Positions 1 to 64,000 of a DNA stretch of 64,000 nt are shown here, piece after piece. The notes under the pieces are model-generated. The model had not been told where the DNA came from. It did no database searches and saw only the letters and a program-made list of their open reading frames with translations. The translations under genes were made by a program, and so were the position numbers. Every line of letters begins with the position of its first letter. Position 1 is the stretch's first letter. This DNA is from an uncultured Pseudomonadota bacterium (GTDB taxonomy: Bacteria > Myxococcota_A > UBA796 > GCA-2862545), in assembly GCA_903861005.1 (NCBI GenBank), contig CAIOSP010000085.1, positions 1 to 64,000 of the forward strand, in the 5' to 3' direction.

Positions 1-72
1 ACTCGGAAGTGAAACGCGAGCACGCCGATGGTACTGCCAAGGCAACTTGGTGGGAGAGTAGGTATCGCCAGC
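1..72 (+). rRNA. rrf: 5S ribosomal RNA, 3' part (truncated by window edge)
   Basis: The opening bases match the 3' half of bacterial 5S rRNA: the conserved CGCCGATGGTA segment at 24-34 (helix III/loop region) and the closing GGGAGAGTAGGT...CGCCAGC block ending near 72. The 5' end lies before the window. A strong hairpin follows at 82-120, as expected at the end of an rRNA operon, so 16S and 23S genes should lie upstream. Confidence 0.9.
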
Positions 73-81
73 ATTATTTTT

Positions 82-120
82 GAAACCCCCGGTGAGTCGG
101 TAACGACTCCCGGGGGTTTC
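82..120 (+). terminator. Hairpin terminator of the rRNA operon
   Basis: An 11-bp stem (GAAACCCCCGG at 82-92 with CCGGGGGTTTC at 110-120), a single bulged T, then a 6-bp stem (GAGTCG/CGACTC) closing a GTAA loop. It lies 10 bases past the end of the 5S gene. A short T run (77-81) precedes the stem but there is no long T tract after it. Confidence 0.85.
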
Positions 121-132
121 TCGCTTTCTGCG

Positions 133-163
133 CCGGCCGGGTACCGGCCGGGTACCGGCCGGT
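133..163. repeat. 11-bp tandem repeat, about 2.8 copies
   Basis: The unit CCGGCCGGGTA is repeated head to tail directly after the 5S terminator; the last copy is partial and diverged. Each unit holds the palindrome CCGGCCGG. It is non-coding and its role is unknown. Confidence 0.6.
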
Positions 164-240
164 CCGCCGCGACGGGGAGTCGGCGGTCGGTGGACGCTGC
201 GCGTGTTCGGAGTCCGCGGATCGCCATCGGCCAACGCCGA

Positions 241-807
241 TCAGTCGGTGGTCGGCCCCAGGTAGAACTCGATCCCGCCGGTGATCGCGTGCTCGGGGCC
301 CTGGACGATCGCGTACTGCCACATGTGCTCGGCGCCGACGCGAACACGCAGCCCAAGCGCGACGTTGTCGCTGTCGGACACGTTGAAGCCCAAGCGGAGC
401 TCCTCGTGGACGCCCTGCGAGGGGAAGCGCCCGCCGACTTCGTAGGCCTTGCCGGCGTTCTTCACGAAGCCCATGCCTGGGCCCACCGCCAGGCCAAGGT
501 CGACGCGGTCGCCCAGGCGTCCGCGCAGGACCACGTTGAACCAGTTGGTCGTTCGCGAGGCCAGGCGCTCTTCGACGTGCTTGAAGCTGTGGTCGTTCGA
601 AAGCTCGATCTGGTATTCGACGCCAAACAGGCCCACGTACCCGCCCAGCCCCGCGGTGAGCGCGAAGCCGCCTGCGTCCAGGCTGAGCGAGTGTCGGTAG
701 GCCGCCCCGACGAACACGTCGAGCTTCCCGTAGTCGCCGGCGTGGGCGGACGTGCTGCTCAGCAAGCCTGCGAGGCAGAGGGCGGGGAGCGTGTGTCTAG
801 CGGCCAC
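241..807 (-). CDS. Small outer-membrane beta-barrel-like protein
   Basis: 188 residues. The N-terminus (to about residue 23, ending SAHA) is a signal peptide. The mature part alternates short hydrophobic and polar strands rich in Gly and aromatics (FVGAAYRHS, GLGGYVGLFGVEYQIEL, LRGRLGDRVDLGLAVG), typical of 8- to 10-stranded porin-like barrels. It ends with FYLGPTTD rather than the usual terminal aromatic, so insertion by BAM is plausible but not assured. Its start overlaps the stop of the upstream Sel1-barrel gene by 11 bases, so the two are co-translated; that protein's C-terminus also looks like a barrel. No specific function is recognised. Confidence 0.7.
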   Translation of the reverse strand: MAARHTLPALCLAGLLSSTSAHAGDYGKLDVFVGAAYRHSLSLDAGGFALTAGLGGYVGLFGVEYQIELSNDHSFKHVEERLASRTTNWFNVVLRGRLGDRVDLGLAVGPGMGFVKNAGKAYEVGGRFPSQGVHEELRLGFNVSDSDNVALGLRVRVGAEHMWQYAIVQGPEHAITGGIEFYLGPTTD

Positions 808-3097
808 CGGTCACCCCGATCAGGCCGTAGATGCCGGTCACGTGGTCCAACTCCAGACCGTCCAGCTTCTGGAACCACTGCGCCTGCTCCAGCCGAACGC
901 CAAAGAGCAACCCCTTGGCGTGGACGTTGAACTGCAGGAACTCGTGGGTGTTCTCGGACAGGGTGAGCGCGTTCGTCTTTCCCGGTCCAGGCCGGTAGCC
1001 ACCGACGCCGCCGCCCGCGCCGATCAGCACGTCGAGCACCGAGCTGGTGGGGACGCGCAGCCAGACGTCGGCGTTCAGGGCGACGCGGAAGTACTGGCGC
1101 GCGACCTTGGGCTTCCAGCGGTTGTCGCTCACCCAGTCGAAGGTACCGCCGACGCCAACCAAGCCCGTCGTGTACCCAAGCCCCACCCGGACCGACGCCG
1201 CCTGGTCCCGCAGGGTCCACGATCGCTGGGATCCGAGCGCGAGCCACGCGGACAGACCGTCTGGCGCGGCTCCACCGCCCGTCGAGTGGACGCGCGGGGT
1301 CGGGTGATTGCGCACCACCGGCGTGACCTCGGCCACGAAGCGGTGGAGCGGGGGACCGTAGTCCGTGCTGCCGCCGCCGTAGAGTCCGCCGCCGCGGAGG
1401 CTGGGCAGCTCCATCGTGGCGAGCGGGGTGATCGGGTCGTGGCCGATCTCGTCGAGCGAGGTGCAGGATGCCTTCATCCCTGCGTCGCAGGCGGCCTTGA
1501 ATGCGCCGCGCGCGCGAGGGAGGTCGACCGCGACGGGGCCGCCCTGCTTGTAGATCTGCCCGAGGTAGTCGCAGGTTGAGCTGTCGCCCGCGTGGCAGGC
1601 ATACAGAAGGAGCGGCAACGCGGACGACGGATCGGACGACGTGCCGTACCCCTCGGCCAGCGCCCACCCGAGGCCGCCGCACCCGAAGTTTGACCCGAGC
1701 GAGCAAGCCTCCAAGTACAGCGCGTAGGTGCCAGCGCGGTCTTCGGAGGTCCCGAGCCCGTCCTCCTTGGCGAGCGCGAGCTGAGAGCAGGCGTTCGCGG
1801 CGCCGTGGGCGCACCCGGCCGTGACGTCGCGAACCGCGCGCGTCGGGTCGACCGGCGCCCCGTTGGTCCCTTCCAGGCGCCACGCCATGGCGCCGCCGCA
1901 GTAGGTCCACGCGCCCGCCGTGCAGGCCTTCTCCCACCAAGGGAAGGCCTCCATCCGCTTGCTGTCGTCGAACTTGTCCCCGACGATCGCGCAGGTCCCG
2001 GCGTCTCCCGCGTCGCACGCGTCGCGCATGCGCTGCTCGGCGAGCGCCTCGTCTTTGGCGATGCCCACACCGTAGAGCAGCATCGCGCCTGCCTCGGCGC
2101 ACGCATGGGGCGCGCCGCCCTGGCCCGCGCGAACCGAGTCGCACTCCTGCTGCAGCTCGGTGCCGCGCGGCGAGCGATAGGCGCGGGTGATCCGCTGGCA
2201 GCCGCCTGGTCGGTCGTGGTTGCACGCGAGCTGCTGGCGCTCACGGCTGGCTGAGGTTCCGAATGGGCTGGCGCGGCCTAGCTCCAACAGGTTCCCGGAC
2301 AGCTCACAGGCGCGGCCGATCTCGTACGCGCGGCACACCCGGTCGAGCAGCATGAACGTCGGTCCGATGCCGCCGATCACCGGGCGGTCGTCCGGAGCGA
2401 CGTCCTCCGTCAGCTTGCACGCCGGTTCAACGTGCGACTGGCAGGCCTCGTCGAGCGCGTCCACGTCACTCTCGATCGTGTCCCTGGCGCCGAGCGCGCG
2501 CCACACCGATCCGCCCAGGTCGAGGCAGGCGCCGGGCCAGGTGTCGGCCGCGCAGGCCTTTCCGAACCGGATCGCCTCCGCGGCGTCGGTCGGGCGCGCG
2601 TAGCCCGGCTTCTCGGAGCCCCACGACGCGCCGCCGGACAGCAGGTGGTACGCGGCGTCCGGTGAGAACAGGCTCGGGACGTCGATCGTCTGGCACGCAC
2701 CCGTGGCGCCGAGCGAGCAGGCCCGCGCGTAGAGCATGGTCGCGCGGAGCGGGTCGTCGGTGAGCACGTCATCGGCCAGGGCCGCGCAGCTGTCCTCGTC
2801 GTCTGACGCGCAGTCGAGCGCCAGGAAGGTGCGGCGATCGTCCTCGTCCAGGCCGGTGGCGTCCTGCTTGCGGAGCCACGCGGCCCAGCCGCGATCTTCC
2901 ACGCGGGTGGCGGTGAGATCGCAGGCCGCGTCGTCGCCGTTCAGGCACTCGCGCAGCGCGGGCACCGTGCCCACGCGCAGCCGATCGGGGTCCACCGCCC
3001 AAGCGGAGCCGGACGCGGACAGGGCGACGGCGGTGAGTACCAGGAGCCTCAGGGGCACCTCCACTTGGACCGTACCGGACCGCGCGATCGCGGTCAA
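797..3097 (-). CDS. Exported Cys-rich Sel1/Hcp-like repeat protein with C-terminal barrel-like domain
   Basis: Up to 766 residues. The N-terminus reads RLLVLTAVALSASGSAWA, a signal peptide. Residues about 40-590 hold Sel1-like helical repeats in which many carry a C-x7-C pair (for example ACSLGATGAC, ACHAGDSSTC, ACDAGMKASC), the pattern of disulfide-bridged Helicobacter Hcp proteins. Residues about 630-766 are Gly- and aromatic-rich alternating strands resembling an outer-membrane barrel. The start is uncertain: the longest frame begins at a TTG (3097) overlapping the previous stop as TTGA. The signal peptide suggests a start 11-15 codons later (GTG at 3064 or 3058, or CTG at 3052 behind GGAGG). 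It is fourth in the minus-strand run. Confidence 0.75.
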   Translation of the reverse strand: MTAIARSGTVQVEVPLRLLVLTAVALSASGSAWAVDPDRLRVGTVPALRECLNGDDAACDLTATRVEDRGWAAWLRKQDATGLDEDDRRTFLALDCASDDEDSCAALADDVLTDDPLRATMLYARACSLGATGACQTIDVPSLFSPDAAYHLLSGGASWGSEKPGYARPTDAAEAIRFGKACAADTWPGACLDLGGSVWRALGARDTIESDVDALDEACQSHVEPACKLTEDVAPDDRPVIGGIGPTFMLLDRVCRAYEIGRACELSGNLLELGRASPFGTSASRERQQLACNHDRPGGCQRITRAYRSPRGTELQQECDSVRAGQGGAPHACAEAGAMLLYGVGIAKDEALAEQRMRDACDAGDAGTCAIVGDKFDDSKRMEAFPWWEKACTAGAWTYCGGAMAWRLEGTNGAPVDPTRAVRDVTAGCAHGAANACSQLALAKEDGLGTSEDRAGTYALYLEACSLGSNFGCGGLGWALAEGYGTSSDPSSALPLLLYACHAGDSSTCDYLGQIYKQGGPVAVDLPRARGAFKAACDAGMKASCTSLDEIGHDPITPLATMELPSLRGGGLYGGGSTDYGPPLHRFVAEVTPVVRNHPTPRVHSTGGGAAPDGLSAWLALGSQRSWTLRDQAASVRVGLGYTTGLVGVGGTFDWVSDNRWKPKVARQYFRVALNADVWLRVPTSSVLDVLIGAGGGVGGYRPGPGKTNALTLSENTHEFLQFNVHAKGLLFGVRLEQAQWFQKLDGLELDHVTGIYGLIGVTGGR

Positions 3098-4737
3098 CGT
3101 CCGGAGGAGTTGCCCCTCGCCACGGGGCCCAGCCAGCGCATCGTCCGAATTGGCTCCATCGCGATCGCGCAGAGCAGCCCGCCCATCATCGCGCCGACCA
3201 CGCCGCCCGACGACACGTCGCTCCCCGAAAGGAACAGGCCCGGCACCGGCGAGCGCGGACGAAGCCAGGACTGCGCGAAGCGCTCGGGCACGTGGTCCAG
3301 CCCGTAGATGCTGCCGCGGTGCGGGCGCACGAACAGTTCGGTGGAGATGGGCGTGGCCAGCTCATGGTGGACGAGCTTGTCCTGGAGACCCGGAACGTGA
3401 TCGTAGAGCTTGCCCAGCAGCGAGTCGGTCATCGCCGCCTTGAAGTCTTCGTACTCAGCACCGCGCTTGCGCCATGGCGTGCCGCGCCACTTCGCGAACG
3501 TGTCGTACGGCACGAACGTGATCATCTCGCCGGTGTGCTTGAGCTTGGGGCCCGGATCGTAGGCCGGGTCCTTCAGCGACGGGAAGCTGGTGAACACGAT
3601 TTCGGGCGAGGGGAGCGGCTTGCCCGGCTGCGCGTTCCAGGTCGCCTGCTCGTGATCCCAGGTGTTGTAGTACCAGTGCGACGGCCGCGTCGCGCCGACC
3701 GAGGCGATGTCGCCCTCGAAGCCCAGGTACAGGCAGACATGCGCGGGGCCGCTCGGCGTCTTGCGGATGCCCTGCGTCCACTGCGCGTCGCGCACCTCGG
3801 GCGGCAGCAGGCGCTCGATGGTGGGGATGGCGCCAATCGCGCTCACGACCGCGCCCGCGCGGATCACCTCGCCGTCGACCATCTTCACGCCGACCGCGCG
3901 GCCGCCCTCGATCACGATCTCCTGCACGTCGGCGCAGATCCGAGTCCAGCCGCCGGCCTCCGCGACCGTGCGCAGCAGCGTCTTGGCGATCTGGCTCGCG
4001 CCGCCCACCGGGTAGTACGCGCCGTACATGAAGTGCCGCACGATCGACGCGTGCAGACCCCACGACGCGCGCGACGGCACGGCGCCGTGGTATCCCCACT
4101 GGCCCGCGACGACCGTGCGGAGCTTGTCGTTGCGGATCAGCCGCTTGAGCACGTCCGCCGTTGGCGTCGCCAGCGCCGTCTGCGCGGCGCCCGACACCCA
4201 ACCGCCCATGCGCTTGGACGCCCAGCCCGGCAGCGCGCGGTCAACGTAGTACCCGCGCATCGCGTTCACGGTGCCTCGCACCTCGGCCAGGTACGCGTCG
4301 ATGTCGCGACCGTCGTTCGGGAAGGCCTCCTTGAGGACCTCCGCGAAGCGCGTCGGGTTGTCCGGGAAGCCGATCTTGAAGTCGTCCGGATACCAGAACG
4401 AGTCGTAGACCGGGCCGATCGGATCCCACTTCAGGTCGTGGTTCGTGAGCGCGCTCAGGATGCGCCCGGTGAGCGAGCGCTCGTTCATCTCGCCGACCAG
4501 GTGAACGCCCACGTCCCAGTGGAAGCCCTGGCGACGGAACTCGTGCGTGTACCCGCCCGGCACGTAGTGCTGCTCGAGCACCAACACGCGCTTGCCGTTC
4601 TTCGCGAGCGCGGCCGCGGTGGTCATGCCGCCGATGCCGGAGCCGACGACGATCACATCCCAGTTGCGACCTTCGGGAGCCAGCTTGGCCCAGGGCCGCG
4701 GCGTGTGGTGAGACTCGCCGGCGGCCGTTTCGGTCAC
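3094..4737 (-). CDS. FAD-dependent oxidoreductase, phytoene desaturase / retinol saturase-like
   Basis: 547 residues. A Rossmann FAD-binding motif GSGIGG lies at residues 32-37, followed by LVLEQH and PGGYTHEF, the start typical of the CrtI/carotenoid isomerase/retinol 13,14-reductase superfamily. The C-terminal FAD motif GLFLSGSDVSSGGVVGAMMG is intact. Family members reduce, desaturate or isomerise long polyene or isoprenoid lipids using FAD. No other carotenoid gene lies nearby, so the substrate is unknown. The start codon overlaps the stop of the upstream nucleotidyltransferase gene as ATGA, indicating translational coupling. Confidence 0.85.
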   Translation of the reverse strand: MTETAAGESHHTPRPWAKLAPEGRNWDVIVVGSGIGGMTTAAALAKNGKRVLVLEQHYVPGGYTHEFRRQGFHWDVGVHLVGEMNERSLTGRILSALTNHDLKWDPIGPVYDSFWYPDDFKIGFPDNPTRFAEVLKEAFPNDGRDIDAYLAEVRGTVNAMRGYYVDRALPGWASKRMGGWVSGAAQTALATPTADVLKRLIRNDKLRTVVAGQWGYHGAVPSRASWGLHASIVRHFMYGAYYPVGGASQIAKTLLRTVAEAGGWTRICADVQEIVIEGGRAVGVKMVDGEVIRAGAVVSAIGAIPTIERLLPPEVRDAQWTQGIRKTPSGPAHVCLYLGFEGDIASVGATRPSHWYYNTWDHEQATWNAQPGKPLPSPEIVFTSFPSLKDPAYDPGPKLKHTGEMITFVPYDTFAKWRGTPWRKRGAEYEDFKAAMTDSLLGKLYDHVPGLQDKLVHHELATPISTELFVRPHRGSIYGLDHVPERFAQSWLRPRSPVPGLFLSGSDVSSGGVVGAMMGGLLCAIAMEPIRTMRWLGPVARGNSSGR

Positions 4738-5735
4738 TTCTGCTCCACCTTGTGGTAGCCGCCATCATAGAAGATGGCGTCGGTCCAGTCACCTGCGGGC
4801 ACGTCGCGGCCCTCCCAAACGACGCAGCGGGTGAGGCGGGCGCCGGCGCGGATGCGCGCGCCGTTCCCGACGATGCTGTCCTTGAGGAACGATCCGCGAT
4901 CCAGGCGCGCGTCCTGACCGACCCACACGCAGCCCTCGACCTCGACGTGGCGGGGCGTGTTGCCCACGTTTCCGCGCGGCGTGATGGCGAACGTGGCGCG
5001 CGACAGCGGGTCCAGGGGCAAGGGCATGGTGGTGGTGAGCACCGCCAGGTTGGCCGTCAGGTAGGCGGCCGGATCGCCGACGTCGAGCCAGGTGCCCTCG
5101 TGGCGGAGCGAGCGCACCTTCCGCTGCGGGACGAGCGTGCGGTAGGCGGTCCGCACGATGCAGGCGAAGCCCTCCGGCACTAGGCCGAGCGTGCTGCGGC
5201 TCATCGCGTGGATGCCGGTGAAGTGCGTCTCGCGCGCGATGTCGCTGGCGGCCGGCGCGGACGCTAGGTCCGTGAGCAGCACCACCGTCGACGTGTTGTC
5301 CGCGCCGACCACGCCGAACTTTACGGCGTCTTCGGCGTTCGGGCGCAGCGCCATCGACGCGCCGCCTTCCTTCACCAGCGCCAGGAGCGCGGTGAGGTCG
5401 ACGTCGCAAAGCACGTCCGCGTTCACCACGGCGAACCGCTCGGCGAGCGCGTCCTTCACGTGGGCGAGGCCGCCGCCGGTGCCCAGGATGTCGGGCAGTT
5501 CGGTGCTGATGGTGACTTCGCAGCCTTCATGCTCGCCAGCCCACGCGTCGAACTGCGACGCGAGGTGGTGCGCGTTGACGACCACGTCGGTGAGGCCGTG
5601 ACGCGCGCACAAGGCGAGCGCGTACGACAGCATCGGCACGCCGCAGACCGGCACGAGCGGCTTGGGACGATGATCAGTGAGAGGACGGAGCCGCGTGCCT
5701 AAACCGGCCGCGAGCACGAACGCGTCATGCGCCAT
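4734..5735 (-). CDS. Sugar-phosphate nucleotidyltransferase (NDP-sugar synthase-like)
   Basis: 333 residues from ATG at 5735; the frame is open further upstream but that part overlaps the preceding gene and reads as noise. The N-terminus has the pyrophosphorylase signature (AAGLGTRLRPLTDHRPKPLVP at about 8-28). A glycine-rich nucleotide loop (DILGTGGGLAHV) and NADVLCDVDL follow. The last ~60 residues (GCVWVGQDARL, DSIVGNGARIRAGARL) look like left-handed beta-helix hexapeptides. Such enzymes make GDP-mannose, dTDP-glucose or UDP-MurNAc-type donors; the sugar cannot be told from sequence. It is separated by 16 bp from the upstream SleB-like gene and overlaps the downstream oxidoreductase. Confidence 0.85.
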   Translation of the reverse strand: MAHDAFVLAAGLGTRLRPLTDHRPKPLVPVCGVPMLSYALALCARHGLTDVVVNAHHLASQFDAWAGEHEGCEVTISTELPDILGTGGGLAHVKDALAERFAVVNADVLCDVDLTALLALVKEGGASMALRPNAEDAVKFGVVGADNTSTVVLLTDLASAPAASDIARETHFTGIHAMSRSTLGLVPEGFACIVRTAYRTLVPQRKVRSLRHEGTWLDVGDPAAYLTANLAVLTTTMPLPLDPLSRATFAITPRGNVGNTPRHVEVEGCVWVGQDARLDRGSFLKDSIVGNGARIRAGARLTRCVVWEGRDVPAGDWTDAIFYDGGYHKVEQK

Positions 5736-5751
5736 GCGTGAGAGCCTCAGA

Positions 5752-6903
5752 TCACAAGGTAGGAGTGGAGGGCGTCTCGGGGGCGTCTGTGGTGGGATCG
5801 GCGGGCAGCTCGTCGAGCGCGGGATCGAGCTGGTTTTCGTCGGCGTCAGGGGGGCCGAAGCCGGTGTCGTCGACGACCTCGTCCGAATCATCCGAGTCTT
5901 CCGACCCGTCCGAGGTGCGATCGAGGCGCGGCAAGCCGTCGACGATCGCGGTGAGGTCTCCCGACCATAGCGCGTCCAGCTCATCCGGGTCGGTCTGGAA
6001 CTCAGAAGGGTCCCATCCCGCGCCGTTCGAGTCGCCCCAGAGGTAGCGAGAGTAGGCGCCAGGCTCGACCGGCTTGCTGTTCGGCACGAAGTCGATGGTG
6101 CGGGTGACGTTCAGCTCGTAGCGCCCGAGCGACCGCGAGTATTCGCCCGCGCCGCGGAACACGATCGGGCCGGTGTTGGCCTGCGCGCCCGCCACGTCGT
6201 TGCGGCCGTCGCAGTTGAAGCGGGCCTGCCCGTACGCCGCGCCGCCGCAGCGGTGCACGAACGCGGTGCCGCCGCTCGTCACGTCGTCGACGTAGCCGTT
6301 CTCGGCGATCCACCAGGCGCTGACCGCCGCGTCCACCAGCTCGTAAAGCCGCTCGCGGTTGCGCACGCCGTTGAGCGGCGTGAGCGAGTGGGGCATCGAC
6401 AGGCCCTGGTACTGCTGGTCGTTGACGCAGGCGTGGAAGTCGCCGCCGCCGCAGCCGGGCCAGGGGCGGATGCCCGAGACACCGTCCGGGTTCCAGGCGG
6501 CGCGGTCCAGTCGGTTCTGGATGGACTGTACGACGCCCACCGCCTCGACCAGGCCGTAGCGGCTGTGGACGACCCGGTCGCCGACCTCGGCCAGGAGCAG
6601 GCGGACCGCGGTCGCCCAGGGCGGCAAGTCGTCCACCTGGCTCATGCGGATGGAGGAGACGACGAGGTCCAGGTCGTAGACGACCGTATCGCCGCCGGGG
6701 ACGCCGGTGAAGCCGCTGGTGTCCACAAACACCTCGCGCGGCGTGGCCCAGCCTTCCGGATCCGTCTCATCAATGGGGAGAGCGTACGGAGCCCCCTGGT
6801 TGGGAGACTCCACGGCGGGCACGCTGTCGGCGGCGAAGGCCGGGTCAGCGAGTCCTGCGATGACTGCGCAAAGGCAGCCCAGCGCTCGTGTCCAAGTCAG
6901 CAT
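5752..6903 (-). CDS. Exported protein, possible SleB-type cell-wall hydrolase
   Basis: 383 residues from ATG at 6903, chosen because it places a signal peptide (LTWTRALGCLCAVIAGLADPAFA) at the N-terminus; an upstream in-frame start at 6957 would bury it. The central region (LLLAEVGDR, EAVGVVQSIQNRL, ACVNDQQYQGL, AVSAWW, SGGTAFVHRCGG) is laid out like SleB/hydrolase_2 lytic enzymes, with a possible catalytic Glu in LLLAE. This assignment is tentative. The last ~60 residues are Asp/Glu/Pro-rich and probably disordered. It is first in the minus-strand run that continues to the small barrel gene. Confidence 0.55.
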   Translation of the reverse strand: MLTWTRALGCLCAVIAGLADPAFAADSVPAVESPNQGAPYALPIDETDPEGWATPREVFVDTSGFTGVPGGDTVVYDLDLVVSSIRMSQVDDLPPWATAVRLLLAEVGDRVVHSRYGLVEAVGVVQSIQNRLDRAAWNPDGVSGIRPWPGCGGGDFHACVNDQQYQGLSMPHSLTPLNGVRNRERLYELVDAAVSAWWIAENGYVDDVTSGGTAFVHRCGGAAYGQARFNCDGRNDVAGAQANTGPIVFRGAGEYSRSLGRYELNVTRTIDFVPNSKPVEPGAYSRYLWGDSNGAGWDPSEFQTDPDELDALWSGDLTAIVDGLPRLDRTSDGSEDSDDSDEVVDDTGFGPPDADENQLDPALDELPADPTTDAPETPSTPTL

Positions 6904-7107
6904 CGGCCCCCGAGTATTCCGACGCCCCAGCCGGATCCAGACTTGAGGGGGCGTCACCAGGCCGGTGAAACGTCACGGATCCACCGAGCTTGAGCGAAAG
7001 TCGCGCCCTACGGGGGATCGTCAGGCGGAGAGAAAGTCGTTTTCGCACACTGGTGCGGTGTCGATTTCACACTGGCCTGACATGGATCCGGCGTGGATCC
7101 GGCCCGT
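6904..7107. promoter_or_regulatory. Intergenic region with two pairs of direct repeats
   Basis: This 204-bp gap lies upstream of the minus-strand operon. CACACTGG occurs at 7046-7053 and again at 7068-7075, both preceded by T-rich bases, a 22-bp period (about two helical turns). TGGATCCGGC occurs at 7083 and 7094, an 11-bp period. Spacing by whole turns suggests tandem binding sites for a regulator of the operon. No confident -35/-10 pair was found. Confidence 0.35.
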
Positions 7108-8133
7108 TCAGGGGCACTCGGCGGGGGTGTCGTCGGCCGACACGGGGGGACGTTCGAGGAGCAGGCCGGGTGCCTGGAGGGGCAGGCAGCTCGTCGCCGC
7201 CGCGTCGTCCGGGCACGGGCCGCAGGCAAGCGCGGCGTCAGGCGCCCACGTGTCGCAGGCCAGCGCGCGGAGCTCGGGTGATGCGCCTCGCAGGTCGATC
7301 GTGGTCGAGAGCTGGATCCGCTGGTGGCTGGCGTCGAAGTGGCCCGGCAGGTCGAGCGACAGGTCGCGGAGCACGACGTCGCCGCCCTCAGCGCCGCTAA
7401 GGGTGATGGAGGCGGCCTGCCACCGGACGCCTGCGTCGGTGGGGATGATCTGCATCGGATCCGACGGATCGCATGCATCTTCGGGCACGCCTGCCGCGCG
7501 AAGCCGGGCGTGGACCTGGATCCCTGCGCGGCTCACGTCGAAGGCGAGCGCCCGCCCGGAGGGGGGCCGGCCGGCGTCGAGCAGGCGGGTCAGCAGGCGT
7601 CCATCCGGCGACTCCAGGCCCTGGCGCAGCCACCACAGACCCTCCATCACCGATGCGTCGTCCGATCCGACCGCCGCCTCCACCTTCAGGCCGCGGGTGA
7701 CCTGGTCGGTGCAGTAGGTGGTGGTCGACACCACCTCCAGGGTCTCCGGGTCGAGCACCGTCACGTCGATCGGCCAGGAGATCCAGGCGGACCACGCCCC
7801 GGCTTCCCAGCCCGCCTCGGGCCGGAAGAAGATCAGGGTGCTGCCGTCCGCGCCCACGCGCTGGCGGGCGACCGTCGCCGGCCGGTACGAGCCGGTGGGG
7901 CCGTCGAGCTGGATGTCCGGCGTGACCCCCGCGGCCAGACGCACCCAGCCGAGCCCGCTCGCGTCGATCTCCACGGTGGGGCCAAAGTCGAGCACGGGCG
8001 CCACGCAGTCGCTCTGGTCCACGCCAGGGCCCACGGCCGTGTCGCCGATGAACCCGTCCATGAACACGTCGGTGCCGAACGGACACCCGCCCAGGCCTGT
8101 CGCCAGCGCCAACCAACCCACTCGCCGAACCAT
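7108..8133 (-). CDS. Predicted lipoprotein of unknown function
   Basis: 341 residues. The lipobox LGGC places the lipidated Cys at residue 17, followed by an acidic Asp/Gly stretch. The mature part holds extracellular-type beta-rich sequence (PDIQLDGPTGSYRP, GAWSAWISWPIDVTVLD) and paired cysteines late in the chain (CDTWAPDAALACGPC). No family is recognised. It is transcribed away from the TfoX-N gene, with 91 bp between the two starts. Confidence 0.7.
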   Translation of the reverse strand: MVRRVGWLALATGLGGCPFGTDVFMDGFIGDTAVGPGVDQSDCVAPVLDFGPTVEIDASGLGWVRLAAGVTPDIQLDGPTGSYRPATVARQRVGADGSTLIFFRPEAGWEAGAWSAWISWPIDVTVLDPETLEVVSTTTYCTDQVTRGLKVEAAVGSDDASVMEGLWWLRQGLESPDGRLLTRLLDAGRPPSGRALAFDVSRAGIQVHARLRAAGVPEDACDPSDPMQIIPTDAGVRWQAASITLSGAEGGDVVLRDLSLDLPGHFDASHQRIQLSTTIDLRGASPELRALACDTWAPDAALACGPCPDDAAATSCLPLQAPGLLLERPPVSADDTPAECP

Positions 8134-8224
8134 CGTTCCCTCGGCCCGCCCCAGGCGGAGGATAGCGGATCATCGCGCGACCTGCCCGCCAAGTTGGGCC
8201 GTACATTTCCCCCCGGAGGCTTCC

Positions 8225-8536
8225 ATGTCCACTCACCGCGACACCGCCGCGTTCATCCTCGAGCGCCTGGGCCCCGGCTTCACGACGCGCGCCATGTTCG
8301 GCGAGTTCGCGCTGTACTGCGGCGACAAGGTGGTCGCGCTGGTGTGCGACGACCAGCTCTTCGTGCGCGACGTGCCCGCCAGCGCCGTGCTCGCGGAGAC
8401 CTGCGAGAAGGGCTCGCCCTACCCGGGCGCTAAGCTGCACTACGCGGTGCCGGAGGACCGGCTGGGCGACATCGCCGCCGTGCTGCGGGCGGTCGCGACG
8501 CAGGTGCCCGCGCCCAAGCCGCGCAAGAAGAAGTGA
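8225..8536 (+). CDS. TfoX/Sxy N-terminal domain protein
   Basis: 103 residues. It matches the TfoX N-terminal domain: LGPGFTTRAMFGEFALYCGDKVVALVCDDQLFVR, then PYPGAKLHYAVPEDRL. It has a Lys-rich tail and no C-terminal TfoX domain. Stand-alone TfoX_N proteins are common and mostly uncharacterised; a competence role should not be assumed. ATG at 8225 has GGAGG five bases upstream; the frame extends further 5' but only antisense to the lipoprotein gene. Confidence 0.85.
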   Translation: MSTHRDTAAFILERLGPGFTTRAMFGEFALYCGDKVVALVCDDQLFVRDVPASAVLAETCEKGSPYPGAKLHYAVPEDRLGDIAAVLRAVATQVPAPKPRKKK

Positions 8537-8612
8537 GCCGAGGGTGTGGGTGACCGCGGCGACCACGCGCGCCGCCGCCAGGATACCGCTCCCCGCTCGC
8601 CCCGGAGCCCTG

Positions 8613-11600
8613 ATGCGCCGCGTCCTCGTCCTGTCCGCCCTGCTGCTCGCGGGCCTCGCGCTCGCCACCGATCCGCCCACGTCGCCGCCGGTGGACGCCG
8701 CGCACGCGGACGCGGTGCACGTCGCGTTCGACACGACTGAGGGCACCTGGATGAACGTCGACGTCAGCCCGGACGGCGAGACGATCGCGTTCGACCTGCT
8801 GGGCCACGTCTACACGCTGCCGATCGCGGGCGGCACGGCCACGCGCCTCACCTCGGGCACTTCCTGGAACATGCACCCGCGCTTCAGCCCCGACGGCAAG
8901 CGCCTCGCGTTCACGTCGGACCGCGGCGGCGGCGACAACCTCTGGGTGATGGACGTCGACGGGAAGAACCCCAAGCCGATCACCGACGAGTCCTTCCGCC
9001 TGGTGACGCAGCCGGAGTGGTCGCCGGACGGGCGCTGGATCTTCGGGCGCAAGCACTTCACCGGCACGCGCTCGCTGGGCACCGGCGAGATCTGGGCGTG
9101 GTCGTCGGACGGCAAAGGCAAGGGTGTGCAGTGGACCCAGAAGGGGAACGACCAGGCCGACGTGAACGAGCCCGCGATCAGCCCGGACGGCCGCTGGCTC
9201 TACATGAGCGAGGCGGGCGCCTTCGACTACAACCGCAACGTGTACGAGGGCATCTACGGGATCTCGCGCAAGGACCTGCTCACGGGCGAGGTCGAGCCCG
9301 TCGCCGACGGCGCGGGCGGCGCGATCCGTCCCGAGGTCTCGCCGGACGGCAAGACGCTCGGCTACCTGCGCCGCGCGCTCGACGGGCAGCGCACCGAGTG
9401 GATCGTGCGCGATCTGGCGACCGGCTCTGAGCGCGTCGCGTTCGGAGGGCTCGATCGCGACCAGCAGGAGACCTGGGCCATTCACGGCACGTACCCGATG
9501 TGGTCCTGGCTGCCGGACAACAAGGCGGCGGTGTTCTCGTTCGGCGGCGGGCTGCACCGCGTCCGCGTGGACGGCGTCGTGACCGACATCCCGTTCACCG
9601 CGTCGGTCGCGCGCGACGTGCGCCCCGCGGTCCGTCAGCCGCACGAGGTCGCGCCGACGTCGTTCGACGCGAAGGCGGTGCGCTGGTCGACGCTGTCGCC
9701 GGACGGGCAGACGGTCGCGTTCCAGGCGGTGGGGCGCGTGTGGATCGAGTCCGTCGGCGGCGCGCCGCTGCCGATCTCGCCGAGCGACGTGCTGGGCTAC
9801 GCGCCCGCGTGGCGCGGCGACGGTCGCGCGGTGGCGTTCACCACCTGGGACGACGCCGACGGCGGCATGCTGTGGGTCCAGAACGTGCGCGGTGACCACC
9901 AGCTGGGTGCGCCCAAGCCGCTGGGCGACTCTGCGGATCTCTACACCAACCCGTCGTTCTCCGCGGACGGCAAGCGCGTGGTGTGGGCGCAGGGGACGGG
10001 CCTGACGAACCGCGGGCAGTCCGGCGGGAACGAGCCCTGGCTGCGCATCCGCTGGCGCGAGGGTGACGGCCCGATCCACGACGCCGGGCACGTGGCGCTT
10101 CGCGGCGCGGGCGATCGTCCGCCGCGCCCCACGTTCAGCGCGGACGGCGCGCGCATCCTGGTGACCGACGCGGACGGCGACGACACCACGCTGATCTCCA
10201 TGGCCCTCGACGGCACCGATCGGCGCGTGCTCGCGCGCAGCGGCTACGCGGCGGAGATCGCGCCGAGCCCCGACGGCAAGTGGATCGCGTGGAAGGCGCT
10301 GCACCGCGCGTACGTCGCTGCGTGGCCGCCCACCGCAGGCGCGCCGCTCGTGTTGGGCGAGCCGGGTGACAGCGTGCCCGCCGTGCGCCTCTCCGCCGAG
10401 CTTGGCGAGTGGCTGCGCTGGTCGGACGCCGACACGCTGACCTACGCGGCAGGCCCCACGATGTACCGGGTCGAGCTGGCGAACGGCCTGCCCGAAGCCG
10501 CGAAGGCGCCCGACACCAAGCCCACCGACGCGACGCCCTGGCCGGTGCACACGCTGTCGCCGCTTGGCACGCCGATCCCGATCAACCTGCACGTGAACCG
10601 CACGCTGCCCGAGGGCGAGGTGGCGATCGTCGGTGCGAAGATCATCACGATGCGCGCGAGCGAGGTGATCGACGACGGCGTGATCGTGGTGCGCGGCGAG
10701 CGCATCGTGGCGATCGGCCCGCGCGCGAGCACGCCGGTCCCGGCGGGCGCCAAGGTGATCGACGCCAAGGGCAAGAGCGTGTTCCCGGGCATGGTCGATG
10801 TGCACGCGCACATGGGCTACGGCTACGCGGACGTGTCGCCCGAGACCATCGCGTCCTACGCCGCGAACCTGGCCTATGGCGTGACCACCACGCACGACCC
10901 CAGCGCCGACACGCACTTCGTGTTCGCGCAGCACGAGCTGATGGAGGCCGGGCGCATCGTCGGCCCGCGCATCTTCTCCACCGGCTTCATCCTCTACGGC
11001 GCCGAGAACGACGAGAAGGCGCCGATCGAGTCGCTTGACGACGCGCGCGAGCACGTGCGCCGCATCGCCGACTACGGCGGCTTCAGCGTGAAGTCCTACA
11101 ACCAGCCGCGCCGCGACCAGCGCCAGTGGGTGCTCGACGCCGCGCGCGAGGAGGGCCTGCTGGTCGTGCCCGAAGGCGGCAGCACGCTCGCGCACAACCT
11201 GACCATGGTGATCGACGGCCACACGGGCATCGAGCACGCGCTCCCGGTGGAGCAGCTGCACACCGACGTGCTCAAGCTGTGGGCCGCCAACCCTGGCGTG
11301 CACTACACGCCCACGCTGCTCGTCGGGTACGGCGGCGTGTGGGGCGAGAACGCCTTCTACCAGCGCGAGGACGTCTGGAAGGACGCGCGCCTCCAGCACT
11401 GGACCGTGCCTGGAAAGCTCGAAGCGCGCAGCAAGCGCCGCACCCTCACGCCCGAAGAGGACTGGCACCACGTCCGCCTGGCGCGGACCGCGTGGGAGCT
11501 GGAGCAGGCCGGCGTGCCGGTGAACCTGGGCGCCCACGGGCAGCTCCAGGGCCTCGGTCCGCACTGGGAGATGTGGGCGATGACCGAGGGCGGCTTCCCG

Positions 11601-11903
11601 GCGATCGAGGCGCTCCGCGTCGCGACCTGGAACGGCGCCACCTACCTGGGCCTCGACAAGGACATCGGCAGCTTGGACCTGGGCAAGCTCGCCGACCTCG
11701 TGATCGTCGACGGCGACGTGCTCGCCGACATCCACCGCTCCCGCGACGTGTTCCGCGTGATGAAGGGCGGCGTGGTCTACGACCCCGACACCCTGGCGAC
11801 CGTCTGGCCGACACAGGGCCCGCCGCTCGCGACCCCCTGGTTGGACGCCGTGACCGGAGGTCAGGGCATCCCCTGGATCGGCGAGGAGGAGATCGCGGAT
11901 TAG
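8613..11903 (+). CDS. Exported amidohydrolase with N-terminal TolB/PD40-like beta-propeller
   Basis: 1096 residues from ATG at 8613 (GGAG seven bases upstream), which gives a signal peptide MRRVLVLSALLLAGLALA. Residues about 35-640 contain repeated SPDG motifs (SPDGETIAFD, SPDGKRLAFTSDR, SPDGRWLYM), the hallmark of PD40/TolB propeller blades. Residues about 660-1096 are an amidohydrolase TIM barrel: metal-binding H731-A-H733 in FPGMVDVHAHMG, KSYNQPRR, NLGAHGQ, and the closing GKLADLVIVDGDVL. The family includes imidazolonepropionase- and prolidase-like hydrolases. The propeller probably selects or gates substrate, as in tricorn-type proteins. The substrate is unknown; it probably acts in the periplasm. 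Confidence 0.85.
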   Translation: MRRVLVLSALLLAGLALATDPPTSPPVDAAHADAVHVAFDTTEGTWMNVDVSPDGETIAFDLLGHVYTLPIAGGTATRLTSGTSWNMHPRFSPDGKRLAFTSDRGGGDNLWVMDVDGKNPKPITDESFRLVTQPEWSPDGRWIFGRKHFTGTRSLGTGEIWAWSSDGKGKGVQWTQKGNDQADVNEPAISPDGRWLYMSEAGAFDYNRNVYEGIYGISRKDLLTGEVEPVADGAGGAIRPEVSPDGKTLGYLRRALDGQRTEWIVRDLATGSERVAFGGLDRDQQETWAIHGTYPMWSWLPDNKAAVFSFGGGLHRVRVDGVVTDIPFTASVARDVRPAVRQPHEVAPTSFDAKAVRWSTLSPDGQTVAFQAVGRVWIESVGGAPLPISPSDVLGYAPAWRGDGRAVAFTTWDDADGGMLWVQNVRGDHQLGAPKPLGDSADLYTNPSFSADGKRVVWAQGTGLTNRGQSGGNEPWLRIRWREGDGPIHDAGHVALRGAGDRPPRPTFSADGARILVTDADGDDTTLISMALDGTDRRVLARSGYAAEIAPSPDGKWIAWKALHRAYVAAWPPTAGAPLVLGEPGDSVPAVRLSAELGEWLRWSDADTLTYAAGPTMYRVELANGLPEAAKAPDTKPTDATPWPVHTLSPLGTPIPINLHVNRTLPEGEVAIVGAKIITMRASEVIDDGVIVVRGERIVAIGPRASTPVPAGAKVIDAKGKSVFPGMVDVHAHMGYGYADVSPETIASYAANLAYGVTTTHDPSADTHFVFAQHELMEAGRIVGPRIFSTGFILYGAENDEKAPIESLDDAREHVRRIADYGGFSVKSYNQPRRDQRQWVLDAAREEGLLVVPEGGSTLAHNLTMVIDGHTGIEHALPVEQLHTDVLKLWAANPGVHYTPTLLVGYGGVWGENAFYQREDVWKDARLQHWTVPGKLEARSKRRTLTPEEDWHHVRLARTAWELEQAGVPVNLGAHGQLQGLGPHWEMWAMTEGGFPAIEALRVATWNGATYLGLDKDIGSLDLGKLADLVIVDGDVLADIHRSRDVFRVMKGGVVYDPDTLATVWPTQGPPLATPWLDAVTGGQGIPWIGEEEIAD

Positions 11904-11935
11904 ATGGGTCTTGAAAAGCGGACTCCTCCCGGGGG

Positions 11936-13888
11936 ATGGGGTCCGAGTTTTCTAGGGCGGCCCTGTTGCGTCGGCTGGACATCGACGGTCTGCGCGCGAT
12001 CGCGATCCTCGCGGTCGTGCTCTACCACATCGACCACGACCTGCTCCCGGGCGGGTACGTGGGCGTCGACGTGTTCTTCGCGATCTCTGGCTTCCTGATC
12101 ACGGGCCTGGTCAAGCGTGAGCAGGCGCTCGGCGTGTTCTCGCTGGCCGACTTCTACGCGCGCCGGGTGAAGCGCCTGGCGCCCGCGCTTGCGCTGGTGC
12201 TGCTCGTCACCATGGCCGTGAGCGTGTTCGTGCTGTTCCCCCGCGACCTGATGCTGCTCGGGCGGCACACCGCGGCGTCCTGCCTGTTCGTGCTGAACTT
12301 CGTGCTGAGCCGCGAGTCTGGCTACTTCTCCGCCCCCGCGGAGACCAAGCCGCTGCTGCACCTGTGGTCGCTCGCGATCGAGGAGCAGTTCTACGTGGTG
12401 TGGCCGGTCGCGCTGTGGGCGACCGCGCGCGTCGGCGGGCGACCCACGCGCACCGCGTTCGCCGCGCTGACCGTGGTCGCGTCGGCGCTGGTCTGTCTGG
12501 CGACGCTGCGCGTCGATCCGGTCGGCGCGTTCTACCTGCCGTGGACTCGCTTTTGGGAGCTGGGCGCGGGCGGTGTGCTGGCGCTGTGGCTCGGCCGGGT
12601 GGGGTCCCTCCGCGCGGGGCCGCTCGCGACGGCGCTGTCCTGGTGTGGCGTGTCGATGCTGGCGGCCGGGTTCACGTCCATCGGCCAGTCGCACACCTCG
12701 CTCTCGGGGACCTCGATCCTGGCGGTCGTCGGGGCGCTGATGCTGATCGGCGCGGGCACCGAGAGCTGGCTCAACCGGGTCGTGCTCTCCAGCCGTCCGA
12801 TGGTGGCGGTGGGGCTCATCAGCTACCCGCTCTACCTGTGGCACTGGCCGATGCTCGCGGGCGCGGCGGTCAAGGGCGCGCCGCTGTGGACGAGGTGGGC
12901 GTTCGCGGGCATCGCGCTGCTGCTCGCGGCGGCGACCTACCTGGTGGTCGAGCTGCGCGTCAGTCGGCTGTACGTCCGCGCGTCGCGCCGGGTGGTGGTC
13001 GGGTTGTCGTCGGTCATGGCGGTTGTGGCGCTGATGGGCGTGGGTCTTGAGCAGACGCGCGGCCTGGCCTTCCTCTACCCGCCGTCCTTCGTGCACTATG
13101 ACGGCTACGTCTACAAGCCCGCGCACCACAGCGTCGGCCCGTGTCACCTGGACCTGGCGCGCAAGGATCACGCGCTCGCGCCGACCTGTCTGAAGCCCCG
13201 CGGCGACGTGCCACGCGATCGTCCCGTCCTGTTGCTGTGGGGCGACAGCCACGCCGCCCACCTCTTTCCGGCGCTCGCGACGCTGCAGGAGCAGGTGCCG
13301 TTCGACATCGCGCAGGTCACGGCCGGCATGTGCCCGCCGCTTCAAGCGGCCATGTCCGGCTCCGCGCCGCAGTGCCCCACGCTCGACGCGCTGGTGCGCG
13401 ACAAGCTCGACGAGGTGCACCCGGACGTGGTGGTGCTCGGCGCGCGCTGGCCGCGCTTCGACACGCCCGCGTCGCGCGCGGCGATGGTGACGGAGCTCAT
13501 TGCGCTGCGCGACACGCTGACGCCGATGGGCGCGCGCTTGATCGTGGTCGGGCCGGAGCCACAGTGGCGCGCGCCGCTGCCGGAGCTGATCGCGGACCGC
13601 GTGTGGTCCACGGGTCAGGTGCCGCTGCGGCTTGGCGTGGGCGAGGGCCTGGACGCCGACGTGCTCGTCATCCGCGATCAGCTCGCCGAGATCGGGGCCG
13701 CCGCGGGCGTGGGCGTCGTGCAGCCGGTCGACATGATGTGCGTGGACGGCGCATGCCGCGCGGTGATGGACGACGCCGAGCGCACGCCGTTCTCTTTCGA
13801 CTTTGAGCACGTCACCGACGTGGGCGGAGCGCCGATCGCGCGGGCGGTGCTGGAGCGCGCGGGGATCTTGCCCGCGTCCTCTCCGTAG
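11936..13888 (+). CDS. Acyltransferase 3 (OafA/YrhL-type) with C-terminal SGNH domain
   Basis: 650 residues. The N-terminal ~370 residues are an integral-membrane acyltransferase-3 domain with LDIDGLRAIAILAVVLYH, GGYVGVDVFFAISGFLITG and LLHLWSLAIEEQFYVVWP. The C-terminal part holds an SGNH-hydrolase-like module with LLLWGDSHAAH (G436-D437-S438-H439). Proteins of this layout acetylate surface polysaccharides such as O-antigen: the membrane part moves the acyl group across and the SGNH part transfers it. It starts 32 bp after the amidohydrolase stop, so they may be co-transcribed. It ends 3 bp from the convergent HerA-like gene. Confidence 0.88.
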   Translation: MGSEFSRAALLRRLDIDGLRAIAILAVVLYHIDHDLLPGGYVGVDVFFAISGFLITGLVKREQALGVFSLADFYARRVKRLAPALALVLLVTMAVSVFVLFPRDLMLLGRHTAASCLFVLNFVLSRESGYFSAPAETKPLLHLWSLAIEEQFYVVWPVALWATARVGGRPTRTAFAALTVVASALVCLATLRVDPVGAFYLPWTRFWELGAGGVLALWLGRVGSLRAGPLATALSWCGVSMLAAGFTSIGQSHTSLSGTSILAVVGALMLIGAGTESWLNRVVLSSRPMVAVGLISYPLYLWHWPMLAGAAVKGAPLWTRWAFAGIALLLAAATYLVVELRVSRLYVRASRRVVVGLSSVMAVVALMGVGLEQTRGLAFLYPPSFVHYDGYVYKPAHHSVGPCHLDLARKDHALAPTCLKPRGDVPRDRPVLLLWGDSHAAHLFPALATLQEQVPFDIAQVTAGMCPPLQAAMSGSAPQCPTLDALVRDKLDEVHPDVVVLGARWPRFDTPASRAAMVTELIALRDTLTPMGARLIVVGPEPQWRAPLPELIADRVWSTGQVPLRLGVGEGLDADVLVIRDQLAEIGAAAGVGVVQPVDMMCVDGACRAVMDDAERTPFSFDFEHVTDVGGAPIARAVLERAGILPASSP

Positions 13889-13891
13889 TCG

Positions 13892-16219
13892 CTACCCGTC
13901 GATCGACTTCCACAGCAGCGACACACCCACCACCTGCGTGTCCGCCTTGCGCGCGGGCACCCGAACCTCGCGGATGGCGAGCGCGTCGGGTGACGTCTCG
14001 TCCGTGATGCGCGCGACCTCGGCCTCCAGCTGGGTCTGCAGCTCGGCCTCGGCCTCCTGCGCGGCGGTCAGGTCGGCCTGCGCCTGACCCACGTCCGCGC
14101 GCTGCTCCATGGTGCGGCTGGTCGAGCGCGCGGCCGTCGCCATCTTCGACACCGACGAGCGCCCGCTGCCGAACACCGCGCCGAAGATCGCCGAGCCCCA
14201 CGTGGCGGCGGCGCTGAGCGTGGCCGACGTGGCCTGCGCCTGCTCCTTGTCCACGCGCGCGGCGGCCTTGCGGATCTTCTCCTCCAGCGCGTCGAGCTTG
14301 GGCTCCAGCTTCTTCTTCAGCGCCTCCACGGCATCGTCGCGGTGCTCGCGCGCGGCGTGGCTCAGGCGCGCACGGAACACGCCCTCGGTCTCGCCGGGCG
14401 TCGACGCGAGCTTGAGCGCGTCGCAGGAGAACACGGTCGCCTGACGCTCCTGGTAGATCCACGCGGCGAACGACTTCTTCCAGTCGGCCACGGCGGTCTT
14501 CTTGGAGAGGTGCGCGGGCAGATCACCGTAGGTGGCGTCGGCGTTCGCGCGGTCGGACACGTCGCGCACGTCGGTGGCCTGCGACCAGTCGGCGAGCCGA
14601 TCGTCGTCGACCAGCGGGGCGAACACGCTCACGTCCTGCCACGCGTCCAGGCCCGCCTTCGCGTCGACGTAGTGCACCTTGGCGACGCCGTGCAGGAAGG
14701 CCTCGTAGGTGGTGCCGGCGCCGAGGAAACGCTCGTCCACACCCACCGGCAGCACGGGCTTGGCGGCCGCGGGCACAGCGGCGGGTGCGGCCACGGCCTT
14801 GGTCACCGCAGGCGTCGCGGTCGCTCCAGCGGCGCGCGTGAGGCGCTTGATCTCCTCGCGCGTCACGGGGCCGCGCAGGTAGCTCAGGGTCCACCGCGTC
14901 TGGAAGAGGACCGGGCCGTCGGCGTGTACGTTGTGGAGCAGGAACACCCGGTTGCCCAGGCCGGACAGCAGCGTGTCCATCGACGCGCGGTCGAGCCCCG
15001 GCGCCGCACCCTCCAGCCCGTCGAGCACGCGCGCCTTGTCGCGCTCAGTCTGCAGGCGGCCGATGAACCACGCGCCGCAGTTCGACAGGCCCTTGTAGTC
15101 CAGGTCGACCGGGTTCTGGGTGGCCAGCACCACGCCCAGGCCGAACGCGCGCGCCTGCTTGAGCAGGGTGAGCATGGGCGCCTTGGACGGCGGGTTGGCG
15201 GTGGGCGGGAAGTACCCGTAGATCTCGTCCATGAACAGCACGGCGCGCAGGCTCGACGTGCCGGGCTGCGTGCGCATCCAGCCGACCATCGCGTGCAGCA
15301 GCGTCGACACGAAGAACATGCGCTGCGCGTCCGACAGGTGCGCGATCGAGATCACGCTGACGCGCGGCTTGCCCGCGGCGGTGAACAGCAGCGCCTGGAT
15401 GTCGAGCGGCTCGCCCTCCATCCACGCCGCCGCGCCCGGCGACGCGAGCAGGTTGTTGAGCTGCATGGCGAGCGCGAAGCGCTCCTTGGCGGGGAAGAAC
15501 GAGTCCAGATCGACCACGCCCATGCGCGTGAACGACGGCTGCTGGATGGCGCCGATCAGCTGCGCTAGGTCGACGTCGCGGCCGTCCGCCCACGCCTCGT
15601 GCAGGATGCGGGACAGCAGGATGTGATCGCGGCTCTGGAGCGGATCCGCGTCCACGCCGAGCAACCCGAGTAGGCCCGACACCGCGCCCGAGACCTGCTC
15701 GCGCATCGCCTCTTCGTCGACCTCACCCTTTGGCGGGTCGAACGAGCGCAGGAGCGCGAGCGGTCGACCGGTCGAGCTACCGGGCGTGTAGACCGACACC
15801 TCGGCGGCGTCCTTGAGGCGCTGGATGCGCGCGGCGTCCTGATCCCACTCCGCCAGGCCCTTGCGCCAGCTGTCGGCGGTGGTGGCGGCCCATTCGTCCG
15901 GGCTCACGCCGCGACGCGCGGCCTCCTCCGCGTCGATCCACGGGCGGAAGTCGCCCGGGGCCATATCGGGGAAGGTGAGGAGCAGGTTGCCCAGATCGCC
16001 CTTGGGGTCGATCGCGATGCAGGGGACGCCGTCGATCGCGGCCTCCTCCAGCATGCCGATCGACAGGCCGGTCTTGCCGCTGCCGGTCATGCCGAGCACG
16101 ACCGCGTGCGTGGTGAGCTGCTTGGAGGCGTAGAGCAGGGGCTCCTCACGCAGCGCACGCGCCGCCGGATCCCAGACCTTGCCGAGGTAGAACACGCCGA
16201 GCTTTTCGTAGTCGAGCAT
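13892..16219 (-). CDS. HerA/VirB4-like ATP-binding protein with C-terminal coiled coil
   Basis: 775 residues from ATG at 16219 (the frame is open to 16462 but that part overlaps the divergent msrA). Walker A is GMTGSGKT at residues 43-50, followed by IDPKGDLGNLLLTFP. A Walker B-like AVLFMDEIYGYFPP and sensor-like VLATQNPVDLDYKGL follow. This is the FtsK-HerA superfamily, a subgroup with a C-terminal extension. Residues about 610-730 are a long helical coiled coil with an internal Gly/Ala-rich segment (WGSAIFGAVFG). Hexameric HerA ATPases translocate DNA. No nuclease partner (NurA, Sir2, DUF4297) is adjacent, so the function is open. Confidence 0.8.
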   Translation of the reverse strand: MLDYEKLGVFYLGKVWDPAARALREEPLLYASKQLTTHAVVLGMTGSGKTGLSIGMLEEAAIDGVPCIAIDPKGDLGNLLLTFPDMAPGDFRPWIDAEEAARRGVSPDEWAATTADSWRKGLAEWDQDAARIQRLKDAAEVSVYTPGSSTGRPLALLRSFDPPKGEVDEEAMREQVSGAVSGLLGLLGVDADPLQSRDHILLSRILHEAWADGRDVDLAQLIGAIQQPSFTRMGVVDLDSFFPAKERFALAMQLNNLLASPGAAAWMEGEPLDIQALLFTAAGKPRVSVISIAHLSDAQRMFFVSTLLHAMVGWMRTQPGTSSLRAVLFMDEIYGYFPPTANPPSKAPMLTLLKQARAFGLGVVLATQNPVDLDYKGLSNCGAWFIGRLQTERDKARVLDGLEGAAPGLDRASMDTLLSGLGNRVFLLHNVHADGPVLFQTRWTLSYLRGPVTREEIKRLTRAAGATATPAVTKAVAAPAAVPAAAKPVLPVGVDERFLGAGTTYEAFLHGVAKVHYVDAKAGLDAWQDVSVFAPLVDDDRLADWSQATDVRDVSDRANADATYGDLPAHLSKKTAVADWKKSFAAWIYQERQATVFSCDALKLASTPGETEGVFRARLSHAAREHRDDAVEALKKKLEPKLDALEEKIRKAAARVDKEQAQATSATLSAAATWGSAIFGAVFGSGRSSVSKMATAARSTSRTMEQRADVGQAQADLTAAQEAEAELQTQLEAEVARITDETSPDALAIREVRVPARKADTQVVGVSLLWKSIDG

Positions 16220-16358
16220 GGCGCATGGGCTAATCGGGCGCGCGGGCGATTCCCACTGACACGGGCCTTGCCCGACGCGTGCGGACGATCGTGAAACCAT
16301 GTGACGCCCTGTCTTGCGGTGGGCGTCGTAGGAATGCAGTCCCCTCGCAGGAGATAGG

Positions 16359-17021
16359 ATGCTGCACTTCGCCCGCGTCGTCCCGTTCTGGATGTTGGCT
16401 CTGACCGCGTGCGCCGCCGAACCGGGCGTCGTGCGCTCCGGCTGGAACGCCCAAGAGGTCACCCAAGCCGCGCCGCCGCTGGCCGCCGGTCAGGCCGAGG
16501 CCTACTTCGCGATGGGCTGCTTCTGGTGCGGCGAGAGCGACTTCGAGCCCGCGCCGGGCGTGGTCTCCGTCGTCAGCGGCTACACCGGCGGGTCCGTCGA
16601 GCACCCCAGCTACGAGCAGGTCAGCGGCGGTCGCACCGGCCACGCCGAGTCGGTGCGCGTGATCTACGACCCGACCAAGGTCACCTACGAGGCGCTGCTG
16701 ACGTGGTTCTGGCACCGTGTCGATCCGTTCGACGGTGGCGGGCAGTTCTGCGACCACGGCTCGCAGTACCGCCCGGTCATCTTCCCGCTCAACGCGGCCC
16801 AGCGCGCCGCCGCCGAGGCGTCCAAGGTGGCAATCGCCAAGGAGCTGGGCAAGCCGGTCGCCGTGACCATCGAGAAGCCCGGCACCTTCTGGGTGGCCGA
16901 GGCGCACCACCAGGACTTTTGCCACCTCAACGTCGAGCACTATACGGCCTACCGTACCGGCTGCGGGCGCGACGACCGCCTGCACGAGGTCTGGGGAGGC
17001 AAGGCCCCCGTTCATCCGTAA
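16359..17021 (+). CDS. msrA: Peptide methionine-S-sulfoxide reductase, predicted lipoprotein
   Basis: 220 residues. MsrA reduces methionine-S-sulfoxide in proteins. The catalytic motif is AMGCFWCGESDFE (nucleophile C54, with a second Cys at 57), followed by GYTGG, GHAESVRVIYDP and HHQDF, all typical. The N-terminus ends LALTAC with the lipobox Cys at residue 18, so this copy is exported and membrane-anchored, unlike cytosolic MsrA. A C-terminal Cys (YRTGCG) may act in recycling. ATG at 16359 has AGGAG five bases upstream. It heads the redox cluster running to 20822; an exported MsrA needs periplasmic electrons, and the TlpA and VKOR-DsbA proteins downstream are candidates. Confidence 0.93.
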   Translation: MLHFARVVPFWMLALTACAAEPGVVRSGWNAQEVTQAAPPLAAGQAEAYFAMGCFWCGESDFEPAPGVVSVVSGYTGGSVEHPSYEQVSGGRTGHAESVRVIYDPTKVTYEALLTWFWHRVDPFDGGGQFCDHGSQYRPVIFPLNAAQRAAAEASKVAIAKELGKPVAVTIEKPGTFWVAEAHHQDFCHLNVEHYTAYRTGCGRDDRLHEVWGGKAPVHP

Positions 17022-17107
17022 GCCGCGGATGAGATGACGATGATGGCGTGTCTGACGCGCTGCACACCCCGGACCATGCGCGTTAGGCGCAGCCCACTGG
17101 AGAGCCA

Positions 17108-17563
17108 ATGAACCGCACCCTTCTGACCGCCGTCCTGCTGACCCTCACCGCCGTCGCGGTGTCTGCTGAGCCCACGCCCGAGTCGATCGTGGCCTACCGC
17201 AAGGTCAACATGGACGCCTACGGCAAGCACATGAAGGCGATCGGCATGGTCGTGAAGGGTGAGGTCGAGCGCCCCGCGTGGGCCGCCGCCGACGCCGACG
17301 CGCTCGCCGCGATGGCCAAGCACCTGGGCCAGCTCTTCCCCGCGGGCACGGGCCCGGACAACAAGTCGATCAAGACCGAGGCCAAGGCCGACATCTGGTC
17401 CAAGCCCGCGGACTTCGCCGCGGCCGTGAAGTCGTTCCAGGTGGAGACCGCCAAGCTCGCCGAGCTGTCGCACGGCACGGACTTCGAGGCCTTCAAGGCG
17501 CAGCTGCCCAAGGTCGGCAAGTCCTGCGGCGCCTGCCACGACGGCTTCAAGGTCGAGGATTGA
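17108..17563 (+). CDS. Cytochrome c' / c556-type protein
   Basis: 151 residues. A signal peptide (LLTAVLLTLTAVAVSA) is followed by a four-helix-bundle sequence with a single C-terminal haem motif C140-G-A-C143-H144. Both the position of the motif near the C-terminus and the helical pattern fit the cytochrome c'/c556 family, whose members carry electrons or bind NO/CO in the periplasm. Its stop codon overlaps the TTG start of the dihaem cytochrome gene as TTGA, so the two are translationally coupled. Confidence 0.88.
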   Translation: MNRTLLTAVLLTLTAVAVSAEPTPESIVAYRKVNMDAYGKHMKAIGMVVKGEVERPAWAAADADALAAMAKHLGQLFPAGTGPDNKSIKTEAKADIWSKPADFAAAVKSFQVETAKLAELSHGTDFEAFKAQLPKVGKSCGACHDGFKVED

Positions 17564-18381
17564 TCTCCAGCCTGCTGATCGCGGTCACCCTCTCCGCGCA
17601 CGCGCAGGACGCCGCGCGCGGAGAGGTGCTGGCGGCGTTTGGCGGCTGCGCCTCCTGCCACGTCTCGCCGCAAGGCGAGGCGTACGCCGGCGGCTACGCG
17701 ATCGAGACGCGCTTCGGGACGTTCTACGGTCCCAACATCACGCCCGACTTCTCCCAGGGCGTCGGCTCCTGGAGTCAGGCGGACTTCCTCCGCGCCATGC
17801 GCGAGGGCCATGGCCCCACTGGCGAGCCGTACTGGCCTGCGTTCCCGTACCTGTGGTTCACGCGCGCGTCGGACACCGACCTGTGGGACCTCTGGGCCTA
17901 CCTCAAGACCGTGCCCGCCAACCCGCGTCCCAACGACGAGCACCACATCAAGGCGCTCTACAAGCCCGACTTGTGGCTCTGGCGCGCGATCGCGTTCCGG
18001 CCCGGTTCGCTCAAGCTCCCCGCGGACACGCCCGAGGACGTCGCGCTCGGCGCGCAGCTCGTGGAGGGTATCGGCCACTGCGCCGGCTGCCACACCCCGC
18101 TCAACGGCTTTGGCAAGCCCATCGCCAAGCGGGCGTTCGGCGGGAACCACCAGCCGCCCGAGCGCGCGCCCAACATCACGCCCGACCCGGACGCCGGCAT
18201 CGGCGGGTGGACACGTAGCGACCTGACGACCTTCTTCGAGACCGGTATGACCGGCGAGGGCGACTACGTCGGTGGGCACATGGCGCGGATCGTGGAGAAC
18301 GGCACCGCCAAGCTGACTGAGCCTGAGCGCGCCGCGATCGTCGCGTATCTGCTGTCGCTTGGCCCGGTGGGCGCCGAGTAG
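17560..18381 (+). CDS. Dihaem cytochrome c
   Basis: 273 residues from TTG at 17560, which overlaps the previous stop and has GAGG upstream. The signal peptide is short (MISSLLIAVTLSAHA). Two CxxCH motifs lie at residues 30-34 (CASCH) and 174-178 (CAGCH). Each is followed by FGTFYGPNITPD or RAPNITPDPDAGIGGWT, the pattern of cytochrome subunits of membrane-bound alcohol, aldehyde and sugar dehydrogenases. No dehydrogenase gene is adjacent, so the partner is missing from this window; the cytochrome c' upstream may be the electron donor or acceptor. Confidence 0.88.
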   Translation: MISSLLIAVTLSAHAQDAARGEVLAAFGGCASCHVSPQGEAYAGGYAIETRFGTFYGPNITPDFSQGVGSWSQADFLRAMREGHGPTGEPYWPAFPYLWFTRASDTDLWDLWAYLKTVPANPRPNDEHHIKALYKPDLWLWRAIAFRPGSLKLPADTPEDVALGAQLVEGIGHCAGCHTPLNGFGKPIAKRAFGGNHQPPERAPNITPDPDAGIGGWTRSDLTTFFETGMTGEGDYVGGHMARIVENGTAKLTEPERAAIVAYLLSLGPVGAE

Positions 18382-18452
18382 GAACGGGGCGGCGCTGCAA
18401 TAGCGGCGGACACCCACGCGAACGAACGAAGACGACCGCGTGGCGGTTCGCC

Positions 18453-18481
18453 TTGACGGCCCGCCGGGCCAGGGCAAGGAT
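18453..18481 (+). promoter_or_regulatory. Candidate promoter of the tlpA/VKOR gene pair
   Basis: TTGACG (18453-18458) and AAGGAT (18476-18481) are separated by 17 bp and lie 26 bases before the TlpA start. The -35 is close to the sigma70 consensus; the -10 is weak. Confidence 0.3.
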
Positions 18482-18507
18482 ACCGGTTCGTGCCCAGGAG
18501 GGTGTGC

Positions 18508-18999
18508 ATGTGGTGGTGGATGTTGGCCGCGTCGGCGTGGGCGGCGCCTGAGATGATCCCGGCGGACGTGTTCGAGGCGGCCAAGCAGCCCGACGCGCCC
18601 ACGAAGATCGAGTTCCACATGGCGGACGGCACCACGCAGCACCTGACCGACCACAAGGGCCGCAAGCTCGTGCTGTCGTTCTGGGCGTCGTGGTGTGGGC
18701 CCTGTCGCAAGGAGCTGCCCGCGCTGTCGGCCTGGGCCAAGGAGAACCCCAACGTCGACGTGATCGCGGTGAACGTGGACCGCGACCGCAACATGGCGGA
18801 CCGCTTCCTGCGCGCGGTGCCGGTGGAGCTTCCCATCGCGTACGACCCCGACGCCAACGCGCTCGGCGGCTACGACGTCACCGGCATGCCCACCATGTTC
18901 GTGTTCGACACCAAGGGCGCGCTCGTGTTTCGCAAGGTGGGCTTCAATGAAGCCGCCGGCCTGACCGAGATCCTGACCGCCGTGCAGGGGGCCAAGTGA
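18508..18999 (+). CDS. TlpA-like periplasmic thioredoxin
   Basis: 163 residues from ATG at 18508, preceded by AGGAGG at 18496-18501. A short hydrophobic leader (MWWWMLAASAWA) precedes a TlpA/ResA-type thioredoxin fold with SFWASWCGPCRKELP (C63, C66), a typical WCxxC reductase motif, and the cis-Pro loop TGMPTMFVFD. TlpA-like proteins reduce disulfides in the periplasm, often for cytochrome c or copper-site maturation. The stop overlaps the GTG start of the VKOR fusion gene as GTGA, so the reductant and the disulfide-generating protein are made together. Confidence 0.9.
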   Translation: MWWWMLAASAWAAPEMIPADVFEAAKQPDAPTKIEFHMADGTTQHLTDHKGRKLVLSFWASWCGPCRKELPALSAWAKENPNVDVIAVNVDRDRNMADRFLRAVPVELPIAYDPDANALGGYDVTGMPTMFVFDTKGALVFRKVGFNEAAGLTEILTAVQGAK

Positions 19000-20822
19000 A
19001 CCGCAAGACCGCAGCCCTCGGGCTCCTCCTCGTGTTGCTGGCGGTCGGCGTGTTCGCCGGCGGCCTGATGACCTGGCACCACGACGTGCAGCTCTATGGC
19101 GGCCAGCAGGTCGAGCTGGTGGGCTGTCAGGAGTCGACGCTCGTCAGCTGCGACGTGGTGAACACCAGCGCGTGGAGCGAGCTGCTCGGCGTCCCGATCG
19201 CCACGCTCGGCATCCCGTTCTACCTGACGATGATGGCGCTCGCGCTCCTGGCGATCCGCGGCCGCGACGAAGCGCGCGCGCTGCTGATCGCGGGGGGCGT
19301 GTTCGCCACCGGCTACTCCGTGTTCCTGGCGTACATCTCGCTGCACGAGCTGAACTACGTGTGCCTGTGGTGCATGCGCATGTACGCGATCAACCTGTCG
19401 CTGCTGCTGCTGCCGTGGGTCGGCGGTCGTCCGCCCAAGCCGAGCTTCGACTTCATGGGCGGGCTGGCGGGTGTGTACGCCGCGTTGCTGATCGTGTCGG
19501 TCGGCGGCGAGCACGCCTACCGAAGCTCGATCAGCCACAGCTCGGGCGTCGCCGTGTCCTCCACGGCGGTGAAGCTCGACCGGGATCCGACGGGCCCCGC
19601 GCCCGCGCTCTCGTTTCAGGTCACGACCGAGGACGGCAACGCGCGCACGCTGACCCTTGAGCCCGACGACGCGTGGGCCGGCAACAAGGACGCCCAGGTC
19701 GCGGTCGTGATGTTCGCCGACCTGGAGTGCCCGTTCTGCAAGCGCACCAGCGCCGAGGTCGGCCGCCTGATGCAGACCTACGGCGACCGCGTGCTGTTCG
19801 TCTTCAAGCACTTCCCGATGGACCCGACCTGCAACGCGGGCGTGAAGAACAAGCTGCACCGCTCGGCGTGTGTGGCGGCCCGCGCGGCGGTGTGTGCGCA
19901 GCGTCAGGGTCGCTTCTGGGCCTTCCACGATCTGGCCTACAAGAACCAGCACCAGCTGGGTGACGACGCGCTGCGCGCCTACGCCGTCGAGGTGGGCGTG
20001 AACGGCGAGCAGTTCGACACGTGCATGCGCTCGACCGAGGCGGACGCGGTGGTGAAGGGCGACGCTGCGGCCGGTGCGCAGCTAGACATCCACGGCACGC
20101 CGCGCATCTTCATCAACGGCAAGCTCTATCGCAGCGGCTCTACCGCCGAGGTCATGGCGACCGACCTGGAGACCGCGCTCGGCGCGTCGGCTGCGGACGC
20201 CGCGGCCCACGCCGCCGCGCTCCGCGAGAAGGTGGACTCAGCACCCCCGATCCCCGCCGACGTGCCCGCGCAGCGCTCGGTGAAGTTCGGCGACAAGGCT
20301 TTCCAGATCGACACGTTTGAGGCGGCCGTCCACGACGGCAAGGCCGTGAGCGGCAAGCACGAGATCCCCGCGTTCGACGTGTCGTGGGCCGAGGCCAAGT
20401 CCGCCTGCGAGGCGTCGGGCAAGCGCCTGTGCACTGAGGCCGAGTGGGTCAGCGTCTGCCAGAACGCCGCCGCCGTGGACGACAACCATAACGGCGAGCT
20501 GGCCGACGACATGATCGAGGGCACGGCCTACCCATACGGCGACTACCACGACCCGCAGCGCTGCTGGGACGGCAAGTCGAGCGACGCGTTCCGCCCGGTC
20601 TACACTGGCGAGATGCCCGGGTGCGTCACCCCCACCGGCGTGTACGACATGACCGGCAACGTCGAGGAGTGGGTGGGCGACTCGACGGCGACCGCGGTGC
20701 TGCTCGGCGGCGCGTGGGACACCAGCGAGGACCACGCACGCTGCTACCGCCGCAACGACAGCTTCGGCGCCGGCTACTCCAGCGTGCGCACGGGCTTCCG
20801 CTGCTGCGCGTCGGCGCCGTAG
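18996..20822 (+). CDS. VKOR-DsbA-FGE-like triple fusion protein
   Basis: 608 residues from a GTG start overlapping the previous stop. Residues 1-170 are a VKOR membrane domain: loop Cys pair C44/C52, conserved Ser in SELLGVPIATLG, and active-site C123-L-W-C126. Residues about 230-400 are a DsbA-like thioredoxin with C245-P-F-C248 and cis-Pro loop HGTPRIFING. Residues about 430-608 match the formylglycine-generating/SUMF1 fold: VSWAEAKSACEASGKRLCTEAEW, TGVYDMTGNVEEWVGD and VRTGFRCC. The VKOR part should oxidise the DsbA part using quinone, driving disulfide formation. The FGE catalytic Cys-x4-Cys region is not preserved, so the third domain is probably not a formylglycine synthase; it carries many Cys of its own. 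Confidence 0.9.
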   Translation: MNRKTAALGLLLVLLAVGVFAGGLMTWHHDVQLYGGQQVELVGCQESTLVSCDVVNTSAWSELLGVPIATLGIPFYLTMMALALLAIRGRDEARALLIAGGVFATGYSVFLAYISLHELNYVCLWCMRMYAINLSLLLLPWVGGRPPKPSFDFMGGLAGVYAALLIVSVGGEHAYRSSISHSSGVAVSSTAVKLDRDPTGPAPALSFQVTTEDGNARTLTLEPDDAWAGNKDAQVAVVMFADLECPFCKRTSAEVGRLMQTYGDRVLFVFKHFPMDPTCNAGVKNKLHRSACVAARAAVCAQRQGRFWAFHDLAYKNQHQLGDDALRAYAVEVGVNGEQFDTCMRSTEADAVVKGDAAAGAQLDIHGTPRIFINGKLYRSGSTAEVMATDLETALGASAADAAAHAAALREKVDSAPPIPADVPAQRSVKFGDKAFQIDTFEAAVHDGKAVSGKHEIPAFDVSWAEAKSACEASGKRLCTEAEWVSVCQNAAAVDDNHNGELADDMIEGTAYPYGDYHDPQRCWDGKSSDAFRPVYTGEMPGCVTPTGVYDMTGNVEEWVGDSTATAVLLGGAWDTSEDHARCYRRNDSFGAGYSSVRTGFRCCASAP

Positions 20823-20841
20823 CGGTCTGCGCGTGACCCCC

Positions 20842-20866
20842 GAGGCCGCGCGACGTGCGTGGCCTC
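20842..20866. terminator. Bidirectional hairpin between convergent genes
   Basis: GAGGCCGCGC (20842-20851) pairs with GCGTGGCCTC (20857-20866), one G-T wobble, around a GACGT loop. It sits between the stops of two convergent genes and touches the stop codon of the minus-strand gene. There is no T tract. Confidence 0.5.
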
Positions 20867-22983
20867 TACGGGAGCGTGACCTCGACCGTGCGATCGACGC
20901 CCGGGATCACCGCGATGGTCGCGGGGTCAAACGGCGGCACGTCGACCGCGAACACGAGCTTGCCCGCGGGCAGGTCGGCGGAGACGTGCAGCGGCGTCAC
21001 CAGCCCCTCGCGGCCCACCAGCCCAGGTGCGAACGGCGCCTGCGCGACGATGGCGCCTGTGTCGTCGCGCACCATCAGGCGCGGCGCGCGCACGATCACG
21101 TTGAGGAAGAAGCCACCGTTCCACGCGTAGCCGCGCAGCTGGTTGCTGTGCAGCGCCAGCTCCTGGTGATCGCGGGTCTCGCGCAGCGTGATCAGCGCGT
21201 AGATCGTGTTGGTCGGTGACGCGACCGTGGGGCCCGTGTCGAGCGACACCAACCAGCGCCGTGCGCCGCCGGCGTCCTCCAGGCGGACCGCGGTGTTCGC
21301 GGGCACGCCAGGGCCGTCGTCGAAGGTGATCTGCTCCTCGGGCGTGAGGATGTAGCGCTGCACCATGTTGGACGGGCACAGGCCGGTGGCCGGCTGGAAC
21401 CGCACGATCGCCGTGTCGGGCCCGAGCGTGGCCGTCGAGAGCAGCGTCGCGGGCTCGGCGCCTGGACCTAGCGCCTGTGTCAGATCTGCCTGCGTCAGCC
21501 CGCCCACGAGCGTGGGGTCCTGGTGGTCGATCACGAACACGGCAAAGCACGGCGGCGCGGCCGGGCCCTCGAACCGCGCGCCATGCGCCTGCAGCAGCGC
21601 GTCCACCGGCACGGCCTCTTCACGACGCCAGCCGTTGCCGTACTTCCACGACACCGCGGTGGTGTGTCGTACGAGCTCAGGGAGTGACATGCCAGTGTCC
21701 ACCTGCGCCGCGTCCAGCCAGCGCGACATGCGCCCCCAGGCGAGCGTGTGGCCGCCCGCAGCCGTGGTCTGCGCATCCGCCGCCACCAGCCGTAGGCCGA
21801 CCGACGCCGTGAGCAGCAGCGCGAGACCCGTCGCCACCGCCTGGCTGCGCGCGCGCGTCGCCTTGATCAGCGCGTCGACGCCTAGACCCGCCGCCACCGC
21901 GGTGACGGGCACGAGGAAGATCAGGTAGCGAGACACATTGCCCGACACGAAGTTGTACGAGCGCGAGCGGGCGAGCGCAATGACGCCGCCGACCAGCGCG
22001 ATCGCGGCGGCGGCGGCCAGCGCGCGCGTCGACTTGGGCTCCCCGCGCCGCAGCGCCAGGCCCAGCCCGATCGCGACGAGCAGCGGCCCGATCGCCTCCA
22101 ACGGTAGGAGCATGCGCACGTCGATCATCGACGACATGGCGAGCACGGTGGTGTGCGACGCGAGCGTCAGCACCGCGCCGACCATGTTGTCCCACGGCCG
22201 CGCGCTGGCGAGCACGGGGTGGGTGAGGTCCTCGATCTGCGCGGGGTTGAGCAGCTGCGTCACGTTCGTGAAGTCGTGGCGGAGCTCATGGATCATGTAC
22301 GGCGTGTACACGGTCAGCGCGCCGAGCAGCGCGCCGAGCAGCCCGCGACCGAGCCGCGGCGTGCGCGCCAGCAAGAGCCCGGGCAGCATCACCATCGCGA
22401 GCACGCCCGCGGTGACGTGCATCTGCGCCGCGAGCGCGAGCGCGGCCCCCCAGCCCACCAGCGCGCGCGCGTCCTGGTCCACGAGCACGCGCACCCAGCA
22501 CGCGGTGCCCACGGCCAGGAACAGGCTCATGAACGCGGGGTTCCACAGCTGCGACTGGTTGGTGACGTCGGGTGCCGCGCTCAGGAAGACGGCGGCGGCG
22601 ACGGCGCCCGCGAACAGGCCGCGTCCGCGCCCGACCGTCCAGCCGATCACCGCGGCGGCCAGCGTGTCGAACCCGACCTGCGTGAGCCACGCGGCGCGCG
22701 GGCTGTCGCTCACCCACGACACCAGCCACAGCAGCAGGTGGATCGCGCCGCCTGGCGTGCCGGCGCCCACGCCGTAGGACAGCTCGGCGCCCGCGGTGGG
22801 CAGCTCGAAGAAGGGGACGTGGCTGCGGGCCAACTCGCGGTCGGACCAGACGACGTATTGGAAGTCGCCGGTGAGTTGTCGGCGCAGCGCGACGTAGGCC
22901 GTCGCGGCGATCAGCAGCGCACCCAGCGCGCGGACCACGGTCGGGTCGCGGACGTCGGCGGGGCTGGACGGGCGATCGACCAT
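20866..22983 (-). CDS. GT-C/ArnT-like polytopic membrane protein, copy 1
   Basis: 705 residues from ATG at 22983 (a GTG at 23019 is also possible). The first ~440 residues contain about ten to twelve hydrophobic segments with loops such as QYVVWSDRELARS, LWNPAFMSLFLAVG and AAQMHVTAGVL, an arrangement like GT-C glycosyltransferases (family 39/ArnT) that use polyprenyl-phosphate sugars. The C-terminal ~260 residues are soluble and include NMVQRYILTPEEQITFDDG and LHSNQLRGYAWNGGFFLN, which recur nearly unchanged in the paralogue upstream (23027-25147). The family is inferred from topology; I do not recognise a precise subfamily. Confidence 0.7.
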   Translation of the reverse strand: MVDRPSSPADVRDPTVVRALGALLIAATAYVALRRQLTGDFQYVVWSDRELARSHVPFFELPTAGAELSYGVGAGTPGGAIHLLLWLVSWVSDSPRAAWLTQVGFDTLAAAVIGWTVGRGRGLFAGAVAAAVFLSAAPDVTNQSQLWNPAFMSLFLAVGTACWVRVLVDQDARALVGWGAALALAAQMHVTAGVLAMVMLPGLLLARTPRLGRGLLGALLGALTVYTPYMIHELRHDFTNVTQLLNPAQIEDLTHPVLASARPWDNMVGAVLTLASHTTVLAMSSMIDVRMLLPLEAIGPLLVAIGLGLALRRGEPKSTRALAAAAAIALVGGVIALARSRSYNFVSGNVSRYLIFLVPVTAVAAGLGVDALIKATRARSQAVATGLALLLTASVGLRLVAADAQTTAAGGHTLAWGRMSRWLDAAQVDTGMSLPELVRHTTAVSWKYGNGWRREEAVPVDALLQAHGARFEGPAAPPCFAVFVIDHQDPTLVGGLTQADLTQALGPGAEPATLLSTATLGPDTAIVRFQPATGLCPSNMVQRYILTPEEQITFDDGPGVPANTAVRLEDAGGARRWLVSLDTGPTVASPTNTIYALITLRETRDHQELALHSNQLRGYAWNGGFFLNVIVRAPRLMVRDDTGAIVAQAPFAPGLVGREGLVTPLHVSADLPAGKLVFAVDVPPFDPATIAVIPGVDRTVEVTLP

Positions 22984-23026
22984 GCCTGGCGCTTCCCTCG
23001 GTTCGGTCGAGCCTAGCACGCGCCGC

Positions 23027-25147
23027 TCACGGGGCGCCGCCCGGCAGCACGAACTCCCGGTCGACCCGCGCGCCAGGGCGCGGCCCCGTGTTGCCCATGG
23101 CGGTCGGCTCCAGCTGCAAGCGCAGCGTCACCGTCGCGCCCGCGGGCCAGCGCGTGTCCCCGGCGAGCGGGGCGAGCGCGCCGTCGCCGCCGACCGTGCC
23201 GTCGGCGAGCACCAGTTGGCCCAGCGGCGCGCCGTCCGCCCCGGTCGCGACCAACGTCGGCGCGATCACCCAGGCGTCCAGGAAGAACCCGGCGTTCCAC
23301 GCGTGGCCGCGGAGCTGGTTGCTGTGCAGCGTCCAGGTGACCACGTCGTCGTGCCGCTCCGCGGTGAGCAGCGCCAGCACGTCCCACGGCGGCGTGAGCC
23401 GACCGTCCGAGGCGTCCACGCGCAGCAGCCACCGGGTGGCGCCGTTGGCGGGCGGCAGCGGCGTCGCGGCCTCCGAGGGCGCGCTGGGACCTAGATCCTT
23501 GGTGATCTGCTCGGCGGGGGTGAGCAGGTAGCGCTGGCTCATGTTCGACGGGCAACGCGCGCGGGACGTGGCGTAGCGCACCATCCACACGCCGCCGTCG
23601 AGCGCCACCTGGTCCAGCACCTGATCGACGGGCACGTCCGGCCCGAGCGCGCGCTGCAGCTCCGCGACGCCGATCTGCGCGAGCACGCGGCGGTCGGGAC
23701 CGGAGTCGGGGAGGATCGCCACGCACGGCGGCGCGGCGGACCCGGCGAACGGCTCACCCTCGGGGCCGAGCAGCGCGTCCACCGGCATCGCCAGCTCGCG
23801 GGCCCAGCCGCTGCGGCCCTCGTTGGTCAGCACGACCGCGCGTCGCGTCAGCTCGGCGCGTGACGTGCCCAGCTTGAGCGCGGCGTCGTCGAGCCAGGCC
23901 TCAGTCGCCCGGCAGCTCCGCGTGGCGCGTGCCTCCACGGCGAACGAGCGGGACGCGAGGAGTCGCTCGCCCATCGACAGCGAGAGCGCTCCGGAGACCA
24001 CCAGCGCGCCCGCGACGTGCCGACGCCCGGCCACCGTCACCGCGTGATCGGCCGCGAGCCCCGCGAGCCAAGACAGCGGCCCCGCGAGCACGAGCAGGTA
24101 GCGGGAGTTGTTCGACCGCACGAAGTCAAACTCGTCGTTGGTGCAGATCACCAGCAGCAGCACACCGCACACCACCGCGAGGCGCAGGCCCAGCGCGCGC
24201 GTCACCTCCACGCGCGGCGAGCGATCGCGCAGCAACGACACGACGCCCGCGATCGCGAGCAGCGGCGCCACCGCGGCGACACCCCACACCACCCACGCGG
24301 GCCCCTGGTTGCTCAGCAGATCGAGCGGGCGATCCCCCGAGAGCGAGCGCAGCGCCGTCACCACCGACAGCAGGTAGGGCAGCGCGATCCAGCCGCGACC
24401 GCCGCCGCCTTCGGCCATCAGGCGTGTGTTCGGCCAGCCGTGCCGCGCCTCGCTGATCAGGTAGGGCGCGTAGGCGGCGATCACGCCCAGCGCGGCGATC
24501 GACCACGCGCGCGCGGCGCGTCGCGGACGGGCGCGCAGCAACGACGGCAGCATCACCACGCCGAGCACCAGCGCCGTGACATGCATCTGCGCGCCCAGCG
24601 CGAGCGCGAGCGCCCACACCACAATGCCGCGCGCGTCGCCGTCCGACAGCACGCGCACCCAGCCCACGGTCGCCGCCGCGACGAACAGCGAGAGCCACGC
24701 CGGGTTCCACAGCGGCTGCTGGTTGATCACGTTGGGGCCGAGCGTGAGGAACACCGACGCCGACACCGCCGCCGCGATCCAGCCGACGCGCGCGCGAACC
24801 GACAAGGCGATCACCAGCGCGGCGAGCGCGTCCAGCCCCACCTGAAGCTGCCAGGCGAGGCGCGGCCCCGGCGCGATCCGGTCGGCGATCCACAGCAGCA
24901 GGTGGAACGCACCGCCAGGGATGCGGCTGCCCGATCCGGTGGACAGCTCAGGGCCGGTGGTCGGCAGCGACAGCAGGTCCACCTGGCTGCGCGCCAGGTC
25001 GCGATCGGACCAGACGACGTACTGGCAGTCGCCATCACGGAGCCGCTGCAGCGCGAACGCGGCGGTGGCGACGCACAGCAAGATCGCGAGCGCGTCGAGC
25101 GCGCGCCGCGCGTTCGGGGAGTCGTGCAGGGCGTGGTGGCGGTCCAA
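23027..25147 (-). CDS. GT-C/ArnT-like polytopic membrane protein, copy 2 (paralogue)
   Basis: 706 residues from a TTG start at 25147. It has the same design as its neighbour: QYVVWSDRDLARSQV in the first periplasmic loop, PLWNPAWLSLFVAA, GAQMHVTALVL, then a soluble C-terminal domain with NMSQRYLLTPAEQITKDLG and LHSNQLRGHAWNAGFFLDA. It is a tandem duplication whose copies have diverged. The first-loop WSDRD/E acidic pair is a candidate catalytic site, since GT-C enzymes use an Asp/Glu in this loop. No good ribosome-binding site was seen. The stop lies 43 bp before the downstream copy's ATG. Confidence 0.7.
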   Translation of the reverse strand: MDRHHALHDSPNARRALDALAILLCVATAAFALQRLRDGDCQYVVWSDRDLARSQVDLLSLPTTGPELSTGSGSRIPGGAFHLLLWIADRIAPGPRLAWQLQVGLDALAALVIALSVRARVGWIAAAVSASVFLTLGPNVINQQPLWNPAWLSLFVAAATVGWVRVLSDGDARGIVVWALALALGAQMHVTALVLGVVMLPSLLRARPRRAARAWSIAALGVIAAYAPYLISEARHGWPNTRLMAEGGGGRGWIALPYLLSVVTALRSLSGDRPLDLLSNQGPAWVVWGVAAVAPLLAIAGVVSLLRDRSPRVEVTRALGLRLAVVCGVLLLVICTNDEFDFVRSNNSRYLLVLAGPLSWLAGLAADHAVTVAGRRHVAGALVVSGALSLSMGERLLASRSFAVEARATRSCRATEAWLDDAALKLGTSRAELTRRAVVLTNEGRSGWARELAMPVDALLGPEGEPFAGSAAPPCVAILPDSGPDRRVLAQIGVAELQRALGPDVPVDQVLDQVALDGGVWMVRYATSRARCPSNMSQRYLLTPAEQITKDLGPSAPSEAATPLPPANGATRWLLRVDASDGRLTPPWDVLALLTAERHDDVVTWTLHSNQLRGHAWNAGFFLDAWVIAPTLVATGADGAPLGQLVLADGTVGGDGALAPLAGDTRWPAGATVTLRLQLEPTAMGNTGPRPGARVDREFVLPGGAP

Positions 25148-25278
25148 CGGTCGCTCGCTCGCGGTCTGGTCCCCCGGAGCGTAGCACGTCGCGCGGAGGC
25201 GTCTGGATCCAGGCGATTGAGGGCGATCCTTGCGTCAGAGGGCTGGGGGCGTTTTGTAGGAGGGGTGGGGGGTGCGAC

Positions 25279-25828
25279 ATGGAGACCGGTCTGGCCGTGC
25301 TGGTGGGCGTGGCGCTGTCGGCGGCGTGTGGGTTCCGCGTGTTCGTGCCCATGCTCATCGCGGCGATGGCGGCGGCGTCAGGCCACCTGACCTTCGCGAG
25401 CGACTTCGCGTGGGCGGCGTCCTGGCCTGCGCTGGTCGCGCTCGCGGTCGCCACGGTGCTGGAGATCGGCGCGTATCAGGTGCCCTGGCTCGACCACGCC
25501 CTCGACCTGATCGCGGTGCCGGCGGCGGTGGTGGCGGGCGCGCTGCTCACGGCCTCGTTCGTCGGCGACATGGACCCGTGGCTGCGCTGGTCGACCGCGA
25601 TCATCGCGGGCGGCGGCACGGCCGGCCTGGTGAGCGGCGGCATGGCGGTGACGCGCGCCGGTTCGACGGCGCTCACCGGTGGACTCGCGAACCCCGTGCT
25701 GTCGGCTCTGGAGACAAGCGCCGCCGTGACGTTGGCGGCGCTCGCGGTCCTGGCGCCGCTGATGGCGCTGGGGCTGGCGCTGGTCGGCGCGTCGCTGCTG
25801 GTGCGACGCGCGCGACGGGCTCGGGTGC

Positions 25829-25839
<11 letters not shown>
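25279..25839 (+). CDS. DUF4126 family membrane protein
   Basis: 186 residues with about five hydrophobic segments. The opening (GLAVLVGVALSAACGFRVFVPMLIAAMA) and central VATVLEIGAYQVPWLDHALDLIAVP follow the DUF4126 pattern (membrane segments around an E...VP.LD motif). Function unknown. ATG at 25279 has AGGAGGGG and a G run upstream. Its 3' end overlaps the convergent FKBP gene by 11 bases. Confidence 0.8.
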
Positions 25840-26692
<853 letters not shown>

Positions 26693-26805
26693 GTGTGGGC
26701 TCCTCCAGACGCCGCGGGCTTTAACCGCGCGGTGCCGGATGTCACGCTTTCCACCGTGCGTGCGACGAGGCGCGTGCAGGGTCGATCACCCCGCCCAGCG
26801 GAGCC

Positions 26806-28017
26806 TCAGGTCCAGCCTTCCAGGCTCTGGTACATGGCGCGGCACAGCGCGACGCAGCGCGGCGATCGGACGTGGTGGTCCATGCGGTTCATGACGTAGG
26901 ACATACCCAGTTTGTGGGTGGGGTCCGCGAAGCCGACCGACCCGCCCGCGCCGGTGTGCCCAAAGGACGCCTCGTGCGGCGAGATCAAGTGCGCCTCGTC
27001 CTTGGTGAAGCCCTGGCTGAAGCCCAGCGGCTTGCAGAGCACGCGGTCGTGGTTGGACCAGCTCTGCTTGCGGGCGACGCGGCCAATCGCGGCCTCGCTC
27101 ACCAAGCGGGTGCCGTCCAGCTCACCGCCGCGGCCGAGCGCGCCGTACACACGCGCCAAGCCGTCCGCGGTGGCGACCGCGTTCATCCAGGGCAGCTCCA
27201 TCGCGCGGACCGCGGGCTCGTTGAGGCGGTTCATACCTGGCTTGCCGTGCAGCGGGTTGGTGAAGGCGCGGCGCGGCGCGCTGCCCTTCCCGAACAGCAC
27301 GGCCCGGTACATCTCGCCCTCGACGCCCATGCCGCTCGCGACCAGCGGCAGCATCTTGAACAGGACCCCGTCGCGCGTCACCGGGTAGAGCGTGGCCACG
27401 CGCGCGTTCTGGTCGAGCGGCAGGCCCAGGTGCACGTCGGCCTTCAGCGGCGTGAACACCTCGCGCCGCAAGAACGTGCCCAGCGACTCGCCCGCGACGC
27501 GCTGGAACAGCGGCTGGGCGTACATGCCAAACGCGGTGGCGCCGTAGCCTTGGTCCGTGCCCGGCTCCCACAGCGGCACCTGCTTGACGATCACCGACTC
27601 GACCTTGGCCGGGTCGTTGAAGTCCTCGAGCTTGAGCTTCTCGTCGACCGCGCACAGGCCCGCGCGGTGGTTGAGCAGCGTGCGCACCGTGATGTCGGCC
27701 TTTCCATCCCGGCCGAACTCGGGCCAGTAGTGGGCGACCTTCTTGTCCATGTCGATCAGGCCGCGGTCTTCGAGCATGAGGAACGCGGTGGCGACCATGC
27801 CCTTGGTCGTGGAGAAGACGACGCCGGGGGTGTCCTGGCCCCAGGCCCGGCCGGTGGTGGTGTCGGCCTTGCCGGCCCACAGGTCGACCACCTTGCGACC
27901 GTCCACGTAGGCGGCGACGCTCGCGCCGATCTCCCCGCGGAGCTCGAAGTTCTCGCGGAACGCGTCCCGGACAGGCTCAAAGCCAGGTGCCACCGTGCCG
28001 TGGATCTCGATCGACAT
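26806..28017 (-). CDS. Beta-lactamase-fold serine hydrolase (class C / esterase VIII-like)
   Basis: 403 residues, no signal peptide. The SxxK catalytic motif is FSTTKGMVAT, followed by a Tyr-containing GYGATAFGMY (YxN equivalent) and a HTGAGG motif near the C-terminus in place of KTG. This pattern is that of EstB-like family VIII esterases and related penicillin-binding fold hydrolases rather than true beta-lactamases. It is probably cytosolic. The start at 28017 has GAGG five bases upstream. It is divergent from the alpha/beta hydrolase. Confidence 0.85.
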   Translation of the reverse strand: MSIEIHGTVAPGFEPVRDAFRENFELRGEIGASVAAYVDGRKVVDLWAGKADTTTGRAWGQDTPGVVFSTTKGMVATAFLMLEDRGLIDMDKKVAHYWPEFGRDGKADITVRTLLNHRAGLCAVDEKLKLEDFNDPAKVESVIVKQVPLWEPGTDQGYGATAFGMYAQPLFQRVAGESLGTFLRREVFTPLKADVHLGLPLDQNARVATLYPVTRDGVLFKMLPLVASGMGVEGEMYRAVLFGKGSAPRRAFTNPLHGKPGMNRLNEPAVRAMELPWMNAVATADGLARVYGALGRGGELDGTRLVSEAAIGRVARKQSWSNHDRVLCKPLGFSQGFTKDEAHLISPHEASFGHTGAGGSVGFADPTHKLGMSYVMNRMDHHVRSPRCVALCRAMYQSLEGWT

Positions 28018-28072
28018 GCCGACCTCAACAGGGCGCGTCCGTTATCCTGGCGCGGAGGCGAACGGGGGGACC

Positions 28073-28852
28073 GTGGTGCGGGGCTGGGTCTGGCTCAAGG
28101 GGATGAAGCAGGACGCGCGTCACTGGCGCGGGCTCCCGGCCCAGTTTGCGGCGCGGACCGGCGCCCGCGTGGTGGCGCTCGATCCGCCGGGCGTGGGCTC
28201 GCAGGCCGACCGTCCGGCCCCGCGCTCGGTCCGCGCGATGACCGACGACCTGCGCGCCCGCTGGCTCGCCGAGCGCGGTGACGACGGCCCTTGGGGCATG
28301 GTTGGGCTGTCGCTGGGCGGCATGGTCACGCTCGACTGGGCGGCTCGCTACCCCGACGACTTCGCGGTGGTGGTGCTTGGGAACACCAGCGCGGGCGGGG
28401 TTTCTCCGCCGTGGCACCGCATGCGGCCGCGCGCCCTGGCCCACCTCGTCCGTTCGTCGCGAGGCGGGGACGGCGTCGTGCGGGAGCGGGCCTTCCTGGA
28501 GGTCGTGTCCTCCCGAGATGACATCGCCCACGCGCACCACGCGTCGATCGAGCACGCGGCCTGGCAGGCTGAGATCCCCGCGACGCCGCGGACGATGGTG
28601 TCGCAGCTGCTGGCGGGCGCCACGTTCCGGGCGCCTCCCTCGGTCCGTGCGCCGGTCCACGTGATCGTGGGCGAGGCGGACCGCTTGGTGGATCCGCGGT
28701 GCGGTCGGACGCTCGCGGCGCGCCTCGGCGCGGAGCTCCACAGCATCCCCGGCGCCGGCCACGATCTCTCGCTCGATGTGCCGGACGCGCTGTTGGACGT
28801 GCTGACGGACGTGGATCGCAAATTCGTGACTGCACGTTCGCCCGGTTTGTGA
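28073..28852 (+). CDS. Alpha/beta hydrolase
   Basis: 259 residues from GTG at 28073 (or the adjacent GTG at 28076), with a GGGGGA run just upstream; the frame is open further 5' but that overlaps the divergent gene. The nucleophile elbow is GLSLGG, and there is a late VIVGEADRLVDPR segment with the acid and GAGHDLSLDVP with the catalytic His. This order (Ser, Asp, His) and fold fit the alpha/beta hydrolase superfamily (esterase, thioesterase or lipase). Substrate unknown. Confidence 0.85.
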   Translation: MVRGWVWLKGMKQDARHWRGLPAQFAARTGARVVALDPPGVGSQADRPAPRSVRAMTDDLRARWLAERGDDGPWGMVGLSLGGMVTLDWAARYPDDFAVVVLGNTSAGGVSPPWHRMRPRALAHLVRSSRGGDGVVRERAFLEVVSSRDDIAHAHHASIEHAAWQAEIPATPRTMVSQLLAGATFRAPPSVRAPVHVIVGEADRLVDPRCGRTLAARLGAELHSIPGAGHDLSLDVPDALLDVLTDVDRKFVTARSPGL

Positions 28853-28982
28853 CGATGATGGAACCAGGAGGTGTGGCCCCAGGTCGAAATGAAGGCCGGG
28901 CGTGAGTCCGACGTCAGATGGGTGTGCGAGCCAACCTGCAGTCCCCGCGGCCGCGCAGGGACCGAATCCTCGAGGAGGCGTC

Positions 28983-29426
28983 ATGTCCTGGAGATCGATG
29001 CTGATGGCGATCGCGGTGGTCGAGGCCGACCCGTGCTTTGGCGAAGACGGCGTGGCGACCGAGATCACGCCCGCCGACGCCGAGGCGATCCGCAGCGTGA
29101 TCCGCACCCAGATGGCGGCGTTTCGCTCCGGCAACGCGGAGCGCGCTTGGGCGTTGTCGTCCGACGGCATCCGCAAGGCCTTCCAGTCCGCCGACCGGCT
29201 GCTCAAGGTCGTGCGCGAGAAGTACGGTCCGCTCGCCTCTCCCAAGCAGGTTTTCTTCGGCGAGATCAGCATCACGCCCGAGGGCCTTGGGCAGATCATG
29301 CAGGTGATTGGGCAGGACGGCCGCACGCACCACGCGCTTTACATGGTGGAGCAGGACGAGGACGGTGTTTGGAAGGTGAACGGGTGCCTCCTTATCGCGC
29401 CGCGAGAGGTTGCATTGGCCGCCTAG
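28983..29426 (+). CDS. DUF4864 family protein
   Basis: 147 residues from ATG at 28983, preceded by GAGGAGG. The body matches DUF4864: AIRSVIRTQMAAFRSGNAERAWALSSDGIRKAF, then a YMVEQDEDGVWKVNGCLLI C-terminus. The fold is probably SnoaL/NTF2-like. The N-terminal MSWRSMLMAIAVVEA is weakly hydrophobic, so export is possible but not clear. Function unknown. Confidence 0.8.
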   Translation: MSWRSMLMAIAVVEADPCFGEDGVATEITPADAEAIRSVIRTQMAAFRSGNAERAWALSSDGIRKAFQSADRLLKVVREKYGPLASPKQVFFGEISITPEGLGQIMQVIGQDGRTHHALYMVEQDEDGVWKVNGCLLIAPREVALAA

Positions 29427-29487
29427 GACCACCTGTTTGTCCCACCCATCCAAATAGATGGCATGGCACGTGCAGTCTTTAGAAGTA

Positions 29488-29549
29488 CGACTTGCCGCGC
29501 GGGACCCACGGCATGGGTTCACGCGGCACGTCGTCGAGGGGGGGGGGGG
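29488..29549 (+). promoter_or_regulatory. Hairpin and G12 tract directly before the histidine kinase start
   Basis: A long imperfect stem (CGAC, GCCGCG and GGACCC at 29488-29507 pairing with GGGTTC, CGCGGC and GTCG at 29515-29533) is followed by TCGA and then 12 consecutive G (29538-29549). The G run ends five bases before the ATG at 29555, so it takes the place of the Shine-Dalgarno sequence. Such runs are prone to slipped-strand change in length. Confidence 0.55.
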
Positions 29550-29554
29550 ATCCC

Positions 29555-32338
29555 ATGCGCTCGTTTGCTCACCAACACGACGTGCTGTTCGAGACAATGC
29601 AACAGGGCGTGGTGTACCAGGACCGCGAAGGGCGCATCAAGAGCGTCAACCGCGCGGCCGAGGCGATCCTTGGTGTGCCTCGGGCCGAGCTGGTCCAGCG
29701 CACCGCGTCCGAGGTCGCGTCTGGCTCGATCCGCGAGGACGGCGCCCCCGTGGTCGTGGGGGACTTCCCGGCGACCGTCGCGCTGCGCACCGGCGTGGCC
29801 ACGTCGCATGTGACGATAGGCTACCCGTCGCCGGACGGTCGTGGCGTGCGCTGGCTCTCGATCTGCGCGGTGCCGCTCTTTGACGAAGGGGACGAGCGGG
29901 CGCACGGCGTGTACTCGATGTTCGAGGATGTCACGGAGCGACGGGAGGTCGAGCTGCGGCGCGCAGAGCAAGCCGCCGCGACGGCCCGGTTCGCTGCGAT
30001 CGCTCAGGCCGTCCCGGGCGTGATCATCTCGACCTCGCCGGACGAAGATGGCGTCACCCGAGCGGAGTTCGCGACAGACGCGATCATGGACGTCATGGGC
30101 ATACCCTTCGAGGCGTTCACGGAGAGTCTGGAGGCTGGCATTGTCAGGGTCGATGATCGCGACCGGCTGCGATTGTTGGCGTCGATCGTGGACGCTCGGG
30201 TGCACTCGACGGACTGGCATGAGGAGTTCCGGTACGACCACCCGACGAAGGGCATGCGCTGCATTGAGGGGTGGATGCGAGCCGTGCAGGAATTGGATGG
30301 ACCCCGCTGGCACGGATTTCTGATGGACGTGACGGAGCGGCATACGGCGGAGGCCGCGCTCCGCGACGAGAAGACCAAGTACAAGGCCCTGTTCGAGGCG
30401 ATGAACGACGCCGTCTACATCACCAACACGGACGGGACGATCGTCGACGCCAACCCTGCCGCCTGCAGGATGCACGGCATGACCTTGGAAGAGCTCTGCG
30501 CCCGTGGCCGCGACGGCCTGATGGTGCGGGACGCGGCCCTCCAGGCGGTCCTCGCCGAGCGGACACGCACGGGTTCGGCGGTGGGTGAGGTCGCGATGGT
30601 CCACAAGGACGGGACCGTGTTCCCCGCGGAGCTCTACGGGACCGTCCTCGGGCCGATGCCCGGCGGCTGGAACGGCATCGTGCTGGCGCGCGACATCACC
30701 CACCGCAAACACGCCGAGGCTGAGAGGCGGCGCGCGGACGCGGCGGAGCTCGCTCGCTCGGAGGTCGAGCGCATCGCGGTCGAGCTTCGTGAGGCGCAGC
30801 GCATCGCCGGCGTCGGGAGCTTCGCGGGGGAGATCAGCACAGGCAACGGCTTCTGGTCCGAGGAGATGTTCCGGATCATGGGGCGTGATCCGGCGTCGGG
30901 CGTACCCAACCTGGCGGACGCGGCGCAGTTCGCGCGTGCGGACGTGCACGAGCGCGTGATGGCGCAGATGAATCGGCTGCTGCAGACGGGCGAGCCGCTG
31001 GTCACCGAGTTCGAGCTCTCGCCGCCGGACGGCGTGCATCGTCAGGTCGTGATGCGCATGGAGGCGACACGCAACGCAGAAGGTACGATCGACGGCGTGC
31101 GCGGTACCTATCAGGACGTCACCGAGCAGCGCGCGCTGGAGGAGCAGCTCTCGAAGAGCCAGCGCCTGGACGCGGTCGGCGCCCTCGCCGCAGGCGTCGC
31201 GCACGACTTCAACAACCTGCTCGGCATCATCGTCGGGTACGCGCAGTGCGCGCAGGCCGACCTCCCCGAGGACAGCCCTACTCGCGAGGATCTGGCGGAG
31301 GTCGTGGCCGCGGGCCTGCGCGGCGCGTCGCTCACGCGTCGGTTGCTCACCTTCGCCAGCCGTGAGAACGTGCAGCCCGTGCTGCATCAGCCCGGGGACG
31401 TGATCCGGGACATGGGCAACATGCTCGGACGGCTGATCTCGGAGGACATCAGCCTCACGTTCTCCATCGAGTCGAGCGCAGGCGCTGTGTTCGCTGACCC
31501 AGGCCAGATCGAGCAGGTCCTGATGAACTTGGTGATCAACGCCCGCGACGCGATGCCCAAGGGGGGAGCGCTGTCGGTGGCGGTGCAGGACGCTGAGGTC
31601 GGCGAAGGCCGCGCGCCGATCGGCGTCGTGCCCGGCTCGTTCGTGGAGATCTCGGTCACCGACACCGGCGTCGGAATGGACGAGGCGACCAAGGCGCACA
31701 TGTTCGACGCCTTCTTCACCACGAAGGCCTCTGGGAGGGGCACGGGGCTGGGCCTGTCGACGGTGCAGCGCATCGTGCGGCAGTGCGGTGGGTACCTGCA
31801 GGTGGACACGCGCGTGGGCGAGGGGACGCGTGTCGCGTTCTTGCTGCCGCGGCTCTCTGCGTCGTCTTCGGCTGACGCGACGGCGCAGGCCGCGTTGGGT
31901 CGAGGCATCGGTGGCGCGGGGACCGTGCTCTTGGTCGAGGACGATCCCGCGCTGCGCAGCTTCGCGGAGCGCGCGCTCGCTCGCGGCGGGTTCCGTGTGC
32001 TCGCGGCGGCCGACGGCGACGAGGCGCTGCGCATCGTGAACGGAGGGGCCAAGGTCGACGTGCTGCTGACCGACGTGCTGATGCCTGGCATGGGTGGCGT
32101 CGAGGTGTACCACGCGGTGCGCGACCTCGTGCCCGACGTGCCGGTGTTGTTCATGTCTGGCTACGTCGGCGACAACCAGGCGCGACACGAGATGCTGTCC
32201 GACCCGCGCCACTTCCTGGCCAAGCCCTTCGCCGCCGAGGACCTGGTCGCCAAGGTCGGTCAGGTGCTGCACCATGGCGAGAACGGGATGTTGCCGACGC
32301 CGCTCGTCGCCCAGAAAGCAACGCGGGCGCCCGGATGA
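29555..32338 (+). CDS. PAS-domain hybrid sensor histidine kinase with receiver domain
   Basis: 927 residues from ATG at 29555; the frame is open to a TTG at 29492 but that crosses the hairpin and G tract. No transmembrane segment, so it senses in the cytoplasm. Four PAS-like segments start near residues 2, 150, 270 (LFEAMNDAVYITNTDGTIVDANPAA) and 410. A HisKA segment (GVAHDFNNLLGIIVGYAQ, phospho-acceptor H550) and an HATPase domain follow (NLVINARDAMPKGG, DTGVGM, GRGTGLGLS). A C-terminal receiver has LLVEDD, LLTDVLMPGMGG (phospho-acceptor D840) and FLAKPF. No separate response regulator lies nearby. Confidence 0.92.
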   Translation: MRSFAHQHDVLFETMQQGVVYQDREGRIKSVNRAAEAILGVPRAELVQRTASEVASGSIREDGAPVVVGDFPATVALRTGVATSHVTIGYPSPDGRGVRWLSICAVPLFDEGDERAHGVYSMFEDVTERREVELRRAEQAAATARFAAIAQAVPGVIISTSPDEDGVTRAEFATDAIMDVMGIPFEAFTESLEAGIVRVDDRDRLRLLASIVDARVHSTDWHEEFRYDHPTKGMRCIEGWMRAVQELDGPRWHGFLMDVTERHTAEAALRDEKTKYKALFEAMNDAVYITNTDGTIVDANPAACRMHGMTLEELCARGRDGLMVRDAALQAVLAERTRTGSAVGEVAMVHKDGTVFPAELYGTVLGPMPGGWNGIVLARDITHRKHAEAERRRADAAELARSEVERIAVELREAQRIAGVGSFAGEISTGNGFWSEEMFRIMGRDPASGVPNLADAAQFARADVHERVMAQMNRLLQTGEPLVTEFELSPPDGVHRQVVMRMEATRNAEGTIDGVRGTYQDVTEQRALEEQLSKSQRLDAVGALAAGVAHDFNNLLGIIVGYAQCAQADLPEDSPTREDLAEVVAAGLRGASLTRRLLTFASRENVQPVLHQPGDVIRDMGNMLGRLISEDISLTFSIESSAGAVFADPGQIEQVLMNLVINARDAMPKGGALSVAVQDAEVGEGRAPIGVVPGSFVEISVTDTGVGMDEATKAHMFDAFFTTKASGRGTGLGLSTVQRIVRQCGGYLQVDTRVGEGTRVAFLLPRLSASSSADATAQAALGRGIGGAGTVLLVEDDPALRSFAERALARGGFRVLAAADGDEALRIVNGGAKVDVLLTDVLMPGMGGVEVYHAVRDLVPDVPVLFMSGYVGDNQARHEMLSDPRHFLAKPFAAEDLVAKVGQVLHHGENGMLPTPLVAQKATRAPG

Positions 32339-32352
32339 ACCGGACGCCCGCG
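32322..32352. terminator. Bidirectional hairpin between convergent kinase and ahcY genes
   Basis: CGCGGGCGCCCGG (32322-32334) pairs with CCGGACGCCCGCG (32340-32352) with one mismatch around loop ATGAA. The loop contains the kinase stop codon. There is no T tract. The position between convergent genes supports a terminator acting both ways. Confidence 0.6.
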
Positions 32353-32384
32353 CGTCTGCACCGCGCCCCGAAGGGCGAGGAGAC

Positions 32385-33950
<1,566 letters not shown>

Positions 33951-33970
33951 AGGGGTGTCCTTGGGTTGGT

Positions 33971-33998
33971 CCATCCGTCTATCCGGTTATACGGATGG
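33971..33998. promoter_or_regulatory. Candidate operator between ahcY and the ArsR-methyltransferase gene
   Basis: CCATCCGT (33971-33978) and ACGGATGG (33991-33998) form a perfect 8-bp inverted repeat around 12 bases (CTATCCGGTTAT), which contain a further ATCCG. It is centred about 35 bp from the ahcY start and 65 bp from the regulator start. ArsR-type dimers bind palindromes like this, and its position would allow control of both genes. Confidence 0.55.
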
Positions 33999-34049
33999 AG
34001 GTCAAGCTCGTAGCCCGGACCTTGGGCCGCGGGGAAGGGGTGGACGGAC

Positions 34050-34973
34050 ATGTCGACAATCTACGACCGCCTGGGGACGCTCGGCGCCCCAGCCCGGGTC
34101 CGCGTGCTGCGCCTGCTGGAGCTGGAGGAGCTTGCCGTGGGCGAGCTCGCCAAGGTGGTGCAGATGCCGCAGTCCACGGTCAGCCGGCATCTCAAGGATC
34201 TGCTCGACCACGACTGGGTGGTCCGCCGCCGCGAGGGCACGGCCGCCCGGTTCGCGATGTCCGACACGCTCGACGCCGAGGCGCGCGGCCTGTGGGAGCT
34301 GGTGAAGGCGGCCACGGACGACGACCACGCCGACGACGGCCTGCGCCTGGCCAGCGTGCTCGCCGCGCGCGAGGTCGACAGTCGAACCTTCTTCGGCCGG
34401 GTGGGCGGGTCCTGGACCGACCTGCGCCGCGAGCTGTTCGGCGCGTCCTTCCTGCTGCCCGGCTTGCTGGCCGCGCTGTCGCCCGACGAGGTGATCGCGG
34501 ACCTGGGCTGCGGTGCCGGCGACGTCACCGCGTTGCTCGCCCCCAACGTGCGCAAGGTGATCGCGGTCGACCGTGAGCCGCTGATGATCGCCGCCGCGCG
34601 AGCGCGACTGGGTGACGCGGCCAACGTGGACCTGCGCGAGGGCCCGCTGGAGGCGCCGCCGCTGGCCGCGTCTGAGGTCGACGTCGCCCTGCTGATGCTG
34701 GTGCTGCACCACGTCGTGGACCCGGGTGCGGTGCTGCGCTCACTCGCCCCCGCGATGACCGCGCGCGGCCGCGTGGTGATCCTGGACATGGTCGCGCACG
34801 ATCGCGACGAGTACCGTCGCTCCATGGGGCACCGTCACCTGGGCTTCTCGCGCGACGACCTGGCGCGCTTCGCCGAAGGGTCGGGGCTGGCGGTGGCGCG
34901 CTACGACGTGCTCGCGCCCGATCCTGAGGGCACGGGGCCGGCGCTGTTCGTCGCGGTGCTGCGGGCAGGGTGA
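34050..34973 (+). CDS. ArsR-family regulator fused to a SAM-dependent methyltransferase domain (SahR-like)
   Basis: 307 residues. Residues 1-90 are a winged helix of the ArsR type (PARVRVLRLLELEELAVGEL, then MPQSTVSRHLKDLLDHDWV as recognition helix and RREGTAARF as wing). Residues about 115-307 are a class I methyltransferase with the SAM motif D151-LGCGAG-D158 and LMLVLHHV. Two-domain ArsR-methyltransferase proteins next to ahcY are known as SahR-type regulators that sense SAH; whether the domain still methylates is unknown. Its divergence from ahcY across an inverted repeat supports that role. Confidence 0.85.
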   Translation: MSTIYDRLGTLGAPARVRVLRLLELEELAVGELAKVVQMPQSTVSRHLKDLLDHDWVVRRREGTAARFAMSDTLDAEARGLWELVKAATDDDHADDGLRLASVLAAREVDSRTFFGRVGGSWTDLRRELFGASFLLPGLLAALSPDEVIADLGCGAGDVTALLAPNVRKVIAVDREPLMIAAARARLGDAANVDLREGPLEAPPLAASEVDVALLMLVLHHVVDPGAVLRSLAPAMTARGRVVILDMVAHDRDEYRRSMGHRHLGFSRDDLARFAEGSGLAVARYDVLAPDPEGTGPALFVAVLRAG

Positions 34974-34986
34974 CCGCGGGGCGGCG

Positions 34987-35409
34987 CTACCAGCTGCCGA
35001 TGTTCGGCGCGGACAGCCACGGCTCCGCAGGCGGCAGCGCGCTGCCCTTCTGGAGCAGCTCGACGGAGATCGCGTCCGGCGACCGCACAAAGGCCATGCG
35101 CCCGTCGCGCGGCGGGCGCGCGATGGTGACGCCGTTCGCCGCCAGGTGCGCGCACAGCGCGTAGATGTCGTCGGTCTCGAACGCGAGGTGCCCGAAGTTC
35201 CGGCCGCCGGTGTAGGCGTCGGGCTGGTCCCAGTTCCAGGTCAGCTCGATCTCGGCGGTGTCACCGGGGGCGCCGGTGCTGAAGAAGACCAGGCTGAAGT
35301 GCCCCGACTCGTAGTCGCTGCGACGGACCTGTCGCAGGCCGAGCAGCGCAAAGAAGCGCACCGCGGCGGGCAGGTCGAACACGCGGATCATGGCGTGGAG
35401 GAAGCGCAT
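34987..35409 (-). CDS. gloA: Lactoylglutathione lyase (glyoxalase I)
   Basis: 140 residues from ATG at 35409; a longer open frame upstream is antisense-like noise overlapping the ABC-F gene. It starts [13 protein letters not shown] and contains [37 protein letters not shown] and DAISVELLQ, matching GloA closely. The four metal ligands are present at expected places: H5, E55, H74 and E117. The enzyme isomerises the methylglyoxal-glutathione adduct to S-lactoylglutathione. It ends 13 bp from the convergent regulator gene. Confidence 0.92.
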
Positions 35410-35449
35410 CGTGGGTCTCCGTGGGGCGGCGTCTTGAACGCGACGTCGA

Positions 35450-37360
35450 TCAGGCCCGCTCGCCGAGCTCGGCCCAGCGCGCCCACATCGCCTCGATCTG
35501 GCCGGGCAGCGCGTCGAGGTGCTTCTGCAGCGCGGGCATGTCGAGCTTGGGGTCCTTGTAGCTGGCCGGGTCCGCGACGCGCGCGGTGAGGGCGGCCTGC
35601 TCCGTCTCGAGCTTGTCGATCCGGTCGGGCAGCTCCTCAAACTCCTTGCGCTCCTTGAACGACAGCGCCTTGCCCGTGCGCGCGGCGGGCGCGGGCGCCG
35701 GCGCGGCGGCGGGTGCGGCGGCCTTGGGCGCGGGCGCGGGCGCTGCGGCGGCGCGTGCGACGGACGAGATGGCCTTGGCGGCGCTGGAGCGCTCGGACTC
35801 CTTGCGGGCCATGGCGTTGAGGTACTGCTGGCGGGACGCGTAGCGCACCACCTTGCCGTCTCCTTCGAACGCGAGGACGCCGGTGCAGACGCGATCGAGG
35901 AAGGCGCGATCATGGGTGACGATGATCGCGCAGCCGTCGTACGACATCAGCGCCTCTTCGAGCACGCACAGCGTCTGCAGATCGAGATCGTTGGTGGGCT
36001 CGTCGAGCAGGAGCACGTTGCTCCCGTGTAGGAGCAGCCGCGCGAGCAGCAGTCGCGCGCGCTCGCCGCCGGACAGGTCTCCGACGCGACGCTCCAGGAA
36101 CTCGCGGGGGAACAGGAAGCGGTTGAGGAAGCTCGCCACGTGGACGTGGTTCTCGCCGACCTTCACCGTGTCGTTGCCGTCGCCCGCCGCCTCAAACAGC
36201 GTGAGCTTGGGGTCGAGCCCAGAGCGCGCCTGGTCGAGCACGCTGACCTTCACGCGTGGGCCGCGCAAGATCTGGCCCTTGTCGGGCTTCTCCTGGCCCA
36301 AGAGCAGCTTGAGCAGCGTGGTCTTGCCGACGCCGTTGGGGCCCAAGATCGCCAGGCGATCGCCGCCCACCAGCGACATCTCCAGGTTGTCGACGATCAC
36401 GCGCGAGCCGAACGTCTTGCGGACGCCGTGCGCTTCCAGGATGGTGCCGCCGTGCTTGTGGCCGGTGCGCAGGTCGAGCGCGATCGACGCGTTGCGCAGC
36501 AGCGGACGTGCGGCCTGCAGCGCCTCCAGGCGATCGAGTCGGGCCTTCTGCTTCACGCTGCGCGCGGCGGGGGAGCGCGACGCCCACTCGGCCTCGCGCG
36601 CGATCATCGACAGGCGCACGTCGTCCGCGCGCTCCAGCAGCATGCGACGCTCGGCGCGCTCCACCAGGTAGTCGGCATAGCTGCCGTCGTAGGACACACA
36701 CACGCCGTCCTCGACCTCGACGATGCGCGTGGCGACCGCCTCCAGCAGGTAGCGATCATGGGTGACGATCACGATGGCGCCTTGGAAGGCCATCAGCCAT
36801 CCCTGGAGCCACTCGATCGCCTCAGCGTCCAGATGGTTCGTGGGCTCGTCGAGCAGCAGCACGTCGGGCTGGTTGAGCAGCGCGCGCGCCAGCGCCACAC
36901 GACGCCGCTCGCCGCCCGACAGCTTGGCGATCAGGCTCTCGCGCGGGGGCGCGCCCACGCGGGACAGCATGGCCTCGACCGCGTGGCTCATGTCCCAGCC
37001 CGCGTCGTCGATGCGCTGCTGGAGCGCGTCGGAGGTGCGGGTGTCGCCGTCGGTGAGCGCCTGCTCCCAACGCTGCAGCAGGTCCGCGTGCCAGGCGATC
37101 GCCTCGTCCGCCGACTCACCGACCGTCACGCCCGGCAGAACCGGGTCCTGGTCGAGGATGGCGACCACGCCGCGCGCGGTCACCTCGCCGTGATCGTAGG
37201 CGACCTTGCCGCCCAAGATGCCCAGGAAGGTGGACTTGCCGCAGCCGTTGACGCCGACGATGCCGATGCGCTCGCCGGCCTCGACGGAGAGGTCGCACCC
37301 ACGCAGCAGCGGCCGCTGGGTCCACACCTTCTCGATGCCGGTGGCGCGGAGGATCTCCAT
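35450..37360 (-). CDS. uup: ABC-F family ATPase, Uup-like
   Basis: 636 residues with two ABC domains and no membrane segment. Domain 1: [36 protein letters not shown]. Domain 2: [36 protein letters not shown]. The linker has [12 protein letters not shown]. An Ala/Pro-rich spacer (residues about 530-565) leads to a C-terminal coiled coil ([19 protein letters not shown]), the Uup C-terminal domain. ABC-F proteins act on ribosomes; Uup also binds branched DNA and affects transposon excision. The subfamily is inferred from the C-terminal coiled coil. Confidence 0.9.
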
Positions 37361-37425
37361 GAACAGTCCGGGGCTAGGGGGCTTGGCCGCGCCACCTAGC
37401 CGGTCTGGGCCACTAAAGCGCGCCC

Positions 37426-38934
37426 TTACGGGCCGACGTCCAGCCGCTCCAGCAAGGACTCCGCGCCCAGCGAGATCAGCGCCTGCACCAGATCCCCGTG
37501 CAGCGGGGCGCGGGCGCGGTCGGCGCGCGTGATGTGGACGAAGGGGCGCTGGAGCCCGGCCTTCTCTGCGAAGAAGCGCGCGGTGCGGGGATCATGCCCA
37601 GCGACGGGGTGACCACGCTGCGCGAACAGCCGCAGCGGCACTTCGACCGGCGCGTCCAGTTGCAGGCGGATCAGCGCGTGCGAGGCGACCACACCGAGCC
37701 GCTCCCAGCGCGCGCCGGGCGCGAAGCCACGTGACCCGGGGTCATGCACCACCAAGGCCAAGGCCTCGCGCGCCTGACCGACGGCGCCCGAGACGCCGCC
37801 GTTCTGCGTGGGGCCGGTCGCCCGTCCGCCATGCACCGCCCAGGTCGTCAGCGGTGAGCCGCGCGTCAGGTGCACCACCGTCTCCACCTCAGACGTCTGC
37901 GGGAACAGATCGATCGGGCGGATCGCCTGCACGCGCATGCCGTAGGCGGCGAGCACGTCCAGATCGCGCGCGAGCGCCTCCGGACCGCACGACACGTACA
38001 CGATGCGCTCGGCCAGCTGCGCGACCCGCGCGAGCGTGCTCAGATCACTGCCTCGACGCGCCGGGTTGAGGATGGCGACGTCGAACGGCTCGCGGAAGTC
38101 CAGGTCCTCCACCTTGGAGGTGACGACCTCGACGTTGTCGGGCGCCATCTCGCGCGCGGCGCGGGCCGCCTGCGGGACCTCTTCGACCGCGACCACGCGC
38201 TTGCGACCTGGCGCGAGCGCCAACGCGTAGGCGCCGACGCCAGCGTACAGATCAAGCACGGTCTGCGCGTCGCCCACCATCTCGCGCACGATCGCGTGGA
38301 GCTGTGCGGCGTTGCGCGGGTCCGACTGGAAGAAGGCGCCCGGGTGCAGGCGGTAGCGCGCCTCGCCGATGCCCTCGACGATGAACGGGTCGCCGTCGAT
38401 GATCTCGGGCGAGCGACCCATGACCCGCTTGCGCTCGGGGTCGGCCATGCTGACCGCCACCGACGACAGCGCAGGCAGCCGCTCGCGCAGCTCCTTGACC
38501 GCCGCCTTGCCGCCCTTCAGGCTGGCGCCGTCACACGCGATCACGAGCTGCAGCGCGCCCGTGGCGTCCGCGTAGCGCAGGTCGATCGCGTGCACGCCGC
38601 GGCGATCCTTGAGCCAGTCGCGCACCACGCCGAGCGCCGACCGCAGCGGGCCCACCAGCACGGGGCAGTCCGGCGTGTCGAGCACCGCGTGCGTTCGCGG
38701 GTGGTACAGACCCACGGAGACGCCGTCTTTCTGCACGTCGACCGGCAGCTTCAGGCGGTGGCGGTAGGCCTCGGTGTGCGTGGCGGCCTGCACCTCGGGG
38801 ATGTCCTTGAGGTGCAGCTGCGGGTACCACGAGAGCGCGTCACGCAGGCGGCCACCCTTGAGGAGGCGCTGGGTGTCGTAGGTCTCGTCGATGAGGGGGC
38901 AGCCAGGGCAGGTCTGGTAGTGTCGGCAGATCAT
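37426..38934 (-). CDS. TrmA/RlmD-type RNA m5U methyltransferase with extra C-terminal domain
   Basis: 502 residues. Fe-S cluster cysteines C3, C9, C12 and C90 follow the RlmD spacing (C-x5-C-x2-C). The SAM motif is VLDLYAGVGAYAL and the catalytic loop NPARRGSD with IVYVSCGPEALARDL (catalytic C316), ending the methyltransferase at about residue 345. The substrate is probably a uridine in 23S rRNA or tRNA. The remaining ~150 residues are not part of RlmD: they resemble the end of an RluA-type pseudouridine synthase (ALIRLQLD...RLFAQRGHPVAGHDP) but lack its catalytic HRLD motif and the GRTHQ segment. Confidence 0.85.
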   Translation of the reverse strand: MICRHYQTCPGCPLIDETYDTQRLLKGGRLRDALSWYPQLHLKDIPEVQAATHTEAYRHRLKLPVDVQKDGVSVGLYHPRTHAVLDTPDCPVLVGPLRSALGVVRDWLKDRRGVHAIDLRYADATGALQLVIACDGASLKGGKAAVKELRERLPALSSVAVSMADPERKRVMGRSPEIIDGDPFIVEGIGEARYRLHPGAFFQSDPRNAAQLHAIVREMVGDAQTVLDLYAGVGAYALALAPGRKRVVAVEEVPQAARAAREMAPDNVEVVTSKVEDLDFREPFDVAILNPARRGSDLSTLARVAQLAERIVYVSCGPEALARDLDVLAAYGMRVQAIRPIDLFPQTSEVETVVHLTRGSPLTTWAVHGGRATGPTQNGGVSGAVGQAREALALVVHDPGSRGFAPGARWERLGVVASHALIRLQLDAPVEVPLRLFAQRGHPVAGHDPRTARFFAEKAGLQRPFVHITRADRARAPLHGDLVQALISLGAESLLERLDVGP

Positions 38935-39060
38935 GGCGCGTGCCTATCCTGGGGGCGCGGGTCACGCCCCGCACGGCGGCGCGGAGGGTGCGCCCGGGCG
39001 TGGCACCTCGGGGGCTAGACCCTGGGCGCCACGGGGATAGCTTGAGGGGACGGAGTGCCC

Positions 39061-39540
39061 ATGTCCACCGCCACCACCGACCTCTCTGACGCCTTCCAGG
39101 ACCTGCTCCACGTCGACCCGCTGTTCCGCCAATTCGGCGGGACGCCGTCGTTTCACGGGCCGATCCGCACCGTGAAGTGCCATGAGGACAACTCGAAGGT
39201 CCGCGAGCTCCTGGAGCAGCCGGGCAACGGCGCGGTGCTCGTGGTCGACGGCGGCGGCTCGCTGCGCTGCGCGCTGTTCGGTGGCATGCTGGCCCAGCTG
39301 GCGCTCCAGAACGGGTACGCAGGCGTGGTTGTGTTCGGCTGCGTTCGCGACAGCGCCGAGCTCGCCGCGACGCCGGTGGGCGTGATGGCGCTCGCCGCGC
39401 ACCCCCGCAAGAGCGACAAGCGCAACCACGGGTTCGTCGACGTGCTGGTGTCGTTCGGCGGCGTGACGTTCACGCCGGGCGCGTGGCTCTACGCGGACGA
39501 CGACGGCATCGTGGTGTCGTCCAAGTCGATCCACACCTGA
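39061..39540 (+). CDS. rraA: RraA family protein (RNase E inhibitor-like / HMG aldolase-like)
   Basis: 159 residues from ATG at 39061, with GGAG five bases upstream. Matches RraA throughout: PLFRQFGGTPSFHGPIRTVK, GAVLVVDGGGSLRCALFGG, NGYAGVVVFGCVRDSAEL, and the ending YADDDGIVVS. The G...R-D motif that binds metal and substrate in the 4-hydroxy-4-methyl-2-oxoglutarate aldolase relatives is present, so either RNase E regulation or an aldolase role is possible; sequence alone does not decide. Confidence 0.9.
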   Translation: MSTATTDLSDAFQDLLHVDPLFRQFGGTPSFHGPIRTVKCHEDNSKVRELLEQPGNGAVLVVDGGGSLRCALFGGMLAQLALQNGYAGVVVFGCVRDSAELAATPVGVMALAAHPRKSDKRNHGFVDVLVSFGGVTFTPGAWLYADDDGIVVSSKSIHT

Positions 39541-39550
39541 TCCGGCGCAG

Positions 39551-40162
39551 CTAGCGCGACCACAGGCTGGGCAGCGTGTCGTCCTCGACCTCGGTCGCGT
39601 ACCAGGCGCGGAACGGCGCGATGAGCGTCGACATGGCCTTGGTCGCGGCGAGCGCCTCGTCGATCGCGGGCGAGAAAGGCGGCTGCTGCACGCGCTCGAT
39701 CGCGGCCGCGGCAAAGCCGAGGATCTCCGACTCCCAGGCGCTGTCGTCGAGCGGCTCCAGCGGGTTGGCGGGGATGCGGTCGTAGTACTCGCGGTACTTG
39801 CCGGTGGGGCCCAGCATGCCGCGCAGGCCGTGACGGTCGGCAAGCCAGGCCTGCAGGCGCAGGCAGCCGAACTCGCGGGGGTCGTCGTCCTCGGTCAGCG
39901 GGTGGCCCCAGTCTTCCGCGTGGAAGGAGTCGACGCCGTTCGTCACCCAGTGGCACAGCTCGTGGAGCAGCATCTGGCAGACCATGTCGTCGGCGTCCAG
40001 GTCTGAGCGCGGGCCGAGCCAGAGCATGCCGCTGCCGTCAGTCCGACTGAAGATCGTCGGATCGCGCCGCACCGTCAGGCCGAGCCGACGCGCGGTGGCG
40101 AGCCAGACCAGCTCCAGCGGGTCGAGGTAGCGAGACAGGACGGGGCGTTCGTAGTCGGGCAT
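39551..40162 (-). CDS. Uncharacterised HExxH protein (putative zinc metallopeptidase fold)
   Basis: 203 residues from ATG at 40162, with GAGG five bases upstream; no signal peptide. The segment MVCQMLLHELCHWVTNG contains HExxH (HELCH), and a following FHAEDWGHP may give a third ligand. Other parts (RYLDPLELVWLATARRLGLTVRR, LQAWLADRHGLRG) are helical. No family is recognised. Whether it cleaves peptides is unknown; HExxH alone is weak evidence. Confidence 0.6.
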   Translation of the reverse strand: MPDYERPVLSRYLDPLELVWLATARRLGLTVRRDPTIFSRTDGSGMLWLGPRSDLDADDMVCQMLLHELCHWVTNGVDSFHAEDWGHPLTEDDDPREFGCLRLQAWLADRHGLRGMLGPTGKYREYYDRIPANPLEPLDDSAWESEILGFAAAAIERVQQPPFSPAIDEALAATKAMSTLIAPFRAWYATEVEDDTLPSLWSR

Positions 40163-40340
40163 CAAGGCCTCGGGCGGCCGCCCCTATCCGGTCGACCGGG
40201 CTCGCACCTCGGCCGGGCGATTGCGTGGCATGCAGCGTGCTCCTGCATCATCGAGGGACAATCACCTCATGCAGCCGGGCAAACCGTTCCTGACGTGCCG
40301 TGCGCTGCGTGAGTGCCTACCGTCCGCTCGTGAGGGCACC

Positions 40341-41333
40341 ATGTTCGAAGGATTCCAGCGTCAGTGGACGCCTGCCACGCTGATCTCCAAGCTGGGCAAG
40401 CTGCCGGCGCGGGTGGTGGTGGCGGGGGAGCCGCTGGTCTTCTTCCGCGACGGCACGGGCACGCTGCACGCGCTGATCGACCGCTGTCCGCACCGCGGCG
40501 TGGCGCTGTCGAACGGGCGCGTGAACGAGCAGGGCCACCTGCAGTGTCCGTTCCACGGCTGGAGTTGGGGCGCGGACGGCGTGTGCAAGCACGTCCCGCT
40601 CAACGACCTGCCCCCAGAGACGCTCGCGACCATGCGCGCGGGTCGTGTGCCGTGCGTGGAGCGCGCCGCGATGGCGTGGGTGTTCACATCGACCGAAGAC
40701 ATTGAGCCCGAGCCGTTCCCTGAGCTGCCGCCCGCGGTCGAAGATCCCGCGCTGGCCTTCAGCCGCGTGCAGGAGGAGTGGGACACGCACTGGACGCGCG
40801 CGATGGAGAACATGCTCGACTCGCCGCACCTGCCGTTTGTGCACCGCTCGACGATCGGCCGCGGGCTGGTGCGCTCAGTCGCGCGCGGCGAGACGATGGA
40901 GCTGTTCGTGGAGCCCGCGGAGTTCGGCTTCACGTTCTGGAGTGAGGTCGGCGGACAGCGCATGGAGGGCGCGTTCCTCGAGTGGCGTCGCCCGAACGGC
41001 ATGGTGCTCCACATCCCCGTCCCTGGGCGGCTGTTCCGTCAGCACGTGTGGTGCGTGCCGGTGGGGCCCAAGCGCGTGCGCATGATCCTGATCTCGTCGC
41101 GGAACTTCGGGCTCTACAACCCGCTGTTCAAGGTGATGGACCTGTTCAACATGCGCGTGCTGCACGAGGACCGCGACGTGCTGGCGTCGTCGGACCCGCC
41201 CGAGGTGCCGCACCCGAGCCAGGAGCTGTCGGTGCGGACGGACAAGCCGACCCTGCGATTCAGGGCGTGGTACCTGAAGCATCTCAAGGGTGATCCGGCG
41301 TTTGTGGCCGAGGACGACAGCTCCGTCGCGTAG
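40341..41333 (+). CDS. Rieske non-haem iron oxygenase
   Basis: 330 residues from ATG at 40341 (GAGGG upstream). Rieske [2Fe-2S] ligands are C49-x-H51 and C69-x2-H72, with exact 17-residue spacing (CPHRG ... CPFHGW). The mononuclear iron site follows as D160-x2-H163-x4-H168 in MLDSPHLPFVH. This is the oxygenase alpha subunit of ring-hydroxylating or O-demethylating systems. No reductase or ferredoxin partner lies adjacent. It ends just before the two palindromes upstream of the P450, so the two oxygenases may act in one pathway. Confidence 0.92.
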   Translation: MFEGFQRQWTPATLISKLGKLPARVVVAGEPLVFFRDGTGTLHALIDRCPHRGVALSNGRVNEQGHLQCPFHGWSWGADGVCKHVPLNDLPPETLATMRAGRVPCVERAAMAWVFTSTEDIEPEPFPELPPAVEDPALAFSRVQEEWDTHWTRAMENMLDSPHLPFVHRSTIGRGLVRSVARGETMELFVEPAEFGFTFWSEVGGQRMEGAFLEWRRPNGMVLHIPVPGRLFRQHVWCVPVGPKRVRMILISSRNFGLYNPLFKVMDLFNMRVLHEDRDVLASSDPPEVPHPSQELSVRTDKPTLRFRAWYLKHLKGDPAFVAEDDSSVA

Positions 41334-41420
41334 GCGGCGAGGTTCATCGGAGCGCGTCGCGGGCCTGCCGCACGTCGGCGGCTCTGTCGAGGCGGGCGGT
41401 CCGGGGGGTTTCGCCTAAGG

Positions 41421-41468
41421 TAGAACACGTTCTACTTTGTCCTGGACGCCAGACTAGAACATGTTCTA
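41421..41468. promoter_or_regulatory. Two palindromic operators upstream of the P450
   Basis: TAGAACACGTTCTA (41421-41434) and TAGAACATGTTCTA (41455-41468) are 34 bp apart, start to start; the second is a perfect palindrome. Both fit the consensus T-nn-AAC-nn-GTT-nn-A described for the TetR-family repressor KstR of steroid catabolism. They lie 26-74 bp before the P450 start. No TetR gene is in the window. Confidence 0.7.
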
Positions 41469-41494
41469 TTCGGGGTTCCCTACGGAGGACCTCG

Positions 41495-42895
41495 ATGTCC
41501 GAAACGGCGCCCTCGCCTGTGAAGCCCCGCCCGCTCTCGTCCATGCCCGGCGAGAAGGGTCTGCCGCTCATCGGCGACATCGTCCGCTTCGGCAAGGACC
41601 AGCGGACCTACATCGAGCGCCTTCGGCGGGACCACGGCCCCGTCGCCCGCCTGCGCTTTGGCCCCACCGACTGGGTGGTGGTGTGCGAGCCTGAGCTGGT
41701 CCACGAGATCACCGTGTCGCGCTGGGGCGAGTTCCACAAGCCCGCGGTGAACCGCCAGGTGTTCGAGCAGTTCCTGGGCTACGGCGTCGTGTCCAGCGAC
41801 GGCGATCACTGGAAGCGCATGCACAAGCTGATGATGCCGGCCTTCCACCGTCAGCGCATCGACGCCTACGCGGCCGTCATGTCTGAGTACACCGGGCAGA
41901 TGCTGGACTCGTGGCAGACCGGCGCCACGCGCGACTTCCAAGACGACATGACCGAGCTGACGCTGCGCATCGTGGCCAAGACCATGTTCGACGCCGACGT
42001 GCAGGCCGACGCCAAGTCGTTCGGCGAGGCGATGAAGGTGGTGCAGCGCGTCCTGGTCGCCCACATCAACTTCCCGGTGCCCGTGCCGCGCTGGTGGCCG
42101 GGCCCGGTCAACCGCCGCAAGCAGAAGGCGATCGCGAACATTGAGCGCATCGTGATGGGCGTGGTCGAGGACCGCCGCCGCACGGGCGAGGACCGCGGCG
42201 ACCTGCTGTCGACGCTGGTGCACGCGCGCGACGAGGCCGGCAAGGGCATGAGCGATCGCGAGCTGCGCGACGAGGCGATGACCCTGTTCTTCGCCGGCCA
42301 CGAGACCACGGCGAACGCGCTCACCTGGTGCTGGTACCTGTTGGGCAAGAACCCTGAAGCGGTGGCCCGCGCCAAGGAGGAGGTGGACCGCGTGCTCGGC
42401 GGGCGCGCCCCCACCACCGCCGACCTCGACAAGCTCGTGTACGTCGAGCAGGTCTTCAAGGAGTCGCTGCGTCTGCTCCCCAGCGTGTGGGTCTACATGC
42501 GCGAGACCGCGAACGACCTGGAGCTCGGCGGCTACCTGCTGCCCAAGGGCACGGCGCTGTTCATCTCGCCGTACCTGCTCGGCCGCGACGAGCGCTTCTT
42601 CGCCGACCCGCTGCGCTTTGATCCGGACCGCTTCACCAAGGAGAACGAGCGCAAGCTGCCGCGCGGCGCCTACGTCCCGTTCTCGGCGGGCCCGCGCGTC
42701 TGCATGGGCAAGCAGTTCGCGATGATGGAGGCGCGCATTGTCCTGGCGATGCTGCTGCAGCGCTTCACGCCGACCAACCCCGCCGGCTACGAGCCGGAGA
42801 TCGTCTGCGAGCTGTCGATGCACCCCAAGGGCGGGCTGCCGACGATCGTCGCGCCGCGTGAGAAGGCGCAGCCCGTCGAGGCGTCGAACGCCTGA
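41495..42895 (+). CDS. Cytochrome P450
   Basis: 466 residues, soluble, no membrane anchor. I-helix motif FFAGHETTANAL, ExxR in KESLRLLP, and the haem loop FSAGPRVCMGKQFA with the thiolate Cys at residue 403. The layout (DPLRFDPDRF before the haem loop) and length resemble the CYP102-domain/CYP4-like bacterial group that hydroxylates fatty acids or terpenoid chains. Electron partners are not adjacent. GGAGG lies six bases before the ATG. The tandem KstR-like palindromes upstream suggest repression relieved by an acyl-CoA or lipid ligand. Confidence 0.95.
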   Translation: MSETAPSPVKPRPLSSMPGEKGLPLIGDIVRFGKDQRTYIERLRRDHGPVARLRFGPTDWVVVCEPELVHEITVSRWGEFHKPAVNRQVFEQFLGYGVVSSDGDHWKRMHKLMMPAFHRQRIDAYAAVMSEYTGQMLDSWQTGATRDFQDDMTELTLRIVAKTMFDADVQADAKSFGEAMKVVQRVLVAHINFPVPVPRWWPGPVNRRKQKAIANIERIVMGVVEDRRRTGEDRGDLLSTLVHARDEAGKGMSDRELRDEAMTLFFAGHETTANALTWCWYLLGKNPEAVARAKEEVDRVLGGRAPTTADLDKLVYVEQVFKESLRLLPSVWVYMRETANDLELGGYLLPKGTALFISPYLLGRDERFFADPLRFDPDRFTKENERKLPRGAYVPFSAGPRVCMGKQFAMMEARIVLAMLLQRFTPTNPAGYEPEIVCELSMHPKGGLPTIVAPREKAQPVEASNA

Positions 42896-42925
42896 CGGCG
42901 CGCACGACGGCGGCCTCCCGCGTGC

Positions 42926-43366
42926 CTACTGCGCGGGGGGCTGCCACAGTTCGAGCTTGTTGCCCTCCGGGTCCATGATCCACGCGAACTTGCCGGACGG
43001 GTCGCTGTCGTCACGCTTGATCACCTTCACGCCCTTGGCGGTGATGCGCGCGAGGAACGCGTCGAGGTCGTCGACGGCGTAGTTGATCATGTGATCGCGC
43101 TTGGACGGCGCGAAGTACTTGGTGCTGGCGGCGAACGCGCTCCACACCAGCACCGGCGGGTGGCCGGGCGCGTCGGGCTTGATCAGCGCGCCGCCCCAGT
43201 CCTCGAACGTGAGGCCCAGCACGTCGCGGTACCAGGCGACCAGCGCGTCGGGGTCCTTGGCCTTGAAGAAGATGCCGCCGATGCCGGTGATGCGGCCAGT
43301 CGGCGGCTCGTCGGCGAGGGCCGGGACGGAGAAGAGCAGCAGGGCGAGGGTGAGGGCGCGGGGCAT
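42926..43366 (-). CDS. Exported VOC (glyoxalase/bleomycin-resistance fold) protein
   Basis: 146 residues from ATG at 43366 (GAGG upstream), giving signal peptide RALTLALLLFSVPALA. The rest is a VOC module: IGGIFFKAKDPDALVAWYRDVLGL, HMINYAVDDLDAFLARITAKGV and WIMDPEGNKLELWQPP, with the usual late Glu as possible metal ligand. Periplasmic VOC proteins are uncommon and the substrate is unknown. It is convergent with the P450 gene. Confidence 0.85.
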   Translation of the reverse strand: MPRALTLALLLFSVPALADEPPTGRITGIGGIFFKAKDPDALVAWYRDVLGLTFEDWGGALIKPDAPGHPPVLVWSAFAASTKYFAPSKRDHMINYAVDDLDAFLARITAKGVKVIKRDDSDPSGKFAWIMDPEGNKLELWQPPAQ

Positions 43367-43410
43367 GGGAGGCCTCGGTAGGTTGGTCCGGGCGCATACT
43401 CGCGCGCGAG

Positions 43411-45063
43411 TCAGGAGGCCGGGGTCGGGGGCGTGGTGGGCGCCCACCACAGACCGGCACCCACGATCAGCGCCGCGGCGACGCCCAGCCACGCGGGAGT
43501 GCCCGGCACCACGTGGGACATGGCCGACCCGACCACACGCGCCAGGATCGCAGGCAGGACAGCGCCCCCGGAGGCCACCACCAACGCACCCAGCAGTCCG
43601 GCCTCCAGGAGACCGCGCACCGGATCGAGCGGCGCCAGCACAAGCACTGACGCGGCGGCGGCGAGCAGGCCCCCGCCGGCACGCCGCATCCAGCCACGCA
43701 GCAACAGCTCCTGTGCCGCGATCACGCCGACCAACAAGGCGGGGCTACCCATCTGCGGGGTCACGGCACCGATGAGGCGTGTGCGTGTGTCGACCCACAA
43801 CGGCGACGCGGGCATGGGCCAGAGATCGGTCGCCGAGGCCAGCAGCGGCAGCACGAGGCCGACGGCCAGCGCGGCGACCCAGGCGAACCTCGAGGCCCGC
43901 ACCAGCCCGACCGACTCGAACGGCTTGGAATTGCGGACCGCGAGCGCGACCACCATGCAGATCATCGCGAACATGCCCGCGGTCGGTCCCGACACCTTCG
44001 GGATCAGCTCGGTTCGCTCGGAGGCCCCGCCGAGGGCCCACACCATCGGGCCCAAGATGGCGAGCCACCAGGTCACGGCGGCCACGCCACCCATCGCCAC
44101 CGCGGCACCCCAGCCTCGGCGCACGTGGATCTGCTCGCGCTCGCCCAGATCCCGCGCGGTCGCGACCAGACACGCGGCACAGGCCAGGGCGGTGGAGAGG
44201 ATGGCGAGCAGCACCGGCGCCCAGCCTTCCCAAAGGTTGCCCGCCGCCATCAGCGCGCCGCCGAGCGGTACGGCGGCGCCGAGCAGCGGGTGCACCCAAC
44301 CGAGCACCCATGCGGCAAGGGCCAGCACGGCGAGCAGCAGCGGTTGCGTCCTGAGAGCCACGGTCGCGCCGGCGACCACGTCGTTGGCCCGCCGCACGAG
44401 CCAGAGCCCCCCTGCAGCCGTCGCCGCCGCAACCCACGGCATGGCGACCAGCCAAGGGCCCGGGCTTTGATAGCCGAGCAGCACCGTGACCAGCCCCGCG
44501 AGCATCGCCATGCCGCCGGCGAATGCGGTCCACGCCAGCCACTTTCCGACGACGATCTCCAGCGGGCTCACGGATGCGGTCCGCAGCGGCTCCAGCGTTC
44601 GGCTCGCCCGTTCGCCGGGAATGGACTGCGCCAGCGCGCCGGTGAGCATCGACGCGGACAGGAGACCCAGCAGCAGCGAACGTTCGGGCAGCGTCCACGG
44701 CGGAGACTCGAGGTTCACCACCTTGATCTTGGTGTCCATGCTGTCGAGCGCGTTGGTCAGCGCCTTGGGGAGCAACGGGCCCTCGACGCGCCAGCCGGGC
44801 TCTTCAGGTGGGCTCGGCGGGAACATCGTGATGCGTGGCGGTCCCACGTTGCGCACTAGGTTGGGGAGCGCCGCGACCTCGGGCGGCACGTCGCCGTGGA
44901 CCATGATCTTCTTCTGATTGGGAGGCGACGGCGGCGGGCGAGGGATGACCGCCACGGGCAGCAGCATCAGGGCCACGACGATCGGGAGCATCCCACCTCG
45001 CCGGCCGGAGAATTCGATGCGGAGATCCCGCTCGGCGATCGCCAGGACGCGTCTCAAGCGCAT
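43411..45063 (-). CDS. ABC transporter permease fused to CPBP-like domain
   Basis: 550 residues, AGGAGG just before the ATG. The N-terminal half resembles ABC-2/NatB permeases: one membrane span, a long external domain (residues about 45-130), then five spans with SIPGERASRTLEPLRTA after span 2, the typical NatB motif. From about residue 385 on there are further spans with AAQELLLRGWMRR (Q451-E452 to R456), matching the EExxxR motif of CPBP membrane proteases except that the first Glu is Gln. Fused permease/CPBP proteins are a known class. It is third in the operon. Confidence 0.8.
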   Translation of the reverse strand: MRLRRVLAIAERDLRIEFSGRRGGMLPIVVALMLLPVAVIPRPPPSPPNQKKIMVHGDVPPEVAALPNLVRNVGPPRITMFPPSPPEEPGWRVEGPLLPKALTNALDSMDTKIKVVNLESPPWTLPERSLLLGLLSASMLTGALAQSIPGERASRTLEPLRTASVSPLEIVVGKWLAWTAFAGGMAMLAGLVTVLLGYQSPGPWLVAMPWVAAATAAGGLWLVRRANDVVAGATVALRTQPLLLAVLALAAWVLGWVHPLLGAAVPLGGALMAAGNLWEGWAPVLLAILSTALACAACLVATARDLGEREQIHVRRGWGAAVAMGGVAAVTWWLAILGPMVWALGGASERTELIPKVSGPTAGMFAMICMVVALAVRNSKPFESVGLVRASRFAWVAALAVGLVLPLLASATDLWPMPASPLWVDTRTRLIGAVTPQMGSPALLVGVIAAQELLLRGWMRRAGGGLLAAAASVLVLAPLDPVRGLLEAGLLGALVVASGGAVLPAILARVVGSAMSHVVPGTPAWLGVAAALIVGAGLWWAPTTPPTPAS

Positions 45064-45118
45064 GATGCCTCCTGCGCGGCCATCCTAGCCTGCGCGCGAT
45101 CGACGGCCCGCTGAGTGC

Positions 45119-46072
45119 TCAACCTCGGGCGACCCGTGCGGCGAACCACCAGGCGTAGAGCGGTCCCAGCAGCAATCCGATCAGGGGCGCGACGCCGAGG
45201 TTCGGGTCGAGCAAGGAGGCGACAGGGAGGGATCGCGCGAGCCACGGCTCGTAGAGACCCAGCGAGAACAAGCCCATCACGATCACGAGCCCTGCGGACA
45301 TGGGACCCGCGAACCCTTGGGTCTTGCCGCCCACGCCGATGACCGCCATGCCGACCGCGGCGGCGGTGGAGCTGGCCGTCGCGCCGCTGATGGCCAGCGA
45401 CCACGGCGCCTCCAGACCGACGACGGCGTGCATCATCGTCACGGACATCGTGAAGAACAGCCCCAGGACTAGGGTCGCCGCGGACCAGCGGGCCAGCGGC
45501 GTCACCCACATCGGCTGCGCCGCGGACAGCTCGGCATCCAACGTTCCGTCGTCGCGATCCCGCGCGACGGCGCCGGCACCGAAGACGACACCATACATGG
45601 CGAAGATCGCGCCGATGAACTGGATGGCGTTGGTGGAGCTGGTGTCCGACTTGGAGAGGACCGCGCGCCGTTCGTGGGTCTCATACGGACGCCACGCGGC
45701 GCCGATCTGGCGACGGATCAGACCTTCCAGCGCCTGAGAGGGCATGACGCTGCGGTCTGCCCAGAAGGTGGCTCCGTCCGTCCCGAACGCGGCATCGCCG
45801 GCACGTACGACCGCTTCGGGGGTGTCGGAGACCATCAGGACGCCGCCGGCCGCCTCGATGTCCTCTCGAAACTCAGGCGTGGCGAGCGCGGGGGACACGG
45901 CCACGCCCCGGACGCGGGACCAGGTCACCGTGGCGACCGTCGCGACCATGACGACGACCGTCAGCGCGACCGGCAACACCATCGACCTGAGCACCATGCC
46001 TTCCCGCAGGAGTCGCTGGATCATCGACCCGGTGAGCCAAGCCCAGCCACGGAAGGCTCGCGACGCGTTCAC
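45119..46072 (-). CDS. ABC-2 type transporter permease
   Basis: 317 residues from a GTG start overlapping the ATPase stop as GTGA. One N-terminal span (LPVALTVVVMVATVATVTW), an external domain, then about five spans, with GAGAVARDRDDGTLDAELSAA between them, which is the permease coupling motif seen also in the fusion protein downstream. It pairs with that protein and the ATPase as a heteromeric exporter of the NatAB type. Substrate unknown. Confidence 0.8.
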   Translation of the reverse strand: MNASRAFRGWAWLTGSMIQRLLREGMVLRSMVLPVALTVVVMVATVATVTWSRVRGVAVSPALATPEFREDIEAAGGVLMVSDTPEAVVRAGDAAFGTDGATFWADRSVMPSQALEGLIRRQIGAAWRPYETHERRAVLSKSDTSSTNAIQFIGAIFAMYGVVFGAGAVARDRDDGTLDAELSAAQPMWVTPLARWSAATLVLGLFFTMSVTMMHAVVGLEAPWSLAISGATASSTAAAVGMAVIGVGGKTQGFAGPMSAGLVIVMGLFSLGLYEPWLARSLPVASLLDPNLGVAPLIGLLLGPLYAWWFAARVARG

Positions 46073-46806
46073 GGCTCGAGCCCCGGGTGTGCGAGGTGTA
46101 CGAACGCATCGTCCAGCGTCGACTTGCCCGTGTCTCGGAGGATGTCCTCGAGCGTGCCCTCGCCTGCCATGCGACCCTTGGCGACGATGCCGAGTCGGTC
46201 GACGACCCGTTCGACCTCGTTCATGATGTGCGAGGACAGGATGATCGTCCTTCCGGCCACGGCCTGGGCGCGCACCAGCTCCAGGACATCGCGCCGACCC
46301 AACACATCGAGGCCGTCTGTGGGCTCGTCGAGCAGCAGCACCTGCGGGTCATGAATGAGCGCGCGGGCAAGCACGACCCGCCGCTTCATCCCCGTAGACA
46401 AATCGCCGCACGGCGTGTCCAGGTAGGTCCCCGCACCCAGGCGCTCCAACATCGCCACCGCGCGGGGCGCCGGATCCGACACGCCTTGGATGGCACCGAA
46501 CAGCCGAACGATCTCGCGCGGCGAGAGTTGCGGAGGAAGACCCGCTTCGGCGGGCACGTAGGCCAGCCGTGCGCGCGCACCCAGCGGATCCTTGAGGGCA
46601 TCGACGCCGCCGACCAGGATGCTGCCGGAGTCTGGCTGGATGAGCGTGGCCAGCATCTTGAGGGTCGTGGTCTTGCCTGCCCCGTTGGCGCCAAGGAGCC
46701 CGTAGACCTCACCAGGCTGCACGACAAAGGACAGCCCGTCGACCGCGACGACCGGCTTGCCCGATGCGACGGCGTACTGCTTTCGGACGTCGCGGACCTC
46801 GATCAT
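46069..46806 (-). CDS. ABC transporter ATP-binding protein (NatA/CcmA type)
   Basis: 245 residues. Walker A GANGAGKTT, signature LSTGMKRRVVLARAL (LSTGM is typical of the NatA/drug-export group), Walker B LLLDEPTDGLD, and switch SSHIMNEVE. GGAG lies six bases before the ATG. First gene of a three-gene operon with two permeases; it energises export of an unknown substrate (sodium, peptide or lipid are all seen in this family). Confidence 0.95.
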   Translation of the reverse strand: MIEVRDVRKQYAVASGKPVVAVDGLSFVVQPGEVYGLLGANGAGKTTTLKMLATLIQPDSGSILVGGVDALKDPLGARARLAYVPAEAGLPPQLSPREIVRLFGAIQGVSDPAPRAVAMLERLGAGTYLDTPCGDLSTGMKRRVVLARALIHDPQVLLLDEPTDGLDVLGRRDVLELVRAQAVAGRTIILSSHIMNEVERVVDRLGIVAKGRMAGEGTLEDILRDTGKSTLDDAFVHLAHPGLEP

Positions 46807-46919
46807 CGGCGCTCCGGCTGCCGCGTTTTGTATCGTTCGGTGGGCGCCGCGGCTACGTCATGGTCCCGAGTGCCCGCTGGCTAGGTTCCGGACGGTGACG
46901 AGGCAAGGGGACGATCGCT

Positions 46920-47170
46920 TTGCCTCACGAACTAAGGGTTCACCGCGCGCGCGCAGCATGCGTGCGGCGTCGGTGGATCGTCTGGGGTGCGCTGATCCTG
47001 CGCGCGCGCTTCCAGCTGGTTTCAAGCACGACCCTCAGACATGCCCCGGCTGTGGCGGCCGCATGCGTCAGCTGGCGCTGGTGCTGGCGGCGAGCGGCGA
47101 CGTGCTGCGCTGGCTGGACGACGAGCGAGCGAGCGAGCCGACGCGGCCACAAAGATCGACACGATCAAGC
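46920..47170 (+). pseudogene. IS91-like transposase C-terminal remnant, frameshifted
   Basis: Two frames together give a recognisable transposase end: WGALILRA in one frame, then after about 47010 FKHDPQTCPGCGGRMRQLAL and LRWLDDERASE in another. The order W-A-x-L-x-R-x-F-x-x-D-x-x-x-C-P-x-C-G-G-R-M is the usual C-terminus of IS91/ISCR-type transposases. No other part of the element and no ori/ter end was found. The gap 46807-47311 otherwise holds no gene. Confidence 0.5.
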
Positions 47171-47311
47171 AGGTGCGCGAGATGTGCGGCAACCACGGCT
47201 CGGCGACGACATCCGAGGGGGGCGAGATGTCCGACAAGCGCACGCCGTGAGTCGGTGGTCGCGCGGCGTGTGAGGTCGCTCCGGCGTTCGGCGCCCGTGG
47301 TGGTGGCGTGA

Positions 47312-48400
47312 CTACTTGGTGATCCGCGCGTACCGGATGAAGGCGCCGACGAGTACGTCGCCGTCCATGAGCGCGTCGTTTGTGGCGCCGACCGAGTACG
47401 CGATCCCGTTCTCTGGTTCGTTCTTGGCGGCCTGATCCACGAACGCAGCCCAGTACACGAAGCCCTCATCCTCGTCGGCGTGCAGGACGCTCTTGTTGGC
47501 GCGGACGACGGTCGAGGGGAACACGCCGAACACGGTGCCAAAGTGTGGCGTGAGCGGCGGTTGTTCGTCGGTGCGCGCCCGGTCCGGGTCGGACCAGCGC
47601 ATCTCGAGCCACATCTGCGCGTGCGTGTCCTTGTCCGCGAGGAAGTCGCCGTCGATGTCGTAGGTGGACAACGTGAACGAGGGGTTGGCCAGGTTCACGA
47701 CCCGCTCGGACTGGATGATCCGCTTGCCTCCGACGTCGTCGAAGCCGGTGTACCCGGACATGCCAAGGTCGAAGCGTCCCCAGCTCGTCTCGAAGAAGCC
47801 ATTCACGAAGCCGACGTCGTCGCGCACCCACGCCTCGCCCGTCGCGGTCAGGCCGCCCGCGTCCGCGGCGAGCGACGCGTGCCGGCACCCCGGGATGGCG
47901 CCCATCGGCGTGGTGGCGACCACATCCTCGTCGAGCACGGTGACGGTCAGTCCCATCGGCAGGAAGGTGTCGGGCGCGAGCAGGGGGTCACCGAGGAGCA
48001 GTGTGCCTCCGACCGTGGTCTGCTGCGGCGCGCCCACCTCGCCAGCGAAGTCGATGTGGAGTGGCGTGTCGAACGTGATGTCGACGCCGACCGACGGCGG
48101 CGCGTTGGGCAGGGCGAACGCGCCGATGACCACCTCCGGTCCATCGAAGGACATGGCGGCGGTGATGGGCGTGGCGCCCGGGCGCGCGTCCAGCAGGGTG
48201 ACCTGGGGCAGATCCTCCCCGCCGATGGTGGTCGTGCCCGTGACCGTGGAGGTGATCACCCCAATCCCTGCAGACTCGGTCAGCTGGTAGGACGCCCGCG
48301 TGTTCTCGAAGGGCGGATCGAACGCGCCCGGCTCCCCCGTGTTCCCTGCGTGTCCCTGGCATGCGACCAAGGCCAGACAGATCGTCAAAACCGGCTTCAT
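47312..48400 (-). CDS. Predicted lipoprotein of unknown function
   Basis: 362 residues from ATG at 48400, with GAGGA five bases upstream. Lipobox LVAC with Cys14. The mature chain is beta-rich with repeated hydrophobic strands and no recognised domain; internal pieces include GEAWVRDDVGFVNGFFETSWGRF and TYDIDGDFLADKDTHAQM, the latter Asp-rich like a calcium loop (DIDGDFLADKD). Likely on the cell surface or in the outer-membrane inner leaflet. Confidence 0.7.
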   Translation of the reverse strand: MKPVLTICLALVACQGHAGNTGEPGAFDPPFENTRASYQLTESAGIGVITSTVTGTTTIGGEDLPQVTLLDARPGATPITAAMSFDGPEVVIGAFALPNAPPSVGVDITFDTPLHIDFAGEVGAPQQTTVGGTLLLGDPLLAPDTFLPMGLTVTVLDEDVVATTPMGAIPGCRHASLAADAGGLTATGEAWVRDDVGFVNGFFETSWGRFDLGMSGYTGFDDVGGKRIIQSERVVNLANPSFTLSTYDIDGDFLADKDTHAQMWLEMRWSDPDRARTDEQPPLTPHFGTVFGVFPSTVVRANKSVLHADEDEGFVYWAAFVDQAAKNEPENGIAYSVGATNDALMDGDVLVGAFIRYARITK

Positions 48401-49122
48401 GGGGTCCTCACGTGGTGCGCTCCGGGAGCAACCGGCGTGCCGCGGGCGGCACGGGCCGGAGGCGTCCGCAGGGTGGACCCGGTCGGAAGGCCGAGCCTGC
48501 ATGCCCACGCGCGCGTGGCCGCAAAGGACCGGGAGGGGCTGGAGAAGGTCTGACGGCGCGTTCTGCACAGGGTCGGATGGTCATGGCGGCGAAGTTTCGG
48601 TTCGGTGCTCTAGAATGTCACCGTCCGCATCGGACGCTACCGGCCGTCAATCAGTCGGGCGCTTGCGGGCGAGATGGTTGGCTTGGAGCCCATCGGCGAC
48701 GGCTAGTGGAACGTGCGCTTCCACGCGAGCGTGGTTGCCACTTTCGATGGCCGCGCCGGCACGCTGAGCACTGGTACGAAGATCAGGAAGTGCAGCGCGA
48801 CCGAGACGGGCCGCGCGTGAAGCGTCGGTGTGCTGTCCACGATCGAGCCAGACACGGGCCGCGCCGGGACCAGACCGAACCGGGTTGCACCCAGAGCGAT
48901 CGCGGCCACCCACCAAGCGGGCACTGTGCCCACTCCGGGCCCTTTCCAGCCCCCTTGGGCCGGGCACAGCCACGGAGGCGCCTCCACGATGGGGACCCTG
49001 ACGCGATCGCGCGGACGGCGTGCCCTACTGCACGTAGCCCACCGCCCCCCCGACCCCACCCACAACCCACACCCCCATGCACCCCCGCGCCCGATCCGCT
49101 AGGTTTCCCCCAGGAGGACACG
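48401..49122. other. 722-bp region without a recognisable gene
   Basis: Open frames cross this stretch on both strands but none has a family match, a ribosome-binding site or the codon pattern of the neighbours. Base composition is more mixed than in adjacent genes, especially 48560-48900. The last ~20 bases hold the ribosome-binding site (AGGAGG) of the next gene. It may be decayed sequence near the transposase remnant. Confidence 0.5.
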
Positions 49123-50139
49123 ATGCGCGCGTGGGTCGTCGACGGAGCGTTCGGGCTGGACCGGCTCACCCAGGTGGGCCGCCCCGACGTGGAGCCGGGT
49201 CCCGGTGAGGTCCGCCTCCGCGTTCGCGCGGTGTCGCTGAACTACCGCGACGTGCTGATGGTGCGTGGCCTGTACGATCCTCGCCAGGCGCTCCCGCTGG
49301 TGCCCTGCAGCGACGCGTCGGGCGTGATCGACGCGGTGGGCGAGGGCGTGACGGGGCTTACGGTAGGCGCGCGCGTGTGCCCCATCTTCGCGCAGGACTG
49401 GCTGTCGGGCGACGCGGAGCGGTCGATGCTGCGCAGCACGCTCGGCGGCCCGCGCGACGGTACGCTGCGGCAGTCGATGGTGGTCCCGGCGAACGCGGTC
49501 GTGCGTGTGCCTGATCATCTCACCGACGAGGAGGCGGCGACGCTGCCTTGCGCGGGCGTGACGGCGTGGCGCGCGCTGGTGACCATGGGCGGGTTGAAGG
49601 CGGGCGACACGGTGCTGACGCAGGGCACGGGCGGCGTGTCGTGCTTTGTGACGCAGATCGGCGCGATGTTTGGGGCGCGGGTGATCGTGACGTCGTCGAG
49701 CGACGCGAAGCTGGAGCGGGTGCGGGCGCTGGGGGCGGCGCACGGCATCAACTACAAGACCGAGCCGCAGTGGGGGAAGGCCGCGACGGCGTGGACCGGC
49801 GGGCGTGGTGTGGACCACGTGATCGAGCTGGGCGGCGCCGGCACGCTGGACGAGACGCTGCGCGCGGTGCGGGTGGGCGGCACGGTGACGCTGCTCGGCA
49901 TCCTGGCGGGCGCCAAGGTGGAGCTGAACCTCACGCGGGTGTTCATGAACGCGGTGCGGGTGCAGGGGCTGATGGTCGGACATCGGGCGGACTTCGAGGC
50001 GCTGCTGCGCGCGCTCGACGCCAACCACGACGTTCGGCCGGTGGTGGACAAGGTCTTCGACTTCGACGACGCGCCCGCGGCGTTCGCCCACCTGGCGGCG
50101 GCGGGTCACGTCGGCAAGGTCGTGGTGAGGTTGCCATGA
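49123..50139 (+). CDS. MDR-family NAD(P)H oxidoreductase, quinone-reductase/zinc-independent ADH-like
   Basis: 338 residues from ATG at 49123 (AGGAGG upstream). Medium-chain reductase fold: VSLNYRDVLMVRG, PCSDASGVIDAVGEGV, and the nucleotide-binding loop QGTGGVSCFVTQIG. The catalytic zinc ligands of alcohol dehydrogenases (GHE) are missing, as in quinone reductases and enoyl reductases. The stop overlaps the next gene's ATG as ATGA, so the pair is co-translated. Confidence 0.88.
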   Translation: MRAWVVDGAFGLDRLTQVGRPDVEPGPGEVRLRVRAVSLNYRDVLMVRGLYDPRQALPLVPCSDASGVIDAVGEGVTGLTVGARVCPIFAQDWLSGDAERSMLRSTLGGPRDGTLRQSMVVPANAVVRVPDHLTDEEAATLPCAGVTAWRALVTMGGLKAGDTVLTQGTGGVSCFVTQIGAMFGARVIVTSSSDAKLERVRALGAAHGINYKTEPQWGKAATAWTGGRGVDHVIELGGAGTLDETLRAVRVGGTVTLLGILAGAKVELNLTRVFMNAVRVQGLMVGHRADFEALLRALDANHDVRPVVDKVFDFDDAPAAFAHLAAAGHVGKVVVRLP

Positions 50140-51200
50140 GCATGCGCGCGATCGGGGGCGCGGTCGGGGCCGTCGTGCTGGGTGTGGTCGCCTACCTGGC
50201 GGCGTGGCCGGTGCCGGTCGATCCCGAGACCTGGAGCCCGCCCGCCGACGTGGGCCTGACGGGCCGCTTCAAGCCGACCGGCGACTTTGCCGGCGCGCAG
50301 GTCCTTCCGGTGGGCAAGGCGCCGGAGGACGTGGCGGTGGGCCCGGACGGCCGCGTGTGGACGGGTCTCGCCGACGGCCGGATCATGCGCTGGGACGCCG
50401 ACGGCAAGGGCCCGGTCGAGGTGGTGAACACCGGCGGCCGCCCGCTCGGCCTGCGGTTCGCCCCGGACGGTCGGCTGATCGTGGCCGACACCAAGCTCGG
50501 GCTGCTCGCCATCACGCAGGACGGCGCCGTGGAGGTGCTCGCGAACCAGGTGGACGGCCGCCCGCTGGTGTTCGCGGATGACCTGGACGTGTCGTCGACC
50601 GGCGTAGTGTGGTTCAGCGACGCGTCCGCCAAGTTCACGCAGCGCGACTACAAGCTCGACATGCTGGAGAGTCGGCCGAACGGCAGGCTGATGACGTACG
50701 ACCTGAACACGCACCAGTCCAAGACGGTGGTCGACAAGCTGTACTTCGCGAACGGCGTCGCGCTGGCCGCGGATGAGTCGTTCGTGCTGTTCAACGAGAC
50801 GACGCGCTACCGCGTGCAGCGCCTGTGGCTCACCGGCCCCAAAGCCGGCACGCAGGACGTGCTGATCGACAACCTGCCGGGCTTCCCGGACGGCATCACG
50901 CGCGGGGACGACGGCCTGTTCTGGATCGCCATCCCGTCGCCACGCGACGCGATCGTCGACGGCCTCGCGGGCTCACCGGCGCTGCGCAAGGCGGTGGTGC
51001 GCCTGCCCAAGTTTGTGCAGCCCGCCGCCAAGCGTCACCCGATCGCGATCGCCGTGGACGCGTCGGGCCAGGTGCGGCGCGTGCTCGAAGATTCACACGG
51101 CGCCGCGTTCGCGGTCGACACCAACGTGGTGGTCGATCGCGGCGCGCTGTGGATGGGCAGCTTGGAGGACTCGGCGATCGCGCGCGTGCCGCTGAAGTGA
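50136..51200 (+). CDS. SMP-30/strictosidine synthase-like beta-propeller hydrolase
   Basis: 354 residues. One N-terminal membrane anchor (GAVGAVVLGVVAYLAAWP), then a six-bladed propeller of the SMP-30/APMAP/strictosidine-synthase superfamily: PEDVAVGPDGRVWTGLADGRI, PLGLRFAPDGRLIVADTKLGL, GVALAADESFVLFNETTRYRV and GFPDGITRGDDGLFWIAIPSP. Family members are lactonases or arylesterases needing calcium. Coupled to the upstream reductase, so they may act on the same lipid or terpenoid substrate; this is inference. Confidence 0.87.
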   Translation: MSMRAIGGAVGAVVLGVVAYLAAWPVPVDPETWSPPADVGLTGRFKPTGDFAGAQVLPVGKAPEDVAVGPDGRVWTGLADGRIMRWDADGKGPVEVVNTGGRPLGLRFAPDGRLIVADTKLGLLAITQDGAVEVLANQVDGRPLVFADDLDVSSTGVVWFSDASAKFTQRDYKLDMLESRPNGRLMTYDLNTHQSKTVVDKLYFANGVALAADESFVLFNETTRYRVQRLWLTGPKAGTQDVLIDNLPGFPDGITRGDDGLFWIAIPSPRDAIVDGLAGSPALRKAVVRLPKFVQPAAKRHPIAIAVDASGQVRRVLEDSHGAAFAVDTNVVVDRGALWMGSLEDSAIARVPLK

Positions 51201-51206
51201 TCCGCG

Positions 51207-51246
51207 GCGTCGCGCGCGCGTCTGCCCCGTGGTGTGGGCGCGACGC
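51207..51246. terminator. Possible hairpin between convergent genes
   Basis: GCGTCGCGC (51207-51215) pairs with GCGCGACGC (51238-51246) around a 22-base loop, between the SMP-30-like stop and the phosphatase stop. The flanks TGATC and GATCA extend the symmetry. No T tract; the loop is long, so support is weak. Confidence 0.3.
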
Positions 51247-51256
51247 GCGGCGGCGA

Positions 51257-52570
51257 TCAGCGAGGCAGCGTGACGGTGTCGAGCACGTTGTCCGACAGGT
51301 CACGCACCGTGATGGTGACGCTGGTCGGGCCGAACTCGGCGATCATGTAGTGCTCGACGGTGGCGGTCTGCGCGTTGAACCACTCGGGGATGGTGTCGGT
51401 GTACAGGTCCGCGCCCGCGCCGCCGGACACGAAGTAGGTGGTGCCTTCGCCGGCGGCGACTTCGGCGTCGGCCTTGATCACCTTGCTGCGCTCGTAGATG
51501 TGGTTGTGCCCCGCGAACACGAGGTCGACGTGCTGCGCGTCGAAGACGGGCGCCCACGCGTCGCGCACGTCCTCCGCCGAACCGTGACCGTCGCAGATGC
51601 TGTACTCGGTGCGGTGGTGCATCGCGATCTTCCAGTCCGCCGTCGACGCGCCGAACTTGGAGGTCAGGAAGTCCGCCTGCGCGACCGTGATGTCCTCGGC
51701 CGTCGCGACCGTGTCGTTGAGCGACGCGACGGTGGCGTTGCCAAAGTCGATGGTGAACCACTGCTCGTTGTTCGGGAGGCTGAACTGCGCGAAGTAGTTG
51801 GACGACAGGATCTCGTGGTTGCCGTGCGCCGGCACGATCACCTTGCTGGCGAACGTGCTGCCCGCGGCGTTCCACCACGCGAGCCACTCGGCCTGGTTGG
51901 CGCCCAGGTCGACCATGTCGCCGCTGAACAGGTAGAAGTCCGGGTCGTGCGACTCCATCTTGGCGATGACGTTGCCCCAGGTCTCGTAGGCGCCGCGGCT
52001 GTCGCCGGCGATGGCGACGGTGAAGGTGTCGAAGGTGCCGGGTGCGGCGGGCGTGGTGAACTGGAACGTGTCGGACCAGTGGCCCTCGCCGCCCACCTGG
52101 TAGCTGTAGGTGGTGCCCGGCTTGAGGCGGCCGCACAGCTTGAGCTCGTGCACGCGGTAGTCGGTGCCGTCCTTGCCGCCGAACGAGAAGCTCACGCCCT
52201 TGGACGTGTGGTCGAGCGCGGACCCTTCGCCCCACTTCACCTGGCTGGCGAGCGTGCCGACGTCGGTGTTCCACACGAACGAGATGGAGTTCGAGGTGTT
52301 GGCGCCGGGCCAGCCCAGGTGCACCTGCGACGGGTCGGGGCCGACCGACGTGGAGCCGACGGACTGCGCGCTGCCGAAGGTGGCCTCGTCGGCCTGGATG
52401 CCCTGGGTGCTGGTCTCGCCGAACGCGCCGGGGACGCTGTAGCTCTCGGAGCACTGGTCGACGGCGACGGCGGGCGCGTCGGAGTCCGTGTCGTCCGCGC
52501 CGTCCTTGCCGGTGTTGCACGCGAAGGCGAGGGCGAGGAGCAGCGGCGCCCCTTGGCGAGACACGGACAT
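51257..52570 (-). CDS. Purple-acid-phosphatase-like metallophosphoesterase lipoprotein A
   Basis: 437 residues from ATG at 52570 (GGAG upstream); a longer frame is open to 52612 but would hide the lipobox. Lipobox AFAC with Cys18, then an Asp/Gly-rich linker. Residues about 75-175 are an FN3-like PAP N-domain. The catalytic domain has GDSRG (D190), GDMVD (D217, D220), GNHE (N250, H251), MHHR (H317/318) and GHNH (H354, H356), a full two-metal set. Secreted PAP-like enzymes release phosphate from organic esters. Two paralogues lie nearby. Promoter region contains the Pho-box-like repeat at 52607. Confidence 0.92.
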   Translation of the reverse strand: MSVSRQGAPLLLALAFACNTGKDGADDTDSDAPAVAVDQCSESYSVPGAFGETSTQGIQADEATFGSAQSVGSTSVGPDPSQVHLGWPGANTSNSISFVWNTDVGTLASQVKWGEGSALDHTSKGVSFSFGGKDGTDYRVHELKLCGRLKPGTTYSYQVGGEGHWSDTFQFTTPAAPGTFDTFTVAIAGDSRGAYETWGNVIAKMESHDPDFYLFSGDMVDLGANQAEWLAWWNAAGSTFASKVIVPAHGNHEILSSNYFAQFSLPNNEQWFTIDFGNATVASLNDTVATAEDITVAQADFLTSKFGASTADWKIAMHHRTEYSICDGHGSAEDVRDAWAPVFDAQHVDLVFAGHNHIYERSKVIKADAEVAAGEGTTYFVSGGAGADLYTDTIPEWFNAQTATVEHYMIAEFGPTSVTITVRDLSDNVLDTVTLPR

Positions 52571-52606
52571 GAAAACTCCGGCACAGCGAAGGTCGTTCCG
52601 TGCCAT

Positions 52607-52623
52607 CGTCACATAACCGTCAC
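52607..52623. promoter_or_regulatory. Pho-box-like direct repeat upstream of phosphatase A
   Basis: CGTCAC at 52607-52612 and again at 52618-52623, an 11-bp period, with ATAAC between. The shape is close to the PhoB box (two TGTCA units with an A-rich spacer, 11-bp period). On the coding strand it reads GTGACG twice. It lies 37-53 bp before the start of the downstream phosphatase, inverted relative to the common orientation. Confidence 0.5.
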
Positions 52624-52661
52624 CTTTCGGGCTGTCCGAGACTCCGTTTCAACCGCGAGAA

Positions 52662-53987
52662 TCACCGAACCCGGGGCAGGGTGACGGTGTCGAGCACGTT
52701 GTCGGACAGGTCGCGCGCGGTGATCGTGACCGACGTCGGGCCGAACTCAGCGATCAGGTAGTGCTCGGCGATCGCCACGCTCGCGGTGAACGGCTCCGGG
52801 TGGGTCTCCGCATACAGGGGCGCGCCGGCGCCGCCGGTCACGTAGTAGACCGTGCCCTTGCCCGGCTCGACAACCTGATCGCCGCGCAGGGGCTTGCTGC
52901 GCTCGTACAGGTGGTTGTGTCCGGCGAACACCAAGTCGACGCCCAGCTCGTCGAACACGGGCGCGAACGCCTCGCGCACCGGCATGGTGGACCCGTGCGC
53001 GTCGCAGGCGCTGTAGGCGGCGCGATGGTGCACCGCGATCCGCCACGCGGCCTTGGACGCGGAGAAGATCTGCCGCATGTAGGCGGGCTCGGCGACGGTG
53101 AGGTCGTCGGCGCGGGTGACGGTGTCGTTGAGCGACACGAGGGTCGCGTTGCCGTAGTCGATCGCGAACCACTGCTCGTTGTTCGGGAGGCTGAACTGCG
53201 CGAAGTAGTTCGCGGACAGCATCTCGTGGTTGCCGTGCGCGGGCACCATCACCTTGCGCGCGAACGTGTCGCCGGTGGCGGCCCACCACGCGAGCCACTC
53301 GGCGGCGTTGCCCCCGCGATCGACCATGTCGCCGCCGAACACGTAGAGGTCGGGATCGTGCGCCGCCATCGCGGTCACGACGTGGCTCCAGTTCTCGTAG
53401 CTGCCGCGGCTGTCGCCGGAGATGGCGACGGTGAACGTGTCGAAGGTCCCGGGGCTACCTGGCGTGGTGAACGAGTAGGTGGGCGACCAGTGGCCATCGC
53501 CGCCAACGCGGTAGGCGTAGGTGGTGCCCGGCTTGAGCACGCCGCACAGGCGCAGTTCATGCACGCGGTAGGGGGCGTCGGCGCCGACGGTGAAGCTGGT
53601 CGCGGCGGTGTGCTGATCGAGCGCGTCGCCCTCGCCCCACTCGACGCGGCTGGCGAGCGTGCCGGGGTCGGTGATCCACTCGATGGAGATCGACGTGGAC
53701 GTGTCCTGGGCTGGCCAGCCGAGGTGAACCAGGCTGGGGTCGGGCCCGACCTTGTTGGGGCCGACGTCGCGCGCCGCGCCGAACACCGCCTGATCGGGCG
53801 CGAACTGGGCCCCGGGCGCGCCGACGCCCTGCACGCAGGCTTCGACGGGCGTGAGCGGCGGGGACGGCGCGGCGGGCGGCAACTCGGCAGAGGTGTTGAC
53901 GGCCTCGGCGAGCGGCGTGGGCTCGGAGGATCCCCACTGACAAGCGGCGGCGCACACGAAGATCCACAGCCGGCGAAGCGAGCTCAA
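52662..53987 (-). CDS. Purple-acid-phosphatase-like metallophosphoesterase lipoprotein B
   Basis: 441 residues. Lipobox AAAC with Cys16, then a Pro/Ala-rich linker to about residue 50. Same layout as its neighbour: PAP N-domain (VHLGWPAQDTSTSISIEW, RVHELRLCGVLKPGTTYAYR), then AISGDSRGSY, FGGDMVDRGG, HGNHEML, VHHRAAY and AGHNHLYERS. All metal ligands are kept. The C-terminus ARDLSDNVLDTVTLPRVR is shared with both paralogues. 91 bp separate it from phosphatase A, which has its own candidate promoter element. Confidence 0.92.
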   Translation of the reverse strand: MSSLRRLWIFVCAAACQWGSSEPTPLAEAVNTSAELPPAAPSPPLTPVEACVQGVGAPGAQFAPDQAVFGAARDVGPNKVGPDPSLVHLGWPAQDTSTSISIEWITDPGTLASRVEWGEGDALDQHTAATSFTVGADAPYRVHELRLCGVLKPGTTYAYRVGGDGHWSPTYSFTTPGSPGTFDTFTVAISGDSRGSYENWSHVVTAMAAHDPDLYVFGGDMVDRGGNAAEWLAWWAATGDTFARKVMVPAHGNHEMLSANYFAQFSLPNNEQWFAIDYGNATLVSLNDTVTRADDLTVAEPAYMRQIFSASKAAWRIAVHHRAAYSACDAHGSTMPVREAFAPVFDELGVDLVFAGHNHLYERSKPLRGDQVVEPGKGTVYYVTGGAGAPLYAETHPEPFTASVAIAEHYLIAEFGPTSVTITARDLSDNVLDTVTLPRVR

Positions 53988-54039
53988 GCGTCCCTCCCAG
54001 GGGACGCTAGGCTAGCACGGCGCCGGCGTGGTTCGGGCC

Positions 54040-55317
54040 CTACCCTGCGGTCGGGTCCATCACGCGGGCGACGAACAGCACGCTGCCGGTGAGCTCGTCG
54101 CGGATCACGAACAGGAACGGGTGGTTGGCGACCGTCTCCATGGCGCCGCCCTTGTCATTCACGATCACGGCGGTCGCGGCGGCGGCCTCGGTGCCGTGCT
54201 CGTCGATCTGGATCCAGGCCTCGTGGATCACGTCGGCCACGTAGAAGCCGTCGGCGGCGCCGCTGTCGGCCATGGGGGAGAGGTCCGCGAGCTGGTCGTC
54301 GAACAGGTCGGTCATGCCGAGCGTGTTGAGCGCGGGCACCAGGGAGCTGTGCCAGCGCAAGGTCAGCTTGGGCAGGCCGAGCAGGCCCTCGCGCTCGCCG
54401 TCCTCCGAGTACGCCCCGGCGATCGGCGCGACCCATGCGTCGAAGGTTGCGGCGTCGAGCTGGGCCTCCACGGTGGGCAGTCCATCGTCCAGGAACGGGA
54501 TCACCAGGTAGGCGGCGACCTCGTCGTCCTCGTAGGGCAGGCGCACGATCGAGGCGTCATCCGCGGTGGTGATCCGGATGCGCGCGTCCTCGATGTCCTC
54601 GAGGTTCAGCCACATCATGTCCGTGTCGACGATGGAGCCATCCAGGCGTGTGAAGCCTCTCTTTCGGGTCGCAGCCGGGTCGAACTCGGTCCACCACTTG
54701 GCGACGAAGGTGATGGCGTTCGCGAGGACGAGGCGGGTGTCCGTGGTGATCGTGCCCTGCGGGAGCAGCTCGGGGATCTTCGCGTCAGTGTGGTCGGACA
54801 CCCAGGTGTTCACGGTGCCGCGCGCGGCCTCGGGGTCGGAGTTGAAGTCGACCAACTCCATCGGCGCCTTCCAGTCGTCGGTGCAGGTGGCCAGGAAGGG
54901 CGCGGCCCAGGGCGTGCCGTCCTGCCCGAACAGCTGGTTGGCCACGGCGAGCGTGTAGCCGCGCTTCTTGGCGCCGTTCAGGTCGTCGGTGAGCGCGCCG
55001 AACGCCGGGTGCCAGGCGGCTGGGTCGAGGCCCACGTGCAGCGCGTCGGTCATCTGGGTGAGGGTGTCTCCGGCTGCCCCGGCCGACGTCATGCCGAGCG
55101 CGGCGGCGACCGAGAGCGGCGAGAAGAACAGGTTGGTGTCGCCGGTGGCGAGCTGGCCGTACATGTCCCAGGTGAAAGTGTTGTTCCCGTCGACCACGGA
55201 GCCCACGTCGCCGTCGGCGCTGGTGACGACGCGCGCGACGCGGTCGGGGTCCCAGGCGTGCGGGTCGGCCTTGCAGGCGGTGGCGAGGAGCACGGTGAGC
55301 AGGGTCAGGCGGCGCAT
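54040..55317 (-). CDS. Serpin lipoprotein, inhibitory type
   Basis: 425 residues from ATG at 55317 (GAGG upstream). Lipobox ATAC with Cys15, Lys next. Serpin signatures: NLFFSPLSVAAALGMTSAGAAGDT, LVLANAITFVAKWW, and the hinge DEHGTEAAAATAV, whose small residues mark inhibitory serpins. Counting from the hinge, with the same loop length as alpha-1-antitrypsin (no gap up to NHPFLF), P1 is K389 and P1' Gly, predicting inhibition of trypsin-like proteases. Bacterial serpins are sparse, and here it lies among secreted phosphatases. Confidence 0.95.
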   Translation of the reverse strand: MRRLTLLTVLLATACKADPHAWDPDRVARVVTSADGDVGSVVDGNNTFTWDMYGQLATGDTNLFFSPLSVAAALGMTSAGAAGDTLTQMTDALHVGLDPAAWHPAFGALTDDLNGAKKRGYTLAVANQLFGQDGTPWAAPFLATCTDDWKAPMELVDFNSDPEAARGTVNTWVSDHTDAKIPELLPQGTITTDTRLVLANAITFVAKWWTEFDPAATRKRGFTRLDGSIVDTDMMWLNLEDIEDARIRITTADDASIVRLPYEDDEVAAYLVIPFLDDGLPTVEAQLDAATFDAWVAPIAGAYSEDGEREGLLGLPKLTLRWHSSLVPALNTLGMTDLFDDQLADLSPMADSGAADGFYVADVIHEAWIQIDEHGTEAAAATAVIVNDKGGAMETVANHPFLFVIRDELTGSVLFVARVMDPTAG

Positions 55318-55479
55318 GGGGACCTCGTTCGATGTCGTTGTACCTCCAACGGGCGTGCCAGCGCGCGCCAATCCTGAGGAGCCCGCGCCCCGCGGACTTG
55401 GCGACGCGGTTGGCGTGATTCCGCTTGCGACCGTGGTTCCCACGCGGCTACTTGGGAGGAGGGCAGGGCGGAGTCGACA

Positions 55480-56751
55480 ATGCTTGGCAAGGGGATGCGC
55501 GCGGCGGCGCTGGCGGGCCTGGGTGTCGCGCTGGCAGGCTGCCCCGTGGACATGGGCTGGGACGTGGACCAGGGGAACGCGGCGGAGGCTGACCTGGAGG
55601 TCACGGCGCTGCCGTTCTTTGTGCTGGATGTGGACCACGGCGACGACGCGGACGCGAGCGGCGTGTTCGCGCTGCACTCCGAGAGCCGCTTCTACGTCGA
55701 GAACCCCCACGACCGCTGGCGCGCGCGAAACGGCGACGTGTCAGTGGTCCCGGAGTCCGCGGCCACGATCCGCGACGTGTCGCCCGCCCAGAACGTCCTC
55801 TCGTTCACCGCGCGCTTTGAGGAGGATGGCCCGCTGGAGCTGCAGGTGCGCCGCGCGATCGGGTCGCTGCTCGACAAGCGGACCATCGAGGTCGCGAAGG
55901 CGACGGAGAAGACCCGGCTGCGCCGCTACGCGCAGGCGATCTTCGCGCCCGACGCGCCCGACCTGGGCGACACGGTGCACGTCGCCGAGGGCGGCGCGGT
56001 CGGCGTGCTCGTCGACTGGCGGGACGCGCAGGAGCGGCCGCTGCTGGGCCGTGACCTGCTCAGGCTGAACGTCGCCGTGCAGGACCAGGACGTCGTCTCC
56101 GTCACCGACCGCGCCAAGGACGGCGGCACCGAGGGCACCTGGGGCGATTGGTTCGACCTGGAGGCGGGCGCGGTCACCGATCGGGTCGGCGTGGTCGAGC
56201 TCTCTGCGGGGCCGGACCTTGTCCGTTCGGTGGGCGTCCAGGTCCACGCGATCGGCGCGCTGGACGCGGTGAGCGTGTCGGAGATCGACGGCGTCCACGC
56301 GACCGGTCGGGATCTGGGCCCCGCGCGCTGGCTGTTCGCCGAGGCGAGCGAGCAGGCGCAGCCCGTGCTTGCGGCGCCGCTCCAGTGGTACATGGACGAC
56401 CGGTGGGTGGGGCAGGGCACGTTCGCGTCACTGCTTCCGAACGTCGGTGATCGGCACACGGTCATCGTGTGCGCGCAGATCACCGCGCCCCCCAACGGCG
56501 ACCCGATCCTCGACACGGACACGGACGCGGCGGACACGGACATCGCGTCGATCGTGACGCACCCGGCGATAGGCGCCGACGGATCGCCGTGCGTCGTCAC
56601 CCAGGTCAGCGGCCGAATCCTCGCGGTGAGCGACGATCGCGTCAACTTCCCGCCGATGATCCGCTGCGGCTGCGACAACGCCAGCTCAGGCGTCTCGGCG
56701 CTCGCGCTGCTCGCTGTCGCGCTGCTGCGCCGGCGTCGGGCTTCCGGCTGA
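55480..56751 (+). CDS. Lipoprotein with MYXO-CTERM-like C-terminal anchor
   Basis: 423 residues. Lipobox LAGC with Cys21. No recognised domain in the body (beta-rich, with an Asp/Thr-rich stretch DTDTDAADTD at about 345-355). The last ~30 residues read CGCDNASSGVSALALLAVALLRRRR, a Cys-Gly-Cys followed by a hydrophobic span and an Arg cluster: the tripartite MYXO-CTERM sorting layout. Both ends thus carry surface-anchoring signals, which is odd. It is divergent from the serpin gene and convergent with phosphatase C. Confidence 0.75.
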   Translation: MLGKGMRAAALAGLGVALAGCPVDMGWDVDQGNAAEADLEVTALPFFVLDVDHGDDADASGVFALHSESRFYVENPHDRWRARNGDVSVVPESAATIRDVSPAQNVLSFTARFEEDGPLELQVRRAIGSLLDKRTIEVAKATEKTRLRRYAQAIFAPDAPDLGDTVHVAEGGAVGVLVDWRDAQERPLLGRDLLRLNVAVQDQDVVSVTDRAKDGGTEGTWGDWFDLEAGAVTDRVGVVELSAGPDLVRSVGVQVHAIGALDAVSVSEIDGVHATGRDLGPARWLFAEASEQAQPVLAAPLQWYMDDRWVGQGTFASLLPNVGDRHTVIVCAQITAPPNGDPILDTDTDAADTDIASIVTHPAIGADGSPCVVTQVSGRILAVSDDRVNFPPMIRCGCDNASSGVSALALLAVALLRRRRASG

Positions 56752-56800
56752 GGACTGACCGCGGAACGCGGCGCCTCCTCAACCGGCCGACTGTCGACGC

Positions 56801-58132
56801 CTAGGGCTTGCGGGGGACCGTGACCGTGTCGAGCACGTTGTCCGACAGGTCGCGCGTGGTGAACGTCACGCTGTCGGGGGTGAACTCGGCGATGATGTAG
56901 TGCTCGATCGGGTTGGCGACCTTGTTGAACCAGTCGGCCTCGGACTCCGGGTACAGCTCGGCGCCCGCGCCGCCCGACACGAAGTAGACGGTGCCGTCGC
57001 CGTTCGGGACCTCAGCGCCGGCCTTGATCGACGTGCTGCGCTCGTAGATGTGGTTGTGGCCGCTGAACACGAAGTCGACGTTGTTGTTGTTGAACACGGG
57101 CTCCCACCACTCGCGCAGGTCGAGCGCTGAGCCATGACGGGTGCAGGTGCTGTACGTGGGGCGATGGTGCATGGCCATCTTCCACGCGGCGTCGCTCGCG
57201 CCGAACTTGTCGTTCATGAACGAGACCTGATCGAACTCCTCCTGGGTGGGGAGCGCGGTGGTGTCGTTGAGCGACACGATGGTGGCGTTCGCGTAGTTCA
57301 CGCTGAACCACTGCTCGTTGTTCGGGAGGCTGAACATCGCGAAGTAGTTGGTGGCGAGCAGCTCGTGGTTGCCGTGCGCGGGCACCAGCGGCGTGGTCGC
57401 GAAGATGTCGTGGCTGGCGTTCCACCACGCGTACCACTCTTCCTGGTTGCCGCCGATGTCGACCATGTCGCCGCTGAACATGTAGAAGTCGGGCGAGTAG
57501 GACGACATCTTGTCGAGCACGGCGCCCCACGCCTCGTAGGAGCCGCGGCTGTCGCCGGCGATCGCGACGGTGAACGTGTCGAAGGAGCCAGGCGCCATGG
57601 GCGTGGTGAACGCGTAGGTCTTGGACCAGTGGCCCTCGCCGCCGACGCGGTAGCTGTACTGCGTGCCGGGCTTCAGGCGACCGCACAGCTTGAGCTCATG
57701 CACGCGGTAGCGGGCGCCGGTGGTGCCGCCGTACGAGAAGCTGACGCCGTCGGTGGAGTTGGAGAGGTCGGTGCCCTCGCCCCACTGCACGACGCTGGAC
57801 AGCGTGCCCTTGTCGGTGGTCCAGACAAACGAGATGGACGTGGAGGTGTCGGCGCCGGGCCAGCCGATGTGAACCTGCGTGGGCTCGGGGCTGACGGTGG
57901 GCGCCCCGGCTTCGTCGCCGATCGCCTCGACGGCGCCGAACGTGGCCTGCGACGCATCGACGGTGCCCTGCGCGATCGCCCCGAAGGGCCCGGGGATCGA
58001 GTAGGTCTCGGTGCACTGGTCGACGGCGACGGGGCCGGCGGCGTCGGTGTCGTCCAGGGTCTCGGAGAAGGTGTCGCAGCCCGCGACGAGCGCGGCCAGG
58101 ACGACGAAGGACGAGAGGCGGAAGGGCTGCAT
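56801..58132 (-). CDS. Purple-acid-phosphatase-like metallophosphoesterase lipoprotein C
   Basis: 443 residues from ATG at 58132; the frame is open much further upstream through the porin gene but only as shadow. Lipobox VAGC with Cys19, followed by Asp, which in enteric bacteria retains lipoproteins in the inner membrane. Same PAP N-domain and catalytic motifs as copies A and B (AIAGDSRGSY, FSGDMVDIGG, HGNHELL, MHHRPTY, SGHNHIYERS). Starts 14 bp after the porin stop, so porin and phosphatase form an operon, fitting cleavage of organic phosphate and uptake of the product. Confidence 0.92.
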   Translation of the reverse strand: MQPFRLSSFVVLAALVAGCDTFSETLDDTDAAGPVAVDQCTETYSIPGPFGAIAQGTVDASQATFGAVEAIGDEAGAPTVSPEPTQVHIGWPGADTSTSISFVWTTDKGTLSSVVQWGEGTDLSNSTDGVSFSYGGTTGARYRVHELKLCGRLKPGTQYSYRVGGEGHWSKTYAFTTPMAPGSFDTFTVAIAGDSRGSYEAWGAVLDKMSSYSPDFYMFSGDMVDIGGNQEEWYAWWNASHDIFATTPLVPAHGNHELLATNYFAMFSLPNNEQWFSVNYANATIVSLNDTTALPTQEEFDQVSFMNDKFGASDAAWKMAMHHRPTYSTCTRHGSALDLREWWEPVFNNNNVDFVFSGHNHIYERSTSIKAGAEVPNGDGTVYFVSGGAGAELYPESEADWFNKVANPIEHYIIAEFTPDSVTFTTRDLSDNVLDTVTVPRKP

Positions 58133-58146
58133 GGGGACCCCGGAGA

Positions 58147-59313
58147 TCAGAAGTTGAGGTTCATGGAGAGGTTGAATTCGTCGTTGTGGAGCGGGAGGTC
58201 TTCCAGCTCTTGCTTGACGGTGTAGGAGGCGACGAAGCGCAGGTCCTGCACGAGGCGGAACATCGGCCTTCCGGCGTAGAAGCCCAAGCCTCCGGTGATG
58301 CGCCGCGTGGCCTGCGCGGGGTCGAGCGGACCGGCGGGGGCGATGTCGGCGGTGGGGATGTAGGCGTCGCCCTGCTCCACGCGACCGAGGAGCGCCAGGT
58401 GATCCTGCGCCCACGGGACGCCAAACCAGAACGCGGAGAACTGCGCGTACCAGCCCATCTGCTTGTAGTCGGAGACCGACAGCTCCTCGAAGTCCGAGGT
58501 GCGGTACCAGAACTCGCCCTGCGCGGTGATGAAGCGCCAGTGTACGAAGCCGTCGACGTCGTGCGCGAGGATGGCCTCCTGCTGTCCGAGTGGGCCGATC
58601 GTGTTGTGCGTCAGGCTGTAGCCGACGGTGAACGTGGGCCGGAACGTCGTGTTGTCCTTGAACGACCAGTCGTGCAGCACCTCGGCCGCCATGCCCGGGC
58701 TGCCGAGCGGGCTGAACGCCACGCGGGCCACGACCATCAGCTTGCGGTTGACGTTGGAGACGCGGTTGCGGCCTTCGCCGTTGAACACGCCGACGTTCCA
58801 CTCGATCAGGCGCTGGCCCCACCAGCCAAAGAACATCGCGCCGATCTCACGCTCGGGACCAAACCCGGCGATCAGCGGCTTGTCGGGGAACATCGAGCCC
58901 ATGTCGCTGGTCAGGTTGGCGCGGGACGACGGCGCCTTGAACTGGCCCAGGCGCACCTGGAAGGGTGTACCGAGCGCGAAGTCGACGTAGGCGTCCTGCA
59001 GGCGCGGATCCGGCATCAGCTCGATGCTGGTCTTCTGGCGCAGCGTGAACGGGAAGTTCTTGGGCCCAGGCGCGGTGAACGAGCCCTCGAGCTCCAAGCG
59101 CATGCGCTGCACGCTGAACCCGACCTCGCCGGTGCTGCCGGCCTCGGTGTCGTCGGGCGAGAAGCGGAAGCGCGGCTGGATGTACCCGCCGAACGAGACC
59201 TTGGCGTGGGTGAAGGTGCGACCCTCCAGGTCCTTGTCGACCACGTCCCAGGCGGACGCCGAGGCGGACACGAGGAGCGCGGAGGCGATGACGAAGATCC
59301 ACGACGAGCGCAT
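58147..59313 (-). CDS. Phosphate-selective porin O/P-like outer-membrane protein
   Basis: 388 residues from ATG at 59313, giving signal peptide MRSSWIFVIASALLVSASASA. The body follows the OprO/OprP porin pattern: FGGYIQPRFRFSPDD, VQRMRLELEGSF, LQDAYVDFALGTPFQVRLGQFKAP, EREIGAMFFGWW, ending in NLSMNLNF with the terminal Phe used by the BAM machinery. Relatives are 16-stranded trimers selective for phosphate or polyphosphate. Operon with phosphatase C; Pho-box-like repeat upstream. Confidence 0.85.
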   Translation of the reverse strand: MRSSWIFVIASALLVSASASAWDVVDKDLEGRTFTHAKVSFGGYIQPRFRFSPDDTEAGSTGEVGFSVQRMRLELEGSFTAPGPKNFPFTLRQKTSIELMPDPRLQDAYVDFALGTPFQVRLGQFKAPSSRANLTSDMGSMFPDKPLIAGFGPEREIGAMFFGWWGQRLIEWNVGVFNGEGRNRVSNVNRKLMVVARVAFSPLGSPGMAAEVLHDWSFKDNTTFRPTFTVGYSLTHNTIGPLGQQEAILAHDVDGFVHWRFITAQGEFWYRTSDFEELSVSDYKQMGWYAQFSAFWFGVPWAQDHLALLGRVEQGDAYIPTADIAPAGPLDPAQATRRITGGLGFYAGRPMFRLVQDLRFVASYTVKQELEDLPLHNDEFNLSMNLNF

Positions 59314-59386
59314 GTTCACCCTGAGGCCACAAGTCAGGGCGCCTATGTAGACGTTCACGCGCGCGCCGAGTCTGGCGGCACGGAGT

Positions 59387-59403
59387 CGTCACCTGGAAGT
59401 CAC
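59387..59403. promoter_or_regulatory. Pho-box-like direct repeat upstream of the porin-phosphatase operon
   Basis: CGTCAC (59387-59392) and AGTCAC (59398-59403) have an 11-bp period, the same spacing and core (GTCAC-N6-GTCAC) as the element at 52607. It lies 74-90 bp before the porin start. The spacer CTGGA is less A-rich than a classical Pho box. Confidence 0.4.
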
Positions 59404-59453
59404 GGGGCAGTCGCGCGTGTGTTCACTCATGGACACGCGCGCGACGGTGGCCG

Positions 59454-62400
59454 TTACATCCCGTACAGGCCCCAGCACACGTTGCGGCCGGTCGTCAGCG
59501 TCGCGCAGCTGTGGAAGTTGCCGACGGACAGGTCGATGAACGTGCCGGTGGGCGGCGTGGCGCGATTGTAGAGGTTGCTACCCCAGCAGGCGAGCGAGCC
59601 GACCGCACGGCGGGCGCAGGTGTGGTCGAGGCCGGCCTCGATCTGCACGAAGTCGACGCCGCCAGGCGAGTTCGTCTGGTTGAACCCGTTCACGCCCCAG
59701 CACTGGAGCGTGCCGTCGGTGTGCACGCCGCAGGTGTGCTGCGTGCCCGCGGCGATGTCCTTCCAGGTGCCGATGGGCACGATCGTCTCACCCGCGAGGT
59801 TGGCGCCCCAGCAGGTCAAGGCGCCCAGGCCGTCGATCGCGCAGGCGTGATGATCACCCGCGGTGACCTTCACCCAAACGCCGGAGGAGGGCGGCGTGGC
59901 CTGACCGCTCGAGTCGTCGCCCCAGCACTGGAGCGCGTCGGTGGCGTCGATGGCGCAGTTGAAGTTGCGGCCGGCCTCGATCGACTTGAAGCCCGCATCG
60001 AGCGGCGCGTCGATCTGCCCGTAGTTGTTGTCGCCCCAGCAGGTGATCACGCCGTCGCTGTCGAGCGCGCAGCCGTGCCGCTCGCCGGTGACGACGGACA
60101 CGCCGTTGACGACGGTCGGAGGGGACGCCGCGCCGAGCGTGTTGTCGCCCCAGCAGACGACCCCGCCAGACGTGTCGACGCCGCAGGACCGGCCCCAGCC
60201 CGCCGCGATGTCGTCCAGCGCGAGGGTCGACGGGACGAGCTGCAGGGAGGCGCCGTCGCCCCAGCACTCGACGCCGCCGGTGGTGCGGGCCGCGCAGGTG
60301 TGCGAGACGCCCGCGGCGACGACCGCGTAGGTCCCCGCGGGCGGCGTGAGGTCCACGCCGGGCGAGCCCCAGCACTGGATCTGGTCGGTCGTGTCGATCG
60401 CGCAGGCGTGCTGGTTGCCCGCGACGAGCGTCGTGAACGCGCCCGTGGGCGGGGAGGTGAGGAGCGGGTCGCCCCAGCAGGCGAGGGTGCCATCCGCGTG
60501 GCGGCCGCAGCTGAACGCGCCGCCCGCCGCGATCTCGACGAAGGTCTGTCCGGAGGGAGGCGTGGTCTGGCCGCGATCGCTTGCGCCCCAGCACTGCACG
60601 ACGCCGGACGCGTTGAGGGCGCACCCGTGGTACGACCCGACCGCGATCGACGACCAGGTGCCGCCGGGGCTGGCCAGGTTGCCGAGGAAATTGGTTCCCC
60701 AGCACGCGACGGAGCCGTTCACCGACAGGCCGCAGGCGTGCACATCGCCCACGCCGACCTGCTTCCAGGTGCCGGAGGGCGCGGTGGGGACGTTGCCCCA
60801 GCAGCTGATGGCGCCCGCGGACGTCAGGCCGCACGCGCCGTCCGGGCCGACCGTGACCGAGGCGAACGGCGTGGACGGAGGCAGCGCCTGCTTGGCGGCG
60901 TTGTAGCCCCAGCAGCGGGTCTCTCCGGTGGACGTAAGGCCGCAGGTGAAGTCCGTGCCGGCGTCCATGGAGATCAGGTCCAGGTTGGCGGCGCGAGCGG
61001 TGTCGGTGGCTGAGCCGCCGGCCGCGGTGTCGTAGGCGGTGGCGGTGCAGACCCAGGTCTGCCCGTTCGCCAAGTCGGTCGCGGGGATCGTGTCGCCGGG
61101 CCACGTGGTCTGGGTGGGGCCGGTGTAGGCGCCGCCCGCCACATGCGGGACGCCATTGCGCGTCCAGGTCATGCGGTAGGTGATGGTGTCCAGGTCCGCG
61201 TCGGTCGAGTTGGTGACCAGCGCGCACACCAGCGGATCGACGCCCGGGCGCGCCCAGCGCGGCGTCACACGCACGGACGGCGCGGTGGGCGAGCTGTTGA
61301 GCACGGTGATCGCGGAGGTGGTGATCGCGTTGCTGTTCGCGGTGCCGTCCGACGCCGTCACGATCGCCTTCACGCGATCGCCCTTGGAGAAGTACGAGCC
61401 CGCAAGGTGGTTGACCGAGCCCGAGGTCACCGTGATGTCGTTGACCTTCCAGATGTAGGAGAAGGTGAGCGAGTCCCCGTCCACGTCGGACGCGAGGGCG
61501 TTCACCATCAGCATGTCGGTGGTGTAGACGGTGCTCGGCGTGATCGACGCGCTGGTGAGGATCGGCGCGGTGTTGATGACGGTCACCACGGAGCTGAAGA
61601 CGGGCGTGCCCTGCTCGATGCCGTCGAACGGCGTGGCGATCGCGTAGACCTGATCGCCGCGGGTGAACGCGCCGGGAGGCAGGGTGAAGTCGGTGCCGAC
61701 CAGCGTGTCGTTCACCCACCACACCACCGTCGACGACAGGTGACCGGCGTCCGCCGCGTCCGGATCGGCCAAGCCGTTCACGACCGCGGTGAGCGAGTCG
61801 CCGTGCTGCGGCGTGGAGTCCGAGAGCGTCACAGACTGGGCGGTCGGCGACGCGTTGGAGACGACGCCTGGCGCGGAGTCGACGATCTCGCCAAACTCGG
61901 TGCCGTCGAAGGGCATGAGCGAGCAGCGGACGACGTCATCGCGGCTGAAGTAGGCACCGTCGAGCGTGCTGCGCGTGTTCTGCTTCACGTCGTTCACGTA
62001 CCAGGCGATCGAGTACGCGGGCGGGCTGTCGCCGTCGGCGTCAAACCAGCCGGTGCCGACGCAGCTGATCGACGAGCGCTCGTTGAACGAAGCGGGCGAG
62101 AGCACGGCGGCCGCCACGGTGGGCAGCGCGTTCTGGATGGTGGTGGAGCCGGTGTACGGCGCGCCCGCGCCGCCGGCGTCGCTGCCGGTGATGATGACGC
62201 TGACGGTGTTGCCGCGGGCGAACTTGGTGGACTGCAGGTGGTCCGTCGTCGCGCCTAGGACGAGGACGTTGTTGACCTTCCACGCGTACGTGAAGGTCAT
62301 GGCATCGGACTCGGGGTCACTGGCGATCGGCTGCGCGATCAGGTCTTCGCCGTCGACAGGGCGCGTCGGGAAGAACGTGACGCCGGTGACGGCGGGGCGA

Positions 62401-63815
62401 CCGTTGCGGACGACGAGGCTGGTCGTGCGGACCGGCGTGCCGGCGTCGGTGCCGTCGGTGGGCGTGACGATCGCGTAGACCACCTGACCCGCGGCGAACG
62501 CGGACGGCGGCAGCGTAGGGCCGCTGCCTGCGGGCGCGCCGTCGACGTACCACGCGTAGGACACGGACGTGGCGTCGCCATCGGCGTCGGTCGGCCCGTT
62601 GAGGGTGAGCGACAGCGTGTCGCCGGTCTGCGGATTGGCGGTGGACAGCGCCGCCGAGGTGATGACAGGCGCGGTGTTGCTCACCGTGAGCATGCCGCTC
62701 GGGTAGACGCCGGACACGGTCGCGTCGCGCGCGGTGACGAAGCACTGGATCTCGTCGCCCTTGTCGAACGTGAGGCCGGTCAGCGTCGTGCCGGTGGCCG
62801 ACACGGGGACGCCGTTGAGCTTCCAAGCGTAGGACAGCGTGACGTTGTCGCCGTCTGCGTCGTTGGGTCCGAGCGCCGCGCAGGTCACCATGGTGCCTTC
62901 GTACACGGTCGTGGGGGACAGCTCGACGCCGTCGACGGTCGGGACCGCGTTGACGACGGTGACCATCTCGTGGAACGGGCCGACCGACGTGTTGCCGTCG
63001 CTGACGGTGACGCTGACCATCAGGACGTCGCCGCGCTGGAACTCGGACCGAGGCAGCGTGTCTGTGGTGGTGGCGGCGTCGACCGCACCGACCTTCCACG
63101 ACCAGACGGCGGTCAGCGGGTCGCCGTCTTCGTCGGTGGCGTCGACGATCGCGTGGGCGTCGTTCGCGGCGGTGACGGGGGACGGGTCGAACGAGATGCC
63201 CTGGATGGTGGGCGGGCCGTTGGTCAGGTCGACCGACGCGGTGCAAGGCACGCCGTCGCCGTCTTCATCGCGCGGGGTGGCGGTGACCGCCCAGGTGTCA
63301 CCCACGCTGGTGAGGTTGGCGCTCACCGTGTCGGTCACGGCGTCGCTGGGGGTGCCGTTGCGGGTCCAGGCGTACGTGAACTGGACGGGGTCGGCGTCGG
63401 CGTCGTCGCCGGTGGCCACGACCAGCAGGTCGTCGCCCGCGGAGGCGCCGGCGGGGGTGATCAGGGCGGTGCAGGTGGGCGGGGCGTTGCCGATCTCGAC
63501 GGCGGCGGACGCAGACGGCGAGCTGGCGCTGGCGTCGCGGGCGACCACCTCGACGCGCCAGGACTCACCGCGCGCGGTGCGGTCGGCCGACACGTTGGGG
63601 CCAGTCAGGCCCTGCACCGGATCGCCGTCCTTGAACCACGTGTACTCGAAGGAGACCTCGTCGCCGTTGGAGTCGACCGACACGGCCTTGGCGACCAGCT
63701 CGTCGGCGGTGTTGGGATCATCGGGCTCGATCGAGACCTCAGGCACCGGCGGGGGGCTGTTGCAGCCCACCAAAGAGGCGAGGATCAGCAGAGATACAGA
63801 CGAACGAAGGGACAT
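59454..63815 (-). CDS. Giant lipoprotein: ten Ig-like repeats and fourteen CWG propeller repeats
   Basis: 1453 residues from ATG at 63815. Lipobox LVGC with Cys18. Residues about 25-943 hold ten repeats of ~90 residues with core D-A-D-G-D...YAW..NG..V and NA.PT starts, an Ig/PKD-like fold with calcium-type Asp loops. Residues about 944-1453 hold fourteen ~36-residue repeats ending CWG, each with an earlier Cys (HxCGL/CAL), an RCC1/BNR-like propeller pattern. Fourteen blades would fit two seven-bladed propellers, with one disulfide per blade. Likely a surface-exposed adhesion or binding protein. Confidence 0.88.
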   Translation of the reverse strand: MSLRSSVSLLILASLVGCNSPPPVPEVSIEPDDPNTADELVAKAVSVDSNGDEVSFEYTWFKDGDPVQGLTGPNVSADRTARGESWRVEVVARDASASSPSASAAVEIGNAPPTCTALITPAGASAGDDLLVVATGDDADADPVQFTYAWTRNGTPSDAVTDTVSANLTSVGDTWAVTATPRDEDGDGVPCTASVDLTNGPPTIQGISFDPSPVTAANDAHAIVDATDEDGDPLTAVWSWKVGAVDAATTTDTLPRSEFQRGDVLMVSVTVSDGNTSVGPFHEMVTVVNAVPTVDGVELSPTTVYEGTMVTCAALGPNDADGDNVTLSYAWKLNGVPVSATGTTLTGLTFDKGDEIQCFVTARDATVSGVYPSGMLTVSNTAPVITSAALSTANPQTGDTLSLTLNGPTDADGDATSVSYAWYVDGAPAGSGPTLPPSAFAAGQVVYAIVTPTDGTDAGTPVRTTSLVVRNGRPAVTGVTFFPTRPVDGEDLIAQPIASDPESDAMTFTYAWKVNNVLVLGATTDHLQSTKFARGNTVSVIITGSDAGGAGAPYTGSTTIQNALPTVAAAVLSPASFNERSSISCVGTGWFDADGDSPPAYSIAWYVNDVKQNTRSTLDGAYFSRDDVVRCSLMPFDGTEFGEIVDSAPGVVSNASPTAQSVTLSDSTPQHGDSLTAVVNGLADPDAADAGHLSSTVVWWVNDTLVGTDFTLPPGAFTRGDQVYAIATPFDGIEQGTPVFSSVVTVINTAPILTSASITPSTVYTTDMLMVNALASDVDGDSLTFSYIWKVNDITVTSGSVNHLAGSYFSKGDRVKAIVTASDGTANSNAITTSAITVLNSSPTAPSVRVTPRWARPGVDPLVCALVTNSTDADLDTITYRMTWTRNGVPHVAGGAYTGPTQTTWPGDTIPATDLANGQTWVCTATAYDTAAGGSATDTARAANLDLISMDAGTDFTCGLTSTGETRCWGYNAAKQALPPSTPFASVTVGPDGACGLTSAGAISCWGNVPTAPSGTWKQVGVGDVHACGLSVNGSVACWGTNFLGNLASPGGTWSSIAVGSYHGCALNASGVVQCWGASDRGQTTPPSGQTFVEIAAGGAFSCGRHADGTLACWGDPLLTSPPTGAFTTLVAGNQHACAIDTTDQIQCWGSPGVDLTPPAGTYAVVAAGVSHTCAARTTGGVECWGDGASLQLVPSTLALDDIAAGWGRSCGVDTSGGVVCWGDNTLGAASPPTVVNGVSVVTGERHGCALDSDGVITCWGDNNYGQIDAPLDAGFKSIEAGRNFNCAIDATDALQCWGDDSSGQATPPSSGVWVKVTAGDHHACAIDGLGALTCWGANLAGETIVPIGTWKDIAAGTQHTCGVHTDGTLQCWGVNGFNQTNSPGGVDFVQIEAGLDHTCARRAVGSLACWGSNLYNRATPPTGTFIDLSVGNFHSCATLTTGRNVCWGLYGM

Positions 63816-63930
63816 GGACCTACCTGACGAGAACGTCACCCTGGAGCGTACACCACGAGACATGGAAAGGGTAAGCGCTCAGAGCCTGGACGCCACGTAA
63901 ATCGGCGCAGGCTGTGCTGAGGGGCGCAGG

Positions 63931-64000
63931 GTGTTCGACTGTCGGCGTTGCGGCGCGTGTGGCGTCAGTTGGGACGCGGATCGCGCCGAGGGCTTCTCCC
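63931..64000 (+). CDS. Possible start of a zinc-ribbon protein, cut by window end
   Basis: From GTG at 63931 the frame reads FDCRRCGACGVSWDAD and on to the end of the window. Three cysteines in CxxCGxC order suggest a metal-binding knuckle. AGGGG lies about eight bases upstream. Only 23 codons are visible, so this is uncertain. Confidence 0.3.
   Translation, partial: MFDCRRCGACGVSWDADRAEGFS

Follow-up and report, generated by a model that had tools for sequence, protein, structure and literature searches.

Why should a membrane enzyme that forms disulfide bonds carry, at its C-terminal end, a domain of the sulfatase-activating FGE/SUMF1 fold? This question is raised by an uninterrupted open reading frame at 18996..20822 on the plus strand of the window, as we call the whole stretch of 64,000 nucleotides analyzed here. 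It encodes a protein of 608 amino acids, and there is a four-base overlap between its GTG start and the stop codon of the gene before it. From the letters alone, the original prediction had recognized VKOR, DsbA and an FGE-like domain in this one protein. The domain search bore this composition out, as the Pfam models VKOR, Thioredoxin_4 and FGE-sulfatase all exceed their curated cut-offs. The VKOR domain, a quinone-linked disulfide generator, spans residues 10–139 (19023..19412, plus strand; PF07884, E 5e-23, 82 bits versus a cut-off of 27.5), and a search of the own genome placed it at the same positions. Both of its cysteine pairs are present, the loop pair C44/C52 and the CxxC pair C123/C126, and each of these cysteines is at least 98% conserved among intact relatives. 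A predicted fifth transmembrane helix (AlphaFold2, residues 151–180, 19446..19535, plus strand) would join VKOR to the periplasmic part, its transmembrane role being assigned by analogy to known VKOR-thioredoxin fusions. It is followed by a DsbA-like thioredoxin domain at residues 223–387 (19662..20156, plus strand; PF13462, E 2e-22, 81 bits versus 23.2) with the motif C245-PF-C248 and the TP dipeptide of the cis-proline (Pro 369). A Foldseek search with the whole protein returned DsbA/BdbD matches for this part. The alignment thus agreed with the predicted positions C44/C52, C123/C126 and C245/C248, and with the view that both redox sites are complete.

The third domain covers approximately residues 426–608 (20271..20819, plus strand) and was assigned by Pfam (PF03781), structure prediction and Foldseek; the FGE-sulfatase match itself extends over residues 451–604 (E 1e-15, above the curated cut-off). 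The AlphaFold2 model of the whole protein was reasonable for each domain (pLDDT 80), but its pTM of 0.52 leaves the relative placement of the domains uncertain. Because DsbA dominated the whole-protein Foldseek search, we predicted the structure of the FGE domain on its own and used it as a separate query. Built from 36 relatives, this model reached a pLDDT of 93 and a pTM of 0.90, and its closest folds in the PDB were EgtB, CalU17, human FGE, SUMF2 and PvdO (E ~1e-9 to 1e-7), which confirms the proposed SUMF1/FGE fold. The best PDB sequence match was the catalytically dead SUMF2. Only positions 85–254 of the 255 in the Pfam model were matched, leaving the first third of it unmatched, so that the domain is a short form of the family.

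Next, we asked whether this domain could be catalytically active. The copper-binding catalytic pair of human FGE, which we take to be C336/C341 with C346 as a structural cysteine, was claimed to be missing here. Indeed, a profile alignment to SUMF2, CalU17 and SUMF1 revealed no cysteine equivalent to C336 or C341. Judging by CalU17, which aligns without gaps (VRC...GFRC), and by the distance of 19–20 residues to GFRC, C583 is the probable counterpart of the structural C346 rather than of C336/C341, although a gapped HMMER alignment to SUMF1 places it nearer C341. Two further cysteines, C471 and C488, match the partner residues in the two disulfides known from FGE. The domain is rich in cysteine, as predicted, and eight cysteines are invariant in 71/71 aligned proteins. 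All eight, together with the FRCC ending, are likewise invariant in FGE-like lipoproteins that stand alone and lack DsbA; five of these, from Sorangium and its relatives (L024–L026, L028, L029), were aligned. Since the remaining four cysteines are common to these lipoproteins, they most likely form two more disulfides. The same finding fits structural disulfides in general and speaks against the suggestion that the domain uses the DsbA cysteines in a copper reaction. Homology to FGE and EgtB and the thiol donor next door would suit an enzyme, that is, a copper or iron oxygenase or a formylglycine-forming domain borrowing the DsbA cysteines. However, the catalytic pair and the first third of the family model are missing, and one genus retains the domain after loss of the catalytic cysteines of DsbA and VKOR. 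Copper or formylglycine chemistry by this domain is therefore unlikely, and we give the enzyme explanation as a whole very little credence. Furthermore, no DinB domain, the type providing the iron-binding His residues of EgtB/SenA, was found by Pfam in the 608-residue protein, and its scores against EgtB/SenA-type NCBIfam models lie far below the cut-offs. The fused proteins also contain an Asp/Asn-rich loop (D495-DNHNGELADDMIEG-509, 20478..20522, plus strand, from the alignment), which is missing from the five aligned lipoproteins; as a guess, it could bind Ca2+.

To what extent is this architecture conserved? When 379 sampled genomes of Myxococcota were searched with a profile, the order from VKOR to FGE turned up in at least about 50 genomes of many families, a figure that was counted by hand from the match table and is a lower bound. 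A scan of genome contigs with a degenerate pattern, which reaches close relatives only, found approximately 20 loci with the same domain order at 32–69% identity. We looked for a frameshift or an assembly join between the DsbA and FGE parts, and both are ruled out by the recurrence of this order in the approximately 50 genomes. Consequently, the original observation stands. The alignment comprised 71 distinct proteins after one row, an antisense reading frame (L016_7109), was dropped. Besides the FGE cysteines, four additional cysteines of DsbA are invariant in this set. The mean pairwise identity amounts to 0.50 for FGE, 0.45 for DsbA and 0.34 for VKOR, and 31/59 near-invariant sites fall within FGE, which is the best-conserved domain of these proteins. 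Fold and conservation together rule out that the domain is an ordinary linker. A mere rigid spacer between DsbA and TlpA would agree with the lack of a recognizable catalytic site and with the four-domain relatives (see below), where FGE has a thioredoxin domain on either side. Yet the highest conservation of all domains is unexpected for a spacer, and in the clade of the window FGE is C-terminal, with nothing beyond it to be spaced, which makes this explanation decidedly improbable. Of note, one locus labeled Rhodobacterales (L013) seemingly lies on a contig that the genome survey (G325) assigns to the window's own family and is probably a misnamed metagenome-assembled genome.

The comparison also revealed a fourth component, which had been overlooked in the original prediction. 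In most relatives, FGE is followed within the same protein by a TlpA/ResA-like domain with a WCxPC motif. Proteins of the window's clade stop at FGE, and here a separate tlpA gene lies directly upstream in 13/13 complete unfused loci, with the four-base overlap between both genes in nearly all of them. The gene in the window (18490..18999, plus strand, with a possible later ATG start at 18508) encodes a periplasmic thioredoxin with the motif WCGPCRKE; the Redoxin/AhpC-TSA fold assigned by Pfam, the WCxxC and the following Glu are all present. Every copy that is not cut by a contig end is accompanied by TlpA, fused or upstream, and most of these modules retain WCxPCxxE. The same motif is found in ResA, where its Glu has a known role. 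A quick tree with modest supports grouped the upstream TlpAs together, at a position amid the fused domains and separate from CcmG, and the separate-TlpA forms made up one clade of 11 rows in the protein tree. This suggests that the upstream TlpA is orthologous to the C-terminal domain of the four-domain relatives. Tree placement and constant linkage imply that TlpA belongs to the VKOR-DsbA-FGE unit, and by its placement a single split or fusion would account for both forms. Further arrangements occur as well. One locus (L093:6032-10715, minus strand) has three tandem genes whose ends overlap, for a three-domain protein, a TlpA-like protein and a four-domain protein. Another (L130, genome G221) has a frame of 998 amino acids with two separate profile matches, which hint either at a VKOR-DsbA part with a second stretch of DsbA-FGE-TlpA behind it or at a long linker.

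Altogether, we favor the interpretation of a membrane-anchored disulfide machine for exported proteins, composed of a VKOR-DsbA oxidase, a non-catalytic FGE docking domain and a TlpA reducing arm, to which we assign a probability of roughly 45%. DsbA proteins are known to oxidize substrates, with VKOR handing the electrons on to quinone (PMC12421883). By the same route, the DsbA domain would oxidize the thiols of a substrate, and electrons would pass from DsbA to the VKOR cysteines and finally to quinone. The FGE domain, catalytically dead and stapled by disulfides, would most likely dock or position the substrates. We infer this role from its conservation, the lost active site and the binding precedents among FGE-type C-lectins, as FGE domains represent a ligand-binding subtype of the C-type lectin fold (PMC10907252). 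The earlier proposal that the domain binds or presents substrates therefore remains our best guess. TlpA, fused or co-encoded, might add a reducing or proofreading arm of the ResA/CcmG type, which would probably be recharged, i.e., kept reduced, by DsbD. Such a reducing arm working against an oxidase has a precedent in Bacillus subtilis, where apocytochrome c is subject to the opposing actions of ResA and the BdbCD oxidase (PMC3884852). However, a reducing TlpA and an oxidizing DsbA in one unit could short-circuit each other. The composition, the intact redox motifs, the missing FGE pair and the TlpA linkage are established by the data, and the direction of electron flow through TlpA is, like the docking and the nature of the substrates, our inference.

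The succession of thioredoxin, binding domain and thioredoxin would make this layout loosely PDI-like. A more far-reaching version is an independently evolved, membrane-wired and PDI-like foldase, in which VKOR-DsbA is joined by a dead-FGE receptor and TlpA proofreading, and which in one lineage has become a redox-dead chaperone or receptor. We regard this version as possible, albeit on the unlikely side. The lineage in question is one genus (g21), represented by three genomes (L136–L138). In its proteins, the CxxC of DsbA is gone, as are some of the catalytic VKOR cysteines, and the TlpA motif is degraded where the tail is complete; all eight FGE cysteines and the structural cysteines of DsbA are retained. 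The identity to the nearest intact relatives is 0.49 for FGE and 0.26 for VKOR. This pattern suggests that FGE function outlasts the oxidase, and the FGE part appears to have a function beyond it, at least in this genus. It also counts against the oxidase machine, since some function of these copies would be independent of oxidation. At the same time, this natural redox-dead genus is a ready control for dissecting the system.

Could the FGE domain be the center of a redox- or ligand-sensing envelope protein, with sensing or tethering as its task and with redox domains that support its folding or signaling instead of acting on general substrates? Its top rank in conservation and its survival beyond the catalytic cysteines in the genus described above would be in line with this, as would the Asp/Asn-rich loop confined to the fused proteins in our alignment. 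Additionally, a putative sensor role has been put forward for FGE-type C-lectin folds of conflict proteins (PMC10907252). However, the DsbA CxxC is intact in 67/70 proteins in which the site is present, the proteins lack an output domain such as a kinase or a sigma factor, and the neighboring genes vary. We therefore consider a sensor quite unlikely.

As a next step, we inspected the genomic neighborhood. Upstream of the unit, an operon-like series on the plus strand encodes an exported methionine sulfoxide reductase MsrA (16359..17021, Pfam PMSR, E 2e-52), a cytochrome c' (17108..17563, Cytochrom_C_2, E 3e-28) and a c-type cytochrome with two CxxCH heme sites (17560..18381, Cytochrom_C and motifs), followed by TlpA and the VKOR-DsbA-FGE gene. 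MsrA is a possible client of TlpA; this arrangement fits the precedent of pneumococcus, in which a thioredoxin-family lipoprotein reduces an extracellular methionine sulfoxide reductase (PMC3914529). The two cytochromes would suit a helper protein devoted to the maturation of c-type cytochromes: DsbA/VKOR would oxidize the CxxC of the apocytochrome, TlpA would re-reduce it for heme attachment, and FGE would hold the apoprotein. For example, the four-domain gene of family f7 adjoins a divergent ccmABCEFGH operon (L102, L103 and L105; L106 by clustering), a five-heme cytochrome gene lies just upstream in another locus (L195), and the antagonism of ResA and BdbCD mentioned above takes place on an apocytochrome. 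However, the f7 loci represent one family and are not independent, and the 11 loci of family f13 are flanked by NAGPA, PEGA, Kelch-like and DUF11 proteins instead of cytochromes. CxxCH proteins within seven genes were found in only 3/38 loci, and elsewhere in the window's genome there is a complete ccm operon that includes a separate CcmG. As the support is lineage-specific, cytochrome maturation is rejected as a general role; we judge the explanation unlikely and treat a cytochrome role of the unit as a lead, not as a conclusion. No constant substrate gene was found among the neighbors of the compared loci. The same genome also contains DsbD and two further VKOR proteins without FGE. In view of these proteins and the full ccm operon, the VKOR-DsbA-FGE protein looks like a specialized second system.

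How does this protein relate to known systems? The literature searched, whose coverage excludes most subscription journals, contained no description of the VKOR-DsbA-FGE layout, in line with the initial assessment that a protein of this kind is not known to have been described. It is a real and conserved, apparently undescribed variant of the VKOR-DsbA fusions. Synechococcus VKOR (PDB 4nv2/3kp9), which it resembles in both sequence and fold, shares the four-cysteine VKOR core and a C-terminal periplasmic thioredoxin fold. However, the thioredoxin is of the DsbA type here instead of the cyanobacterial Trx, and the FGE domain and the linked TlpA come in addition. Human SUMF2 (pFGE, PDB 1y4j) likewise has an FGE fold without catalytic cysteines, but is a stand-alone ER protein with a longer N-terminal part and no attached disulfide oxidase. 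Similarly, the stand-alone myxobacterial lipoproteins share the eight cysteines and the FRCC ending, but neither VKOR/DsbA nor the Asp/Asn-rich loop. The TlpA module has the family fold and the WCxPCxxE of ResA/CcmG/TlpA thioredoxins; it differs from CcmG in forming a distinct clade tied to VKOR-DsbA-FGE. Eukaryotic PDI is comparable only in its way of working, in that a domain that may bind substrates is flanked by two domains of the thioredoxin fold. It is not homologous as a whole, and its a-b-b'-a' architecture of thioredoxin folds is not matched, since the middle domain here has an FGE fold and the oxidant is built in. The nearest precedent in kind is DsbI, likewise a membrane disulfide generator with an additional periplasmic non-thioredoxin domain, in its case a C-terminal beta-propeller joined to a DsbB core (PMC5403849). 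Nevertheless, it differs in its DsbB instead of VKOR, in its propeller instead of FGE and in the lack of a fused DsbA.

The range of modules that a disulfide-forming enzyme can carry is thereby widened. In many Myxococcota, a fold best known from sulfatase activation, here lacking the catalytic cysteines, shows the highest conservation within a VKOR-DsbA oxidase, which is in turn linked to a thioredoxin of the reductase type. If FGE recruits substrates, these bacteria would offer a system with oxidation, binding and proofreading in one dissectable piece, and this would hint at a role of the numerous dead and Cys-stapled FGE domains in myxobacteria. Finally, two minor observations concern the same genome. 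Downstream of the unit, the minus strand of the window encodes two similar-looking and probably polytopic proteins of ~705 amino acids in tandem (20866-22983 and 23027-25147), the first of them without a Pfam match. Elsewhere, another protein (L122, G000:C165:2032-2658) combines an NTPase-like N-terminal part, by eye of the NACHT/STAND type, with a terminal FGE domain.
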